Source of the DNA: Pseudomonadota bacterium
GTDB lineage: Bacteria; Pseudomonadota; Gammaproteobacteria; Pseudomonadales; Moraxellaceae
Assembly: GCA_021851865.1 (NCBI GenBank)
Contig: JAJZBU010000013.1
Location: 1 to 64,000 of the forward strand
Direction of reading: 5' to 3'
Length of the DNA stretch: 64,000 nucleotides
Part shown: positions 1 through 64,000 of the stretch, one piece after another
Position numbering within the stretch: position 1 is the first letter of the stretch
Layout: every line of letters begins with the position of its first letter
Notes under the pieces: model-generated
Databases searched by the model: none
What the model saw: only the letters and a program-made list of their open reading frames with translations
Told to the model about the DNA's origin: nothing
Position numbers and translations under genes: made by a program

Positions 1-61
1 CCAGCGCCACTTTCGCCTTGAACTCGGCGCTGTAGCTCTTGCGCTTTTTGCTCTCGCTCAT
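1..61 (-). CDS. IS3-family transposase OrfA, N-terminal fragment cut by the window edge
   Basis: Reading leftwards from an ATG at 61, the 20 visible residues begin MSESKKRKSYSAEFKAKVAL. This is the usual start of the small helix-turn-helix protein OrfA of IS3-family elements, which binds the element ends and is joined to the OrfB catalytic part by frameshifting. The rest lies outside the window, so whether the element is intact cannot be judged. Only the N-terminus is visible, but this opening is characteristic. Confidence 0.8.
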   Translation of the reverse strand, partial: MSESKKRKSYSAEFKAKVAL

Positions 62-125
62 CTGTCTATCACCCTCTTGTGGACGACAGCTTAAACTCTT
101 GTCTCAAATTCGGGGACCACTATAG
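1..125 (-). mobile_element. End of an IS3-family insertion sequence
   Basis: The transposase start is followed outwards by about 60 non-coding bases ending in a stretch that reads, on the minus strand, TAGTGGTCCCCGAATTTGAG. Sequences of this type are terminal inverted repeats of IS3-group elements. I place the outer end near 120-126, but without the other end the exact border and any target duplication cannot be fixed. The element sits about 110 bases upstream of the LexA box of the polymerase gene. Confidence 0.6.
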
Positions 126-232
126 TCGCTAAACATTTGTTTTGCGATATACGCACAACAATTGCCGAAAGTGCTGTTGTGAGGTCGGCGATGGTCGGGC
201 ACGTTTTAACTGTGCCTGACACACTTGCATGA

Positions 233-248
233 CTGTCACTAAGGACAG
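233..248 (+). promoter_or_regulatory. LexA (SOS) box of the DNA polymerase IV gene
   Basis: A CTGT-N8-ACAG dyad (CTGTCACTAAGGACAG) matches the core of the gammaproteobacterial LexA operator. It ends nine bases before the TTG start chosen for the Y-family polymerase. A damage-inducible operator in front of such a gene is what the family predicts. The AAGGA inside the box may also act as a weak ribosome-binding site. Confidence 0.75.
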
Positions 249-257
249 TATTATGAC

Positions 258-1583
258 TTGCATCCATCATCGCGGCTTGACGCCCCAGCGACCGCAGGAC
301 CTTCGCCATTGTCTGACCCGAAAGACCCGCCGGGCTTCCGGCGCATCGCCCACCTCGATATGGATGCTTTTTATGCATCCGTCGAACTGTTGCGTTATCC
401 ACAGCTCCAGGGTTGGCCTGTCGTCATCGGTGGTGCCCAGCGGCGTGCCGATGGTCGACTGTTGATGCAGCATGCCGGCGTCGCGCTACAGGATATTCCG
501 GTTGAGGGTTTTCCACGTTTGCGCGACTACGTTGGTCGCGGCGTGATCACCACCGCCAATTATGTCGCGCGTCAATTTGGCATTGGTTCGGCCATGGGCC
601 TGATGAAGGCCGCAGCCCATTGCCCGGATGCGATCTTGTTGCCCGTGGATTTCGATGAGTACCGGCGATATTCGCGCTTGTTCAAGGCTGAGATCCTCGC
701 GCTCACCCCCCATATGGAAGATCGCGGCATCGATGAGGTCTATATCGATCTCAGCGACCTCGCCGGCTGTCGTGCGGATGGTGGTCGCGAATGGGCGGCA
801 CGCTTACAGAACAACATCTTCACCGCCACGGGTTTGACCTGCTCCGTCGGCGTCGCACCGAACAAGCTTATCGCCAAAATGGCCAGCGAGTTGCAGAAAC
901 CCCACGGTTTATCAATCCTTGATGCGTCTGACCTGGAAACCCGCATCTGGCCCCTGCCCTGTCGGAAAATCAATGGCATCGGTCCGAAGATGAGCGAAAA
1001 GCTTGCGCGCTGTGGCGTGCACTCGATCGGCGACCTCGCGGCACAGAACCCCATCTGGCTGATGCAGAATTTCGGCAAGAGCCACGGCCTTTGGTTGCAC
1101 GCCGCTGCGCATGGCCGCGATGATCGCCCCGTCCAGACGAACAGTGAGGCGATTTCCATCAGTCGTGAAACCACGTTCGACCGCGACCTGCACCCGGTAC
1201 AGGACAAAGCGATCTTGACGCGCATCTTTACTCGCTTGTGCGAGCAGGTGGCCGATGATCTGCAACGCAAGGGGTATGTCGGCAAGACCATTGGTGTCAA
1301 GATTCGTTATGACAACTTCAAGAGCGCCACGCGCGACCATACCGGCGAACACTACACGGCGGATGGAGCGACCATACGCGCGATGGCGCGCCGATGCCTG
1401 AGACGGATTCCCCTGGATCGCCGTTTGCGGCTACTGGGGGTGCGCGTAGCTTCATTAAAAAGACTCGAACAGGTAGAGCAGGATGATGCAGCCATGCGGC
1501 GACAGGCGTTGGATGGCTGGACACTCCCCTTGTTCGACGAGGTGAACGGTTTTGGATTTCACGCCGGCCCTTCCGTATCCTGA
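258..1583 (+). CDS. dinB: Y-family DNA polymerase (Pol IV/DinB type), SOS-controlled
   Basis: Translesion DNA polymerase of 441 residues. The catalytic acids are visible: Asp36 in HLDMDAFYASVE and Asp159-Glu160 in DRGIDEVYIDL. The VGVAPNKLIAKMAS segment and a helix-hairpin-helix-like GIGPKMSEKL stretch follow, then the little-finger region. The normal PVxxGG...RGV step is widened: about 34 residues (61-94) separate VVIGG from RGVITTANYVAR, ending in GFPRLRDYVG, a form I associate with a Pol IV subgroup in some other proteobacteria. The start is uncertain. TTG at 258 gives the longest product; TTG at 309 would still keep the catalytic core, but the ATG at 361 would not. The gene is monocistronic behind a LexA box. 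Confidence 0.9.
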   Translation: MHPSSRLDAPATAGPSPLSDPKDPPGFRRIAHLDMDAFYASVELLRYPQLQGWPVVIGGAQRRADGRLLMQHAGVALQDIPVEGFPRLRDYVGRGVITTANYVARQFGIGSAMGLMKAAAHCPDAILLPVDFDEYRRYSRLFKAEILALTPHMEDRGIDEVYIDLSDLAGCRADGGREWAARLQNNIFTATGLTCSVGVAPNKLIAKMASELQKPHGLSILDASDLETRIWPLPCRKINGIGPKMSEKLARCGVHSIGDLAAQNPIWLMQNFGKSHGLWLHAAAHGRDDRPVQTNSEAISISRETTFDRDLHPVQDKAILTRIFTRLCEQVADDLQRKGYVGKTIGVKIRYDNFKSATRDHTGEHYTADGATIRAMARRCLRRIPLDRRLRLLGVRVASLKRLEQVEQDDAAMRRQALDGWTLPLFDEVNGFGFHAGPSVS

Positions 1584-1658
1584 TCAAAAGCCCGGCATAA
1601 GCAGTCGCGCGAAACGCGAAACTCCGCTGGGGCGCGCATCAGAGATCCTCGAACGGAC

Positions 1659-1708
1659 GATGCGCTGGACAAAAGGGTGCGGCTCTCGTGCCGCTCATCC
1701 AGCGCATC
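1659..1708. repeat. Nested inverted repeat downstream of dinB
   Basis: Perfect 11-bp arms GATGCGCTGGA (1659-1669) and TCCAGCGCATC (1698-1708) enclose a second stem, GCGGC (1679-1683) with GCCGC (1690-1694). A 15-base palindrome, GCTGAGG-T-CCTCAGC, follows at 1779-1793. The convergent neighbours dinB and the ceramidase gene end on either side, so a transcription-terminating or mRNA-stabilising hairpin is plausible. There is no T-run, so it is not a classical intrinsic terminator. No gene is supported in 1584-1819. Confidence 0.6.
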
Positions 1709-1819
1709 GGGCACGGTCACTGACAGGCTGATGCAGCCGACATGCTCGTTCCCACACCATCGCCCCATTGAGCGGCGGGCTGAGGTCCTCAGCGGTTTGT
1801 GCAAGGCCGATGATGCGGA

Positions 1820-3451
1820 TCAGGCTACGCACTGCGGCTTTTCGCGCGCCTTGGCGGGCAAGGCGAGTTGTCGCGCCAGGGCAACAAAGTGCTCCTGAAA
1901 TGCGGCCAGTGTCCACTGCCCGAAAACATTATGACCGCCCTCGTAGGCTTGTTCCTGGTATTCCTCATAGGTCGTCACGTAGCCCATATACTCATTGCAG
2001 TAGGTGCATAACCACAGATCCTGTATGCCACAGCGCGCCAATTCCGGCCGCAGAGTCTCGAGCAGACGTTGCCCGGCGATGGTCGTGAACTCGCCCGGGG
2101 CACATACCCAGGCGAGCGTTCCCAAGCGCACAATCTGCAAAGGCAGGACACTGGGCAGCAGGGCGCGACCGGCGACTTCTCCAGCTTCGACTTCGCGGCG
2201 TAATTCCCGAGCCAGAGGATCAAGGCTGGCCCAAGGTCCCAAGTTTTCGATATCCAAGCCGAGGACGCGTCTCTCCCCGGCATCGATAAAGATGTCTTTG
2301 ACGCCCTGAGCTGCATCGACCCGCTGCATACCGCTCGGATCGCGGCGTCGACGCTTCCATCGTGCCAACCGCGCCAAAGGCCGCAGCACTGCCGCCAGTC
2401 CGGGAGAAATACCACGTCCATCGACCGGTGTGCCCTCGATAAAACTGATGCCCAGGGCTGCCGGGCTAGTGCAGGCGGAAGGCCGCCCGGCGTATCGTTC
2501 AGAGACACGCAGTTGCGAAAAATCGACCCAGGACAGCACTGCATCGAGCGAACCCGACAAGAGCAACTGTGCCGCCTCTGCGGCACTCATCGCTGCCTGT
2601 GCCTGCAGACGACCGTTATGGCGCGCATAATTCACCTCAGCGGCTTCCCCCTGCAGACGTTGGCGTCGACGCCATTGGCCTGGGCCATGGTAGTGCGGCG
2701 AAACGTCACCGGCGCTGCCTTGGGCAAATAAGGCCACCGCATTGCCGCCCAAGGACTCTTCGAGCGCCGCCGCAGCGTACCCCTTGTTATCACCATCGTA
2801 GGCATCGAGACTATTGCCAAGACATGTCGCATGCACGCCGAACAGGGCCATCAATGCCGTCAGCTGCCCCCCTTGCTTTACCGCCAGGGTCCGCATGCAG
2901 CGATCCAGTGCCAAGTGCCTTTCATCATCACGATAATCCGGCGTTTCTGGATTACGTCGATACGCCGCCAAGGAACGGTTCCAGGCGACTTCGGTCTCGG
3001 TATCGAAGGAGAACTGGCCCGACCACAGCTCTGCCGGTTTCATCTGCTCCTGAGCCAAGCTGAGTGCCTGTTCTGCGGCCGTGACGATCGCCGTTAGATG
3101 GGTCTCGACGAAGCCTGGCGTCACCAAATTGTACAGAACTTCATGGGCACAGCCGCCGGGCCCGGAATGCGTATGCGTGCAGGTGAGCAGCAAGCGAGCG
3201 GCATCACAATCGCCATGGCGCCGTCGCCAAAGCTCGAGCAGGCGTGTGCGCATCAGTGCCGTCACATAGCCCGTATCCAGACAACAGATCATGAGTGGGT
3301 CCGAGCCCTTCGCCTCGGCCAGGCAGAAAGCTCTCGCCCATAGTGCCGTACGTTGACGATGCGCACGATGCGTCGGCTGACCGTAGCCATGCATGGCCAG
3401 CCCATGCACAGGTAAAACGATCTCAGCCTTGCCCCAGCCGATTGACCACAT
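1820..3451 (-). CDS. Neutral ceramidase family protein, apparently without signal peptide
   Basis: Zinc amidohydrolase that cleaves the N-acyl bond of ceramide to sphingosine and fatty acid. Family motifs are complete across 543 residues: THTHSGPGG with zinc ligand His95, FGVHATCLGN with His207, GDVSPH with the nucleophilic Ser251, APGEFTTIAG with Glu454, and YMGYVTTYEEY with Tyr491. The ATG at 3451 follows a good AGGTGG ribosome-binding site, and an in-frame TAG lies 12 codons upstream. The protein therefore starts directly at the mature-enzyme sequence (IGWGKAEIVLPV) with no hydrophobic leader, unlike the secreted Pseudomonas and animal enzymes. Substrate and location are therefore open. 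Divergent from ygfZ. Confidence 0.85.
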   Translation of the reverse strand: MWSIGWGKAEIVLPVHGLAMHGYGQPTHRAHRQRTALWARAFCLAEAKGSDPLMICCLDTGYVTALMRTRLLELWRRRHGDCDAARLLLTCTHTHSGPGGCAHEVLYNLVTPGFVETHLTAIVTAAEQALSLAQEQMKPAELWSGQFSFDTETEVAWNRSLAAYRRNPETPDYRDDERHLALDRCMRTLAVKQGGQLTALMALFGVHATCLGNSLDAYDGDNKGYAAAALEESLGGNAVALFAQGSAGDVSPHYHGPGQWRRRQRLQGEAAEVNYARHNGRLQAQAAMSAAEAAQLLLSGSLDAVLSWVDFSQLRVSERYAGRPSACTSPAALGISFIEGTPVDGRGISPGLAAVLRPLARLARWKRRRRDPSGMQRVDAAQGVKDIFIDAGERRVLGLDIENLGPWASLDPLARELRREVEAGEVAGRALLPSVLPLQIVRLGTLAWVCAPGEFTTIAGQRLLETLRPELARCGIQDLWLCTYCNEYMGYVTTYEEYQEQAYEGGHNVFGQWTLAAFQEHFVALARQLALPAKAREKPQCVA

Positions 3452-3631
3452 AGACCACCTCGCGACAACATGACGAACTGTCAGCTAAACTAATGCACGC
3501 CCCTGATTTGAGCAAGTCCTTTCATCCGCAGCAGGGGGCAGCGTTTTGACTCGACATCGTTCCTCTGAGACACGATCTATCGCCAGGAAAAACCGCTATG
3601 ATGTCGCCCATGGCCGCGATAGGAGAACTGC

Positions 3632-4561
3632 ATGACCGATTCTGACTCTCTCCCACACCCACAGCCCCCTCTGTCCTGGTTGGCAGAGATGACTGACTGG
3701 GGGGTGCTTCGACTCACCGGCAAGGACGCTCGCAAATTTCTGCATAGTCAGGGTACCGCTGACCTAGCGCATCTCGATAGCGGGCACAGCCTGCCTTACG
3801 CCACCTTGTCGCTCAAAGGTCGGGTCATGGAGCTGATGCACCTGCTACCTTGGCAAGATGACGTGCTTTTGCTCATGCCCCGTCCGTGCATACCCGGTTA
3901 TATGCAGAGGATGAAGCCCTATCTGGCGTTCAGCCAAGCTCATCTTGAAGATGTTAGCTCACACTGGCGGGTTCTGATCAGTGCCGACGCCGGGGATGGC
4001 GGCGGCATCTTGCATCAGGTCACGACGAGTGGCCGGGCGATCGCCAGCTGGCTCGATGCGCGGCATCGTCTCTGGGCCTGTCCTGATGATGAACAGCCCA
4101 TCGAGCTTGCGACCTACGCACCAGCGGAACAAACGACTGGCGTCGCTGCTTTGATCAACATGGGGCGAGCCATCATCACCCCGCCACTGCAAGATCACTA
4201 TCTGCCGCAAATGTTGCACCTACAGGATTTACAGGGACTGAGCTTCAATAAAGGCTGTTATACCGGGCAAGAAGTGGTGGCGCGCGCCTGGTTCCGCGGC
4301 CAGATCAAACAGTCCTTGCACCATTATCAGGCGCCTGTGGCGGGACGTCATGACGTGGCGGCACCCATCCTCAATTCGTCTCTCCGCCAAGTCGGCGAAA
4401 TCCTGCAAGCGGCCGCTTGCAGGGATCATCTCGAGCTGCTCGCTGTCCTGCGGGATGAGTCAAGTGAAGACGAACTCTATCTCGAAGACTCGCCCTACAA
4501 GCTCCAGCATATTCCCCTGCCCTATGCTATAACTCACTTTGAACACCGCCAGACAGAGTAG
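3632..4561 (+). CDS. ygfZ: YgfZ/GcvT-fold folate-binding protein (Fe-S cluster maintenance)
   Basis: The protein of 309 residues has the GcvT-like fold and the signature KGCYTGQEVVAR at about residue 207, including the conserved Cys of the YgfZ family. In E. coli, YgfZ uses tetrahydrofolate to support repair or assembly of some Fe-S enzymes, including MiaB. The ATG at 3632 is preceded by AGGAGA. The next gene starts 10 bases after the stop, suggesting co-transcription. A TATGAT at 3597-3602 could be a -10 element, but no convincing -35 was seen. Confidence 0.88.
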   Translation: MTDSDSLPHPQPPLSWLAEMTDWGVLRLTGKDARKFLHSQGTADLAHLDSGHSLPYATLSLKGRVMELMHLLPWQDDVLLLMPRPCIPGYMQRMKPYLAFSQAHLEDVSSHWRVLISADAGDGGGILHQVTTSGRAIASWLDARHRLWACPDDEQPIELATYAPAEQTTGVAALINMGRAIITPPLQDHYLPQMLHLQDLQGLSFNKGCYTGQEVVARAWFRGQIKQSLHHYQAPVAGRHDVAAPILNSSLRQVGEILQAAACRDHLELLAVLRDESSEDELYLEDSPYKLQHIPLPYAITHFEHRQTE

Positions 4562-4571
4562 ATCTATCACC

Positions 4572-5399
4572 ATGGATGCATTGCAATCAGACATCATCGA
4601 AGAAATCGAACTACTCATCCAGAAAGATCGCTTGATTCTGCCGACATTGCCTGAAATCGCTCTGCAAGCTCGTGATGCGGCTCTTGATCCGAATATTTCA
4701 GCGCGTGAACTCGCCGAAGTAGTTAGTAATGATCCGGCCATGACCGCGCGTCTGATCCGTGTCGCCAATAGCCCTCTTGTGCGTGCCCAACGTCAGATCG
4801 ACGATCTCGGCCAGGCCATCGCTCGTATGGGAATGAGCATGGCTTGCAACATCATCAGTGCTCTTGCCATGCGTCAGATGTTCCAGGCATCGCATCCGCG
4901 CGTTGATACCCTCATGCGCGAGATCTGGGGACGTAGCACGGAAGTGGCGGGCATCGCCGCCGTACTCTGCCGACACTATACCCCTCTCAAACCGGACCAG
5001 GCCATGCTGGCAGGCTTGCTCTACCAGGTCGGCGCTCTGCCCGTCTTCAGCTACATCGAGGAACACGATGCTCTGTTGTCCAGCGATGCTTTGGATAGTA
5101 TCGTCGCTGCCCTGCACCCGCGCCTCGGCGCACTCATCCTCTCGCACTGGGAGTTTCCTCAGGAACTGATTCAAGTCCCTATGGATTACACCCAACTGCA
5201 ACGCCAGGTTCCTGTCGCTGACTATGTCGACCTGGTCACCGTCGCGCACCTCGAAAGTCTCTACGGTAGCCACCCTGAAAATGGCCCCGCGGTCGAGACA
5301 GTCAGCGCTTATGCGCGCATCGGTCTGCAGCCTACACAGACAGGCGATGCCGAACTTCGCCAGGAAATGAAGTCGACCGGACAGGCCTTGCAGTCCTGA
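4572..5399 (+). CDS. HDOD-domain signalling protein
   Basis: A 275-residue protein covered by one HDOD domain, a catalytically inactive relative of HD phosphohydrolases used in signalling. Typical features are LPTLPEIALQAR followed by ELAEVVSNDPAMTARLIRVANS and the run DDLGQAIARMGMSMACNI. There is no receiver, GGDEF or EAL partner domain, so its input and output are unknown. I use the ATG at 4572, giving MDALQSDIIEE; a TTG at 4539 would overlap ygfZ. It lies directly behind ygfZ. Confidence 0.82.
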   Translation: MDALQSDIIEEIELLIQKDRLILPTLPEIALQARDAALDPNISARELAEVVSNDPAMTARLIRVANSPLVRAQRQIDDLGQAIARMGMSMACNIISALAMRQMFQASHPRVDTLMREIWGRSTEVAGIAAVLCRHYTPLKPDQAMLAGLLYQVGALPVFSYIEEHDALLSSDALDSIVAALHPRLGALILSHWEFPQELIQVPMDYTQLQRQVPVADYVDLVTVAHLESLYGSHPENGPAVETVSAYARIGLQPTQTGDAELRQEMKSTGQALQS

Positions 5400-5407
5400 G
5401 GTTGCGG

Positions 5408-6085
5408 TCACAGGCGCCAGTCGATCACCGCATCAGCGGATTGCTGCTCCAGCCAGGCGTTGCAGCGCGAGAAATGACGGCAACCGAAAAAACCGCGGTG
5501 CGCCGACAAGGGCGAGGGATGCGGTGCGCGCAAGACGAGGTGTCTTTGTGTGTCGATGAAAGCACCCTTGCTGTGGGCATAACTGCCCCACAACAGAAAC
5601 GCCAGGGGGCGGGAGCCGGCGTTGAGAATCTGCATGGTGCGATCGGTAAAGCGTTCCCACCCGCGTCCCTGGTGCGAACCGGCGCGACCTTCGGCCACGG
5701 TGAGCACACTGTTGAGCAAAAGGACGCCGCGTTGCGACCAGGCCTGCAAGCTGCCCTGCGTCGGCCAAGCGTGGCCCAGGTCATCGTGCCATTCTTTGAG
5801 GATGTTGCGTAAAGAGGGCGGAAGATCGATTCCCGCCGGCACCGAGAAACAAAGACCTTCGGCCTGTCCCGGACCATGGTAGGGGTCCTGTCCCAGGATC
5901 ACCACCCGCACTGCCGCAAGAGGCGTCGCTTGGTAGGCGCGGAAAATCTGCGATGAAGCCGGATAAATGCGCTGCCCTGCCGCTTTTTCTGCACGCAGAA
6001 AAGCGGAAAGTTCGCGCATATAAGGCTGCTGCATTTCGGCACCGAGAACAGCCGGCCAGCCGTCACCCAACACTTCAGCCGACAT
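5408..6085 (-). CDS. ung: Uracil-DNA glycosylase
   Basis: Removes uracil from DNA at the start of base-excision repair. The 225-residue product carries the water-activating motif GQDPYHGPGQAEGLCFSV and the C-terminal HPSPLSAHRGFFGC loop with the active-site His, both diagnostic of family 1 UDG. The start at 6085 gives MSAEVLGDGW; an upstream in-frame extension reads as shadow of the regulator gene. Its first 11 bases overlap the end of the TetR gene, indicating translational coupling. Confidence 0.96.
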   Translation of the reverse strand: MSAEVLGDGWPAVLGAEMQQPYMRELSAFLRAEKAAGQRIYPASSQIFRAYQATPLAAVRVVILGQDPYHGPGQAEGLCFSVPAGIDLPPSLRNILKEWHDDLGHAWPTQGSLQAWSQRGVLLLNSVLTVAEGRAGSHQGRGWERFTDRTMQILNAGSRPLAFLLWGSYAHSKGAFIDTQRHLVLRAPHPSPLSAHRGFFGCRHFSRCNAWLEQQSADAVIDWRL

Positions 6086-6755
6086 GATGGGCGCCCTGGC
6101 CATAGAGCTGGTAGGTGAAGGCGCGACACAATCTCTCCTCATCCATATCACCGCCATGCGCCAGCATCGCTTCAAACTGGAGCTGCCGCATGATGGCCAG
6201 GACGGCATGAGAGGCCAAAGTGGCATCGCGGGCACCGATATGGATCATCGCTTTTTGCAGGGGATCGAGCAGTGTCTGCATGTAGTCCAGGGCGGGCTGG
6301 CGCAGGCGTTCATCCATCAGTGCCGCATAAAAGAAGGCTGTTTCGATGAGCAGACGCTCACGCTGGCTGAGGGCGGTGGTGACGATGAAATGGGCTCCCC
6401 GCCGCGATAGTTCGCGCACCACCTCTTCGTAATAGCCCATGTCGGTCAAGCGCTGGCGATCGATCCCATCGAGCCAAGCCAGGGTCTCCTGCCAGAAAGG
6501 CAGGACGAAATCGGCATAGGTTTGTTCAGCATAGAGAACGAAGGCGTCGACGATCAGGGCGTGGATGTCTTGAAAATAGTAGGTGGTCGCCGACAGTGGC
6601 ACCCCCGCCTCCTGCGCGACGGCACGATGACGCACGGCTCGCACCCCGTCGCGTGCGATGACGCGCAAGGCCGCCCGCAGGATCTCCAGACGCCGCTTCT
6701 TGCTCGAGTTACGCAGAGCCTTACGGCCCTGATAGTACACTTCATTCTCAAGCAC
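6075..6755 (-). CDS. TetR-family transcriptional regulator
   Basis: The 226-residue protein opens with a TetR-type DNA-binding region (RRLEILRAALRVIARDGVRAVRHRAVAQEAGVPLSATTYYF, described by position as residues 20-60), where the recognition helix leads into the TYYF motif. The remaining helices form an unassigned ligand-binding domain. The start is GTG at 6755. Its 3' end overlaps ung. Its targets are unknown; it may regulate itself and ung, or the efflux operon 2.5 kb away, but nothing in the sequence decides this. A TATACT at about 6790 upstream may be its -10 element. Confidence 0.85.
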   Translation of the reverse strand: MLENEVYYQGRKALRNSSKKRRLEILRAALRVIARDGVRAVRHRAVAQEAGVPLSATTYYFQDIHALIVDAFVLYAEQTYADFVLPFWQETLAWLDGIDRQRLTDMGYYEEVVRELSRRGAHFIVTTALSQRERLLIETAFFYAALMDERLRQPALDYMQTLLDPLQKAMIHIGARDATLASHAVLAIMRQLQFEAMLAHGGDMDEERLCRAFTYQLYGQGAHHVG

Positions 6756-6819
6756 CTGACCACCATCCCATCATCCCTGCTGCCGCTAGTATACCGGTTG
6801 ACAGGGTCTCTCCTCCATC

Positions 6820-8784
6820 TCAGACCTGAAAACGCGAGACACTGCCGGACAAGCCTTCCGCCAACGAGGCCAACTCGGCGATCGCCGTCGCGGTATCGGT
6901 GAAGACTTGAACATTTTGGCGAGTGACATCACCGATGCCAGCGACATGGCGATTGATCGACTGGGCGACCTGCGACATTTCTTCGATAGCGCCTGCCATT
7001 TCGATGTTTTTGTCGGCGACGACGGCGATGATGGATTGTGTGGCATCGAGCGTCTGTCCCGCGACATGCGCAGAGTTGACACACTGCTCGGCCAAGTGAC
7101 GGTCATTTCCTAGCGATTGCAGGGCATGATGCGCCCCCTCCTGGAAGCGACGGATCAACTGGTCAATCTCCAATGTCGCCGTCTGTGTCCGTGCCGCCAG
7201 CGTTCGCACCTCATCGGCAACGACGGCGAACCCACGACCCTGTTCACCGGCGCGGGCAGCCTCAATGGCGGCATTGAGTGCCAGCAGATTGGTTTGATCG
7301 GCGACGCCGCGGATGACGGCCACGATCGAGCCCATGTCTTCGGCGTGACGATGCAATTCCTCGAAATGGAGAGCCGTCTGCTGCAACGTCGAGGCCAATT
7401 GTCGGACGTCGGCCAGGGTCGATGCCACCATGCCCTGCCCCTCGTCAACCCGTTGCCGGCCATCCCTCATCTGCGCTGACGTCGCCTCGGCGCTGCTGGC
7501 AATATTACTGACGGCCTCGCTCATCTGTTGCATCGACGCCACGACCTGGTCCGTTTGGCGCATCTGTGATACCGCCCCTGCGCTACTTTGTTCGCTTGAC
7601 ACCGACAATCGTTCGGATGAAGCTGCCAACTGCCCGGCAACGCGCACCAGTTCAACGACGATGTCTTGAAAAGAAGTCGCCATGGCATTGAGGCCCATAG
7701 CCACCTTGCGCATCTCATCCTGCGTCCGTAGCGGCATGCGCGCCTGCAGTTGCCCCTGCATCAGTGCCGTCAGACTTTGCTGCAACTCATCCAAGCTCCG
7801 AGCAAAGCCCCAGTAGAGCAAGATCTGCCCGCTGACGACCATGACCACAAGCAGCACCAGCCCCAACATATATCCCCATAGCAGTTCGATCTGTCGCTGT
7901 TTTTCGGCATCTAAGCCTCGCCGAAGACTGACATCGATGTCCCGTTCGAGTTGCCGTGTCGCTATGATCGGCAAAGAAGCCTGACTCTGCACTTGCTGCA
8001 AGGATGGGGCATTTCCGGCAAGAGCGGCAGCGGCAAGATGCCTTTGTACGTCGATATCGGCGCCGAGCTGAAGGAAAGAGTGTCGCAGGGAACTCGTCAA
8101 TGGGAAAGCCGAGCTCATCACCGTATGCCGGATCGCTCGTTCCTGGCGGGTGACATTGATCTGATAGACCTCCAGGCGTCCTCGATTGACGGCATCGATG
8201 TCGCCCGCTTGCAGCAACAAACCTTTGACGTTGGCCAACTGCCCGCCCAGGGTTGGCAATTTGTCGAAGGCGAGCGCCTGCAGACCATTACGCAAGGCAT
8301 CATGATCGAAGTACAGTCCGCTGGACACCGCCACCTCATGCATGGCGCGGATGATGTCTTCACCGAGGTCGACGTAGGTACTCATCATCGCTGCCAGATC
8401 GAGATGGTCGCTCTGGTTCAAGCGCTGAATCGACCCCTGCATGACCCCCAGCGCAGGCGTCGCAGGCGAAGGTCTCAACTGCGTCAGCAAGGATTGAATC
8501 CGTTGATCGATGCCGTTCAGCCGTTCCGGTGAGGCCAGTTCGCCGCCATGTCGCAAAAAGAGTTCCTCGCGACGGCGTTGCTGTATTTGCGACAGAAGGG
8601 ACTGCAGCACCTGTTCCTGCTGCAAGCCATGACGCTCGCCGTCGATCTGCGCTATCTGTTGCCACGACTGCTGCATCCGCAAGCCCCCAAGACCGAGCAA
8701 GGGAAGCAGGGAGATCAGTGAGACCCAGGCAAATTTGCTGCGATAGCCACGACGATCCAACCAAGCCAATATCCATCCCATCAT
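6820..8784 (-). CDS. Methyl-accepting chemotaxis protein
   Basis: Chemoreceptor of 654 residues. It has a first membrane helix near residues 18-35, a long helical periplasmic region of about 260 residues, a second membrane helix ([19 protein letters not shown]), a HAMP domain and a cytoplasmic signalling domain. The hairpin tip reads [20 protein letters not shown] followed by [12 protein letters not shown], the CheA/CheW contact region of all MCPs. The ligand is not evident; the helical sensor resembles four-helix-bundle types. Start at 8784 gives MMGWILAW. The gene stands alone, with no che genes in the window, though motAB lie 8 kb away on the same strand. Confidence 0.93.
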
Positions 8785-9338
8785 CGAGCTAGCCTCATGG
8801 TTGCATAGGAAAAAAGGAGCTTGATCGAGGCGACAAAACGCTCTCAAACTCTATCGAGCGCGCAATCCGTTGCGCTGGTCTTCGCAAGGCACAGCCAGCC
8901 ATCGAGACACATCGGTGTACCACAGTCTAGACATCATGGTCGCCAACAGGCAAGTTGGCGGAGCAATCGCCTCCCGCCGCGTAGCGGGCAGGTAAGCGTA
9001 TCGCGCTACATGCGGTGCGCAAGTCATCAGTATCTGGGCGGGATCCAGCGCGATCACGCCTGTGGCGAACCGGTTGATTAAGAATCTGCTGCTCTTGGCG
9101 CCCCGGTCAGTGGGTACATCGTCGATGCGCCAGCTACAGGCTACAGCGCAAATTGCAAGGTCATGGTGCCATCCTTGATCCCGAGCTAGCCGAGCTGTCG
9201 CGTGCGGGTGAACTCAAGGCCATCGGGATTCGATTCCGCCCGAGCGCCTCCTGCGCGCCAGTTTGATCCAGACTTTGTTCTCCATTCGCTCTGAGCGTCA
9301 GTTGGTGATCGTGTCGCATGCCAGATGATCACTGGTGT
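8785..9338. other. Intergenic region with transposase scrap
   Basis: This stretch of about 550 bases separates the chemoreceptor from the efflux operon end. No intact gene is supported: open frames here are short and lack ribosome-binding sites. The only recognisable content is the transposase remnant at 9224-9312. The rest may be decayed insertion-sequence DNA, but I cannot show this. Confidence 0.6.
9224..9312 (+). pseudogene. IS5-family transposase fragment
   Basis: In the frame beginning with GAT at 9227, the plus strand encodes DSIPPERLLRASLIQTLFSI followed by RSERQLV. This is a highly characteristic N-terminal segment of IS5-family transposases (usual form SIPPERLLRALLLQxLYSIRSERQL). 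The following residues leave the family consensus and a stop comes within a few codons. Only about 29 residues of an original protein of more than 300 remain, so it is inactive. Confidence 0.78.
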
Positions 9339-10751
9339 TCAAATCGGCCAGGATAGGGCCTTGTTCAGCGCCACCCAATCCATCAAGGCGGCGGCCTGCA
9401 GCGATTGCATATGCGCCTCGGCCCGACAACGCAGCAAGGCCGCATCTAGACGCTCCTGGAGGGCGATCTCCCCCACCGTCAGTGCGTGTGCTGCATGCCG
9501 ATCAGCGGACTGGGCGGCTGACCACGCCTGTTGTTGTTCCTGCAGAGCGATCAATGACTGCTGCTCATTGAATAATCGTCGTTCGGCATCGGCCAGAGCC
9601 GACAGCACCGTCGCCACATAAATACGCGCCAGTTCGCGCTGCCGCGCTTGGCGTAAATGGACCTGTGCCTGGATGGCACCGGCGGAGAAGATCTGCCAGC
9701 GAAGCATGGGGAAGATGTCCCCGGTCTGGCTGGAGGCACTGAACCAATTGTTATTTTGCAACGATTGATACCCCACTGCCGCACCTAGGCTGAGCTGTGG
9801 GAACCATTGCGCCTTGGCCGTTCCGATGTCAGCTGTCGCGGCCGCCAAACGTCTCTCGGCGGCACGCACATCAGGACGACGGGCGAGAACATCGACGCGC
9901 TGGCCAAGAGCGACCGGCGGCACCGGCGGCAGGGGCTCCTGGGTCTGCAACAACGACAGCCCCCACTCCGGTCGACGCCCACATAAGGTTGCGATGGCCA
10001 AAGCCGCACCCCGTAGGTCGGCACGCTCTGCAGGTAACACGGCGGCCGCTTCTTTTTCGTCATATTCAGCCTGATCGAGGGCACTGCGTGGTAACTCGCC
10101 AACCGCTACCTGCCGCTGTACCGCCGCGAGATCGCGTTGCCGCAGGGTCACTTCCTGTTGCGATGCCGACAAGGCGGCCTGCTGTGCACGCAGATAAAAA
10201 ATTTCGCGCACCAACTCCGCCACCAGACTCTTGCGCAGATCTTCATCTTCGGCGACGAAGGCCGCTTGCTGCGCTTGTGCCGACTCGACGGCGCGCCGCC
10301 TGGCACCGAAAAGATCAAGATCCCAGCTGGCGTCGAACTCACTGTCACGGAGGTTCTCATTACGCGGAATGAAGGGGATCTTGTTGAGCGGTAGTGGACC
10401 GTTCTCACTTTGCCGCAAGTGATCCAGGCTGACACTGGCCGCGACCTGGGGCCACAGACCGGCGTGTGCGGCGTCACGCTGCGCGCGCGCTTGGCGGATA
10501 CGTTCACGGCTCGCCTGAACATTGGGGTTGTCCGCCAGGAGGCGCTCTACCAGGGTACGGATCTGTGCATCATGCAAGGAGCGCCACCATGGCGTCGACA
10601 AGCCATCGGCCCCCGCCACCTGCTCGGCCCAACCCTGACCAGCGTCGAGTTTGGGAGGATGGTAGTCGGGACCCACAACACAAGCCGACAACGATAAAAA
10701 TGCCAGAGCAAGGCCCATTCGGGTGCGCGAGCAGGTGGGCATCTGTTTCAT
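9339..10751 (-). CDS. Outer-membrane efflux lipoprotein, NodT/OprM type
   Basis: TolC-like outer-membrane channel of 470 residues. The start at 10751 gives MKQMPTCSRTRMGLALAFLS and a lipobox LSAC with Cys24, so the mature protein is a lipoprotein. Family landmarks are VVGPDYHPP just after the Cys, PWWRSLHD, the coiled helical repeats and RPDVRAAERRLAAATADIG. It is the last gene of the five-gene efflux operon, 33 bases after the preceding permease, and should complete a tripartite exporter with the membrane-fusion and ABC components. Confidence 0.9.
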   Translation of the reverse strand: MKQMPTCSRTRMGLALAFLSLSACVVGPDYHPPKLDAGQGWAEQVAGADGLSTPWWRSLHDAQIRTLVERLLADNPNVQASRERIRQARAQRDAAHAGLWPQVAASVSLDHLRQSENGPLPLNKIPFIPRNENLRDSEFDASWDLDLFGARRRAVESAQAQQAAFVAEDEDLRKSLVAELVREIFYLRAQQAALSASQQEVTLRQRDLAAVQRQVAVGELPRSALDQAEYDEKEAAAVLPAERADLRGAALAIATLCGRRPEWGLSLLQTQEPLPPVPPVALGQRVDVLARRPDVRAAERRLAAATADIGTAKAQWFPQLSLGAAVGYQSLQNNNWFSASSQTGDIFPMLRWQIFSAGAIQAQVHLRQARQRELARIYVATVLSALADAERRLFNEQQSLIALQEQQQAWSAAQSADRHAAHALTVGEIALQERLDAALLRCRAEAHMQSLQAAALMDWVALNKALSWPI

Positions 10752-10784
10752 AAAACCTCCATCGACGCCGTCACCATGTTGCAC

Positions 10785-11891
10785 TTACTGCAGGCGCGCA
10801 CGGACAAAAACCGTGGCCAGCAGTAAGGTTGACAAGGCGATCGCGAGCAGTGGGACATCGAGCGACCAGAGGACGCGCCAGGGTAGCTCTTTGAGAAAAC
10901 TGCCCTGTAACACGACCAGATAATATTTCAGGGGGATCACGCGTGCGATCACCTGCAGCAGATGAGGCATGTTCTCGGTCGGTGTCGCAAAACCCGACAT
11001 CAGGACACTGGGCACGACAAAAGTGAAAGTCCCGAGCATCGCCTGTTGCTGCGTCGAGCATACCGCCGAGATCATCAGGCCGATACCGACGACGGAGAGG
11101 ATGTACAAAAGGAGACTGAACACCAGGGCCAGCAGTGAGCCCCGGAAGGGGATGCCGAAACCGAAGACCGCCGCCGCCGCCATGATCCAGCCCAGCAGAC
11201 AACCGATGATCAAGGCCGGCACCATCTTGGCGATGATGATCTGCAGCGCAGTACAAGGCGACACCAGGAGCTGATCGAAGGTGCCCAGTTCGCGTTCGCG
11301 CGCAATCGACAGGGCGGTCAAGAGCATGGTGACAAAGGTGACCAGGATGCCGCCCACACCGGGGACGACGAACCAGCGATAGATGAGGTTGGCATTGTAA
11401 CGATAGCGCACTTGCACCAGAGGGGTGGCTGCGGCGGCGCTGGCGGTATCGCTCGCATCCGCTTGTAAGCTATTGAGATAGCCGAGCAGAATACCGCCAG
11501 CATTGGCGCGTCGGCCATCGAGGATGAGCTGCACCTGAACCGTGTCGCCAGAAGCCGCTGAACGCGCCGCATCAGCGGGAATGACGATGGCGGCCAGAAC
11601 CTGACGCGTGTCGATCAGACGGCGCATCTGACCAGGGTCATGCACGGCGATGAGTTGGTGCACGAAACTGGCATGCGCGATTCTCTCCGTCCAAGTTTGC
11701 GACCAGACACTACCGTCACGATCATAGATGGCCAGATTGGCATGCGACAGATCGAGGGTGGCCGCCCAGGAGAAGATCAGGAGTTGCACCAGCGGCGGAA
11801 CGATCAACACCACGCGCGTTTTCGGGTCGCGCAGGATGCTGAGAAACTCTTTGCGGATCAAGGCACGTAACGGCGAGGAGATGATCGTCAT
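10785..11891 (-). CDS. ybhR: ABC-2 type exporter permease (YbhR-like)
   Basis: Inner-membrane subunit of 368 residues, the same length as E. coli YbhR. It has an N-terminal helix after the amphipathic RKEFLSILRDPKTR, a large periplasmic loop, then five membrane helices typical of ABC-2 permeases, with the conserved SIARERELGTFDQLLVSP motif. The ATG at 11891 lies four bases after the stop of the partner permease. An apparent longer N-terminus would only read through that gene. It works as a heterodimer with the upstream permease. Confidence 0.9.
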   Translation of the reverse strand: MTIISSPLRALIRKEFLSILRDPKTRVVLIVPPLVQLLIFSWAATLDLSHANLAIYDRDGSVWSQTWTERIAHASFVHQLIAVHDPGQMRRLIDTRQVLAAIVIPADAARSAASGDTVQVQLILDGRRANAGGILLGYLNSLQADASDTASAAAATPLVQVRYRYNANLIYRWFVVPGVGGILVTFVTMLLTALSIARERELGTFDQLLVSPCTALQIIIAKMVPALIIGCLLGWIMAAAAVFGFGIPFRGSLLALVFSLLLYILSVVGIGLMISAVCSTQQQAMLGTFTFVVPSVLMSGFATPTENMPHLLQVIARVIPLKYYLVVLQGSFLKELPWRVLWSLDVPLLAIALSTLLLATVFVRARLQ

Positions 11892-11895
11892 GCGC

Positions 11896-13029
11896 TCACT
11901 CCAACGTCTTGTGCAGTTTACGCCGCGCCATGAGAAAGAAAAACAGACCGAGAACGAGCATGGCCAGCATATCCGGGCGCAGTAGCGGCCAGACGTCACC
12001 GGTCAGGAAGAGCGTCTGTAGCGCGTCGACGAAATAGCGCGCCGCCACGATATGGGTGAGCATGCGTATGGGCCAGGGCATGGAGTCGATTTCAAATAGA
12101 AAGCCTGACAGCATGAACGCTGGCAAATAGCCGGATAAGAGGGCCATCTGCGCGGCGACGAATTGATTTTTGCTGACGACGGAAATGAGCAAACCCTGCC
12201 CTAGCGCCGGCAGAAGAAAAACCGCCGTCAGCAGGAGCAAAGCCAGCAAAGATCCACGCAAGGGCACATTGAAAACAAACACAGTCAAGCCGACGCCGAT
12301 GAGCATCGCCAGCATGGCCAGGACAAAATAGGGCAATAGCTTGCCGAGCAGAATCTCAAAGACTGAGACCGGCGTCGCCATCAAGGCCTCCATCGTCCCC
12401 CTCTCCCACTCGCGCGCCACGAGCAGGGCGCTGAGCAGGGTGCCGATGATGGTCATGACGATGGCCAGGGCACCGGGCAATAAAAAGCGTCGGCTTTCGA
12501 CTTCTTCGTTGAACCAGAAACGCGGCTGCCAGGATAGCCCCTGCTGCGCCGCAGAGTTCGTCAGCCACCAAGAGGTGACGATCTGGGAGGCATAGGATGC
12601 CGCAAAATTGGCGGTATTGGGCTGCGATCCATCGCTGACGATCTCGACGATAGGGTGCATCGGATAGGTGACCAGACGCCGATCAAAATCCTCGGGGAGA
12701 ACGACATATCCGCGTACGCGACTGGCCAGCAGAGCGTCATCGGCCTGCCGGCGGTAACGCCATGGATGAACCTGCAGATAAGGCGTCGCGCTCAGCGCTG
12801 CCGCGAGAGAATGCGCCGCAGGACTGTCACTTTGCAGCACTACCCCCATGGGAAGATGGCGGATATCGAGGGATACTGCATCAGCGAACAGAAGCAGCAG
12901 CAGCACCGGCAAGAGTACGGCGATCATAAAGACCGATGGATCGTGCAGGATCTGTAGTGTCTCCTTGCGGACCAGGGCCCCCAAGCGCTGGCGATCGAAG
13001 GGCCGCTGTATCAGTGCGGATTTCTTCAT
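11896..13029 (-). CDS. ybhS: ABC-2 type exporter permease (YbhS-like)
   Basis: A 377-residue permease, identical in length to E. coli YbhS and paralogous to its downstream neighbour. It has the same plan: cytosolic RKETLQILHDPSVF, membrane helix, periplasmic domain, and a C-terminal helix bundle containing LLVAREWERGTMEALMATPV. The start overlaps the last four bases of the ATPase gene. In E. coli the YbhFSR system exports drugs and cations; the substrate here is not known. Confidence 0.9.
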   Translation of the reverse strand: MKKSALIQRPFDRQRLGALVRKETLQILHDPSVFMIAVLLPVLLLLLFADAVSLDIRHLPMGVVLQSDSPAAHSLAAALSATPYLQVHPWRYRRQADDALLASRVRGYVVLPEDFDRRLVTYPMHPIVEIVSDGSQPNTANFAASYASQIVTSWWLTNSAAQQGLSWQPRFWFNEEVESRRFLLPGALAIVMTIIGTLLSALLVAREWERGTMEALMATPVSVFEILLGKLLPYFVLAMLAMLIGVGLTVFVFNVPLRGSLLALLLLTAVFLLPALGQGLLISVVSKNQFVAAQMALLSGYLPAFMLSGFLFEIDSMPWPIRMLTHIVAARYFVDALQTLFLTGDVWPLLRPDMLAMLVLGLFFFLMARRKLHKTLE

Positions 13030-14753
13030 GCCGTCTCCCTGGCCATATCGGCGGCGGCGATCAGACGAATGAAGGCTTGCTCCATGCTCGGATCGCGCAA
13101 GTTCGCATCGGCGACGCTGCGTTTGAGCGCGTCGGGACGATCGAGGGCGATCACCCGCGACTGATACATCAAGGCCACACGATCACAATACTCCGCCTCT
13201 TCCATAAAGTGCGTGGTGACCAGGACGCTGACGCCTTTTTGGACCAGGCCATAAATATGGCCCCAGAACTCGCGGCGGGTCAGAGGGTCAACACCTGAGG
13301 TCGGTTCATCGAGAAAGAGTACGGCCGGACGATGCATCAAGGCACAAGCCAAGGCCAAGCGCTGACGCACGCCGAGGGAGAGCTGTTCCGGAGAGCGACT
13401 CAGATGCTCCTGCAACTGCAGGATGTCGACCATCTCATCGATGCGCTGCTCTTTGTCCCTCCCCCCCAAACCATAGACCCCGGCTGAAAACTCCAGATTC
13501 TGGCGCACCGACAGCAGACCATAGAGAGAGAACTTCTGTGCCATATAGCCGAGCTGACGTTTCGCGGCGTGGCTCGCCTGACGCAGATCCAGGCCCATCA
13601 CCCGGGCCTCGCCCGAGGTGGGCCGCAACAAGCCGCAGAGCATGCGAAAAGTCGTCGATTTGCCGGCTCCATTGGGCCCGAGCAGGCCAAAAATCTCGCC
13701 TTGGTGAATGTCGAAGTTGACGCCTTCCGCGGCGGTAAAGTCACCGAAGCGACGCACCAGCTGACGACAGCTGACGGTGGCATCGGCCTGTGCCGGCAGA
13801 GCATCGTAATGCTCGGCGAGGCGAGAATGGCCACCGGGATGCCCACCAAGCAGATCGACAAAAGCATCTTCAAAACGCGCCGGCGTCGGCTGTGGCGGGG
13901 CCGGCATCGACAACTCCGATAAATCCGGTAAAGCCGCCTCCTGGCGCAGAACGATACGGACAGCCTCGCCCTCGATCACACCGTCGCTGACCGACGACAA
14001 GCGCAATGCTGCCGTGAGCAAGCGCCTTTGTTGACCTGAGGCACAGCTGATGCGATAGCAGCGTCCCTGTAATCGCTGGGTGAGATCCTGTGGCGGGCCT
14101 TGATAGAGCAGTTTGCCCGAGTCGAGCAACAAGACATGCTGACAGTGCTCAGCCTCATCGAGATAGGCCGTCGACCAAACGACCGCCAACCCGGTGCGCG
14201 TCAAATCCTGCACCATGGCCCACAATTCCTGGCGACTGACCGGATCGACGCCGACGCCGGGCTCATCCAGCAGGAGAACCTTGGGTTGCCCCATGAGGGC
14301 ACAGGCGAGACCCAACTTCTGCTTCATGCCGCCCGACAGTTGTCCGGCGCGACGATGCTGAAACGCTTGCAAGCGCGTGAAATCGAGCAGTCGCTTAAAG
14401 GCCTCGGCGCTCTGCTGTCGATCCATGGCGCGTAGGTTGGCGTACAGGATGAGGTTATCGATGACACTGAGATCTTCATACAGACCAAAACGTTGTGGCA
14501 TATAGCCGATGCGCTCATAAAGCCGCGCTGTCGGGGCGCTGGCGTCCTCACCGGCGACGATGATGCGTCCCCGCTGCGCTTGCAACAGGCCGGCCAACAA
14601 ACGCAACAACGTCGTTTTGCCAGCGCCATCTGGACCGACGACGCCGGTGAGCTGCCCGTAACGCAGTCGCGCCGATATACCCCGCAATACTTCTTTGTCG
14701 GCGAAGGACTTGCTGATGTCGACGAGATCGATGGCGACATCATCATCGATCAT
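13026..14753 (-). CDS. ybhF: Dual ABC ATPase subunit (YbhF-like)
   Basis: The 575-residue protein contains two ATP-binding cassettes in tandem, as in E. coli YbhF. The first has Walker A GPDGAGKTT, signature LSGGMKQKLGLA and Walker B VLLLDEP. The second has GPNGAGKST, signature LSLGVRQRLALA and VLFLDEP. It energises the two ABC-2 permeases encoded next. The ATG at 14753 gives MIDDDVAIDL and overlaps the end of the membrane-fusion gene by 11 bases. The first Walker A has D where N is usual, which is tolerated in this family. Confidence 0.93.
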   Translation of the reverse strand: MIDDDVAIDLVDISKSFADKEVLRGISARLRYGQLTGVVGPDGAGKTTLLRLLAGLLQAQRGRIIVAGEDASAPTARLYERIGYMPQRFGLYEDLSVIDNLILYANLRAMDRQQSAEAFKRLLDFTRLQAFQHRRAGQLSGGMKQKLGLACALMGQPKVLLLDEPGVGVDPVSRQELWAMVQDLTRTGLAVVWSTAYLDEAEHCQHVLLLDSGKLLYQGPPQDLTQRLQGRCYRISCASGQQRRLLTAALRLSSVSDGVIEGEAVRIVLRQEAALPDLSELSMPAPPQPTPARFEDAFVDLLGGHPGGHSRLAEHYDALPAQADATVSCRQLVRRFGDFTAAEGVNFDIHQGEIFGLLGPNGAGKSTTFRMLCGLLRPTSGEARVMGLDLRQASHAAKRQLGYMAQKFSLYGLLSVRQNLEFSAGVYGLGGRDKEQRIDEMVDILQLQEHLSRSPEQLSLGVRQRLALACALMHRPAVLFLDEPTSGVDPLTRREFWGHIYGLVQKGVSVLVTTHFMEEAEYCDRVALMYQSRVIALDRPDALKRSVADANLRDPSMEQAFIRLIAAADMARETA

Positions 14754-15750
14754 GGCCGCTGCCCCCCAAGGGAATATCGACCGTGACCGGCATTCCCTGG
14801 CGCAAACTGGCATCAGGTTGATCGATGCTGATGCGGATGCGATAGACGAGATCGGTGCGCAGATCGGGGGTCTCCACCGTCTTCGGCGTGAACTCAGCGC
14901 GCGCAGCGACGAAGCCGATACGTCCGGCATAGCGTCGCCGGCTACCATCATGTGTCACCCAGACTTTGCGTCCAGGTTGCATCAAGGCGAGATCTGTCTC
15001 GCCCACATAAGCTCTGACATAGACGGGATGGCGCAAGCTCAAGACATAAACCGGCGTGCCCGGCGTCACCATGCTGCCCGGCTCACGCAGTCGCGAAAAC
15101 ACCTGCGCGTCCGCCGGTGCATACAAACTCGCATCCGCCAGGGCCGTCGCTGCCTGCGCCTGCATGGCCTGAGCTGCCTGCCAGCGGGCACGGGCCGCCG
15201 CGATATCCTCATGGCGGGCACCCGCCAGCAACAGTTTTAGTTTCTCGACTTCGGTGCGCCACTGCGCCTGCGCCGCATCACGACTGGCTCGCGCCGCCTC
15301 GATCTGGCGCAGACTGCTCGTACCATCATCTTGCAAGGCCCGCTGCCGCTGATATTCACTGGCGCTATTGACGGCCAGGGCCTGCGCCTGCGCCACTTCC
15401 TGGCGTGCGGCGGCGATGTCCTGGGGGCGGTTGCCGTGCTCAAGAACGAGCAGTTGCGCCTGTGCTTGAGCGCTCGTCGCACGGGCTACCGCCAGCGCTT
15501 CGCGCAAGGGCGTCGCATCGAGCGTCGCCACCAGCTGACCTTCATGAACCTGGTCGCCCTCATCGACCAACATCGTCTGTAGACGTCCGCTTTGTCGAAA
15601 AGCGAGATCGACTTCACGGATATCGACGTCCCCATACAAGCGCAAGGTCTCGGCTGGACTTGGCGTATGCTCACGCCAAAGCAGAGCGGCCACGCCCAAT
15701 GTCGACAGAATGATCAGAAACACCAGCCGGGTACGCATGGACCATTTCAT
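14743..15750 (-). CDS. ybhG: HlyD-family membrane-fusion protein (YbhG-like)
   Basis: First gene of the efflux operon. The 335-residue protein has one N-terminal membrane anchor (LVFLIILSTLGVAALLW), a barrel-sandwich region beginning VDIREVDLAFRQSGRLQTML, a long periplasmic coiled-coil hairpin (residues about 80-200) and a beta-barrel near VYVRAYVGETDLALMQPG. It bridges the ABC permeases to the NodT-type channel. The 115 bases upstream to the methyltransferase gene must hold the operon promoter; no clear operator was identified. Confidence 0.9.
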   Translation of the reverse strand: MKWSMRTRLVFLIILSTLGVAALLWREHTPSPAETLRLYGDVDIREVDLAFRQSGRLQTMLVDEGDQVHEGQLVATLDATPLREALAVARATSAQAQAQLLVLEHGNRPQDIAAARQEVAQAQALAVNSASEYQRQRALQDDGTSSLRQIEAARASRDAAQAQWRTEVEKLKLLLAGARHEDIAAARARWQAAQAMQAQAATALADASLYAPADAQVFSRLREPGSMVTPGTPVYVLSLRHPVYVRAYVGETDLALMQPGRKVWVTHDGSRRRYAGRIGFVAARAEFTPKTVETPDLRTDLVYRIRISIDQPDASLRQGMPVTVDIPLGGSGHDR

Positions 15751-15865
15751 TGTCTTCCCCAGAGCGAGCCCACCGCTTATCGTTCATCACCGCCAGGAAT
15801 ATCGCATAAGTGCCATATCCCCGGTGCGGCATCGCGGCATCACCTGACCTGCATCAATATGCCTG

Positions 15866-16618
15866 TCATAGGTCCGTTACCATCGACAGACCCGATACGG
15901 GCGGCGCAGGCGGAATCTGATAGACATAAAGCGTTGTCTGCAAGCGCCCTCCAGGCAAGTCCCAGCGCGCGACGTAGGGCTGGTCTGGAATGCTGAAGGT
16001 ATTGCTGATCAGTTGACTGCCGGGCGGCATCTCGGCGCAGGCCTTGCGCCATAGATCCGACATCGGCGCCGGCGAGAGAAAAGCATAACTCACGTCGACA
16101 CCGCGCAATGAGCGCGCCCACAGATCGCCACGCTCAATACGGCAATTGGGCAGTCGGCGGCAACGAAAGCGCGCCAGGGATGACCATAACCAGGACTGTT
16201 CAACGCCGGCAAAGCGTACATCCGGCCGGCGCCGCGCCAAGGCGATGAGCAGACCCGCCGTCGCACATCCCAGATCAACGAAACATGAATCAGGCAGAAG
16301 CTGAGGCGCCAGGATGTCGACGTAGTGCTGCGAGCTAAGATAAAAAGGCACGCGATCACGATCGACTCGCCCGAAGATGAACCATAGCAGCACAAAAATG
16401 CCGAGATAGATCGCTGGGGCAAGCGTCCATCGCCCCGCCCAAGCCACCGCCAAAGACAAACCGAGATGCCAGAATCGTTCGTCTGTGCGCCGCCCGATCA
16501 GCAACAGCTGCACCAGGACGATCTGCACCAGAATCTGGGTTCCCCACGGCCAGGAGGTGAGGCTGAGCCCGAGCCAAAGTACACCCTGCAGCAGCACCCA
16601 GGCCGTCAATCTCGGCAT
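15866..16618 (-). CDS. Membrane-anchored class I SAM methyltransferase-like protein
   Basis: The 250-residue protein has three or four hydrophobic helices in residues 1-80, followed by a Rossmann-type domain. Motif I reads FVDLGCATAGLLIALARR, with an acidic residue at the end of strand 2 (FAGVEQS). The cytosolic domain therefore probably binds S-adenosylmethionine. It starts three bases after the motB stop, so it is very likely translated with motAB. I do not recognise the substrate; the lack of a clear motif IV makes even methyltransferase activity an inference. Confidence 0.7.
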   Translation of the reverse strand: MPRLTAWVLLQGVLWLGLSLTSWPWGTQILVQIVLVQLLLIGRRTDERFWHLGLSLAVAWAGRWTLAPAIYLGIFVLLWFIFGRVDRDRVPFYLSSQHYVDILAPQLLPDSCFVDLGCATAGLLIALARRRPDVRFAGVEQSWLWSSLARFRCRRLPNCRIERGDLWARSLRGVDVSYAFLSPAPMSDLWRKACAEMPPGSQLISNTFSIPDQPYVARWDLPGGRLQTTLYVYQIPPAPPVSGLSMVTDL

Positions 16619-16621
16619 GGT

Positions 16622-17572
16622 TCAGTGGTGCGCCGGGGGCGCTTGCATCTGCTGCAGACTCATCCCGCCTTTGCCGGCGCCGGAAAGAATGGCCTGTTGT
16701 GTCTGGGCATTGAGTACGGTGATGCTGATGCGCCGATTGGCCGGATCGAAGACATTGTCGACGTCATAAGGCACGGCATCGGCCAGACCCTGCACGCGCA
16801 GGACCTTGGCCGGCTGCATGCCACCGACGAGGAGCTCACGGCGACAGGCATTGGCTCGATCCGAAGAAAGCTCCCAGTTGCTGTAACCGACATGATCGCC
16901 GCCATAAGGCGAGGCATCGGTATGACCTGAAATACTGATCTGATTGGGTACATTGTTGAGCAAGCGACCTATTTCGTGCATCAGCTCACGCGAATACGGC
17001 TGCATTTCCGTCGATCCACTGGCAAACATGGGCCGATTTTTTTGATCCATGATCTGTATGCGCAGACCCTCAGGCGTCATGATCAAGGTGATCTGTGATT
17101 TGAGACGCGCGAGATCAGGATTGACCTCTATGGTTTTCTCGATCTGCTTTTGCAGCTTCTGCAGTTGTTGCTTTTCTATCTGCTGCATCTGTTTTTGCAG
17201 GATCTTTTTCGCCTCATCCGACTCCATGGCGCGTGGTGCCTTGTTGCCGTGAGCGTTGGGGACCTCGGTGACCTTCTTCTCGGAGTCACCACTCGGGCGC
17301 GATAGATCCATGCCGCCTCCATCCATGATGCTCTCCCGATTCCCCGTACCTTCGCTGTTGAACATGGCGGCCTGCACGGTCGTCGAGAAGTATTCAGCGA
17401 TGCCGCGCAGCTTGGCCTTGTTCACCGAAGAGAGCAGCCACATCAAAAGAAAGAACGCCATCATCGCCGTGACGAAATCGGCATAGGCGATCTTCCAGGC
17501 GCCGCCATGGTGACCACCGCTGACCTTCTTGACGCGTTTGATGACGATGGGACGTCCAGGATCGATGCTCAT
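16622..17572 (-). CDS. motB: Flagellar motor stator protein MotB
   Basis: The 316-residue protein has one N-terminal membrane helix (YADFVTAMMAFFLLMWLLSS) with the proton-carrying Asp32, a linker containing a KQMQQIEKQQLQKLQ coil, and an OmpA-like peptidoglycan-binding domain (ISISGHTDASPYGGD). With MotA it forms the ion channel that drives flagellar rotation. The pair is encoded in the usual order motA-motB, 11 bases apart. No flagellin, hook or switch genes are in the window. Confidence 0.96.
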   Translation of the reverse strand: MSIDPGRPIVIKRVKKVSGGHHGGAWKIAYADFVTAMMAFFLLMWLLSSVNKAKLRGIAEYFSTTVQAAMFNSEGTGNRESIMDGGGMDLSRPSGDSEKKVTEVPNAHGNKAPRAMESDEAKKILQKQMQQIEKQQLQKLQKQIEKTIEVNPDLARLKSQITLIMTPEGLRIQIMDQKNRPMFASGSTEMQPYSRELMHEIGRLLNNVPNQISISGHTDASPYGGDHVGYSNWELSSDRANACRRELLVGGMQPAKVLRVQGLADAVPYDVDNVFDPANRRISITVLNAQTQQAILSGAGKGGMSLQQMQAPPAHH

Positions 17573-17583
17573 CGTCGTGCCCC

Positions 17584-18456
17584 TTATTTACCACGCACCT
17601 GCTTGAGATGCTCTTCAAGCTCAACGAAAGAGGGACGATCCGGCGAGAACAGCGCCTTGCGTCCGAACTCCATCGCCGCTTGCGGGGCGACGCCATTGAT
17701 GCTGGCCAGCAACACCAGCTTGATGCAGCGATAGGCCACCGTGTCCTCTTCCAGACGATGTGTCATGGCAGAAGCGATCGGTGCGACAAAACCATAAGAC
17801 AGCAGGATGCCGAGGAAGGTACCCACCAGAGCGTGGGCGATGAGTTCACCCAGCTGTGTCGGCGGCAAAAACAAGGACTCCATGACGTGGACCACGCCCA
17901 TGACGGCAGCGATGATGCCAAAGGCGGGCATGCCATCGGCCAAGCCTTGCACCGCATGAATAGGGGCATGGCCTTCGAGGTGATGGGTATCGATCTCCAT
18001 GTCCATCAAAGCTTCCATCTCCATGGCATTGAGGTTGCCGCTGACCATCATACGCAGATAGTCGGTGATGAAATCGGCGACATGGTGATCGGACAGAACC
18101 TTGGGGTATTTGGTGAAGATGGCACTGGACTGCGTGTCCTCGATGTCCGATTCGATCGACATCAGTCCTTCTTTGCGCGCCTTGGACAGAATTTCAAAGA
18201 GCAGGGCGAACAGCTCAAGGAAGAGGTCCTTCTTCGCCTTGCCGCTTTTGAACACAGCGGGGATGGCTTTGCCAGCAGCCTTCAGTGACTTGCCGCCATT
18301 GCCGCCGATGAAAGCGCCCATCGCGCCACCGAAGATCATCACCAGTTCCAGCGGTTGAAACAGGGCCGCGATGTGACCGCCGCCAACAACATAGCTCCCA
18401 AAGATGGTAGCCAGGGTCAACAGGTAACCTATCAGTATGAACATCGGGTACGCCAT
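17584..18456 (-). CDS. motA: Flagellar motor stator protein MotA
   Basis: The 290-residue inner-membrane protein has two N-terminal helices, a large cytosolic domain with the charged residues that contact FliG, and two further helices containing the conserved Pro region (QGLADGMPAFGIIAAVMGVV). It is the channel partner of MotB. It is the first gene of the motA-motB-methyltransferase unit, with about 70 bases to the kinase gene upstream on the same strand. Confidence 0.96.
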   Translation of the reverse strand: MAYPMFILIGYLLTLATIFGSYVVGGGHIAALFQPLELVMIFGGAMGAFIGGNGGKSLKAAGKAIPAVFKSGKAKKDLFLELFALLFEILSKARKEGLMSIESDIEDTQSSAIFTKYPKVLSDHHVADFITDYLRMMVSGNLNAMEMEALMDMEIDTHHLEGHAPIHAVQGLADGMPAFGIIAAVMGVVHVMESLFLPPTQLGELIAHALVGTFLGILLSYGFVAPIASAMTHRLEEDTVAYRCIKLVLLASINGVAPQAAMEFGRKALFSPDRPSFVELEEHLKQVRGK

Positions 18457-18525
18457 CCCGCGATAGTGAGCGCAGTCCCCTCAAATCTAGAACAAAATAG
18501 CGCACTGTCGATAGACGGCGACGTT

Positions 18526-19911
18526 TTATTTTCTGACTTCACGCAAGGAAGGGAATCGGATACGCGCCAGGGCGCCGGTCGCAACAGGTTCAAAGCTGAA
18601 ATCGCAACCGTGCAGGTTCATGATCACCGCCACAATGCTCAAGCCAAGACCGTGGCCTTCGACCGCAGAGCTTCCGGTGCCACGGAAATAGCGCTGCAGG
18701 ACCGCCTGCCGCTCGCCATCGGGGATGCCTGGGCCCTGATCCTGAATGTCGATTTGCGGGCGTCCCTCCTGCATCGACAGGCGCACCATGATGCGGCCCT
18801 GCTGTGGCGAAAACTTGATGGCGTTGTCGATCAGGTTGGAGATGGCCTCGAAGAGAAGCTCATCATCACCCTCGACCAGCAGTTTGTTCTGCACGCACAA
18901 GTCGATCTGCACATTGCGATCTTCCAGCAAGGGGGCATAGAAAGACTGCAGCCGCAGGAGAAGATCGGCCAGATCGACGTGCGAGAAGGCGGAGCGCCGT
19001 TTGTTGCTCTCCAGTTCCGCGATGCGCAAGATAGCGCGAAAACGTGACAGCACCGAGTCGGTATCTTCAAGCACTCGCTCCAGCAGGCTGGCCGGCTCGG
19101 CATCGAGATCCCGCTGTAAGCGAAACAGGCGCGCCCGCAGACGCGTCATCGGTGTCATCAAATCATGAGCCACATTGTTGCAGACGTTCTGCACCTCGTG
19201 CATCAGGCTCTGGACTCGATCGAGCATGCTATTGATCACCGAACCGAGCATGTCGAGTTCATCACCGCGTGAACTCAGCGGCAAGCGCACATCGAGGTCG
19301 CCCGAGGCGATACGCTCACAACGATCTGCGATGGCGCCGATGCGATGCACTGCACGCAAAGAGAGCAAGACGCTGAGGGCCAGTACCAGCACGAGAACGA
19401 CGATACCGCCTTCAACCAGGGCGTACAGGATGATGGTCTTGATTTCATGCAACTCGGCAACATTGCGCCCGACGACGAGCAGACGCCCCTGGATCAGGGG
19501 CGCAGCGATGAACAAGGCCAAGCGCGGCTGACTGTTCACGATCTCGTCGCGTGCGCCATCGACCTGATAGTTGGCGATCTCCTGGCTATAACCTTGGCGA
19601 TTCATGCCCTGCGGTATCGCCAGCAGATTGCCCGCCAGGGGATGACCGGAGGCATCGAAATAACCATAGATGCCCTGATGCAGGAGATCGCGCCGCTGCA
19701 AAGTGGCGATGGCCTGCGGCAGACGCGCCACGGAGACGGCCTTGAGTTGCAGCATACGGACCGACAGGCTGCGTTCCATATCACGCGCCAGATAGCCGAC
19801 CGTATGCCAGTAGACGAGCCCGAGAACGAGCGCCACCGTCGCGATAAACAGCAAGCTGTAGATCAGCGCCAGACGAAAGGGCGAAGCGTTCCAGTAGTCA
19901 GCGACTCTCAC
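18526..19911 (-). CDS. Sensor histidine kinase
   Basis: Class I kinase of 461 residues. It has a membrane helix at 14-36, a periplasmic sensor of about 120 residues, a second helix at about 160-185, HAMP, and a dimerisation domain with phospho-accepting His249 in NNVAHDLMTPMTRLRARL. The catalytic domain has N (LIDNAIKFSP), G1 (DIQDQGPGIP) and G2 (GHGLGLSIV) boxes. Its first 14 bases overlap the response-regulator gene, so the two are a cognate pair. The H-box has DLMTP where DLRTP is common in this HK group. The signal is unknown. Confidence 0.92.
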   Translation of the reverse strand: MRVADYWNASPFRLALIYSLLFIATVALVLGLVYWHTVGYLARDMERSLSVRMLQLKAVSVARLPQAIATLQRRDLLHQGIYGYFDASGHPLAGNLLAIPQGMNRQGYSQEIANYQVDGARDEIVNSQPRLALFIAAPLIQGRLLVVGRNVAELHEIKTIILYALVEGGIVVLVLVLALSVLLSLRAVHRIGAIADRCERIASGDLDVRLPLSSRGDELDMLGSVINSMLDRVQSLMHEVQNVCNNVAHDLMTPMTRLRARLFRLQRDLDAEPASLLERVLEDTDSVLSRFRAILRIAELESNKRRSAFSHVDLADLLLRLQSFYAPLLEDRNVQIDLCVQNKLLVEGDDELLFEAISNLIDNAIKFSPQQGRIMVRLSMQEGRPQIDIQDQGPGIPDGERQAVLQRYFRGTGSSAVEGHGLGLSIVAVIMNLHGCDFSFEPVATGALARIRFPSLREVRK

Positions 19912-20578
19912 AGAACATGAACCCCGTGCCGCGAATGGTCTTGATCAAGGGGGACACCATCGGTGGGTCGATCTTCTTGCGCAATCGACCGACGTGCACA
20001 TCGATGATGTTGGTGCCAGGATCGAAGTGATAATTCCACACCGCCTCAAAAATCATCATGCGTGTCACCACCTGACCACTATTGCGCATCAGGTATTCGA
20101 GCAATTTATACTCGGTCGGCAAGAGATCGAGATCCTGATCATCACGCTTGGCCGTGCGCTTGATGATGTCGAGTTCGATGTCAGCGACGCGCAGGCGATT
20201 CGCCTGTGCCGCCTGCAAGGTACGACGCAACAGGACCTCGATGCGCGCCACCATCTCCTCGGGAACGAAGGGCTTGGTCAGATAGTCATCACCGCCAGCG
20301 CGCAGACCGCGGATGCGCTCGTCGATGTCACTGAGCGCACTCAGCATCAACACCGGAACGTCGAGTCCCTGCTCGCGCAGACGACTGACGACATTGAGTC
20401 CATCCGTATCGGGCAGCATACGGTCGACGGTCATGATATCAAAACGTCCCGTCATGGCCTGCTCCAGACCTTGCGCTCCGGTCTCGGCATGCTCGGTGAC
20501 AAAACCATGGCGATTTAACTCCGCCATGATCTCCTGAGCCGTTTGCGCATCGTCTTCGATTACCAATACCCGTGACAT
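19898..20578 (-). CDS. OmpR/PhoB-family response regulator
   Basis: The 226-residue protein has a receiver domain with Asp10, phospho-acceptor Asp52 (TVDRMLPDTDG) and Lys in YLTKPF. A winged-helix DNA-binding domain follows (LLPTEYKLLEYLMRNSGQVV, then IIDVHVGRLRKKID). I use the second of two adjacent ATGs, six bases after AGGAGG. It is translated ahead of its kinase with overlap. Targets may include its own promoter, where direct repeats occur (see 20683-20707). Confidence 0.93.
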   Translation of the reverse strand: MSRVLVIEDDAQTAQEIMAELNRHGFVTEHAETGAQGLEQAMTGRFDIMTVDRMLPDTDGLNVVSRLREQGLDVPVLMLSALSDIDERIRGLRAGGDDYLTKPFVPEEMVARIEVLLRRTLQAAQANRLRVADIELDIIKRTAKRDDQDLDLLPTEYKLLEYLMRNSGQVVTRMMIFEAVWNYHFDPGTNIIDVHVGRLRKKIDPPMVSPLIKTIRGTGFMFCESR

Positions 20579-20917
20579 CATGCCCCTCCTCTCATCGATG
20601 CTCGCATTATGACGATGCCCTGCATCATCGTGCAGAGGCAGGCGGTTAAGTTTTATTTACAGCCACACCACACGCCAGCTCGCCTGAACTTGATGTCACC
20701 TGAACTTATGGGGCTATGGGCATTCGGCGCTCAGCGCCCTCCAAGCAACGACGGCTTCGTGATGTCGGCTTCGCCACATCTTCGTATTGTGCATAAGCAA
20801 GTGCACCGTCACAAGGCTTGAGCGAACCACCAAGCCACTGTTCTGCCAATGAAAATTGAGCAACTTGCCGGACACAATCGCGGTACTGAAGGCACGGGAC
20901 TTCATGGCCCAAGAGCC
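20579..20917. other. Intergenic region between moeA and the two-component system
   Basis: These 339 bases hold no gene I can support. Visible structure: two direct copies of CCTGAACTT starting at 20683 and 20699, 16 bases apart, and a GC-rich palindrome GGCGCT-C-AGCGCC at 20726-20738. The repeats lie about 105-130 bases upstream of the response-regulator start. The segment 20820-20917 looks like former coding or insertion-sequence DNA, but I could not name it. Confidence 0.5.
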
Positions 20918-22153
20918 TTATGGAAACTGGGTCGAACGGGTACTGAGAAGGTCCGTCACCGACCACAGATCGATATCATCACCGATCGCTATGTCCTGCC
21001 GCGCCTGCAGTCCGACCCAGGCGAGGGAGTGTAAAGTCGGCCATAGGGCCGCCGAGCTCAGGTGCTCCGCCAGCTGCCATCCTTCGGCACCGGCTCGTGC
21101 CGCTAAAATCTCATCACGTTCACCGACGCGCCGCGCAAAGGCACTGCGTACGCGTTGCCCCTGCCAATGCGGCGCGGCCTGGCCACACAAGCCCAGCAAA
21201 GCATCCCGACAGACCATGGTCAGGGTCACCAGGGCACTGAGCGGGTTGCCGGGCAGGCCGATATAGGGGTGTTCATGCCAGCGCGCTAGACAGAGGGGCT
21301 TACCCGGACGTAGGGCCACTTTCCAGAACGACACATCGCCCTCGGTCTGCAGCAAGGCCTGAACGTGATCCTCTTCTCCCACCGATACCCCGCCACTCGA
21401 CATGATCAGATCCGGCGCCAGGTCAGCGGCCGACAGCATGGCGGCGCGTGTAGCGGCACGCGTATCGGCGACGATGTCAGGCGTGATGACCTCATACCCC
21501 CATTGGCGCAGCACGCTCGCGATCAACGGCCGGTTGCTGTCGTAGATCGCCGCTGGGCGCCAGTCCTGTCCTGGTGCCAAGAGCTCATCACCGGTGCTGA
21601 GCAGAACCACCCGCGGTCGTCGCCGCACGGTCACTGTCGCCATGCCGAGAGTCGCCAGAACGGCCAGTTCCACTGCACCTAGGCGGCGTCCCGCGGCGAG
21701 CACTTTTTGTCCGGCGGCGACATCATGTCCGATGGCGTGGATATGGGCACCGGCGAGCGGTGGTTGGAGAAAAGACACCCTCTCCCCTTCGCTGTGCATA
21801 TCCCCTTCGCTGTGCGTGTCTTCCTGCATGACGACGGTATCGGCCCCTTCCGGCAAGACGGCGCCGGTAAAGATACGCGCGCAAGCACCGGGGGGCAAAG
21901 GCGATGGTTGCCGCCCGGCCGTGATGCGTTGCCGTACCGGCAGGGAATCATGCTCCTGCAGATCCTGAAAACGCAGAGCATAGCCATCCATGGCGCTATG
22001 GGCTTGCGCGGGCACCGGGCGCGCGGCGACCACATCACCGGCCAGCACCCGCGTCAGAGCCTGCTCGAGCGGGACGACCTCGGTCTCGAGAACCTTCCCC
22101 AACGCCTGCACCAGACGTTGTCGGGCTTGCGCCACCGGCATCCATGCGGTCAT
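20918..22153 (-). CDS. moeA: Molybdopterin molybdotransferase MoeA
   Basis: Inserts molybdate into adenylylated molybdopterin, the last step of Mo-cofactor synthesis. The 411-residue protein carries the family segments SAMDGYALR, GACARIFTGAVLPEGADTVV, STGDELL, YDSNRPLI, SSGGVSVGEEDHV and GLPGNPLSALV. A six-residue tandem repeat (THSEGD, MHSEGE) sits just after MQED, from an 18-bp duplication in the DNA. The gene follows moaA after a single base and probably shares its transcript. Confidence 0.95.
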   Translation of the reverse strand: MTAWMPVAQARQRLVQALGKVLETEVVPLEQALTRVLAGDVVAARPVPAQAHSAMDGYALRFQDLQEHDSLPVRQRITAGRQPSPLPPGACARIFTGAVLPEGADTVVMQEDTHSEGDMHSEGERVSFLQPPLAGAHIHAIGHDVAAGQKVLAAGRRLGAVELAVLATLGMATVTVRRRPRVVLLSTGDELLAPGQDWRPAAIYDSNRPLIASVLRQWGYEVITPDIVADTRAATRAAMLSAADLAPDLIMSSGGVSVGEEDHVQALLQTEGDVSFWKVALRPGKPLCLARWHEHPYIGLPGNPLSALVTLTMVCRDALLGLCGQAAPHWQGQRVRSAFARRVGERDEILAARAGAEGWQLAEHLSSAALWPTLHSLAWVGLQARQDIAIGDDIDLWSVTDLLSTRSTQFP

Positions 22154-22154
22154 C

Positions 22155-23144
22155 TCAGCCTCCCGTCATATTCATATAACGACGTATCTGCACCGGCTGC
22201 TCCAGATCAAAGGTATGCCCGAATGGTTTACGTTGCAAGGCCTGTTGTACAGCCGGCAAAACCGCCGCCTCTCCCTGCTGGCGCAGCACGGCACGCAGAT
22301 CGAGAGCGTCCTCCTGTCCCAGGCAAAGGAGCAGACGCCCCTCGGCCGTCAGACGGACGCGATTGCAATCTGCACAAAAATTATGCGAATGCGGCGAGAT
22401 CAAGCCGATGCGCTGGCGTGCGCCAGGACGTTGAAAATAGCGCGCCGGCCCACCGCTGCCCCAGGCCAGTGGCGTCAGTTTTCCCCAGGCATGCTCCAAC
22501 GTGGCGAGAATCTCGGCGCTGGCGACTTGCTGCAGAGCGCGATCATGTTCCTGAATCTGTCCTAGGGGCATCTCTTCGATATACGCCATATCGAAACCCT
22601 GCTCTTCGGCGAACGCGGCGAGAGCGACGATCTCATCGTCATTGCGATCGCGCAGGATGAGCGCATTCAGCCGCCGCCGCGCCCAAGGCAAAGCCGCTGC
22701 AGCGGCGATGCCGGCGAGGACGTCAGCCAGCCGACCGCTACGGGTCAAGTGGTGAAAACGTTCGGCTTGCAGGCTATCGAGGCTGATATTGATGCTGTTC
22801 AAACCGGCGCGATGCAAAGGCTCGGCCCAGCGTGCCAAGTGCGAGCCATTGGTGGTCATGGCCAACTCCTGCAGCCCGGGCAAGGCCGCCAGGGCCTGTA
22901 CGAGATCGCCGATGTCGCGACGCTGCAAGGGCTCGCCACCGGTAAGACGCACCTTGCGCAAACCGGCCGGAATGAGCGTTTTTACCACCGTTACGATCTC
23001 TTCAAAACTGAGCAGATCCCGGCGTGGCAGAAACTGCATGCTCTCGCTCATGCAATAGACACAGCGAAAATTACAGCGATCGGTCAGAGAGATGCGCAGA
23101 TAGCTGATCGATCGTCCATAGGCATCCTGCAAGCTCAACGCCAT
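22155..23144 (-). CDS. moaA: GTP 3',8-cyclase MoaA
   Basis: Radical-SAM enzyme for the first step of molybdopterin synthesis. Of 329 residues, Cys24, Cys28 and Cys31 (CNFRCVYC) bind the SAM [4Fe-4S] cluster and the C-terminal FCADCNRVRLT...LLLCLG set binds the second cluster. The protein ends in GG, the C-terminal motif needed for catalysis. It lies between mazG (four bases upstream) and moeA (one base downstream), so Mo-cofactor genes are appended to the relA-mazG unit. Confidence 0.96.
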   Translation of the reverse strand: MALSLQDAYGRSISYLRISLTDRCNFRCVYCMSESMQFLPRRDLLSFEEIVTVVKTLIPAGLRKVRLTGGEPLQRRDIGDLVQALAALPGLQELAMTTNGSHLARWAEPLHRAGLNSINISLDSLQAERFHHLTRSGRLADVLAGIAAAAALPWARRRLNALILRDRNDDEIVALAAFAEEQGFDMAYIEEMPLGQIQEHDRALQQVASAEILATLEHAWGKLTPLAWGSGGPARYFQRPGARQRIGLISPHSHNFCADCNRVRLTAEGRLLLCLGQEDALDLRAVLRQQGEAAVLPAVQQALQRKPFGHTFDLEQPVQIRRYMNMTGG

Positions 23145-23148
23145 GCTT

Positions 23149-23937
23149 TTACCTCAATTTCGATGCCGCCCTGATGGAATGCCAGAGGGAGCGTAGTTGT
23201 GCAAGGGGGGGCACCGGCGGATCACTGTGCAGGTTCGCGAGGCGCGCCTCAAACGCGTGGAAATCTCGTGTAAATCGGGCATTGGCAGCGCGCAAGGCCT
23301 GTTCCGGATCGACCGCCAGCGACTCGCTCAGCGTCAGAAAGCTGAAATACAGATCGCCCAGCGCCTCTTCCTGCTGCGCCCTGCTGGCGAGCAGCTGCGC
23401 TTGCAGCGTGTCAAGATGCGCGCGCAAATCCGTCAGCGCCGACAAGGGATCTTTCTCGCTCAAACCCAGGCTGGCTGCGCGTGCCTGTAGCTTACGGCTA
23501 CGCAGCACCGCCGGCAAAGTCTGAGCGATGCCATCAAGGTGCGAGGCGTGGCCGGCGCGCTGGCGCTCTTCCTGCTTGACCTTCTGCCAATGTGCATCGA
23601 CTTCCGCCGCGCTCAGGGGCGAAGCGCCGGGGCGCAGTCCTGGATGCCGCCGTTCGAGCTTGGCGACGATGGCCGCCACGACATCGGCAAAGTCAAAAGC
23701 CTGCATCTCGGCTGCCAGCTGTGCCTGAAAAATGATCTGTAGCAGCAGATCACCGAGTTCATCGCACAGCGCCGGCAAGTCTTGCTCCTCGATCGCCGCC
23801 ACCACCTCATAGACCTCTTCCAGGGCATAGGGGGCCAGCGTCGACAAGGTCTGCGCGCGTTCCCATTCGCCACCCTGCTGCGGATCGCGCAAACGCCGCA
23901 TGAGGTCGAGTAAATACGACAAGCGCGCTTCAGACAT
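23149..23937 (-). CDS. mazG: MazG-like nucleoside triphosphate pyrophosphohydrolase
   Basis: The 262-residue protein has two MazG modules. The first retains the acidic metal-binding helix pair LEEVYEVVAAIEE and DELGDLLLQ, although the usual GCPWDxEQT reads GGEWERAQT and HPHVF reads HPGLR. The second keeps EEALGDLYFSFL and DPEQALRAANARF but has TDLRAHLDTL where E. coli has the EEIDEV motif. The enzyme hydrolyses NTPs and, in E. coli, limits ppGpp through MazG activity. The ATG overlaps the relA stop by eight bases. Confidence 0.88.
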   Translation of the reverse strand: MSEARLSYLLDLMRRLRDPQQGGEWERAQTLSTLAPYALEEVYEVVAAIEEQDLPALCDELGDLLLQIIFQAQLAAEMQAFDFADVVAAIVAKLERRHPGLRPGASPLSAAEVDAHWQKVKQEERQRAGHASHLDGIAQTLPAVLRSRKLQARAASLGLSEKDPLSALTDLRAHLDTLQAQLLASRAQQEEALGDLYFSFLTLSESLAVDPEQALRAANARFTRDFHAFEARLANLHSDPPVPPLAQLRSLWHSIRAASKLR

Positions 23938-26188
23938 GTAGACCCACCCGCCGCGCTTCGATCACGTTGGGCTGGCCGGCGATGCGCTCGAGGACGCGGC
24001 GCAAGACCGTCAGACCGACGACCTCGATCACCAGTTGCAAGGTGGCGACACCGTCGGCTTTGTCGGTATGGGTATGCACACCGATGACATTGACGCGTTC
24101 ATTGGCCAGCACCGAGGTGATGTCGCGCAAAAGGCCAGTGCGATCGAAGGCGCGCACGAGAATCTCGACCGGATAGGGTTGCCGCGCATCGGCATCCCCC
24201 CAGGTGACGCTGACCACCCGCTCGGGTTCAGCCTGCTCGAGCTTGAGGAGTTCCGGGCAATGACGGGTGTGTACACTCACCCCGCGCCCCTGGGTGATGT
24301 AGCCGACGATGGGTTCACCGCGCACAGGATGACAACAGCGCGCCAACGAAGTCATCAAGTTGCCGACACCCTCGATGATGACGTCTCCCTCATCGCGCGG
24401 CCGCGCCGGCTTGACCACGTCTTCCGGCAACAGCTCGCTTTGTCTTTCGGTGGACTGATCCGCCAGCAGGCGGATGACCTGGGTCACCGAGACATCGCCG
24501 GCACCAAGAGCGACCATCAGATCATCACGGGTCTTGAAGTTGAAACGCTGGGCGATGGCCGAATAATCATAACGGGCATGGTGCATATCCATGCGCTCGA
24601 GCTCGCGATTGAGCAGATCCTGTCCCGCCGCCAGATTCTGATCACGATCCTGCGTCTTGAACCAGTGCCGCACGCGCGCCATGGCGCGCGTGCTGGTGAG
24701 ATAGCCGAGCGCCGGATTGAGCCAGTCCCGACTCGGCGTGCCTGAGGGTGTGGTGAGGATCTCTACCTGATCGCCGGTATTGAGGGTATGCGTCAAAGGC
24801 ACCATACGGCCATTGACTTTGGCGCCGCGGCAACTGTGGCCGATTTCGGTATGGACGTGGTAGGCGAAATCGAGCAGCGTCGACCCCGCCTGCAGGTCGA
24901 TGACGTGGCCATCGCGCGTAAAGACATAGATTCTGTCCTCCTGGATGGCTTGATTGAAATAGCCCGCCAGATCTTCTGCCCGCGACTCGCCGAGGTCGTC
25001 CTGCCACTCGAGCACCTGCCGCAACCAAGCGATCTTATTCTCATAGCGTGCATCCTGGCCACCTTGCGTTCCTTCCTTGTAGTGCCAGTGGGCGCAGACG
25101 CCGAGCTCCGACTCCTCATGCATCGCCAAAGTGCGGATCTGCACTTCGAGGACTTTACCTTCTGGTCCGATCACCGCCGTATGCAAGGAACGATAGCCAT
25201 TCTCCTTGGGAGAAGCGATGTAGTCATCGAATTCACGCGGGATATGGCGCCACAGCGAATGGACGATGCCGAGGGCGGCATAGCAGTCACGTACATCCGG
25301 CAGCAGCAAGCGCACGGCGCGCACATCGTAGATCTCGCTGAAACCTATGCCCTTGCGTTGCATCTTGCGCCAGATCGAATAGATGTGCTTGGCGCGCCCC
25401 GAGACCTCGCCATGAATGCCAAAACGTTCCATCTCACGGCGCAGGATGGCGATGACTTCACTGATGTAGTTTTGCCGATCCACCCGCTTCTCATCGAGTA
25501 AAGCGGCGATCTCACGGTAGGCCTGTGGCTCGAGATAACGAAAGGAAAGATCCTCGAGCTCCCATTTGATATGGCCGATACCCAGGCGGTGGGCGAGCGG
25601 AGCATAGATATCGAAGACCTCGCGCGCCACACGCTGACGCCGTTCTTCACTGGCGTCCTTGATTTCACGAATGGCGAAGGTGCGCTCTGCCAGTTTGATC
25701 AGGGCCACCCGCACGTCGTCGATCATCGCCACCAGCATGCGCCGCAGATGATCGAGCTGCTGCTCCGGACTGCTACCCAGGGTCGAGCGCTCGCGCGGTG
25801 GATTCATCACTTGGCTGATCACCGCCATGCGCTGCACGCTGTCGATCAGCTGCGCGATGGCATAACCAAATCTCTTTTCCACTTCTGCCAGGGCGACCTT
25901 GCCCTCGCGCACGGCGCGATAGAGCAGTGCGGCTAACAAAGACTCCTGATCCAGGTGCAGATCAGCAAGAATATCGGCCATCGCCAAGCCACTGAGATAA
26001 GAGCTGGTGCGCGCCGACCAGACGTCGCTGACCGGCTGGCGTGCATCGACCTCCTCAGCGAACAGACAGGCTTGGCGCAGCTGTTCGACGTCGGGAAGGT
26101 CGACCTTCAGCGTCAGTCGCGCCAACCAGGCATCGAGATCCACCGACCCATCCGGACGGCAGGGATAGTCTTCGCGCACCTTGACCAT
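23930..26188 (-). CDS. relA: GTP pyrophosphokinase RelA, (p)ppGpp synthetase I
   Basis: Ribosome-associated alarmone synthetase of 752 residues. The N-terminal hydrolase-like domain lacks the HD catalytic motif (LLAALLYRAVREGK replaces ALLHDxxED), so it should be synthesis-only. The synthetase domain has YDVRAVRLLLPDVRDCYAAL and the acidic EFDDYIASPKENGYRSLHT, the ExDD signature of RelA rather than the RxKD of SpoT. TGS, helical, Cys-containing zinc-finger (LARCCHPVRGEPIVG) and ACT regions follow. Start at 26188 gives MVKVREDYP. The rlmD-relA-mazG order is conserved in Pseudomonas-like genomes. Confidence 0.96.
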   Translation of the reverse strand: MVKVREDYPCRPDGSVDLDAWLARLTLKVDLPDVEQLRQACLFAEEVDARQPVSDVWSARTSSYLSGLAMADILADLHLDQESLLAALLYRAVREGKVALAEVEKRFGYAIAQLIDSVQRMAVISQVMNPPRERSTLGSSPEQQLDHLRRMLVAMIDDVRVALIKLAERTFAIREIKDASEERRQRVAREVFDIYAPLAHRLGIGHIKWELEDLSFRYLEPQAYREIAALLDEKRVDRQNYISEVIAILRREMERFGIHGEVSGRAKHIYSIWRKMQRKGIGFSEIYDVRAVRLLLPDVRDCYAALGIVHSLWRHIPREFDDYIASPKENGYRSLHTAVIGPEGKVLEVQIRTLAMHEESELGVCAHWHYKEGTQGGQDARYENKIAWLRQVLEWQDDLGESRAEDLAGYFNQAIQEDRIYVFTRDGHVIDLQAGSTLLDFAYHVHTEIGHSCRGAKVNGRMVPLTHTLNTGDQVEILTTPSGTPSRDWLNPALGYLTSTRAMARVRHWFKTQDRDQNLAAGQDLLNRELERMDMHHARYDYSAIAQRFNFKTRDDLMVALGAGDVSVTQVIRLLADQSTERQSELLPEDVVKPARPRDEGDVIIEGVGNLMTSLARCCHPVRGEPIVGYITQGRGVSVHTRHCPELLKLEQAEPERVVSVTWGDADARQPYPVEILVRAFDRTGLLRDITSVLANERVNVIGVHTHTDKADGVATLQLVIEVVGLTVLRRVLERIAGQPNVIEARRVGLHV

Positions 26189-26189
26189 C

Positions 26190-27515
26190 TCAGGTTCCTC
26201 GCACAAACACGGCGATCGACTCGACGTGCGCCGTATGTGGAAACATATCCATCACCCCCGCGCTCAGCAAGGTATAGCCCTGCCCCGCCAGGATGCCGGC
26301 ATCGCGCGCCAGCGTCGCCGGGTTGCACGATATATAGACGATCCGGCGCGCGCCCCAGCGCGGTAGATAGCGCATCACCTCTTCGGCGCCACTACGCGGC
26401 GGATCGATGAGGATACGGTCAAACTTCTCTCCCGCCAAGACCGATGTCTGCAAGTCCTGCTGTAGATTCTCGGCGTGAAAGACGAGGTGCTCGAGACCAT
26501 GCGCACGTGCGTTCTCAGCGGCACGTTCAGTCATCTCGACGCTGCCTTCGACACCGACGACGCTGCGTACCCGCCGCGCTAAGGGCAAGGTGAAATTGCC
26601 CAGGCCGCAAAAGAGGTCGAGGACGCGATGCTCGGGCTGAAGATCCAGCAAGTCCAATGCCAGATCGACCATGGCGCGATTGATGAAGGCGTGAATCTGG
26701 GTGAAATCGCTGGGATGGAAAGCCATGCGCAAGTCCGCCGCGGGCAAGGCATAGTGCAGTCGGTCTTGCGCCGTCGGCGTGGTCTGCGTCAATTGACAAA
26801 CGCTTTCCGGACCGGCGGACTGACCGTAGGCGATGAGGCCGTGCTGTGTACAAAACTCGATCAAATGCTGGCGATCGCTGGCTGACAAAGGCACCAGATG
26901 GCGGAAGATCAACGCCACTTCATCATCACCGGCGGCGAACTCGATCTGCGCGATCTGTTGCCGCGCCTCCAGCGCTTCGAGTTGCTGACGCAGCGCCGGC
27001 AAAAGCTGGGAAAGTCGCTCATCGAGAACGGCACAAGAACGCATGTCGACGAGAAAATTCGAGTGTTTTTCACGAAACCCGACGAGCAATCGCTCTTTTT
27101 TGAGAACGAAGCGCACTCCAAGGCGCGCCTTACGGCGATAACCCAGGGTCGCGGCACGTAGCGGTGGCAGCCAGGAGCGAGGTTCGATCGCACCAAAATG
27201 GCGCAGTTGTTCTGCCAGAGCCTGTTGCTTGTAGCGCAGCTGTGCCTCATTGCTCAGATGCTGCAAGGAGCAACCTCCGCAGACACCCGCGAGAGGGCAA
27301 GGTGGCTCGACACGATCCGGGCTGGCCTGCAGGATTTCGATGGCGCGCGCTTCATCGAAGCGGCGTTGCCGACGAATCCAGGCGGCACGTACCACCTCTC
27401 CCGGGAGAGCGGCGTCGACGAAGACCACCTTACCCTCATGATGGGCGATACCGCGCCCTTCATGACTGAGGGCTTCGATCTTGAGCTCGTGCTCGGGCAA
27501 GGGCTGACGACTCAT
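26190..27515 (-). CDS. rlmD: 23S rRNA (uracil-1939-C5)-methyltransferase RlmD
   Basis: The 441-residue enzyme has an N-terminal TRAM RNA-binding domain (ELKIEALSHEGRGIAHHEGK), the [4Fe-4S] ligand set CPLAGVCGGCSLQH, SAM motif LDLFCGLGNFTLPLA, and the catalytic Cys in YISCNPATLARD. It methylates U1939 of 23S rRNA. The start overlaps the exonuclease stop by four bases and relA begins one base after its stop. Confidence 0.95.
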   Translation of the reverse strand: MSRQPLPEHELKIEALSHEGRGIAHHEGKVVFVDAALPGEVVRAAWIRRQRRFDEARAIEILQASPDRVEPPCPLAGVCGGCSLQHLSNEAQLRYKQQALAEQLRHFGAIEPRSWLPPLRAATLGYRRKARLGVRFVLKKERLLVGFREKHSNFLVDMRSCAVLDERLSQLLPALRQQLEALEARQQIAQIEFAAGDDEVALIFRHLVPLSASDRQHLIEFCTQHGLIAYGQSAGPESVCQLTQTTPTAQDRLHYALPAADLRMAFHPSDFTQIHAFINRAMVDLALDLLDLQPEHRVLDLFCGLGNFTLPLARRVRSVVGVEGSVEMTERAAENARAHGLEHLVFHAENLQQDLQTSVLAGEKFDRILIDPPRSGAEEVMRYLPRWGARRIVYISCNPATLARDAGILAGQGYTLLSAGVMDMFPHTAHVESIAVFVRGT

Positions 27516-28300
27516 AGACCTTCCTCTTTCGCCGCCGTCCAGGCGGCGAGAAACTCGCGCCAGGTGGCATCTTCGCTTTGCGTCAGCAGCCCGCGCAGCA
27601 GCACTTCTTCCGCATCGACCTGATCAGCGCTGAAATGCCCGCGCAATTGTTGGAAACGCAAAAAAACCAACCAAGTGTTCATCACATCGGTTTCGCAATA
27701 GGCGCGGATCCCGGCGATATCGCCGCGCTGCCAAGCCGGCCAGACCTCCTGACCAGACATGCCGAGCTTACCCGGAAAACCGAGCAAGGTCGCGATATGG
27801 TCCAGGGGCACCGTGGCGCGTCCCTGATAAAGCGAGAGCAGGTCCATCAGGTCAATATGGCGCTGATGGTAGCGGCTGACGTAGTTGTTATAACGAAACT
27901 CTTTGTTATCTTCGCCCTGATCCCAGAAGGCGCGCGCATCGATTCGCCAACGCAGGGCGCGATAGCTCAGCACGGGCAGATCAAAAGCCTGCCCATTCCA
28001 GGAAATGAGGGTCGGGGTAAAGCGCTCCAGTCCAGCAAAGAAACGTCGGATGAGCGAGGCCTCATCGTCGCCAGGTTCGCCCAGCGACCACACTTTGAGC
28101 TGATCCTGATGGCGCAGGAGCACCGAGATGCAGACGATCTTTTGCAGGGTCAAACGCAGAAAGTCACTGCCATTCTCTTCGCGCCGCTGCAACTGCATGG
28201 CGGCGAGCACTTCCTCATCACCGAGTTCCTGCAGGCCATACAAGCGCCGGCCGGCCTCGATGTCAGGGATGGTCTCGATATCGAAAACGAAATAGTTCAC
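27512..28300 (-). CDS. Predicted 3'-5' exonuclease (DEDD, PolB-like)
   Basis: The 262-residue protein is a DEDD-superfamily exonuclease. ExoI is FVFDIETIPD at the N-terminus, ExoII is ISWNGQAFDLPVLSYRAL, and ExoIII is IRAYCETDVMNTWLVFLRFQ. It matches the stand-alone 'predicted 3'-5' exonuclease related to PolB exonuclease domain' family. The GTG at 28300 overlaps the cysM stop as GTGA; an upstream reading would only shadow cysM. The role is probably DNA or RNA proofreading or repair, but is not established for the family. Confidence 0.85.
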   Translation of the reverse strand: MNYFVFDIETIPDIEAGRRLYGLQELGDEEVLAAMQLQRREENGSDFLRLTLQKIVCISVLLRHQDQLKVWSLGEPGDDEASLIRRFFAGLERFTPTLISWNGQAFDLPVLSYRALRWRIDARAFWDQGEDNKEFRYNNYVSRYHQRHIDLMDLLSLYQGRATVPLDHIATLLGFPGKLGMSGQEVWPAWQRGDIAGIRAYCETDVMNTWLVFLRFQQLRGHFSADQVDAEEVLLRGLLTQSEDATWREFLAAWTAAKEEGL

Positions 28301-29184
28301 GTCACCTCCGCAAAGATGCCCGTCGAAAGATAGCGATCGCCACGATCGCAGACGATGGCGACGACGACAGCTTGAGGATGCTGTGCCGCCACCTGCAAGG
28401 CGGCGTGGACGGCGGCGCCACTCGAGACGCCGACACACAAGCCTTCCTGACGTGCCAGAGCCCGGACACAGGCGACGGCATCGACGACGTCGACGTCGAG
28501 CACACGGTCGACACGACGAGCGTCGTAGATCGCTGGCATGTACGCCGCCGGCCAGCGGCGTATCCCGGCGATCTGGCTGCCCGGAGCCGGCTGCAGGCCG
28601 ATGATCTCGACCTCCGGCTTGTGCTCTTTGAGATAGCGCGACACCCCCATGATGGTCCCCGTCGTCCCCATGCTACTGACAAAATGGGTGACGCGTCCCT
28701 CGCTCTGTCGCCAGATCTCCGGTCCCGTTCCTTCGTAATGCGCGCGCGGATTATCCGGATTGGAGAACTGATCGAGCATGAAGGCCTCACCACGATCGCG
28801 CATGGCCGTCGCGAGATCGCGCGCCCCCTCCATCCCCACCGCCGCTGACACCAGGATCAATTCGGCGCCATAGGCGCGCATGGCATCACAGCGCTCCTGC
28901 GTCTGGTTGTCCGGCATCACCAAGCTCATACGTAGCCCAAGAGCGGCTGCGACCATGGCCAGCGCGATGCCGGTATTGCCCGACGTCGCTTCCACCAAGC
29001 GATCTCCGACGGCGACTTCGCCACGCGCCATGGCGGCGCGCAACATCCAGGTCGCCGCCCGATCCTTGACCGAGCCGCCGGGATTTTGCCCTTCGAGTTT
29101 GACCCAGACTTCTCCCGCCCCGGTGGCGGGCAGGCGATTGAGTCGAATCAGAGGAGTGTGTCCCACGAGATCGAGCAGCAGCAT
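28297..29184 (-). CDS. cysM: Cysteine synthase B (O-acetylserine sulfhydrylase)
   Basis: PLP enzyme of 295 residues that makes cysteine from O-acetylserine and sulfide or thiosulfate. Lys40 in NPGGSVKDRAA binds PLP; TSGNTGIALA contacts the substrate; SSMGTTGTIMGVSRYLKE is the phosphate loop. MGTTGT and the short length favour CysM over CysK. GTG 29190, ATG 29187 and ATG 29184 are all possible; I use 29184, six bases after GGGGAG. It is divergent from barA and first of the minus-strand run through moeA. Confidence 0.93.
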   Translation of the reverse strand: MLLLDLVGHTPLIRLNRLPATGAGEVWVKLEGQNPGGSVKDRAATWMLRAAMARGEVAVGDRLVEATSGNTGIALAMVAAALGLRMSLVMPDNQTQERCDAMRAYGAELILVSAAVGMEGARDLATAMRDRGEAFMLDQFSNPDNPRAHYEGTGPEIWRQSEGRVTHFVSSMGTTGTIMGVSRYLKEHKPEVEIIGLQPAPGSQIAGIRRWPAAYMPAIYDARRVDRVLDVDVVDAVACVRALARQEGLCVGVSSGAAVHAALQVAAQHPQAVVVAIVCDRGDRYLSTGIFAEVT

Positions 29185-29257
29185 CATCACCTCCCCATAC
29201 TGCGAATGCTTAAAGCCCGCTATAGTACACCGCTGACCCCCCTAACGGCGAATAGGC

Positions 29258-31870
29258 ATGCCTCCTACTTTCCTACAGCGATTGCTACTCATCACTTTGA
29301 GTCCGGTCCTTCTGGTCGTTCTGTTGGCGGCAGGCTTTCACCTTCAGAACAGCTTCAGCGAGATCGATCAGGAACAAAGTCAGCATCGCCAACTGCTCAC
29401 CGAAACCCTGCGACTGCGCCTGCTCGAACACGCCGGGGAAGCGCCTGGGGAATTTTTGCAGGACAACGGCGACAACGACGACCTGCGCGCCTGGGCGCTG
29501 ATCGACGCGCAAGGGCACACGCTCTTCTATGCCGGCTTGCACCCACCACGGCACCTCCTGCCGGGCGCCGCAATCTCTTTGCCCAAAAATGAACAACTGC
29601 GCTTGGTCGGCCAACTGCCCACCTATGCGCGCCCCGTCTGGTTATGGCTACAGTTTTCTGGTAACGGTGCGCGCCTGCGCAAAGATGAAACGCTGCTCGC
29701 CGCCTTATTGTTGACCCTCGCCGCTCTTGGCCTGAGCTCGATCTTCGTCGTCGCCAGCACGCGACATCTGCTACGTCCCATCCGCGGCATCATCGAGACG
29801 GCAGGAAAATTGCGCGGTGCACAATGGGACACACGCTTCCCCGAACAAGGCAGTCGCGAGTTCAATATGCTCGGCCAGTATCTCAACCAGATGCTGAGCA
29901 CGCTGCAAAATGAAGTCGATGACCTCAAACAGAGTATGGATCAGACCCACGAGGACCTGCAATCGACACTCGAGTCGATGGAGATCAAAAATATCGAGCT
30001 CTCCCTGGCGCGCAAGGAGGCGCTGGAGGCCAATCGCATCAAATCCGAATTTCTCGCCAACATGTCCCATGAGATCCGCACCCCGCTCAATGGCATCATG
30101 GGCTTTGCCAACCTGCTCGCACGTAGCCGCCTGTCGGCGCGGCAGAATGACTATGTGCAGACCATCCAGAAATCTTCGGAGAATCTGCTCGCCATCATCA
30201 ACGACGTCCTGGATCTGAGCAAAATCGAGGCCGACAAGCTCATTCTTGAGCACATTCCGTTCAATATCGAGGAGTGTGTCCATGATGTGCAGAACCTTCT
30301 GGCGCCGCTGGCTGAGGCAAAACGCTTGCAGCAGATTACTTTTGTCTATCAGGACGTCCCGCGCCACCTCATGGGCGATCCGTTGCGTATCAAGCAGATC
30401 CTCATCAATCTGCTCAGCAATGCGATCAAATTCACGCCACAGGGCGATATCACGCTGCGCGTCATGCTGGAGCAGGAAGATGCGCAGGAACCGACCTTGC
30501 GTCTGAGCGTCACCGACACCGGCATCGGCGTCCCTGCCGATGAATCGCTGTTTCAGCCTTTCAGCCAGGGCGGTTTACAGAATAAATATGGCGGCACCGG
30601 CCTCGGCCTCGTCATCAGCAAACGTCTGGTCGAAATGATGGGCGGCGAAATCAGCTATGAGAGCACGCTCGGACAAGGCAGCACGTTCTGGTTCACTCTG
30701 CGCCTGCGGCGTGACACTCTGCTACAAGAGTCGACCGAGCCGGCTTTATTTGCCAGCTGCGCCTTGATCATCGCTCACGATGGCCTGCGCCAGATGTGGG
30801 AACACCTGCTCGCGCGCTGGTGCAGCAAGGTCCATTGCTTCCGTCACGAGACTGATTTTGACATCGACAGCCTCAAGCCTGACCTTGTCGTCGCCTATGT
30901 CCATCTGCAGGAAGCCGACCCACTGCTAGCACAAACGCAGCAACAGGGGCTGCCGCTTCTGCTTCTGCACGACAGTTCAGATCCCGGCGTTGATCGTCTG
31001 CATGATCTCGACACCGTGCAAACACTCGCCCTTCCCGCTTCTGCACAAAAACTCTGGTCCTGCTTGCAGCAGCTTCAGCCCCACCCATCGCCGACCGCGC
31101 TGACAGCGCCGCCCCCCCTCCTCCCGAGCGGGACGATACTGGTCGTCGACGATCACCCGGCCAACCTGCTCCTCGTGTCGACTTTGCTTGAAGACCTGGG
31201 CCTGAAGGTCTTGCCCGCCGATCATGGCGAAGCCGCTGTCGCCTGTGTGCAACGCGAGGCGGTCGACATGATCCTCATGGATATTCGTATGCCCGGCATG
31301 GATGGCCTGACCGCGACACGCGTCATCCGGGCGCTGGACTCGTGCCCGAGCATGCCCATCATCGCCCTGACCGCACACGCCATGGCCGGGGAGCGACAGG
31401 ACGCTCTCGCCGCCGGCATGGACGACTACATGACCAAACCCTTGCAGGAGGCGCAGCTGCGTCGTCTCGTCCTACGCTGGCTGTCCCCTGGTGCGCGCAC
31501 CGCCGCCAGTCCCGTCAAAGCTGATCCCGTCGACTGGGAGGAAGGTCGCCGACTCGCCGCTGGCAAGAAGGATCTGGCCGAAGAAATGATCGCGATGCTG
31601 GTGGCCGGCTTGCCGGCAGAGGGCGAAGCCTTGCGTCTGGCCCTGGCGCAAGGCGATTATGAGCAACTGCTCGATCGCGTCCATTACATCCATGGCGCCT
31701 GCCGCTACTGTGGGGTTCCACGCCTACGCGCCCTTGCCGGTGCACTGGATCAGCGCCTGCGTCAGGAACTCCGCGAAGACGATACGACACTCACCGCGGA
31801 AATCACGACCTTGCTCATCGCCATGCAGGAACTGATCGACTGGTGGCAGACACGTCAGACGTCGTCCTAG
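29258..31870 (+). CDS. barA: BarA/GacS-type hybrid sensor kinase
   Basis: Tripartite kinase of 870 residues. It has a membrane helix near 7-27, a periplasmic sensor, a second helix near 145-170, HAMP, and a kinase core with His271 (NMSHEIRTPLNGIMGF) and an ATPase domain (GTGLGLVISKRLVEMMGG). A degenerate receiver-like segment follows (residues about 500-600), then a true receiver with Asp675 (MILMDIRMPG) and an Hpt domain with His809 (HYIHGACRYCG). This layout, next to cysM, is that of GacS/BarA, which phosphorylates GacA/UvrY to switch on CsrA-antagonising small RNAs. No gacA gene is in the window. A TATAGT at 29221-29226 may be its -10 element. Confidence 0.93.
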   Translation: MPPTFLQRLLLITLSPVLLVVLLAAGFHLQNSFSEIDQEQSQHRQLLTETLRLRLLEHAGEAPGEFLQDNGDNDDLRAWALIDAQGHTLFYAGLHPPRHLLPGAAISLPKNEQLRLVGQLPTYARPVWLWLQFSGNGARLRKDETLLAALLLTLAALGLSSIFVVASTRHLLRPIRGIIETAGKLRGAQWDTRFPEQGSREFNMLGQYLNQMLSTLQNEVDDLKQSMDQTHEDLQSTLESMEIKNIELSLARKEALEANRIKSEFLANMSHEIRTPLNGIMGFANLLARSRLSARQNDYVQTIQKSSENLLAIINDVLDLSKIEADKLILEHIPFNIEECVHDVQNLLAPLAEAKRLQQITFVYQDVPRHLMGDPLRIKQILINLLSNAIKFTPQGDITLRVMLEQEDAQEPTLRLSVTDTGIGVPADESLFQPFSQGGLQNKYGGTGLGLVISKRLVEMMGGEISYESTLGQGSTFWFTLRLRRDTLLQESTEPALFASCALIIAHDGLRQMWEHLLARWCSKVHCFRHETDFDIDSLKPDLVVAYVHLQEADPLLAQTQQQGLPLLLLHDSSDPGVDRLHDLDTVQTLALPASAQKLWSCLQQLQPHPSPTALTAPPPLLPSGTILVVDDHPANLLLVSTLLEDLGLKVLPADHGEAAVACVQREAVDMILMDIRMPGMDGLTATRVIRALDSCPSMPIIALTAHAMAGERQDALAAGMDDYMTKPLQEAQLRRLVLRWLSPGARTAASPVKADPVDWEEGRRLAAGKKDLAEEMIAMLVAGLPAEGEALRLALAQGDYEQLLDRVHYIHGACRYCGVPRLRALAGALDQRLRQELREDDTTLTAEITTLLIAMQELIDWWQTRQTSS

Positions 31871-31874
31871 CGCC

Positions 31875-34325
31875 CTACTCACGCCGGGGCAGCAGGATCT
31901 CGCGCTGGCCATTGCTCCCCATGGCACCCACCACTCCGGCGTTTTCCATGGCCTCGATCAGGCGTGCCGCACGGTTGTACCCGATCTTGAAGCGGCGCTG
32001 CACGAAAGAGGCCGAAGCACGGCGGGTCTCGAGGACGAAGGCCAGAGCCTGGTCATAAAGAGCGTCCTGTTCGGGATCATCGCCGTCGCCATTTTCATCT
32101 CCGCCTGCGGCATCGCCGACCTCATAACTGCCTTCGACGATGGCCTCGATATACGCCGGGGCGCCACGCGAGCGCCAATGCGAACAGACACGATGCACTT
32201 CCTCGTCCGCCACAAAAGCGCCATGGACGCGTTCTGGTAAACCCGTTCCAGGCGGTAGAAAAAGCATGTCGCCCTGTCCCAGCAGCTGCTCCGCCCCGCC
32301 CTGATCGAGGATGGTGCGTGAATCGATGCGACTCGACACCTGAAAAGCGATGCGCGTCGGGATATTGGCCTTGATCAGGCCGGTGATGACATCGACCGAC
32401 GGCCTCTGCGTCGCCAGGATCAGATGGATACCAGCGGCGCGCGCCTTCTGCGCGATGCGGGCGATGAGTTCCTCCACTTTCTTGCCGACCACCATCATCA
32501 TGTCAGCGAACTCATCGACCACGATGACGATGGCAGGCAAGGTCGAGAGCAGCGATGGGCCTTCTTCAAGAGCGCTGTCCTGTCGACGCCAGAGCGGATC
32601 ACGTAGCGGCGTACCGGCTTTTTCCATCTCCAGGACTTTCTTGTTGTAGCCGGCAAGATTGCGTACGCCTACGGCCGCCAGCAACTTGTAGCGCCTTTCC
32701 ATTTCGGCCACCGACCAACGCAGGGCATTGGCCGCCTCTTTCATATCGGTGACCACCGGCGTCAAAAGATGCGGAATGCCATCGTAGATCGACAATTCCA
32801 GCATCTTGGGGTCGATCATGATCATGCGCACCTCGGCTGGCGTCGCCTTGTAGAGAATGCTCAGGATCATGGCGTTGACGCCGACCGATTTGCCCGAGCC
32901 GGTGGTCCCGGCCACCAGCAGATGCGGCATGCGGGCCAGATCGGCGACGACCGGACGTCCACCGATATCCTTGCCCAGGACCAGGGTCAGAGGCGACTCC
33001 TTGCTGTCATACTCCACCGAAGAAAGAACTTCAGAAAGACGAACCATCTCTCTGACTTCATTAGGTATTTCTATGCCAACAACCGATTTCCCGGGAATCA
33101 CCTCAACCACGCGCACCGAGATGACGGCGAGGGAACGCGCCAGATCCTTGGCGATATTGCTGATGCGCGCCACCTTGACACCGGCGGCCGGCTGAATCTC
33201 AAAACGCGTGATGACCGGCCCCGGCTGCACCGCTTTGACCTCGGCGTCGATCCCGAATTCACGCAGCTTGATTTCGAGAAGACGCGACAGGCCCTCGAGC
33301 GTTTCAGGGCTGTAGCCGCGCTTTTTCGCCGTGTCAGGCGGATCCAGCAAGGCGATCGCCGGTAGATCACGCGCTTCATCAGCGGCGAACATCTCCGATT
33401 GCCGTTCTCTCTCGGCACGCGGACTCAAGGCCACGGGGGCCGCTACCGGCTGGATGTCGGGCTGTGAACGCGGCGCGCGCATCTCCAGCGCATCGATGTG
33501 ATCGCCCCAAGGCGGCGCGCTCGCCTCTGCTGCCTCTTCGAATACGGGTTCCTGACGTGGTCTCTCCGCGCTTTTCTTGCGCGCCGGCTTGGCCACGACG
33601 GCGGGTTCCGGCGGCGGCACTTCGGTGGCGAGTTGTTCCTGCACCCGGCGATTGCTGATGTGCAAGGTGAAGTTGGCATCTTCCTGCTGTAAAAACTCTC
33701 GCCGCAAGGCGCGTTGCTGACGCCAGTACTGAAAACTCCGCGTCATCCTTCCCCAAGTCGCCTCCTGGGCGACGACCAGAGCACGGTCACAGGGCGCACC
33801 GATGGTCTCGCACCAATCGAGCCAAGGCAGGTCGAGCGCCAAAGTCCAGCCCAGGAATGCCGCCGACAGCAGCAGGAGCGTCGCCACGGGCAGGCCTAGA
33901 ACATGCCAGGCGGCCATCCCGACGATGCCACCGACGAGACCGCCAGCAGCGTCGTCTATCCATGCTGCCGGTTGGTAAAAGTGCAGGCGCGCCAGCGCCG
34001 CCGTGGCGACGAGAGCGAGCAGCAACGATGCCACACGCAAGAGCGGGCCATGCAGCGAGGCCCGCGCCTGAGGCCACAAGGGAAGGGCGCGCAAGAAGAG
34101 ATAGAGCGAGAGCAGAAAGGCGCAGGGCCCGAGACCGACATAGAGCAGATCGCCAAAATGCGCCCCCCAGGCACCCAAAGGATGCGCCCAGTCGCCACCA
34201 TCACCGCTGTGCTCCCAGACGGGATCGTGATCAGAGCGTAGTGCTACGGCCAGAGCGATGAACAGGCCGAGCAGGCCATGACCCATCGCCTGCACACCCC
34301 GCCATACTCGCTGCCGCCAATCCAC
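31875..34325 (-). CDS. ftsK: DNA translocase FtsK
   Basis: Septal DNA pump of 816 residues. It has four membrane helices in the first 200 residues, a shorter than usual linker rich in Pro, Ala and Glu, the RecA-like motor with Walker A GTTGSGKS near residue 475 and Walker [13 protein letters not shown], and a C-terminal gamma winged-helix ([24 protein letters not shown]) that reads KOPS and activates XerD. I choose the GTG at 34325 because AAGG precedes it at seven bases; upstream in-frame codons have no signal. It converges on barA with four bases between stops. Confidence 0.95.
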
Positions 34326-34389
34326 GCTACCGCCTTGCACCACGATCGACTTCCTGACTGAGCCCGACAGGCGGTCATTGTAACCTACT

Positions 34390-36515
<2,126 letters not shown>

Positions 36516-36516
<1 letters not shown>

Positions 36517-37259
36517 TGTCCTCGCCCATCCCGTGGCTGGAGCGGGATACGCCTTTCCCCCTCCCGCCCTGGCGTAAAGGGCCTTTCCCAGGACTGGTCG
36601 CCGGTGGCGGCGATCTGTCACCTGGGCGGTTGCTGCAAGCCTACCGCCAGGGTCTCTTTCCCTGGTATGAACACGGCGACCCCATCCTCTGGTGGTCACC
36701 CGATCCACGCGGCGTCATCGTCCCCGCAGAACTGCACATAGCACGGCGATTGCGCCGCGACTTGCCGCATTACAACTACCGCATCGTCATCGATCATGAT
36801 TTCATGGCGGTCATGCAGGGCTGCGCCATGGATCGTCCGGGTGAGACCGGCACCTGGGTTCACCCTGAGATGATCGACGCCTATGTGCGCCTCTTCCATT
36901 TGGGGCACGCGCACGCCTTCGCCGTCTATGACGAAGATGAACTCATCGGCGGTCTCTATGGCGTCACGGTTGGACGCATTTTCTGCGCCGAATCGATGTT
37001 CTCACGCCAATCGAATGCCTCGAAACTGGCCCTGATCGCGAGCGTGCTCTGGCTGGCTGCCGCCGGCTGTCCCCTCATCGACACCCAATTGCTGAACCCG
37101 CACATCGCTCGTCTCGGCGCCAAAGAGATTCCACGCGCCAGCTATCTGGCTATACTTAAGCGCGAGCAATCAGAACATTTACGCGATCCCTGGCAGACTG
37201 GCAGGGATCTCATGCCTTGGCTGCAGCAGCTTGACGTGCGAGGAAGTCCCCGCCCATGA
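36516..37259 (+). CDS. aat: Leucyl/phenylalanyl-tRNA-protein transferase
   Basis: Adds Leu or Phe to N-terminal Lys or Arg, creating an N-degron for ClpS-ClpAP. The 247-residue protein contains the family blocks PALAxxGGDLS-like AGGGDLSPGRLLQAYRQG, FPWYEHGDPILWWSPDPRGV, GTWVHPEMIDAY and GGLYGVTVGRIFCAESMFS. It overlaps trxB by one base and bpt by four. Confidence 0.95.
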
Positions 37260-37963
37260 GTTCCGGCAACGAATTGCGTTTTTTCAGCACCGCCGTGCAT
37301 GACTGCAGCTATCTGTCGGGTCATCAGGCCTCGACGCTGTTCGCCGATCCGGAACAAAGCATGAACGTGGCGATTTATAGCCACCTGTCGCGGCTCGGCT
37401 TTCGCCGTAGCGGTGACTTCGTCTATCGCCCGCACTGCAGTCAGTGTCGGTCTTGTGTGCCGGTACGCATCCCGGTGGCACTCTTCCGTCCGACACGCCA
37501 GCACCGTCGCACTTGGCAGATGAATCAGGATCTCATCGTGAGCTGGGAACGCCCTGGTTTGAACGAAGAGCGCTACGCCCTCTACGCCGCCTATATAACA
37601 AGTCGCCACAACAACGGCGACATGTATCCACCCAATCGCGAACAGTATCGCTCCTTTTTGCTGTCGACCTGGTCCGATCTCATGTTTCTCGAGTTCCGTC
37701 TGCAAGGACGCCTCGTCGCCGTCGCCGTCTGTGACTGGTTGCAGGATGGCCTCTCCGCTACCTACACCTTCTACGATCCCGATTTGCGCGCGCGCAGCCT
37801 CGGCACCTATGCCATTCTTTGTCAGATCGAAAGCTGCCGTCGCCTCGACCTGCATGCGCTCTATCTCGGCCACTGGATCAAAGAATCCCCCAAAATGGCC
37901 TACAAGGCGCGCTTCCGCCCCCTCGAACTGTATATTCATGACACTTGGCTGCTGGCACGCTGA
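37256..37963 (+). CDS. bpt: Aspartate/glutamate leucyltransferase
   Basis: The 235-residue protein belongs to the bacterial branch of the arginyltransferase (ATE) family, which transfers Leu to N-terminal Asp or Glu. Key features are the N-terminal [16 protein letters not shown], Cys-rich [18 protein letters not shown], and C-terminal [20 protein letters not shown]. With Aat it feeds substrates to the ClpS adaptor encoded 20 kb downstream. The start overlaps aat by four bases. Confidence 0.94.
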
Positions 37964-37982
37964 ACCCAGAAAGGCCTATAAT
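37953..37982 (+). promoter_or_regulatory. Candidate sigma-70 promoter before ubiG
   Basis: A perfect TATAAT at 37977-37982 lies 18 bases after TGGCAC (37953-37958). It falls in the 47-base gap between bpt and ubiG, about 29 bases before the chosen ubiG start, so ubiG-mupP-yciK could have its own promoter inside the trxB run. The -35 match is modest. Confidence 0.4.
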
Positions 37983-38010
37983 GGCGGCCCCGACGAGTAC
38001 AAGGGCCGCG

Positions 38011-38724
38011 ATGATGAGCAGCAATGTCGACCATGCCGAAATCGCCAAATTTGAGGCTCTAGCAGAACGCTGGTGGGATAGCGAGGGCGAGTTCAAGCCG
38101 CTGCACGCGATCAACCCTCTGCGTTTGAGCTGGATCGATGAACACGCGCCCTTGTCGGGACGACGGGTGCTCGATGTCGGTTGTGGCGGCGGCATTCTCG
38201 CGGAAAGCATGGCGCGTAGCGGCGCCGAGGTCACCGGCATCGACATGGGCGAAGCGCCGCTCACCGTCGCCCGCCGCCACGCCCAGGCCAGCGGTGTGCA
38301 ACATCTCGACTATCAGCGTATCGCCGTCGAAGAATTGGCCGCGCAAACCCCCGCCGCCTACGATATCGTCACCTGCATGGAAATGCTCGAACACGTGCCG
38401 CAGCCGGATTCGGTCGTCGCTGCCTGCAAAAATCTGGTCAAACCGGGCGGCTGGGTGTTTTTCTCCAGCATCAATCGCAATCCCAAATCCTGGCTCTTCG
38501 CCATCGTCGGCGCCGAATACGTGTTGCGCTTGTTGCCGCGCGGAACGCACGACTACGAACGATTCATCCGCCCATCCGAACTCGATGCTTGGATGCGCCA
38601 GCACGGTCTGCAGCGAGAAGACATGACCGGCCTGCACTACCATCCCCTGACCCGACGCTTCTGGCTCGCCGACAATGTTGATGTCAACTACATGGTCGCC
38701 AGCCGCCGTTCCCAGGATGCATGA
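38011..38724 (+). CDS. ubiG: Ubiquinone biosynthesis O-methyltransferase UbiG
   Basis: Catalyses both O-methylations of the ubiquinone head group. The 237-residue protein opens with the family sequence [18 protein letters not shown], has SAM motif [15 protein letters not shown], and later [10 protein letters not shown] and [15 protein letters not shown] codons at 38011 and 38014 follow AAGGG; the ATG at 37981 would sit on the -10 element. Its stop overlaps the mupP start. Confidence 0.95.
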
Positions 38725-39431
38725 TGGCAGGAGCCCTGCTCTTCGATCTTGATGGCACCCTCGTCGATACGGCCCCCGACTTTGCCCGTATTCTCAATGC
38801 CCAGCGCCGCGATCTGCATCTCCCGGCCATCGCCGCGGAGCGTGTCCGGCACTGGGTGTCGCAGGGGGCGCGTCATGTCGTCGCCTCAGGTCTTGCTGAC
38901 TATAGCGCAGAGCCTGAACGGATCGAGCAGCTGCGGCAGGACTTTCTCGATCGCTACGCGCGGGAGATCTGTGTCCATTCATGCTTATTCCCGGGCATGC
39001 GCGAACTGCTCGCGCAGCTCGAACAACGCGCCATCGCCTGGGGTATCGTCACCAACAAGCCCGAGCGCTATACCTTGCCGCTCCTGGCACAACTGCAGCT
39101 GCACCCCGGCACCGTCATCTGCCCAGATCATGTACCGAGCAGCAAACCCGACCCTGCGGGTCTGCTACTCGCCTGTCAGCAACTCGACCGCTGTGTCCAC
39201 GCATCGCTCTACGTCGGTGACCATGAGCGCGATATCGAAGCCGGACGACGCGCCGGCATGGGCACCGTCGCCGTCAGCTGGGGCTATACCCTCGAGGGTG
39301 ACGACCCCAAGCGCTGGCGCGCCGACCATCTCATTCAACATCCACAACAACTTTCTTCCCTACTCCATCTCATCGAGGATTCATCATGCACGATTACCAG
39401 GCCCCACCCGAGCTCCTCAAAGACAAGGTGA
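38721..39431 (+). CDS. mupP: HAD phosphatase, MupP/Gph type
   Basis: The 236-residue HAD hydrolase has motif [10 protein letters not shown] (Asp9, Asp11), motif [10 protein letters not shown], the lysine in SSKPDP and motif [19 protein letters not shown]. Its position between ubiG and yciK matches Pseudomonas mupP, the N-acetylmuramate 6-phosphate phosphatase of cell-wall recycling. Sequence alone does not exclude phosphoglycolate phosphatase. Its last 46 bases overlap yciK. Confidence 0.85.
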
Positions 39432-40135
39432 TACTGGTCACCGGTGCCAGCGACGGCATCGGCCGTGCCGCCGCCATTGAATACGCCCGCCTCGGCGCCA
39501 GTGTCATTCTTCTCGCCCGCGACCAGAACAAGTTGGCCCGCGTCTATGATCACATCGAGAGCCTCGATTGCCCGCAACCGGCGATGATTCCCCTCGATCT
39601 CGCCATCGCCGAGCCGACGGCTTATCAGACGCTGGCCAACATGATCGAACGTGAATTCGGCCGTCTCGACGGCATTTTGCACAATGCCGCCGTATTGGGG
39701 CCGATCACCCCGCTCGAACAGTATGAAGACGGCACCTGGGATCAGGTGATGCACGTCAACCTTCGCGCCCCCTTTCTCCTGACCCAGGCACTGTTGCCCA
39801 ATCTGCGCGCTGCGGACCAGGCCAGTGTCATCTTTACCAGCAGCAGCGTCGGTCGACACGCGCGCGCTTATTGGGGGGCTTATGCCATCTCCAAAGCCGG
39901 CATCGAGTCGCTCTGTCAGATCTGGGCCGAGGAGCTCGGGCGTTTGACGCGTATACGCTTCAACTGCATCAATCCCGGGGCGACCTTCACCGCCATGCGC
40001 AGGAGCGCCTTTCCGGCAGAAAATCCGGAAAAACTTCGCCGGCCGGAGGAAATTTTGGGCCTGTACAATTATCTCATGGGCAGCGACGGTGCCCACCTTC
40101 AGGGGATGTCACTGGACGCACAGCCGGATCTTTGA
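39386..40135 (+). CDS. yciK: YciK-type short-chain dehydrogenase/reductase
   Basis: SDR protein of 249 residues with the cofactor loop VTGASDGIGRAAAIEYARLG, the NNAG-like HNAAVLGP, catalytic Ser in FTSSSVG and the YAISKAG Tyr-Lys pair. It corresponds to E. coli YciK, whose physiological substrate is not settled. The start lies inside mupP in another frame; a GAGGATTC precedes the ATG. The unusually long overlap with mupP suggests tight coupling. Confidence 0.9.
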   Translation: MHDYQAPPELLKDKVILVTGASDGIGRAAAIEYARLGASVILLARDQNKLARVYDHIESLDCPQPAMIPLDLAIAEPTAYQTLANMIEREFGRLDGILHNAAVLGPITPLEQYEDGTWDQVMHVNLRAPFLLTQALLPNLRAADQASVIFTSSSVGRHARAYWGAYAISKAGIESLCQIWAEELGRLTRIRFNCINPGATFTAMRRSAFPAENPEKLRRPEEILGLYNYLMGSDGAHLQGMSLDAQPDL

Positions 40136-40261
40136 CGCCAACGCCGGCATTTCGCTCGCCTGAGGCTGACGAAGGCCGGTTATTGCCTGATTAATCTCAA
40201 GATATCCATCATGGCATGAGTTTCGCTTGCAATAGGATAGCCCCTATTGGAGTGGTTGCTC

Positions 40262-41161
40262 ATGCCGCATTCTCAGGTCCTTCCCCTGCATCAGGCTCCT
40301 GCCCCCGGTCGAGACCGCAAGGCGCGCATAGCCCTGCGCTCGCCCATGGAGTTGCAGTTGCAGTTGCCCTCCTTGCTCGCGGCCAGCCTCGATCGCGACC
40401 ACGTCCTCGATCAGTATTTCGTCTACATCAGCCTCGACCTCAAACCCGCCAGCATCGCCGTCGTCGGCCATGGCTATCACTATCGGCAAGGCAAGGACAG
40501 CAAACACCAGGCGCACTATCAACTCAAGATCGATGACCAGGACCTGGCAAGACTGCAGATGACGCGCGCTCGCCCTTTCAGTGAAGCGGAACTGGCATGG
40601 ATCGAACAGACCCTGAGCTATCTGCTGCTGCCTTTGCGCCACGCCTTCGCCTATGCCCAGATGCAGGATCTCGCCTTGCATGACAAGCTCACCGGCGTCG
40701 GCAACCGGCGGGCCTTCGAGGTACAAGGGGAACGCCTGCTCAAATCAGCCTTGCGTCATAATCGCCCCTGCTGCCTGCTCCTGCTCGACATCGACCATTT
40801 CAAGCGTATCAACGATGAACACGGGCATGAACGCGGCGATCTCGCTCTGATCGAGACAGCGCAACGTCTGAACGATCAACTGCGTGGCAGCGACCTGCTC
40901 TGCCGCTGGGGCGGCGAAGAATTCATCGCTTTGCTGCCGGAGACGCATCTCCCCGGCGCCCGCATCGTCGCTGAACGCATACGGCATGCTTTCGTTGAGC
41001 AAACGATCAACGGCCTAGCGCTCTCGGTGAGCATCGGACTGGTCAGCCTGCTGCGCGACGAGAGTCTGCAGGAACTCTTCCACCGCGCCGATCAAGCGCT
41101 CTATCGCGCCAAACAAGAAGGACGCAACCGCGTCTGCGTCGACGGCCAGGAGCGCCGGTAA
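40262..41161 (+). CDS. Diguanylate cyclase (GGDEF)
   Basis: The 299-residue soluble protein makes cyclic di-GMP. Residues 1-130 form an unassigned sensor-like region. The GGDEF domain starts with LHDKLTGVGNRRAFE, has the active GGEEF at 217-221 and an inhibitory RxxD site (RGSD, 208-211) five residues before it, so product inhibition is expected. The ATG at 40262 follows GGAG; the TTG at 40247 is weaker. It follows yciK after a 126-base gap. Confidence 0.93.
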   Translation: MPHSQVLPLHQAPAPGRDRKARIALRSPMELQLQLPSLLAASLDRDHVLDQYFVYISLDLKPASIAVVGHGYHYRQGKDSKHQAHYQLKIDDQDLARLQMTRARPFSEAELAWIEQTLSYLLLPLRHAFAYAQMQDLALHDKLTGVGNRRAFEVQGERLLKSALRHNRPCCLLLLDIDHFKRINDEHGHERGDLALIETAQRLNDQLRGSDLLCRWGGEEFIALLPETHLPGARIVAERIRHAFVEQTINGLALSVSIGLVSLLRDESLQELFHRADQALYRAKQEGRNRVCVDGQERR

Positions 41162-41162
41162 G

Positions 41163-42038
41163 TCAGCCCTCCCCATCATTCTCGGTGTCATGACCATGAC
41201 GTGAACGCCCATCCTGGCGCGGCAAACGCGCCGGCAAGGGTTTCGCCAGCATGCGTTCGGTACGCCTTTTCTGCAGGCCATAGAGTCCGGTGCCGCGCCG
41301 GGGCTTGAGTTCGACCTGTTGTGAAATCTCATCGATCTGCGGAGCGTCAAGCTCGATCCAACGCCCGGTTTTCAGTTGTTTGGGCAGCGTCACCGTGCCA
41401 TAGCGGATGCGAATGAGCCGACTGACTTTGAGACCGACCGCCTCAAACATGCGGCGGACTTCGCGATTGCGCCCCTCACAGATGACGATCTGGAACCACT
41501 TGTTGGCGCCTTCGCCACCGACGAGACTTATGCTCTCAAACTTGGCCAGACCATCGTCCAGCAAGAGACCATCAAGCAGCTGTTGGCGCTTTGCCTCATC
41601 GAGCTCACCGAGCACGCGCACGGCATACTCGCGTTCGATATGGCTGGATGGGTGCATAAGGCGATTGGCCAATTCACCGTCGGTGGTGAACAGCAGGAGT
41701 CCCGAGCTGTTGACATCGAGTCGTCCGACCAGGATCCAGCGTTCCTGATGCACCGGCGGCAGATGATCGAACACTGTCGGCCGCCCCTCTGGATCTGAGC
41801 GGGTGCAGATCTCGCCCTCAGGCTTGTAATAGACCAGCACACGCCGCCGCTGCTCCTCTTCGGTGAGCAGCGTGACCAAGCGCCCATCGACGCGCACCTG
41901 GTCGCCGACTTCGACGCGATCACCGAGCTGCGCCAAGCGGCCATTGACGCTCACGCGGCCTTCGCTGATGGCGACTTCCATATGGCGACGCGACCCAACG
42001 CCAGCACGTGCCAGCACCTTTTGCAACTTTTCACTCAT
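41163..42038 (-). CDS. rluB: 23S rRNA pseudouridine(2605) synthase RluB
   Basis: The 291-residue protein has an S4 RNA-binding domain (KLQKVLARAGVGSRRHMEVA), the catalytic Asp in VGRLDVNSSGLLLFTTDG, and NREVRRMFEAVGLKVSRLIR. RluB isomerises U2605 of 23S rRNA. A basic C-terminal tail follows the catalytic domain. The ATG overlaps scpB by eight bases, as in many gammaproteobacteria. Confidence 0.93.
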   Translation of the reverse strand: MSEKLQKVLARAGVGSRRHMEVAISEGRVSVNGRLAQLGDRVEVGDQVRVDGRLVTLLTEEEQRRRVLVYYKPEGEICTRSDPEGRPTVFDHLPPVHQERWILVGRLDVNSSGLLLFTTDGELANRLMHPSSHIEREYAVRVLGELDEAKRQQLLDGLLLDDGLAKFESISLVGGEGANKWFQIVICEGRNREVRRMFEAVGLKVSRLIRIRYGTVTLPKQLKTGRWIELDAPQIDEISQQVELKPRRGTGLYGLQKRRTERMLAKPLPARLPRQDGRSRHGHDTENDGEG

Positions 42039-42651
42039 TATCGTTCACTTCTTCTGCATCATTCATGGATTTTACCTGCCCCACATCGATCAACTCGAGT
42101 TCCGCATTGATCTGCTCGAGATCGCGCAAAGCCGATAAAGGCGGCAAGTCTGCCAAACGCGTCAACTGAAAGCTGTCGAGAAATTGTCGGGTCGTGACGT
42201 AGAGCGCCGGCCGCCCCGGAACGTCGCGATGCCCAGCCACCCGGATCCAGTCTCTTTCCAGCAAGGTACGCAGGATTTGCGTACTGACCGCGACACCTCG
42301 GATGGCCTCGATATCGCCGCGAGTCATAGGTTGACGGTAGGCGATCAAAGCCAAAGTTTCCAGCAAAGCCCGCGAATATCGTTGCGGTTTCTCTTCCTGC
42401 AGCCGACTCACCCAGGGGCCATAGGCGCGCGGCACCTGAAAACGATAGCCCGACGCCACCTGCACCAACTCGACACCACGACCACGGTAGCGCGCCTGCA
42501 GTTCGCTCAGCGCCGCCTCGATCTGCGCGGCATGGATCGCCTCGTCAAGATCGAACAGAGTCAACAGTTGCTCGATCGACAGGGCTTGCGCCTGTGAAAA
42601 CAGAGCCGCTTCGAGAATACTGAGCAATTTCTCGCTTTCAATCACGCTCAA
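42031..42651 (-). CDS. scpB: Segregation and condensation protein ScpB
   Basis: The 206-residue protein has two winged-helix domains. Family marks are LEAALFSQAQALSIEQL, YRFQVPRAYGPWV, RYSRALLETLALIAYRQP and the TRGDIEAIRGVAVS segment. It dimerises and binds ScpA. The gene overlaps scpA by four bases and rluB by eight. No smc gene is in the window. Confidence 0.94.
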   Translation of the reverse strand: MSVIESEKLLSILEAALFSQAQALSIEQLLTLFDLDEAIHAAQIEAALSELQARYRGRGVELVQVASGYRFQVPRAYGPWVSRLQEEKPQRYSRALLETLALIAYRQPMTRGDIEAIRGVAVSTQILRTLLERDWIRVAGHRDVPGRPALYVTTRQFLDSFQLTRLADLPPLSALRDLEQINAELELIDVGQVKSMNDAEEVNDNE

Positions 42652-43475
42652 TCTCCTGCCGCCAGACGCGGCGTCGTACGTCGTCGCAGATGAATCGGAC
42701 CGCCCGCCTCGCTTTGCAAAAGATCGATCAGCCCCTCCTTGACCAATTCGAGAATAGCCATGAAGCTGACGACGACGCCGGCACGCCCTTCGGCGACGTG
42801 AAACAGACTGACGAAAGCCAGCACACTTTCGTCCTGCAAACGCTGCAGGACCTCGGCCATGCGCTCACGCAAACTGAGCCCCTCAGCGCTGACCTGATGG
42901 CTCTCGAACAACTCTGAACGCCGCAGGACGTCCTGCAAGGCGAGGAGCAGTTCCGCCAGATCGACAGGGACAGGAGGACGCGGTGCCTGGTAATCGCAGG
43001 CCTGTGCCCGTGCCTGGAAAACGTCGCGACCTTCCAGGGGAAGGGCGTCGAGATCGCCGGCAGCATTTTTGTAGCGCTCATATTCCTGCAGGCGCCGTAT
43101 CAGTTCAGCGCGCGGGTCCTCACCGCTTTCCTCATCGATAGCGGTGCTGCGCGGCAGGAGACAGCGCGACTTGATCTCGCCGAGCACCGCCGCCATGACC
43201 AAGTATTCTGCCGCCAACTCGATGCGCAAGGACTGCATGACTTCCATATAGGCGAGATACTGGCGCGTGATCTCGGCGACGGGAATGTCGAGAATATCGA
43301 GATTTTGACGCCTGATCAGGTAGAGCAGAAGATCGAGGGGGCCCTCGAAAGTCTCAAGAAAGACCTCGAGAGCATCCGGCGGAATATAGAGATCTTCCGG
43401 CAAGCGGGTATAAGCCTGTCCGTGGACGAGGGCAAAGGGCATCTCCACCTGAGCCGACGAACTTACTTCTTGCAT
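42648..43475 (-). CDS. scpA: Segregation and condensation protein ScpA (kleisin)
   Basis: The 275-residue kleisin of the SMC-ScpAB complex. The N-terminal signature FEGPLDLLLYLIRRQNLDILDI binds the SMC neck, followed by EYLVMAAVLGEIKSRCLLP; the C-terminal winged helix (VVSFMAILELVKEGLIDLLQ) binds the SMC head. The gene lies 45 bases downstream of trpS, and is probably co-transcribed with scpB and rluB. Confidence 0.94.
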   Translation of the reverse strand: MQEVSSSAQVEMPFALVHGQAYTRLPEDLYIPPDALEVFLETFEGPLDLLLYLIRRQNLDILDIPVAEITRQYLAYMEVMQSLRIELAAEYLVMAAVLGEIKSRCLLPRSTAIDEESGEDPRAELIRRLQEYERYKNAAGDLDALPLEGRDVFQARAQACDYQAPRPPVPVDLAELLLALQDVLRRSELFESHQVSAEGLSLRERMAEVLQRLQDESVLAFVSLFHVAEGRAGVVVSFMAILELVKEGLIDLLQSEAGGPIHLRRRTTPRLAAGD

Positions 43476-43520
43476 GGTATCATCCCGACACGATGCGCTA
43501 GGCGCTTGCGTTTCTGCGTT

Positions 43521-44732
43521 TCAGCGATAGGCCAGCCCCATCGCCTCCCTCACTTCATCCATGGTGTCCTCGGCGACCTCGCGTGCCCGCGCGCAGCCCT
43601 CGGCGACTATGCTACGCAGCATGTCGGGGTTGCGCTCGATGTCGGCGGCGCGCTGCCGTATCGGCTCAAGCTCGGCATTGATCGCATCGATGATCGGCTT
43701 TTTGCACTCAAGACAACCGATCCCCGCCGAACGACAGCCTTCCGCCACCCATGTCCGCACCGATTCGTCGCTGTACACTTCATGCAAGGCCCACACCGGA
43801 CACCGTGTCGGCTCACCGACGTCGGTCCGTCGCACACGCGCTGTGTCGGTGGGCATCTTGCGCACTTTCTCCGCCACGACATCGCTCTCATCGCGTAAAC
43901 TGATGGCATTGCCATAGGATTTGGCCATCTTGCGGCCATCCAGGCCCGGCATACGCGCCGCCGGCGTCAACAGCGCCTGCGGCTCAGGCAGGATGATCTT
44001 GCCGAGGCCTTCGAGCGCGCCGAGCAACCTCTCCTTGTCGCCGAGGATGATATTCGACTGATCGCGCACCAGCGCCTGCGCTGTGGCCAGCGCATCGGCA
44101 TCACCGAGTTCCTGGTAACGCCGGCGCAGATCGACATAGACGCGCGCACTCTTTTTGCCCATCTTGTCGATCGCCTGATCGACGGCTTCTTGAAAGCCCG
44201 GTTCGCGCCCGAACAGATGATTGAAGCGGCGCGCCACCTCACGCGTCAACTCGACGTGGGCGACCTGGTCGGCACCGACCGGGACGTGCCGCGCCTTGTA
44301 GAGAAGAATGTCGGCCGACTGCAGCAAGGGGTAGCCAAGAAAGCCATAAGTGGCGAGGTCCTTCTCCTTGAGCTGCTCCTGCTGATCCTTGTAAGTGGGC
44401 ACGCGTTCGAGCCAGGGCAAAGGCGTCATCATCGACAGCAACAGATGCAGTTCTGCATGCTGCGGCATACGCGACTGTACAAAAAGGACGGCGTGCGCAG
44501 GGTCGACACCTGCCGCCAGCCAGTCAGCCAGCATCTCCCAGACGCTGTTCTCAATGCCGCGCACATCTTCATAGTGCGTCGTCAGGGCATGCCAATCGGC
44601 GACGAAGAAGAAGCACTCATACTCGTGCTGCAACTTGACCCAATTCTTCAACACACCGTGATAGTGCCCAAGATGCAAACGCCCGGTCGGACGCATGCCT
44701 GATAAAACGCGCTTGTCGGCTGTACTGCTCAA
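43521..44732 (-). CDS. trpS: Tryptophanyl-tRNA synthetase
   Basis: Class I synthetase charging tRNA-Trp. HIGH corresponds to GRLHLGH (residues 18-24) and KMSKS to GRKMAKSYG near residue 268. At 403 residues it is about 70 longer than E. coli TrpS; extra sequence lies between the Rossmann core and KMSKS (residues about 185-258, ending GKIILPEPQALL). All catalytic segments (TGRLH, GADQ) are present, so it should be active. Confidence 0.95.
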   Translation of the reverse strand: MSSTADKRVLSGMRPTGRLHLGHYHGVLKNWVKLQHEYECFFFVADWHALTTHYEDVRGIENSVWEMLADWLAAGVDPAHAVLFVQSRMPQHAELHLLLSMMTPLPWLERVPTYKDQQEQLKEKDLATYGFLGYPLLQSADILLYKARHVPVGADQVAHVELTREVARRFNHLFGREPGFQEAVDQAIDKMGKKSARVYVDLRRRYQELGDADALATAQALVRDQSNIILGDKERLLGALEGLGKIILPEPQALLTPAARMPGLDGRKMAKSYGNAISLRDESDVVAEKVRKMPTDTARVRRTDVGEPTRCPVWALHEVYSDESVRTWVAEGCRSAGIGCLECKKPIIDAINAELEPIRQRAADIERNPDMLRSIVAEGCARAREVAEDTMDEVREAMGLAYR

Positions 44733-44816
44733 AACCTTAGGCTCCCCTGGGCAATGCGCCCATTATAACCCATCCCGGGCACCCGCTTCAGGAGATCTTC
44801 ACGCACTAGGACTGAA

Positions 44817-45440
44817 TTAGGACTGAATAAAGTCGCGGGTGTCACCCGCCCCCTCACGCAGAATTTGCACACCCTCACTGAGATCGATGACTGTGGTCGG
44901 ACGCACGCCGGTATGCCCGCCGTCGATGATCAGATCGACCTGGCCGCGCAAAGTCGACTCCAGCTCATCAGCGTCGGCGATGGCCTCAGTGACGCCGGGC
45001 AGGTATAAAGTCGTCGTCAGCATGGGCTCGCCCAACTCTGCCAGAAGCGCCTGACAGATGATGTGGTCGGGGATACGCAGGCCGATGGTGCGCCGCTTCG
45101 GGTGGTGCAGACGACGCGGCACCTCGGACGTGGCCGGCAGGATGAAGGTATAAGGTCCCGGGGTGTGTGCCTTGAGCAGGCGATAGACGCGGTTATCGAC
45201 CTTGGCGTAGGTCGCCAACGCCGACAGATCGCAGCAGAGCAAAGTCAGCAGATGATCATCATCGAGCCGACGTACGCGGCGCAAACGATCGAGCGCCGCC
45301 TTGTCATCGATGCGGCAGCCGAGAGCATAAGCTGAATCGGTCGGATAGGCGATCAGCCCGCCTTGCCGCAGGATCTGTACCGCCTGACGCAGGAGGCGCG
45401 GCTGTGGGTTTTGTGGGTGTATCTGAAAATACTGGCTCAT
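44817..45440 (-). CDS. yciO: YciO/YrdC-family putative nucleotide-modification protein
   Basis: The 207-residue protein belongs to the Sua5/YciO/YrdC fold that binds ATP, threonine and RNA. It has LRQGGLIAYPTDSAYALGC, a basic PRRLHHPKRRTIGLRIPDH patch and the PTTVIDL motif. Size and neighbourhood (trpH, trpS, yciB) match YciO rather than TsaC; YciO's role in threonylcarbamoyl-AMP chemistry is uncertain. The ATG at 45440 gives MSQYFQIHPQNP. A short direct repeat (AGGACTGAAT twice) spans its stop codon. Confidence 0.85.
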   Translation of the reverse strand: MSQYFQIHPQNPQPRLLRQAVQILRQGGLIAYPTDSAYALGCRIDDKAALDRLRRVRRLDDDHLLTLLCCDLSALATYAKVDNRVYRLLKAHTPGPYTFILPATSEVPRRLHHPKRRTIGLRIPDHIICQALLAELGEPMLTTTLYLPGVTEAIADADELESTLRGQVDLIIDGGHTGVRPTTVIDLSEGVQILREGAGDTRDFIQS

Positions 45441-45450
45441 CGCTGGTTTC

Positions 45451-46299
45451 TCAAGCAGCACGATCGTCTGACAACAAGCGCCAGACCGACGATCCGGTGT
45501 CTGGAAGCTCGGCGAAGCCACCGAGCTCGGCCCAAGGCGTCGACGGGCCGTGAAAATCACTGCCTTGTGAGCAGAACAGCGCATGTTTTGTCGCCTGTGC
45601 CAGCAGCCATGGCCACTCACCCGGTAATTGCACCGGCGTCGCCACCTCCAGGGCCCGTCCCCCCGCCTGAGCAAAAGCGGTCAACAGCTGGGTCAGGCGC
45701 GTACGTGACAGACCATAGCGCAATGGGTGCGCCAACACGGTCACTTTCGCCACCTGGTTCAAAATCGCCACTCCTTCTTCCATGCCGATCCAGTCGAGCG
45801 GGACCGCCGCCTTGCGTCCAGTCCCGAGATAGCGATCGAAGGCTTGCTGCACCGAGCGTACCACACCGCGCTCCTGCAGCACCTGAGCAAAATGCAGACG
45901 ACCGATCGACTGGACGCTGGCGCTGCGCGCCAGGGCGGCCTCGTAGACGCCGGCGAACCCGAGCGCTGCCAGTCGCTCGCCGATGGCGACGGCGCGACGC
46001 TCCCGCACCCCCGCCTGGCGTTCCAGCAACTGCAGCAGAGGCGGTGCTTGCAGATCGAGGCCAAGAGCGATGATGTGAACGTTGACCCCCAACCATTGCG
46101 TCGACAGCTCGACACCGGCCAGCAGATGCAGGTCACAGGTCGCCGCGACGCGCATCGCCGGCGCGCAGCCGGCGATACTGTCGTGGTCGGTCAAGGCCAG
46201 CACCTGCAGACCGCAGGCAGCGGCGCGCAGAACCAAGGCCTCGGGCGTCAATTCTCCGTCGGAACAAACGCTATGCGCGTGCAGGTCGATCGTGGCCAT
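45451..46299 (-). CDS. PHP-domain phosphoesterase TrpH/YciV (RNase AM)
   Basis: The 282-residue metal-dependent hydrolase has PHP motifs DLHAHSVCSDG, ALTDHDS, GVELST, LAHPLRYG and GSDFHGP. The E. coli homologue (YciV, RNase AM/TrpH) hydrolyses 3',5'-nucleoside bisphosphates and trims RNA 5' ends. It lies ten bases upstream of yciO on the same strand and is divergent from yciB. Confidence 0.9.
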   Translation of the reverse strand: MATIDLHAHSVCSDGELTPEALVLRAAACGLQVLALTDHDSIAGCAPAMRVAATCDLHLLAGVELSTQWLGVNVHIIALGLDLQAPPLLQLLERQAGVRERRAVAIGERLAALGFAGVYEAALARSASVQSIGRLHFAQVLQERGVVRSVQQAFDRYLGTGRKAAVPLDWIGMEEGVAILNQVAKVTVLAHPLRYGLSRTRLTQLLTAFAQAGGRALEVATPVQLPGEWPWLLAQATKHALFCSQGSDFHGPSTPWAELGGFAELPDTGSSVWRLLSDDRAA

Positions 46300-46321
46300 A
46301 AGCTTCCAAAGGGGCTACAAT
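46293..46321 (+). promoter_or_regulatory. Candidate sigma-70 promoter of the yciB operon
   Basis: TGGCCA (46293-46298) and TACAAT (46316-46321) are 17 bases apart in the gap between trpH and yciB and point towards yciB. The -10 is good, the -35 is four of six. Confidence 0.35.
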
Positions 46322-46365
46322 GCCCACACCAGAGCCCTCCATCTTATACGACGGGTCGACACCGG

Positions 46366-46911
46366 ATGAAACAGTTTCTCGATTTTGTGCCCCTGCTGCT
46401 TTTTTTTGTCACTTTCAAAGCCCTCGGCATCTATGCTGCGACGAGCATTCTCCTGCTCAGCACGGTCCTCATTTATGCCGCCATCTACTGGCATAGCCGG
46501 AAACTCGACAACACCCAGCTCAGCACCCTCGTCCTCACCCTCGTCCTCGGGGGGCTGACCCTGGCACTGCACAGTGACACCTTCATCAAATGGAAGGCGC
46601 CCATCGTCTCCTGGATCATGGCAACGACCTTTCTCGGCAGCCACTTCGTCGGTCGCCAACTGCTCGTCCAGCGTCTGCTCGGCCATGTTTTCACCATGCC
46701 CCAGAATCTGTGGCAGCGACTCAATTTGAGCTGGGCCGGATTCATGGCTTTTCTTGGCGGCAGCAATCTTTTCATCGCCTTTCATTACCCTCAGCATTGG
46801 GTCAGCTTCAAGGTCTTTGGCTCTTTAATCCTGACCCTGTTGTTCGTCGCTGCGCAATTGTGGGTCCTGCGCCCCTATTTGGCGCCCCACCAAGAGCAAG
46901 GAGAATCCTGA
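46366..46911 (+). CDS. yciB: Inner-membrane septation protein YciB (IspZ)
   Basis: The 181-residue polytopic protein starts MKQFLDFVPLLLFFVTFK and has five hydrophobic segments with the conserved IKWKAPIVSW and WAGFMAFLGGSNLFIA motifs of the YciB family, which links envelope synthesis and cell division. Upstream in-frame codons are shadow of trpH. The stop is one base before the yciI start. Confidence 0.93.
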   Translation: MKQFLDFVPLLLFFVTFKALGIYAATSILLLSTVLIYAAIYWHSRKLDNTQLSTLVLTLVLGGLTLALHSDTFIKWKAPIVSWIMATTFLGSHFVGRQLLVQRLLGHVFTMPQNLWQRLNLSWAGFMAFLGGSNLFIAFHYPQHWVSFKVFGSLILTLLFVAAQLWVLRPYLAPHQEQGES

Positions 46912-46912
46912 C

Positions 46913-47212
46913 ATGTGGTACGCCATCTGGGCCGAAGACCACCCCAACAGTCTCGAGCTGCGTAAGCTGCACCGTCCTGCCCATCTCAGCCGCCTGCAAG
47001 CTCTGCGTGACGCCGGACGCCTGTTGCTGGCCGGCCCCCTGCCGGCCATCGACCTGGAGGAGCCGGGTGAGGCAGGTTTTCTCGGCAGCCTCATCGTCGC
47101 CGAATTTCCCGACCGGGAAGCAGCACAACGCTGGCTCGACGCCGAACCTTATCTGTTGCAGGGTGTCTATGCGCGAGCGACGCTGCGCCCCTTCCGTAAG
47201 ACCTTGCCATGA
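46913..47212 (+). CDS. yciI: YciI-family protein
   Basis: The 99-residue ferredoxin-like dimeric protein has the family core RKLHRPAHLSRLQALRDAGR, LLLAGPLPA and the GSLIVAEFPDREAAQRWLDAEPYL helix region (positions about 60-82). YciI proteins are small putative enzymes with a conserved His-Asp dyad; the function in vivo is unknown. It always travels with yciB in this gene order. Confidence 0.9.
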   Translation: MWYAIWAEDHPNSLELRKLHRPAHLSRLQALRDAGRLLLAGPLPAIDLEEPGEAGFLGSLIVAEFPDREAAQRWLDAEPYLLQGVYARATLRPFRKTLP

Positions 47213-47730
47213 GACGCTTTGACGTGATCTGGCGCTCCTCGACGGTGTGTGGCGGCCTCTTCTTCATCCATGTCGCCAGCGCCGATCCGATCGCCGTGGC
47301 TGGCGCCGCGCCCGGCGTCACCTTCGCACAACTCGCCGCTCCCACGGCGAGTGCTACAGCCACCACGACATCAACCCCAACGTCGACATCGACCACGACA
47401 CCCTCCGCCACGACGACGGCACATCCCAAGAAGATGTCGGACTCTGCAGACACACCGCCGCAGTCGCCGCCTCCGGCACCACCTCCAATGACCTTGGCTC
47501 AGCGTCAGGCGGCGGATCTGCTCAACAATGCCCAGCGCCTCGATGCCACCAACCGCGACCTGCTCGCCGACAAACAAAAGCAGGCCTTGCAGATTGAACA
47601 ACTGCAGACTGAGATCAGCGCCCTGCGCGCCGATCGCAGCAACGAAGGCATCAGGGAAGGCGCCGGCGTCGTCGTCGTCGGCTTCTTGTTGGGCTGGTTC
47701 TTTGCTGGAAGACGGCGCAAGTCCTGGTGA
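47209..47730 (+). CDS. Unknown membrane-anchored coiled-coil protein
   Basis: The 173-residue protein starts with a basic, hydrophobic leader (MRRFDVIWRSSTVCGGLFF, likely cleaved after ASA), followed by a low-complexity Thr/Ser/Ala/Pro stretch (residues 44-95), a predicted coiled coil (residues about 96-145, LADKQKQALQIEQLQTEISA) and a C-terminal membrane helix VVVVGFLLGWFFAGRRRKSW with a basic end. The layout suggests a tail-anchored periplasmic coil. The gene overlaps yciI and mnmC by four bases each. I cannot assign a function. Confidence 0.75.
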   Translation: MRRFDVIWRSSTVCGGLFFIHVASADPIAVAGAAPGVTFAQLAAPTASATATTTSTPTSTSTTTPSATTTAHPKKMSDSADTPPQSPPPAPPPMTLAQRQAADLLNNAQRLDATNRDLLADKQKQALQIEQLQTEISALRADRSNEGIREGAGVVVVGFLLGWFFAGRRRKSW

Positions 47731-49550
47731 ACCCAGGCGTGTTTTCACCCCCCCGCCTGCTTTGGCAGGAAGGTGTGCTGTGGTCGCTCGACTATGCCGA
47801 TGTCTACCATCAGCGGGAAGGCGCCTTGGCGGAGAGCGACCATGTCTTCATCCAGGGCAATGACCTGCCGCGACGCTTCTCGGAACACCGCGAGTTCGTC
47901 CTGGTCGAGCTCGGTTTCGGCACCGCGCGCAATTTCCTCAACACCTGGCGACACTTCGACGGCGAACATCTGACCTATATCGCCACCGAACTTCATCCGA
48001 TCGACATCGCGACACTCCTGCAATTGCATGCCGGTGGCCCGCTGCAAAGCTGGTGCGAAAAACTGGCGGCGCACTGGCCACTCGCCGTTCCTGGTGTGCA
48101 CAGCCTCGAGCTGGAGGCGCGCGTACGACTCATTCTGCTCTGGGGTGACAGCTGCAGCATGCTCGATCGCCTCGATCTCGAGGTGCACGCCTGGTACCTC
48201 GATGGTTTTTCTCCGCCCCGCAATCCGACCATGTGGCATGAGAAACTGTGCCAGAACATCGCCAGACTCAGTGGCCGTGACACCACCTTGGCCTCTTACT
48301 CGGTTGCGGCAGAACTGCGCCGCAACCTCGACAGCGTCGGCTTCGTCTGTCACCGCCGCCCAGCCCTGGGCCAGAAACGGCATTGTCTGCAGGCCCGTTA
48401 CCAAGGATCCTGGCAGACACGGCGCGCCCCTGGCTATCAGGGCCCTGCCACCATGCCTCGACCACGCCGTGTCGTCATCGTCGGCGCCGGGCTGGCCGGT
48501 TGCGCCGTCGCCGCGAGCTTGCGTCACAGCCTCTACGACGGCGAGATCCTGCTCATCGATGCCCGCGGACTGGCGCAAGGCGCCTCCGGCAATCCTTATG
48601 GCCTAGCGGCGATCCGCGCCAGCGATTGGCGACAGCTGCCCGATGCTTGGCGTCCGATCGCCTTCATGCACGCTGAACGCAGCTTACGCCATACGCCCTG
48701 GCCACTCGTACAGGGACACTGGGAAGCCGGGGTCACACCGCAGATCCCCGGGCATGAAGAGATTTTCGACACCGTTCAACGAGCGGGGTTTTTTCGCCAA
48801 CGCTGGAGCGCCAGCCTGCCACCTGTGGCGCTGTGTCGATATTGGCTGGACGATCTCCCCCTGCACACCTACCGTATGATCGACCTCCGCCAGAGCTCTG
48901 ATGGTAGCTACATCCTGTATGATGAGCATGGACAGAGTATCAACGCCGATGCAGTGGTGCTGGCAGGTGGTGCCGACTTCGATCTGCCCGCCTATCCCCT
49001 GCCGCTACGGCGCGTCGCTGGACAGGTCGAGTATGCACCCTGGTCGGGTGACGATGACGCCTGGCAAGGCGACAGCTATGCCCTGGCGCGAGATGGTCTG
49101 CTTCTCTATGGGGCCAGCTTCGATGCACAAAACCTGCAGGAGACGCCGCTCGCTGCAGACAGCGCCCGCAACGATGCTGCTTTACAGAAACTATTGCCGG
49201 ACGCTGATGCGGCCTATCAGCGCGACCTGCGACAAAGTCGTCGTAGTTTGCGCTTGATGAGTCGTGACCATTTGCCGGCGATTGGCGCCTGTCCCGATCT
49301 GACACAGGCGCGTCATCTCTACCAGGATCTGCAGCACGGCTGGCGGCGCCACCATCAAGCGCCGGTCTATCCCGGTCACCTCTATCTCAGCCTGGGGCAC
49401 GGCTCACACGGCCTAAGCCAAGTCAATCTCGCCGCCGCCCATATCGTCGCGCAGATGCTCGGCCACACTTCACCATTGCATCTGCCCCTGCAACAACAGA
49501 TCCATCCTCTGCGCTGGACCTTGCGCGAACTGCAACGGCGGCGCCCTTAA
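47727..49550 (+). CDS. mnmC: Bifunctional tRNA modification enzyme MnmC
   Basis: The 607-residue fusion finishes the wobble base mnm5s2U. Residues 1-240 are the methyltransferase part (VLVELGFGTARNFLNTW; WYLDGFSPPRNPTMW); residues about 245-600 are the FAD-dependent demodification oxidase (VVIVGAGLAGCAVAASL; ASGNPYGLAAIRASDW; GHGSHGLSQVNLAA). It is the last gene of the yciB run and its final four bases overlap the convergent coiled-coil gene. Confidence 0.93.
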   Translation: MNPGVFSPPRLLWQEGVLWSLDYADVYHQREGALAESDHVFIQGNDLPRRFSEHREFVLVELGFGTARNFLNTWRHFDGEHLTYIATELHPIDIATLLQLHAGGPLQSWCEKLAAHWPLAVPGVHSLELEARVRLILLWGDSCSMLDRLDLEVHAWYLDGFSPPRNPTMWHEKLCQNIARLSGRDTTLASYSVAAELRRNLDSVGFVCHRRPALGQKRHCLQARYQGSWQTRRAPGYQGPATMPRPRRVVIVGAGLAGCAVAASLRHSLYDGEILLIDARGLAQGASGNPYGLAAIRASDWRQLPDAWRPIAFMHAERSLRHTPWPLVQGHWEAGVTPQIPGHEEIFDTVQRAGFFRQRWSASLPPVALCRYWLDDLPLHTYRMIDLRQSSDGSYILYDEHGQSINADAVVLAGGADFDLPAYPLPLRRVAGQVEYAPWSGDDDAWQGDSYALARDGLLLYGASFDAQNLQETPLAADSARNDAALQKLLPDADAAYQRDLRQSRRSLRLMSRDHLPAIGACPDLTQARHLYQDLQHGWRRHHQAPVYPGHLYLSLGHGSHGLSQVNLAAAHIVAQMLGHTSPLHLPLQQQIHPLRWTLRELQRRRP

Positions 49551-51415
49551 GCGGAGCGTTGCCACCAGGGTTTTGTCGTCCGCACTCTCTCCGGCGCGGC
49601 GATCACCGGAGGCGGCACCTCGGCACTGAACTCGCGACGGCGCGCGTGCTCGATTTTCATCTCCAGCAACTGCTGTTGTAGCTGGGCCAAGGCCGGACGC
49701 CAAGTCTCGCTCTTCGCCTCGGCATCCTGCTCAAGCGTCCATTCCTGCAACTGCGCTTCGAGCTGCTGCATGCGTGTCTGCATCTCCTGGCGCTCACGAT
49801 GCAACAAGGCCTGTTCCTGCCGTGCCTGCTGCAGCAGCCATTGATGCTCTTGCTGGTGCAAGCTGAATTCACGTTGTGCGAGCTCGACCTCCTTGAGCTT
49901 GTGCAGCGCCCGACGCGCCAACTGCTGCCAATGCTGGACCTGTTGTTCCTGTTCCTGCAGGCGCAGCGTCTGCGCCTGAGCGATGGCCGCGACCTCATCA
50001 TGCCGCCCCTGCCATTGCTCGATCTGTTCGCGCCAATGTTCACCCTGTTGCGCATGGGTCGCCAGCTGTTGCAACTGCTGCTGGCAGGCGGCGGCCATGG
50101 CCTGCTCCCGCTCCGCCTGCCGTTCGATGCGATCTTGCAAGGCTTGCGCTTCCCCATGCCGCGCCTCCTGCTGGGCGCGCGCCGCCGCCAGCGCCTGCTG
50201 ACTCCGCTGGCAGGCGACATCAGCTTCGGCCAGGGAGGTCATCAAGGACTGCATGCGTTCTTCCAACGCCAGCAGATCGCCCTGTCGCTGATCCCCGGCC
50301 TGTTGTTGCTGCAGCAGCATTTGCAGCCCCTGGCGCTGTTCACGCTCCAGTTCTTCGATACGCGCCCACAAGGCCTGTGTCTGCTGCAACAGCCCCTGCG
50401 CCTGCTGCTGGCTCTGGCGAGCAGCGGAGCAGGCCTGTTCATGTTCAGCTTGCAAGCGTTCCTGTTGCTGCACCAGATCCTCAACACGGGCCCGCATAGC
50501 CGCGTCAGCCTGCGTCGCCGCCTGCATGGCGCATTGCTGCTCGTGCACCTGCTGCATCGCCGCATGCTGGGCATCGACGAGCTGGCGCTGATCCCCCTGC
50601 AATGCCTGCGTGTCCTGATGCAATTGCTGCGTCTGCTCCAACAGCGGCTGCAGCGTGTCCTGCAAGGACTGCTGCAGGGCCTGCGCCTGCTGCAAAATCG
50701 CGTCATTGTTCTGCACGCGCTCATCGAGACTCTGCAGAGCCTGCGCCTGCTGCTCGCGCAGCACGACACCCTGCTGCACCTCGCGTTCTGTCTGGGTCCG
50801 CAAACCCTGGAGCTCGAGATACCAGCGCCCCTGTTGATCGAGGGCCTGCTCAGCGGCGCGCAACAGCTCTTGCATACGACGGGACTGCTCTTCCAGGGCG
50901 GCCTCACGTTGCTGCAGATCAGCCTCGCGACGCGCCATCCATTCGCTGCGCTCACGTCGCTCCTCCGCCCATTGCCGCTCGCGCTCCTGCTCACGCTCCA
51001 TCGCAGCGGCACTGGCTTTTTCCTGAAGGTCGATCCGTTCCTGCAAAGACAGCATGCACTGTGCCCAGTCTTGCAGGGCATAGACCTGTTCTTGCAAAAC
51101 ACGGTGCATCCGGGCACGATCCTGCTGCGCCTGCTGTTCTTCTTCCTGGCGACTCGCCCTTTGCACGCGCAGGTCATCATCGCGCGCTCGCGAGTCCGCC
51201 GCCAAGCGAAAGACATCCCGCTGCAAGCGTTGCAAGGCGTCGCCGATGTCGGCGTTCTGGACTGCATGCGGGGCTGCATGCGGGGCTGCATCGAGGTGTT
51301 GGCGTGCAGCCAGCTTGCCCTCCATCCACCCTATCTTATAGGCAGGTTGCTGCAACAACTCCGTCCTGGGATGACGGTGACTCCCTAGCTGGTCGAGAGA
51401 CGGCGTCGCTGTCAT
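49547..51415 (-). CDS. Large glutamine-rich coiled-coil protein of unknown function
   Basis: The 622-residue protein is almost entirely heptad-rich helix from about residue 60 to 590. By my count roughly one residue in five is Gln, with many Glu, Ala, Leu and Arg. There is no signal peptide, membrane helix or recognisable enzymatic motif. The N-terminus (residues 22-42, QQPAYKIGWMEGKLAARQHL) and the C-terminal PPPVIAAPERVRTTKPWWQR are non-coil and could be docking ends. An APHAAPHA repeat near residue 45 comes from a tandem DNA repeat at about 51260-51290. Scaffold, filament or chromosome-organising roles are possible; none is shown. Confidence 0.75.
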   Translation of the reverse strand: MTATPSLDQLGSHRHPRTELLQQPAYKIGWMEGKLAARQHLDAAPHAAPHAVQNADIGDALQRLQRDVFRLAADSRARDDDLRVQRASRQEEEQQAQQDRARMHRVLQEQVYALQDWAQCMLSLQERIDLQEKASAAAMEREQERERQWAEERRERSEWMARREADLQQREAALEEQSRRMQELLRAAEQALDQQGRWYLELQGLRTQTEREVQQGVVLREQQAQALQSLDERVQNNDAILQQAQALQQSLQDTLQPLLEQTQQLHQDTQALQGDQRQLVDAQHAAMQQVHEQQCAMQAATQADAAMRARVEDLVQQQERLQAEHEQACSAARQSQQQAQGLLQQTQALWARIEELEREQRQGLQMLLQQQQAGDQRQGDLLALEERMQSLMTSLAEADVACQRSQQALAAARAQQEARHGEAQALQDRIERQAEREQAMAAACQQQLQQLATHAQQGEHWREQIEQWQGRHDEVAAIAQAQTLRLQEQEQQVQHWQQLARRALHKLKEVELAQREFSLHQQEHQWLLQQARQEQALLHRERQEMQTRMQQLEAQLQEWTLEQDAEAKSETWRPALAQLQQQLLEMKIEHARRREFSAEVPPPVIAAPERVRTTKPWWQRSA

Positions 51416-51723
51416 TTGTTTGACTCCTTTTGCAGTTGCGTTGCAGTTACACCAAGCGCTCCATCATTCAAGCAAAGAACGGGCCAAACATAGGACTGAG
51501 GGTGCGCTAGATGGTCGCGACGACCTTCGCCATGGCAACCTGAGTTTGCCGCACGCTCCAACTCCCATGTCACGGGCTTTATGGCTGATCGCCACAAATA
51601 TGGCGTCAAAAACAAAACGCAACGACACCATGATTTTCGCTTGACAAGTCCACGGGTATCGCGCGACGTAGCCTCATGGCAAGGTATTGGCAAGCACTCC
51701 TCATGTCATTTCTAGATTTACCG

Positions 51724-51758
51724 CTGTCCACAAATTCTGTGGATAAGTCTGTGTAGAA
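51724..51758. other. Cluster of DnaA-box-like sites
   Basis: One perfect box, TTATCCACA on the minus strand (51738-51746), is flanked by TTCTACACA on the minus strand (51750-51758, one mismatch to TTATNCACA) and CTGTCCACA on the plus strand (51724-51732, two mismatches). TCCACA and TGTGGA also form an inverted repeat around AATTC. Three such sites in 35 bases is more than chance would usually give, and they lie 43 bases from an AT-rich tract. Confidence 0.5.
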
Positions 51759-51800
51759 AACTCGGTCAAGGCTCGCAAAGCCACATGCCGACTTAGGCGA

Positions 51801-51860
51801 AGACTTTTTGAATATTTTTTGAACAAATTATTTAACTATAAAAATCAATGAGTTAGAAAA
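51801..51860. other. AT-rich tract
   Basis: I count 10 G or C in these 60 bases, the lowest GC block I noticed in a window of otherwise high GC. It contains GAATATTTTTTGAAC and TTATTTAACTATAAAAATC. It could be a duplex-unwinding element, a promoter UP/-10 region, or decayed foreign DNA. Confidence 0.6.
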
Positions 51861-52089
51861 GGCAAGGAAAACATGCAACGATTAAGACACATTTTTTGAG
51901 CCATCGGATGGCGGCAGTCAGCGATTCTGCGGCGAGTGCATAACTTTGACAGTGAAATTCTGACGCTTCGATGACGGTGGTCGCCCGCAACTCACCTTGA
52001 CGCGGCGGTACCAGCCTACCCCGGCGGGGCGCGCGGATCGCCGCGTGCGACCATGCTCTGGCTGAAGTGCTCAAAATTAATGCTCGCGT

Positions 52090-53580
52090 TCACTCCCCAG
52101 GCTCATCCTCCCAATTCAATTCCAGGGCCGCCTTGGCGACGAGGTCCTCGGGCAGGCTGGCCTGTACCGCCACCCCCAGACGCTCGAAGTCCTTGGCCTG
52201 ATGGATCAGATTGCCACGCCCCTGGCAGAACTGGTTCATCGCCTTGTCGTAGGACTCTTTTGCCCGATCGATCTGCTGTCCGAGAACCTGCATGCCCTCA
52301 AGAAAACCCGCCAACTTCTTATAGAGCTTGGCGGCTCGCTCAGCCAGCTCGGCGCTATGAACGTTCTGTTCCTCAAAGCGCCAGAGCTGCCGTACGATGT
52401 TGAGGCTGGTGAGCAGGGTGGTCGGCGTCGCCATCAGCACCTTCTGCTCGATGGATCGCTCAAACAAACTCGGTTCGGCGCGCATGGCCTCGCTGAACGC
52501 CGACTCGATGGGCACAAACATGAAGACCATCTCCGGCGTCCGCACGCCGGGCAGGGCAAAGTAGTTACGATCAGCGAGTTCCTGGATGCGCGCACGCACA
52601 GCCTGCACATGCTCATTCAAGGCGGCTTGCCGTACCACTTCATCCTCGGCATTGATATACCGGGTATAGGCATTGAGCGACACCTTGGCATCGATGATCA
52701 GATGCTTGTTCTGTGGCAACAGGACCACGACATCGGGGCGACGTCGCCCCTCTTCGGTGTTGAAACTCACCTCCTGTTGAAAATCGAGACCCCGACGCAA
52801 GCCCGAGCGCTCGAGCACATTCTCAAGGACCAGTTCCCCCCAGTTGCCCTGCATCTTCGACTGCCCCTTGAGCGCCGTCGCCAGACCGTGGGCCTCCTCG
52901 CTCATTTGCCGATTGAGCGCCATCAACTGCCCCAGTTCACCACGCAGCAAGGCTTGCTGCTCGACCTCATGGCGATGGAGTTCTTCGACTTTGCTGCGAA
53001 ATTCGAGCAAGCGCTCTTTGAAAGGTTGCAGAAGCTGTTGCAACTGCGTCTGTTGCTGCTCTTGTACGCGCTCACTCTTTTCATCGAGAATTTTTTGCGC
53101 CAGATGCTGAAACTGCTGACTGAGTTCGTCGCGCGCTTGCTGTAGCCAAGCCAGCTTCTCGGCCTGTTGCTGCTGTTCCGCCTGCGCCTGGGTACGCACC
53201 TGAACCAGATCCTGTGCCAGATTCTGACGCGCGCGCTCACTCTCGGCGTACTGCTGTGACCAGCGCCGTCCTTCTTCCTGCCAATGCAGACGCTGTTCGT
53301 GTTCGGCTTGCGTGAGAACTTCCTGCCGCGTCAATCGCTGCGCCTGATCCGCTAGGCTGCGCCGCGCTTCCTGCAAGGCTTGCTCAGCGCGCGCCAACCC
53401 TTCTTGCAGCTCCGGCAGACGTGCTATTCGCTCCTGCCAGAGCTTGAGTTCAGACGCCTGCTGTACGCGCATCAGGCGCAAGGCATAGCGCTGACGCAGG
53501 AACAATAGCAACAAGACAAGGACGAGTCCCCCCATCCCCCAGGCGATCAGAAACGCCTCCCCCTGCCCCTCGCATGACAT
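52090..53580 (-). CDS. rmuC: DNA recombination protein RmuC
   Basis: The 496-residue protein has an N-terminal membrane helix (AWGMGGLVLVLLLLFLRQRY), a long coiled coil (residues about 40-210) and the RmuC domain, with GNWGELVLENVLERSGLRRG, PDVVVLLPQNKHLIIDAKVS and MVFMFVPIESAF, a nuclease-like fold with ID-AK residues. RmuC limits recombination at inverted repeats. The ATG at 53580 gives MSCEGQGEAF; codons upstream have no ribosome-binding site. Confidence 0.93.
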   Translation of the reverse strand: MSCEGQGEAFLIAWGMGGLVLVLLLLFLRQRYALRLMRVQQASELKLWQERIARLPELQEGLARAEQALQEARRSLADQAQRLTRQEVLTQAEHEQRLHWQEEGRRWSQQYAESERARQNLAQDLVQVRTQAQAEQQQQAEKLAWLQQARDELSQQFQHLAQKILDEKSERVQEQQQTQLQQLLQPFKERLLEFRSKVEELHRHEVEQQALLRGELGQLMALNRQMSEEAHGLATALKGQSKMQGNWGELVLENVLERSGLRRGLDFQQEVSFNTEEGRRRPDVVVLLPQNKHLIIDAKVSLNAYTRYINAEDEVVRQAALNEHVQAVRARIQELADRNYFALPGVRTPEMVFMFVPIESAFSEAMRAEPSLFERSIEQKVLMATPTTLLTSLNIVRQLWRFEEQNVHSAELAERAAKLYKKLAGFLEGMQVLGQQIDRAKESYDKAMNQFCQGRGNLIHQAKDFERLGVAVQASLPEDLVAKAALELNWEDEPGE

Positions 53581-53775
53581 CTTCGCGCTTCTCCTGCTTT
53601 TGGCTAGTCGCCCAGCATGGAGGTCGGCGAGGGGATAGAGTCTCTCATTCAGACGGCCCACCGTGACACACGACTTTCCGTCGCCCGTCCCGTCGCCAGC
53701 TCCATGCTGATCGAAACAGAACGCATTGTGCCACAAGGCCAGGACAAAACAGGTCGTCCAGAAGATCAGCCGGCG

Positions 53776-54006
53776 CTATTGAGCCTCACCGCGCTCATAC
53801 CAGCGATGATCGCTCACCGCCAACAGCGCACGCCGCGCCTCGGCGTATCCGACATCCTGATCACGCAAAGGTCGTCGCTGCGGCCCTTCGTGCACGTAAG
53901 CTTGCAAGGTGGCGCCTCGGTCATCGTATTCAATCCGAGCCGGCACCCCCATCGACTGCAGTTTTCTGTTGGCATCGATCGCCATCACTTTTTGCTCACG
54001 CGACAT
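53776..54006 (-). CDS. Small protein of unknown function
   Basis: A 76-residue soluble, charged protein beginning MSREQKVMAIDANRKLQSMG and containing ARIEYDDRGATLQAYVHEGP. The ATG at 54006 follows GAGG at eight bases and codon use matches the neighbours, so I think it is real; an ATG at 54036 would add ten residues. No family recognised. It is divergent from the lipase gene, with two DNA dyads between them (54040-54060, 54075-54089). Confidence 0.65.
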   Translation of the reverse strand: MSREQKVMAIDANRKLQSMGVPARIEYDDRGATLQAYVHEGPQRRPLRDQDVGYAEARRALLAVSDHRWYERGEAQ

Positions 54007-54335
54007 GATCCGATCCTCATGATCTACTGCATCCATTGTCGATAGCTGGCAGAGCTATCGGTTGATCCATGTCAAAATCGTTACGATTTCGCCTCGCACC
54101 GTTTCCTCATGTAACGTTTATGACAGCATTGCCGCCTCGCCGTCTTCCCCCAACCGCCCTAGCCATCACTCTAAGTCTGAAAAATAGCGGCTGAAGCGAC
54201 TGAATACGCCGCCGACATGGACAAATCAGGCCAGATCGCCGCGTCTGTAGGCGCCTGATGGGTGCATAGGCATCTTTACTGCCTCCTGTCCAAGGCTCAA
54301 AAACAATCATCAGCAACATAGAGGGTTAAAAAAAA
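54007..54335. other. Intergenic region with two dyads, between small gene and lipase
   Basis: About 330 bases. A hairpin with 8-bp arms CGATAGCT (54040-54047) and AGCTATCG (54053-54060) and a 15-base palindrome AAATCGT-T-ACGATTT (54075-54089) lie close together on the side of the small gene. No coding region is supported. The lipase has AGAGGG ten bases before its ATG, after which a run of nine A follows. Confidence 0.6.
54040..54089. promoter_or_regulatory. Paired dyads, possible operators
   Basis: An 8-bp-armed inverted repeat with five-base loop (54040-54060) and a perfect 15-base palindrome (54075-54089) are spaced 25 bases centre to centre (about 32). Their place between divergent genes fits operators for a repressor or activator. 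The regulator is unknown. Confidence 0.35.
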
Positions 54336-55241
54336 ATGAAGCGATTGATGGCATGGATGGTGTTGATCTGCTCCGTGGTGGCGAACGCCGACAACTATAC
54401 GCAGACGCGTTACCCTATCGTTCTGGTGCCGGGTGTCTTAGGCTTTCAGCAAGTCTTCGGCATCGACTACTTCTACGGCATCCCACAAGCCCTGAGCAGT
54501 GGTGGCGCTCAGGTCTTCGAAACCTCCGCCTCAGCACTCACCTCGACGACGGCGCGCGGTGAGGAACTGCTGGCACAAGTTCAAAATATTCTGGCCATCA
54601 CCGGTGCGAGCAAGGTCAATCTCATCGGTCATAGCCATGGTGGCGTATCCGCGCGCTACGTCGCCAATGTCCTCCCGCAGGCCATCGCCTCCGTCACCAC
54701 CATTGGGTCTCCCAATGCCGGCACTCCTGTCGCCGACGTTCTTCTCGGGGTCACGCAAATCCCCGGCGTCGGCAACCTCGCCCTGTCGATCAGCAACGCG
54801 CTCGCCTCTTTGTTCGATATGGTCGCGGGGACGTCCTACGCTGAAAACACCCTCGGCGAACTCACCTCGATGAGCACCGCAGGACAAGCCGGCTTCAACG
54901 CTCAGTTCCCCGCCGGCATGCCGGCTACGCCCTGCGGCCAGGGAGCTGGATCGAGCCAGGGGCAATTGTACTATTCGATGAGTGGCACCTCGCCCCTGAC
55001 CAACTTCTTCGACCCCACCGACCTGCTCTTTGGCATCACTTCCCTGGCCTTTGCCGGCAGCCCCAACGATGGTCTGACCGGCCAGTGCAGCAGCCACTTC
55101 GGCGTCGTCCTGCGCGATGACTACCCCTGGAACCACGGCGATGAAATCAACCAGTTCATGGGGCTGATCGGCTGGTTTGCACCCGATCCCGTCAGCGTTT
55201 ACCGCGAGCAAGCCAATCGCCTCAAAAACCAGGGCGTCTAA
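54336..55241 (+). CDS. lipA: Secreted triacylglycerol lipase (Pseudomonas-type family I)
   Basis: The 301-residue preprotein has an 18-residue Sec signal (cleavage after ANA). Mature sequence YPIVLVPGVLGF is the family I start. Catalytic Ser100 lies in GHSHGG, Asp245 in GSPNDGLTGQC and His267 in YPWNHGDEINQ. Cys200 and Cys251 can form the conserved disulfide. It should be a cell-surface or extracellular esterase/lipase. Family I.1/I.2 lipases normally need the chaperone Lif (LipB/LimA), usually encoded just downstream, but no such gene is present here. Confidence 0.92.
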   Translation: MKRLMAWMVLICSVVANADNYTQTRYPIVLVPGVLGFQQVFGIDYFYGIPQALSSGGAQVFETSASALTSTTARGEELLAQVQNILAITGASKVNLIGHSHGGVSARYVANVLPQAIASVTTIGSPNAGTPVADVLLGVTQIPGVGNLALSISNALASLFDMVAGTSYAENTLGELTSMSTAGQAGFNAQFPAGMPATPCGQGAGSSQGQLYYSMSGTSPLTNFFDPTDLLFGITSLAFAGSPNDGLTGQCSSHFGVVLRDDYPWNHGDEINQFMGLIGWFAPDPVSVYREQANRLKNQGV

Positions 55242-55261
55242 TGCGACACCATAGGGAGTTT

Positions 55262-55384
55262 TTATAGCTCCATCGCGTCATCGATGACCGACAATTCGTC
55301 GGTCATCGATTCGTTGCAGGAGTCTTCACCATCGAGGCGGAGCTCATCGCCGATCCATTCTTCGAGATATTCCTGACATTCCAT
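55262..55384 (-). CDS. Possible small acidic protein (40 residues)
   Basis: An open frame from ATG 55384 to TAA 55262 reads MECQEYLEEWIGDELRLDGE then ends in IDDAMEL; about a third of its residues are Asp or Glu. AGAGGA precedes the start at about nine bases. An alternative ATG at 55417 adds 11 codons that include the rare AGA and GGA and looks like leader. Codon choice resembles coding sequence, but a 13-bp perfect hairpin lies inside it, so it may instead be terminator DNA. Confidence 0.45.
   Translation of the reverse strand: MECQEYLEEWIGDELRLDGEDSCNESMTDELSVIDDAMEL
55280..55310. terminator. Strong perfect hairpin downstream of lipase
   Basis: Arms ATCGATGACCGAC (55280-55292) and GTCGGTCATCGAT (55298-55310) pair perfectly around AATTC, giving a 13-bp stem. 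It starts 39 bases after the lipase stop and lies between convergent genes. There is no T-run on either side, so termination would be Rho-assisted or it may act as a 3'-stabilising structure. Confidence 0.5.
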
Positions 55385-55444
55385 CTCGGTACGTCCTCTG
55401 TCTGTGATCTTCAGCATCCATTCAAGCGCATGAGCTTGACAGCT

Positions 55445-56878
55445 TTATGACAGCTGTGCGAGAGGATCCACCCACCCCCCACCGGCCTGTTCGAGAACGC
55501 CAGCGACAGCCAGGGTGAGCGCATCCCGATCGGGCGCAGCGATCACCTGCACGCCCGTCGGCAACCCCCCATCGAGTCCCATCGGACAGGCCGTCGCCGG
55601 CAAGCGCAGCGCATTGTAGATCGCTGAACGGACAAACTGAAAGGGGCGCAGCATGGCGTGGTAGTGGCGCGGCGCCTGACGCGGGTAAGGGAGATCGAGC
55701 AAAACGCCGTCATCCCCGAGACGATCCATCAGCTCCTGACGTAAAGCCTCCCCCTGCGCCAGACAGCGGCGCATGCGCTCCGGCATATGCGCCGGAATAC
55801 GTTCGAGCAGACTGAGCAATACCAGAGGCAAAGTGTGGGGTGGATGTCTCTGCAACAACTGTCCCAGACCGCGCAGGCTCGAGGTCAGATGGCGATCGCC
55901 AAACATCATCTCGGCAAAGCTCAAACTCCCCGCAGAAACGAGCATATGACTCCAGATGTCGATAGCCTGATCCAAGCCCGGCAGGTTGCAGTCCTCAACG
56001 CGGGCGCCACGTTCCTCGAGCGCCTGCAGAGCGCGCGTCAGCGCCGCCGTCTGCGCACGATCGGGATGTGGCGCATAATCCGGGCGCAGCCGCAGAACAC
56101 GCAATCGACTGACATCGACCGCAGCGACCTCGGCCGATAACGTCGGCTTGGCGGCGAGCAGGCCGACCACCGTCGGCAGATCGGTCGCACGCCGACACAG
56201 GGGACCGGTCGCCAGCATCTCCTGGGCGATGCCCTGGGGCGAAGGATATTGTCCGGCATTGGAAATCAGTCCCGGTGAGCCCTTGTGGCCAAAGACGCCA
56301 TTGAACATCGCCGGCATGCGGATCGAACCACCGATGTCCGATCCCAGACCGATAGGCGATCCGCCTGCCCCGACGATGGCCCCCTCGCCACCCGAGGATC
56401 CTCCGGCCGTACGCCGTGCATCATAGGCATTGTTGGTTCGGCCATAGACGGGATTGAAGGATTCCATCCACATGCATAATTCCGAAGTATTGCTGACGCC
56501 AAGGACGATGGCGCCAGCTTCACGCAGACGTTGGACGCTGGGGGCATCATTCTCGGCGATGATATGGCGACGGTGGATGGATCCGGCGGTCTGCGGCATA
56601 CCGGTGACCGCCAGGCTTTCTTTGATGGTGCACGGGACTCCCCAAAGCGGCGGCCAGGAACGCTCCTCACCACGCTGACGGCTTTCCTGCAACTGCGCGT
56701 CACAAAGATCGGCTTGGCGCCGTGCCGCCGCATAGCTATCGACGACCAGGGCATGAATGCGTGGCTGCATCCTGACGCTACGCTCGATGTGAGCATCGAC
56801 CACCTGCCGCGAACTATAGCGCCCACTACGAATACCAGCAGCGAGTTGTAAAGCTGATTGCGCGATCAATTCATCCAT
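55445..56878 (-). CDS. Amidase-signature enzyme
   Basis: The 477-residue serine hydrolase has the Ser-cisSer-Lys triad: Lys86 in GVPCTIKESLA, Ser161 in RTAGGSSGGE and nucleophile Ser185 in GSDIGGSIRMPA, with the family spacing of 24 between the serines. The family includes GatA, fatty-acid amide hydrolases and aryl-amidases. No GatB/C partner is adjacent and the length fits a stand-alone amidase; the substrate is unknown. The N-terminus lacks a signal peptide. Confidence 0.9.
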   Translation of the reverse strand: MDELIAQSALQLAAGIRSGRYSSRQVVDAHIERSVRMQPRIHALVVDSYAAARRQADLCDAQLQESRQRGEERSWPPLWGVPCTIKESLAVTGMPQTAGSIHRRHIIAENDAPSVQRLREAGAIVLGVSNTSELCMWMESFNPVYGRTNNAYDARRTAGGSSGGEGAIVGAGGSPIGLGSDIGGSIRMPAMFNGVFGHKGSPGLISNAGQYPSPQGIAQEMLATGPLCRRATDLPTVVGLLAAKPTLSAEVAAVDVSRLRVLRLRPDYAPHPDRAQTAALTRALQALEERGARVEDCNLPGLDQAIDIWSHMLVSAGSLSFAEMMFGDRHLTSSLRGLGQLLQRHPPHTLPLVLLSLLERIPAHMPERMRRCLAQGEALRQELMDRLGDDGVLLDLPYPRQAPRHYHAMLRPFQFVRSAIYNALRLPATACPMGLDGGLPTGVQVIAAPDRDALTLAVAGVLEQAGGGWVDPLAQLS

Positions 56879-57003
56879 AGGTCAATTCCTGTTGGCCCGA
56901 TAAGATTGGCGATCATAGCATCGCCGCGACTCCGATCGAGAACCGTCCGCACGAACATTCGCGCATCAAGCGACAGAAGGCCACGCAAATACCATGAAAT
57001 GCT

Positions 57004-57031
57004 TTGCTACTCAGCGATTTTGAGGCAGAAT
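57004..57031 (+). promoter_or_regulatory. Candidate sigma-70 promoter of infA
   Basis: TTGCTA (57004-57009) and CAGAAT (57026-57031) are spaced 16 bases and end 37 bases before the infA start, in the gap between the divergent amidase and infA. The match is moderate. Confidence 0.35.
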
Positions 57032-57068
57032 CAGCGCCACACAAAAGCGCCTTGGAGGCTGGGACTGC

Positions 57069-57287
57069 ATGTCCAAAGAAGATACTCTGGAAATTGATGG
57101 CACGGTCATCGAAACCTTGCCCAACACCATGTTTCGCGTACAACTGGAAAACGGCCACGTCGTGACGGCGCACATCTCTGGCAAGATGCGCAAACACTAT
57201 ATCCGCATTCTGACCGGCGATCAGGTCAAGGTCGAAATGACCCCCTACGATCTGAGCAAGGCCCGCATCACGTACCGCGTCCGCTGA
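57069..57287 (+). CDS. infA: Translation initiation factor IF-1
   Basis: The 72-residue OB-fold protein has the full consensus: [40 protein letters not shown] and [20 protein letters not shown]. It binds the ribosomal A site during initiation. It is flanked by the convergent clpA, as often found near clpA/clpS in gammaproteobacteria, and followed by a hairpin. Confidence 0.98.
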
Positions 57288-57289
57288 CA

Positions 57290-57312
57290 CTTCGGGGCAT
57301 CCTTCCCCGAAG
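57290..57312. terminator. Hairpin between infA and clpA
   Basis: CTTCGGGG (57290-57297) and CCCCGAAG (57305-57312) form a perfect 8-bp GC-rich stem with a seven-base loop, two bases after the infA stop and 22 bases before the clpA stop. It likely serves both convergent genes, though a T-run is lacking. Confidence 0.55.
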
Positions 57313-57334
57313 CGCTGCGCCGCCGTAGCGGAGA

Positions 57335-59596
57335 TCAGGCGGTCTCGCTCTCCTCAATGGTCAGCGCTAAGTGCTCGCCCTCGGCGCTGACGTGTACGCG
57401 TCCACCGTGTTCCGCCAGTTCGCCGAACAGAATCTTTTCGGCCAGTGACTTCTTCAACTCATCCTGGATGAGTCGAGTCATCGGTCGCGCGCCCATCTTG
57501 GCATCATAGCCATGTTCTGCCAGCCAAGCCCGCGCCGTTTCATCGACGTCGAGAAGAACGCGCTTGTCATCCAGCTGCGCCTGCAGTTCGACGATGAACT
57601 TGTCGACGACATTGGCGATGACCGCAGGCGTCAAGGCCTGGAACTGGATGATAGCGTCGATGCGATTGCGAAATTCCGGCGTGAACATCTTGCGTAAAGC
57701 TTCCATGGCATCGGTGGAGTGATCCTGCTGGGAAAAGCCCATCGAAGCACGGCTGATCAAGTCAGCCCCGACATTGCTGGTCATCACCAGGATGACATTG
57801 CGGAAATCGGACTTGCGGCCATTGTTGTCGGTCAGCGTACCGTGATCCATGATCTGCAAGAGGAGGTTATAGACCTCCGGATGCGCCTTCTCGATCTCGT
57901 CGAGCAACAGAACGGCGTGTGGGTGCTTGACGACAGCCTCGGTCAGCAGTCCACCCTGATCGTAGCCGACATAGCCCGGCGGCGCCCCGATCAGCCGCGA
58001 CACCGTATGACGCTCCATGTATTCCGACATGTCGAAACGGATGAGCTCTATGCCAAGCGACTTGGCGAGCTGACGCGTCACTTCCGTTTTGCCGACGCCG
58101 GTCGGACCGGTGAACAAGAAACTGCCGATCGGCTTTTCCGGTGATTTCAAGCCGGCCCGCGACAACTTGATCGCCGAGGCCAGTGCCGTGATCGCCTCAT
58201 CCTGACCAAAGACGGTCATGCGCAGATCGCGTTCGAGATTGCGCAAAGCCTCCTTGTCGTTGGCCGAGACCGACTTCGGCGGGATGCGGGCGATACGTGC
58301 GACGATCTCCTCGATATCGGCGACCCCGATGATTTTCTTGCGCTTACTCGGCAACTGCATGCGCTGAAAGGCCCCCGCCTCATCGATGACATCGATGGCT
58401 TTGTCGGGCAGGAAGCGCTCATTGATGTAGCGCTCTGACAACTCGGCCGCGACCTGCAAAGCCTTGTCGGCATAGCGGACGCCGTGATGCTCTTCGAAAC
58501 GGCTCTTCAAGCCCTTGAGGATCTGATAGGTCTCCTCGACGGAAGGCTCGGCGACGTCGATTTTCTGAAAACGCCGCGCAAGCGCACGATCTTTCTCGAA
58601 AACACCGCGATATTCCTGATAAGTCGTCGATCCCATGCACTTCATCTGGCCAGAAGCGAGCAAAGGCTTGATCAAATTGGAGGCGTCCATGACGCCACCG
58701 GAAGCGGCACCGGCACCGATAATGGTGTGGATTTCATCGATGAACAGGATGGCGCCTTCTTTCTTTTTCAGTTCCGACAGCAAGCCCTTGAAACGCTTTT
58801 CGAAATCGCCACGATACTTGGTGCCGGCAAGCAAGGCGCCGAGATCGAGGGAATAGACCGTCGATTGCGCGATGGCTTCTGGCACCTTGCCCTCGACGAT
58901 CAACCATGCCAAGCCCTCGGCGATGGCCGTCTTGCCGACGCCCGGCTCGCCGACCAAGAGCGGATTGTTCTTGCGCCGCCGGCACAAGACCTGAATCGCT
59001 CTTTCGATCTCGGCCTCTCTTCCCACCAGAGGATCGATACGCCCCTGGCGCGCCTGTTCGTTGAGGTTGCTGGTATAGGCATCGAGCTGGGAAGGCGCCT
59101 GGCTCTCGGTGAAGCCGTCCTCATCCTGGCTTTCCTGCGGCTCTTGGCTCTGCGGATCATTGACTTTAGCGATACCGTGCGAGATGTAATTGACGACATC
59201 GATCCGCGCTACCGACTGCTGCTTGAGGAAATAGACAGCCTGCGACTCCTGCTCCGAAAAGATGGCGACCAGCACATTGGCGCCGGTGACTTCCTTCTTA
59301 CTCGAAGACTGCACATGGAAGACGGCACGCTGCAAAACCCGCTGAAAGCCCAGGGTCGGCTGCGTTTCCTTGTGCGTATCATGCACTGGGATGAGGGGTG
59401 TCGTCTCTTCGATGAAATGCGCCAGATCGCGACGCAAAGCGTTCAAATCGGCACCACAAGACTTGAGCACCTGCAAGGCCGTCTCGTTATCGAGCAGTGC
59501 CAGCAGGAGATGCTCGACGGTCATGAATTCATGACGCTTGGCCCGGGCATCGCGAAAGGCGAGGTTCAGGGTCAACTCCAAATCCTTGCTGAGCAT
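57335..59596 (-). CDS. clpA: ATP-dependent Clp protease ATPase subunit ClpA
   Basis: AAA+ unfoldase of 753 residues that feeds ClpP. The N-domain ([20 protein letters not shown]) docks ClpS. D1 has Walker A GEPGVGKT and D2 has GPTGVGKT with arginine-finger and sensor regions to [15 protein letters not shown]. The ClpP-binding loop reads [14 protein letters not shown], with MGF in place of E. coli IGL. The ATG at 59596 gives MLSKDLEL. clpS starts upstream and ends 14 bases before it. No clpP gene is here. Confidence 0.97.
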
Positions 59597-59610
59597 GATT
59601 GCTACCTCAT

Positions 59611-59973
59611 TCAAGCCAACTCAACCCGACACATCAGCGGGTGCTCGTGACGCTGCGAAAAATCCACCACCTGCATCGCTTTGGTTTCAGCAACATCACG
59701 GGTATAGCGACCCACACCAGCCTTGCCCCGTGTATGGATTTCGAGCATGACGCGGGTCGCCTGCTGCCGATCCAAAGCAAAAAAAGACTCAAGAACGATG
59801 ACGACGAATTCCATCGGCGTATAGTCATCGTTCAAAATCACGACCTGATACATCGGTGGCGGCGGTAGCTCCTGGTTCTGGCTACGCGCACGCACGTCCT
59901 CCTGCGGCTGAACTTCCTGCCCTGCCCTCACTCTCCATACTAGTCGAGTTTGTTCAGCCCTGCCTATGCTCAT
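59611..59973 (-). CDS. clpS: ClpS adaptor protein
   Basis: The 120-residue N-degron adaptor has the substrate-binding region [20 protein letters not shown] with the Asn-Asp-Asp and Met residues that hold N-terminal Leu, Phe, Trp or Tyr, plus the C-terminal domain that binds the ClpA N-domain. The N-terminal tail (about 40 residues) is longer and more polar than in E. coli ClpS. The start at 59973 gives MSIGRAEQT. Confidence 0.95.
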
Positions 59974-60127
59974 GCGCTCCACGTCCTCATCAAACTCGCA
60001 AGGGACTGACTCTCCCCTCTTCGATAGATTGGGGGCACAAGGCCACGTTTGCAATGGTGAAGTCCGCCTCGCCACAGAAAATCCCCCCCTCCCGGGTATG
60101 CCGTTCGCCACGGTTCGCCTCGGGATG

Positions 60128-60967
60128 TCATTGCCGCCCCAGGCGTGGCCAAAGATCGGTCAGGCTTGTCGCATGCGAGGCGCGCCAGGGATTGATATCG
60201 ACCCCCCCGCGCCGGGTATAGCGCGCCATCACCAACAGGCTTTCCGGCTGCATATGTCGCCAAAGATCGAGGTAGATGCGTTCGACGCAGTGCTCGTGAA
60301 AGTCAGCATGATGGCGAAAAGACAACAGATAGGCGAGCAAGGCGCCATGATCGAGACGCGGCCCCTGATAGCGAATGAAGACACTGGCCCAATCCGGCTG
60401 TCCGGTGACGGGACAGTTGCTTTTGAACAGATGACTGACCAGGTTCTCTGCGACGAATGCACCGTCACCGCGCAAGACGCCGGCATCCGGCTGCGTCGGT
60501 GTCGCTCCGGACCAAGCGACCTGGTCAATACAGAAGGAAGATGCCGGCTGAACTTGCAGGTCAGGGTCATCGATCGTGCAAAGCTGCAACTCAGGGCTGG
60601 CACGAAGACATGCGCTCAAGTCCGCCTGCAGGCAGGCGAGCAGGTCAGCGGGAGCAGAAAAGCGCTGTTCATGCAAGGAACATAGATAGAGCTTGAGCGA
60701 TTTGGACTCGACGATGCACGGACTGTGGGCGCCGATATGCAGGCGCAAAACAGCCACTTGTGGCCGGCCGTACGCATCCAGCCAGGAGAGCTCATAGGCC
60801 GTCCACAGATCCCCTCCATGCGCCGGCCAGCCCGCACCCTCCAGGCCCAGACTCTGACGTCCCGGGTGACGTTCGAGGCCCAGCAGGAGTGCGGGATCAT
60901 AGGTTTGCGGGTAGGGCGTCGTGTGGCCGAGCGAAGTGACGGCGTAAAAGGGAGTTTCGAGCGCCAT
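60128..60967 (-). CDS. queF: NADPH-dependent 7-cyano-7-deazaguanine reductase QueF
   Basis: The 279-residue enzyme reduces preQ0 to preQ1 for queuosine in tRNA. It is of the long, YqcD-like two-domain type: the E..K motif [12 protein letters not shown] lies in the N-terminal half and the catalytic Cys185 with Asp192 ([11 protein letters not shown]) in the C-terminal half. The start at 60967 gives [10 protein letters not shown], four bases after the YadH stop, so it shares that operon. Confidence 0.96.
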
Positions 60968-60971
60968 GACC

Positions 60972-61745
60972 TTACTCCCGCAAGCCAGTGCCGCGCTGCA
61001 GGAGCGACCAGGCATAGACGGACAGTCCAAGGCTGAGCACCGTCAGCAGGGCCAGGGCCAAAATGACCGGCACATCGCTACTACCCAGAACGCCGTAGCG
61101 GAAGGCATCCACCATATACAGGACTGGATTGAGCAGGCTGACTTTCTGCCAGAAGGGGGGGAGCAGATGGACCGAATAGAAGACCCCACCGAGATACGTC
61201 AGGGGCGTCAGGACAAACGTCGGAATGATCGAGATGTCGTCAAAACTCTTGGCAAAAATGGCATTGATGAAGCCGCACAAGGAGAACAGTACTGCGGTCA
61301 AGAACACGGTTAACAGCACGATCCCTGGATGAATCAGGTGCAAACGGGTGAAAAACAGCGACAACACGGTGACGATCAGGGCGACACACAGGCCCCGCAC
61401 AACGCCGCCACTGACGTAGCCGACCAGAATCAGCACGTGACTGATCGGCGCCACCTGCAGTTCTTCGATGCTGCGCTGAAACTTGGCGCTGTAGAAACTC
61501 GACACGACATTGGCATAGCTGTTCTGGATGACCGCCATCATGATCAGCCCCGGTACGATGAACTGCATATAGTCATAGCCACCCATACGCCCGACGCGAC
61601 TACCGACAAGATTGCCAAAAATGATGAAGTAGAGCGACATGGTGATCGCCGGCGGCAACAAGGTCTGCACCCAGATACGCATGAACCGGCGAATTTCCTT
61701 GATCAACAAGGTTGAAAACGCCACCCAGGCTTCATAAGCCGTCAT
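60972..61745 (-). CDS. yadH: ABC-2 type transporter permease YadH
   Basis: The 257-residue inner-membrane protein has six predicted helices and the ABC-2 family motif GGVFYSVHLLPPFWQKVSLLNP; the N-terminal amphipathic helix KEIRRFMRIWVQTLL is typical of YadH. The start overlaps yadG by four bases. Function of YadGH is not known; a lipid or drug exporter is likely by family. Confidence 0.92.
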   Translation of the reverse strand: MTAYEAWVAFSTLLIKEIRRFMRIWVQTLLPPAITMSLYFIIFGNLVGSRVGRMGGYDYMQFIVPGLIMMAVIQNSYANVVSSFYSAKFQRSIEELQVAPISHVLILVGYVSGGVVRGLCVALIVTVLSLFFTRLHLIHPGIVLLTVFLTAVLFSLCGFINAIFAKSFDDISIIPTFVLTPLTYLGGVFYSVHLLPPFWQKVSLLNPVLYMVDAFRYGVLGSSDVPVILALALLTVLSLGLSVYAWSLLQRGTGLRE

Positions 61746-62680
61746 ACCCCGCCTCCTTCTTTACGCAAACTACGCTCGACCCTGGCGACGAACAACTCCT
61801 CCAAGCGATTGGCCTTGTTACGCATACTGACGACCTGCACGCCATATTGCGTGAGGCAGGCGAAGACCTCATTGAGACTCTCACCGCGACGCAAAGTCAC
61901 CTCCAGCGTCTGGCTGTCGCTCTGTCGCGTACTCCACGGCAACGACAATGCCGCCTGCAAAGGAGCTGCAAGATCGAAAACAAAGGTCTCGGCGTGCAAG
62001 GTCGCCAGCAGCGAGCGTGTGTCGGTGTCTTCGATGAGGCGCCCCTGATCGATGATGGCAATACGGCGACACAAGGCCTCGGCTTCTTCGAGATAGTGTG
62101 TCGTCAAGATGATACTCGTGCCCTGGCGATTGATCTCACTGAGAAAATCCCACATGGATCGGCGTAGTTCAATATCGACACCCGCGGTCGGCTCATCGAG
62201 AATCAGAAGGCGCGGGCGATGCACCAGGGCGCGGGCGATCATCAACCGTCGTTTCATGCCGCCGGACAAGGTGCGCGCCACCGCATGGCGCTTTTCGCTC
62301 AAACCGAGCAAATCGAGCAATTCTTCACAGCGTACCTGCGCCTCGCGCCGAGGCATGCCGTAATAGCCCGCCTGCGTCACGATGATGTCGCTGACCTGCT
62401 CGAACTGACTGAAATTGAACTCCTGCGGCACGACTCCGAGCTGCTTTTTCGCAGCGGCCAGCTGTCGATCGATGTCATAGCCAAAAATGGCAACCTGCCC
62501 CGCCGTCTTGTTCACCAAGGCGCTGAGAATACCGATCGTCGTCGACTTGCCCGCCCCATTGGGGCCGAGCAAAGCTAAGAACTCGCCTGCCTGCATACTC
62601 AAGTCGATACCACGCAGGGCGACCGTGCCACTTTCATAAACCTTATGCAGCCCCTTGATTTGCAAGGCTTCATGACCCAT
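61742..62680 (-). CDS. yadG: ABC transporter ATP-binding protein YadG
   Basis: The 312-residue ATPase has Walker A LLGPNGAGKSTTIG, signature TLSGGMKRRLMIARAL, Walker B LLILDEPTAGVD and the H-loop TTHYLEEAE. It pairs with YadH; a C-terminal regulatory extension of about 80 residues follows the core. It is first in the yadG-yadH-queF operon, divergent from the nitrate transporter gene. Confidence 0.93.
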   Translation of the reverse strand: MGHEALQIKGLHKVYESGTVALRGIDLSMQAGEFLALLGPNGAGKSTTIGILSALVNKTAGQVAIFGYDIDRQLAAAKKQLGVVPQEFNFSQFEQVSDIIVTQAGYYGMPRREAQVRCEELLDLLGLSEKRHAVARTLSGGMKRRLMIARALVHRPRLLILDEPTAGVDIELRRSMWDFLSEINRQGTSIILTTHYLEEAEALCRRIAIIDQGRLIEDTDTRSLLATLHAETFVFDLAAPLQAALSLPWSTRQSDSQTLEVTLRRGESLNEVFACLTQYGVQVVSMRNKANRLEELFVARVERSLRKEGGGV

Positions 62681-62792
62681 GACCCATACTCCGTGCAGCC
62701 ATCATCAATGGCCAAATAGCGATGATAACCAATCCGCGCTGCGCTCACCATGTCCGACGCGAGCAACAGTGCGTCCTAGAAACACCAAAATA

Positions 62793-62834
62793 TTGATACA
62801 AAGCAAAGGGGCTGCAGACACAAAACGATACATT
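62793..62834 (+). promoter_or_regulatory. FNR/Anr-type promoter of the nitrate transporter gene
   Basis: TTGATACAAAGCAA (62793-62806) matches the FNR consensus TTGAT-N4-ATCAA with one mismatch. A -10-like TACATT lies at 62829-62834. If transcription starts at 62841, the box is centred at -41.5, exactly the class II activation position. The start codon at 62871 is preceded by GAGAGG at eight bases. Anaerobic activation of a narK gene is expected from family knowledge. Confidence 0.65.
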
Positions 62835-62870
62835 CCTTCTTACACCAACTTTCAATGAGAGGTATATTCC

Positions 62871-64000
62871 ATGCACCCCGCCCCTTCCTGGACGGATGAG
62901 TTCGCGGCTGAAACCTGGCAGGAACACCGCAGTACCGCCAGACGCCACCTCTTCATATCGAGCCTGGGACTGATGTTGGGCCTTGGTATCTGGATGACTT
63001 GGTCAGTCCTTGTGCTCTGGTTGCCGCGCGTAGGATTTCACCTTTCCACCACCGAACTCTTCGGTCTGACTGCCATGCCCGCCCTGACGGCGGCGCTGTT
63101 GCGATTTTTTTATGCCATCGCCGCCAGTCGTATGGGGGCTCGCCACATGTTGCAGATCTCGACCCTGGCGCTGATCTTTCCAGCCATCGGCATCAGCTTC
63201 ATCAGCCAAAGACCCGACCTCCCTTATGAAGACCTTCTCGCCGTTGCCGCCCTGACCGGGCTCGGCGGCGCCTGTTTCACCTCAGTGATGACATCGACCA
63301 GCCGTCAATATCCCTTGAGCCGGCAAGGCCGCGCTCTCGGCTGGACTGCAGGTCTTGGGCACTTGGGCATCGTCCTGGTACAGGCGTTTCTACCATGGGT
63401 TCTGCTGCATCCCGTCCTCGGTGTCTTTTCAGGTTCCGCATCATCCACCCGGCCACACCTCTGGATACAAAACGCTGGCCTCATCTGGCTACCTGGCATC
63501 TTTGTCGTCGTCGTCCTGGCTGAGCTTGGCCTGCGCGATCAGGTGCAGGCGCGGGTGACGCGCCCCATTTTGCGCGCCACTTTTGCGCGTTTCGACAACT
63601 TCCTGCTGTCCTGGCTCTATCTCGGCAGCCTCGGATCCTTGATCGGTTTTGCCTCGGTGGAAGCCTTGCTGACGCACACCCTGTTCAAAAATGCGCACAT
63701 CTCCACCACCTATCTCGGCCCCCTGGCAGCAGTCATCGCCATACCAGTGGGTGGTGTTCTCGCCGATCGCGGTCGCCGTGGCGCCCCCCTCGCCGTGCTC
63801 ATGTTCATACTCACCATGATCGCCGTCGGTGGCCTTTTCATCAGCCTGCCCGTCGCTGACCTTGATGGCAGCCTCCCTCTTTATGTCGCCTGCTTCATCT
63901 TCATTTTCAGCAGCACCGGCATCGCGCAAGGCGCCACCTTGCAGATGATGGCGCAAGTGAGCGAGGAGCAAGCTCCCGGCCATGGCAGCGAAACCCTGGC
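62871..64000 (+). CDS. narK: NarK/NasA-type nitrate/nitrite MFS transporter, 3' end outside window
   Basis: About 376 residues are visible without a stop. The first helix follows a 30-residue cytosolic tail. The first nitrate signature region reads TGLGGACFTSVMTSTSRQYP and continues GLGHLGIVLVQAFLPWVL, the pattern of NarK/NasA proteins (usual GGGxFASSMSNIS). The region GLIGFASVEALLTHTLF belongs to the second half. Substrate (nitrate import or nitrate/nitrite exchange) is not decided by the sequence. Probably induced without oxygen from the FNR-type promoter; any nar genes would lie beyond the window. Confidence 0.88.
   Translation, partial: MHPAPSWTDEFAAETWQEHRSTARRHLFISSLGLMLGLGIWMTWSVLVLWLPRVGFHLSTTELFGLTAMPALTAALLRFFYAIAASRMGARHMLQISTLALIFPAIGISFISQRPDLPYEDLLAVAALTGLGGACFTSVMTSTSRQYPLSRQGRALGWTAGLGHLGIVLVQAFLPWVLLHPVLGVFSGSASSTRPHLWIQNAGLIWLPGIFVVVVLAELGLRDQVQARVTRPILRATFARFDNFLLSWLYLGSLGSLIGFASVEALLTHTLFKNAHISTTYLGPLAAVIAIPVGGVLADRGRRGAPLAVLMFILTMIAVGGLFISLPVADLDGSLPLYVACFIFIFSSTGIAQGATLQMMAQVSEEQAPGHGSETL

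Follow-up and report, generated by a model that had tools for sequence, protein, structure and literature searches.

The locus described here compares most closely with three DnaA-binding sites of Escherichia coli, namely the DnaA-reactivating sequences DARS1 and DARS2 and the site datA. The DARS core consists of three DnaA boxes with identical spacing in DARS1 and DARS2, box I being oriented opposite to boxes II and III; of the two sites, DARS1 needs neither IHF nor Fis (PMC5742627). On boxes I and II, ADP-DnaA interacts head-to-head and releases ADP (PMC8682772). In DARS2, a 10-bp shift of IHF binding toward the Fis sites leaves a moderate activity and a 5-bp shift is partially effective (PMC4245941); the activity of the E. 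coli DARS sites is lost when they are transcribed through (PMC5010248). A 2014 paper described the DARS2 core as confined to E. coli-related gamma-proteobacteria (PMC4245941), and a 2023 review reports DARS-like sequences in many proteobacteria (PMC10380432). The DARS core is already known, and its wide occurrence by itself is not claimed here as new. The conservation of DARS was reportedly first described by Fujimitsu et al. in 2009.

We analysed a stretch of 64,000 nucleotides, hereafter the window, from a 2.44-Mb draft genome of the Moraxellaceae assembled in 54 contigs. An intergenic gap of this window had been singled out, in a sequence-only reading, for a cluster of DnaA boxes beside an AT-rich tract, and a displaced chromosomal origin, a DnaA-regulated promoter, a DnaA-titration or regulatory site and a relic of an integrated replicon had all been proposed. 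Our analysis indicates that the gap probably carries a DARS2-like DnaA-reactivating sequence, in which the order of the elements would be core-Fis-IHF instead of the core-IHF-Fis order of E. coli. The features of the locus are the following.

49547-51415, minus strand: coiled-coil gene, encoding a glutamine-rich protein of 622 aa
51416-52089: intergenic gap of 674 bases, between the coiled-coil gene and rmuC
51700-51866: conserved island corresponding to the whole DARS-like element; it begins shortly before box I and ends shortly after the IHF site
51724-51732, plus strand: DnaA box I, CTGTCCACA, 7/9 match, facing boxes II and III
51738-51746, minus strand: DnaA box II, TTATCCACA, perfect match, 5 bp from box I and head-to-head with it
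51750-51758, minus strand: DnaA box III, TTCTACACA, 8/9 match, 3 bp from box II and in the same orientation
51798-51866: AT-rich block; the lowest-GC 60-mers of the window start at 51798-51812, with a minimum of 10 G+C
51810-51824: Fis-consensus palindrome GAATATTTTTTGAAC, at +87 to +101 from box I, a perfect match to GNNYANNNNNTRNNC
51843-51855, plus strand: IHF-binding consensus AATCAATGAGTTA, at +120 to +132 from box I, a perfect match to WATCAANNNNTTR
52090-53736, minus strand: rmuC (PF02646, E 3e-97)

All the DnaA boxes reported initially are present at their positions, and the AT-rich 60-base block is real, being the most AT-rich 60-mer of the window. The 7/9 box was likewise confirmed, and its plus-strand orientation, on which the sequence-only reading had laid no stress, turned out to be decisive, box I being opposite to boxes II and III. 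The same orientations and the same 5-bp and 3-bp spacings are found in E. coli DARS1 (L067:608-642) and DARS2 (L068:3136-3170), the box III of DARS2 being TTCTTCACA at the same spacing. As expected for a DARS, the three boxes lie in a non-coding gap. In an alignment of 15 relatives (A2), TCCACA of box I and CTGTGGATA of box II are invariant. Box I, CTGTCCACA, is weaker than the consensus, which counts against a DARS.

Box number alone has no significance; what is significant is the arrangement. The comparison of TTWTNCACA sites with shuffled sequence, proposed in the sequence-only reading and run on the whole window, gave 4 sites against 1.6 expected, a number reached by 9 of 100 shuffles. By contrast with this count, the element differs at a single position from a 24-position core pattern, for which first-order Markov sequence (10 Mb, both strands) contained nothing below 7 mismatches, or nothing below 6 when the base composition was set to that of the gap. 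As the choice of this pattern followed the inspection of the relatives, the weight lies on the independent controls given further on. The core is unique in the draft genome. The other perfect TTATCCACA of the window (395-403) has no core around it, and its surroundings look like coding sequence. Rfam and tRNA scans of the window returned no matches.

The AT-rich tract is best read as a predicted platform for Fis and IHF rather than as a DNA-unwinding element, since conserved predicted sites for both proteins sit in it at fixed spacing. Forty loci were taken from the core-pattern matches (at most 2 mismatches), their flanks being disregarded. IHF sites with at most 1 mismatch occur at +119 to +122 in 19 of these 40 loci, against 0-2 in other same-strand windows, and Fis sites with at most 1 mismatch start at +87 in 18 of them, against fewer than 6 at every other start; about half of the loci are without an IHF or Fis site of this quality at the expected place, a point against the DARS2-like reading. 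In the same loci, almost no consensus is seen either in the spacer that separates the core from the Fis site or in the 60 bases preceding box I. The 15 loci of the alignment are relatives chosen mainly by their core; each of them has, on the same strand and at +118 to +123, an IHF consensus with at most 1 mismatch. Such fixed distances across a spacer of free sequence would be the requirement of a bent DNA-protein complex.

The comparison of the gap in related genomes, which had also been suggested, showed that conservation is confined to the element. By BLASTN of the 674-bp gap, 51683-51968 aligned in G002 (81% identity) and 51700-51866 in G001 (79%); across 38 related genomes only an island at the place of the element aligned, the remainder of the gap staying unaligned, and in farther genomes mostly the core alone was recovered. 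Of 370 genomes searched in the class, 266, from 202 of 273 genera, have the core pattern with at most 2 mismatches, and none has the reversed pattern that served as a control. Searches with a profile (R1) detected the element in 240 of the 246 genomes examined in the order (107 of the 109 genera sampled), in 244 of 276 genomes of a class sample and in 178 of 249 of a phylum sample; these counts are softer, as R1 contains the IHF/Fis region, so that its matches lean to the core-Fis-IHF architecture, and its E-values are rough. For the same reason, the spacing stated above rests on core-only selections (BLASTN relatives and core-pattern matches) and not on R1.

Several genomes contain more than one such site. 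In the genome studied here, a second, weaker R1 match (C44:335-456, 29.7 bits) has box II, box III and, at +119, an IHF-like site, but no box I; located at a contig end and adjoining an AMP-binding (acyl-CoA synthetase-like) gene, it is possibly a second, degenerate DARS-like site. Elsewhere the whole element is repeated in tandem at distances of about 285-345 bp (L045:7285-7616, L107:1490-1881, G202:C10:118657-119094), and some genomes have up to six cores (G302). The right half of E. coli DARS2 (L068:3452-3486) comprises a degenerate second core, with 5 mismatches, and an IHF-like site exactly at +120. From this resemblance, DARS2 of E. coli may descend from a tandem pair of the present element.

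Compared with E. coli DARS2, located between rppH and mutH, the element shares the three-box core, an IHF and a Fis consensus, an intergenic location and, as judged in relatives, a position away from oriC. It has one IHF site where DARS2 has two, no counterpart of the extra boxes IV-VI, and other genomic neighbours. Counted from the start of box I, DARS2 has IHF consensus sites with 1 mismatch at +94 on the minus strand and at +110 on the plus strand, and its Fis consensus is at +146. The IHF site at +110 is on the same strand as that of the element at +120, 10 bp or about one helical turn apart. As in DARS2, the IHF consensus, here perfect, stands on the side of box III at a distance that is fixed in relatives. 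The Fis site sets the two apart: the FBS2-3 sites required by DARS2 lie beyond the IHF sites, whereas the Fis site of the element is at +87, which counts against a DARS2. We therefore file the element as a putative DARS2-like variant and not as a DARS2, because its Fis site is between the core and the IHF site. DARS1, located between bioD and uvrB, has the same core and is the E. coli site that R1 matches best over its full length (29.8 bits), ahead of DARS2, also matched over its full length (25.0 bits); it differs in its independence from IHF and Fis, for which the element has both predicted sites. Partial R1 matches were obtained on E. coli datA (20.9 bits), on E. coli oriC (14.6 bits) and on the rpmH-dnaA gap of the genome itself (15.9 bits).

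The partner proteins of a DARS2 are encoded in the genome, where we identified dnaA, hda, ihfA, ihfB, HU and fis. Both the IHF subunits and Fis, expected for the DARS2 subtype, are thus available; the Fis protein is 55% identical to that of E. coli, and the scanned fragment of Hda scores slightly below the family cut-off. Together with the gene order, Fis, Hda and IHF would place the genome in the Gammaproteobacteria. By analogy with the E. coli DARS work, we infer DnaA binding, nucleotide exchange and an effect on initiation. Two head-to-head molecules of ADP-DnaA would occupy boxes I and II, with the support of box III, and would be brought into contact by the bending of the DNA by IHF at +120 and Fis at +87. 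They would then lose their ADP, dissociate from the site as apo-DnaA and take up ATP, and the level of ATP-DnaA would rise before the next initiation at the rpmH-dnaA origin.

A displaced chromosomal oriC, or a second, inactive origin, would imply that DnaA opens the AT-rich tract for helicase loading. The element shares with an rpmH-dnaA type oriC the presence of DnaA boxes and AT-rich DNA, here the most AT-rich 60-mer of the window, but its boxes are only three, it is not beside dnaA, and its AT tract is accounted for by the predicted IHF and Fis sites at fixed spacing. As the sequence-only reading had pointed out, the gap has no dnaA, gidA or rnpA neighbour, being flanked by the coiled-coil gene and rmuC, and it contains no dense box cluster. 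The dnaA gene is on contig C50, in the order trmE-yidC-rnpA-rpmH-(boxes)-dnaA-dnaN-recF-gyrB (genes other than dnaA being identified from translated sequences), and the rpmH-dnaA gap has its own cluster of one perfect and three 8/9 boxes, with a minimum of 16 G+C in 60 bases. A box cluster next to dnaA, named beforehand as an observation that would speak against an origin in the gap, was thus found; the lack of conservation in relatives named along with it was not, the opposite being seen. GC skew across the contig of the window is negative throughout save for a single 4-kb bin in which it is flat, and it switches neither at 51.7 kb nor elsewhere. In a genome of the same family (G018), the motif lies at 735.6 kb of its contig, about 38 kb from a plus-to-minus skew switch; it is near the skew maximum, hence on the terminus side and not in mid-arm, a position that speaks against an origin but also counts against a DARS.

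The position was also determined in 34 single-contig genomes of the order. The distance from dnaA to the best R1 match is 0.19-0.50 genome lengths, with a median of 0.36 and no value under 0.19, genome sizes being rounded to 0.1 Mb and oriC taken to be at dnaA. These distances depart from uniformity (KS p ~8e-7, a statistic that ignores relatedness). The corresponding values in E. coli are 0.21 for DARS2, 0.33 for DARS1 and 0.10 for datA. The position in relatives is thus the one expected of a DARS, and it argues against both oriC and datA. Genomes with two or more copies are moreover common among those searched. On skew, location, box number and copy number, oriC was rejected, and an origin at this site, active or not, appears very unlikely. 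A gidA-type oriC as the site of the relatives' matches was also considered and proved wrong, their neighbours being an SLT transglycosylase gene, the coiled-coil gene, selD, ParA and others.

A datA-like site, acting by DnaA-ATP hydrolysis or titration, would lower rather than raise ATP-DnaA. E. coli datA likewise combines DnaA boxes with an IHF site, and R1 matches it in part; its box geometry is nevertheless different, with boxes far apart and a best core match of 6 mismatches, and the head-to-head pair of boxes I and II with box III is a DARS signature. In addition, datA is origin-proximal and the elements, judged in relatives, are not, and no Fis requirement of datA was found in the literature searched. 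We regard a datA-like function as unlikely. The earlier suggestion of a DnaA-titration or regulatory site was nonetheless close to right, insofar as the element is predicted to be a DnaA-binding regulatory site of the DARS type.

The remaining alternatives concern the neighbouring genes. A promoter of the flanking coiled-coil gene regulated by DnaA, Fis and IHF would agree with the location of the element upstream of this gene in close relatives; the gene flanks the element in four genomes (G001, G002, G005, G020) and is near it in a fifth (G004). In other genomes of the order, however, the element is beside an SLT transglycosylase gene, selD, a gene for a Gate-domain protein or other genes, and it is because its internal layout is kept while the neighbours change that a gene-specific promoter is argued against. 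No sigma-70-like promoter was detected by a scan of the gap, and the terminator scan of the gap gave two weak terminator-like matches against 1.0 expected by shuffle. Such a promoter is in our view quite unlikely. The remains of a plasmid or phage replicon that had integrated could account for a box cluster, and ColE1 carries a DARS (PMC5835720), but the conservation across nearly all sampled genera of the order and the chromosomal neighbours on both sides contradict this proposal, which we consider extremely unlikely.

The coiled-coil protein, for which no Pfam family was matched, has conserved N- and C-terminal blocks (PAYKIGWMEGKLA; EHQWLLQQARQEQ) and is 26-72% identical in five relatives. 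The gene for the SLT-domain lytic transglycosylase adjoins the element in at least six genomes of the family (G001, G005, G006, G019, G020, G021; flanks of loci L033, L035, L037, L042, L043 and L044).

With respect to E. coli DARS2, the new aspect of the predicted DARS2-like element would be the core-Fis-IHF order with fixed spacing, recurring in the class. No description of this arrangement was found in the literature searched, a search that did not cover the survey of Fujimitsu et al. 2009. In other classes of the phylum, the palindrome at +86 to +101 is kept as a TGCCTAAAWTTTAGGCA-like sequence, with a perfect Fis consensus in most of 14 loci (L157-L170). To our knowledge, a Fis protein is not expected in those classes. 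One can tentatively imagine, although we would not favour it at present, that core-Fis-IHF is the ancestral and general proteobacterial element from which the E. coli order was derived, and that elsewhere another dimeric protein, replacing Fis, would bind the +86 palindrome (such as TGCCTAAATTTTAGGCA).

Studies of the DARS branch of the DnaA cycle have been made in E. coli. The occurrence, in the majority of the class genomes sampled, of a core-Fis-IHF element with fixed spacing, located away from dnaA, suggests that dedicated chromosomal sites for the reactivation of DnaA are a general feature. The order of regulator sites known from E. coli would not be the sole one, a point of relevance to the way in which IHF and Fis activate the core. 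In laboratory species such as Pseudomonas putida, the element offers defined targets for deletion or assay.
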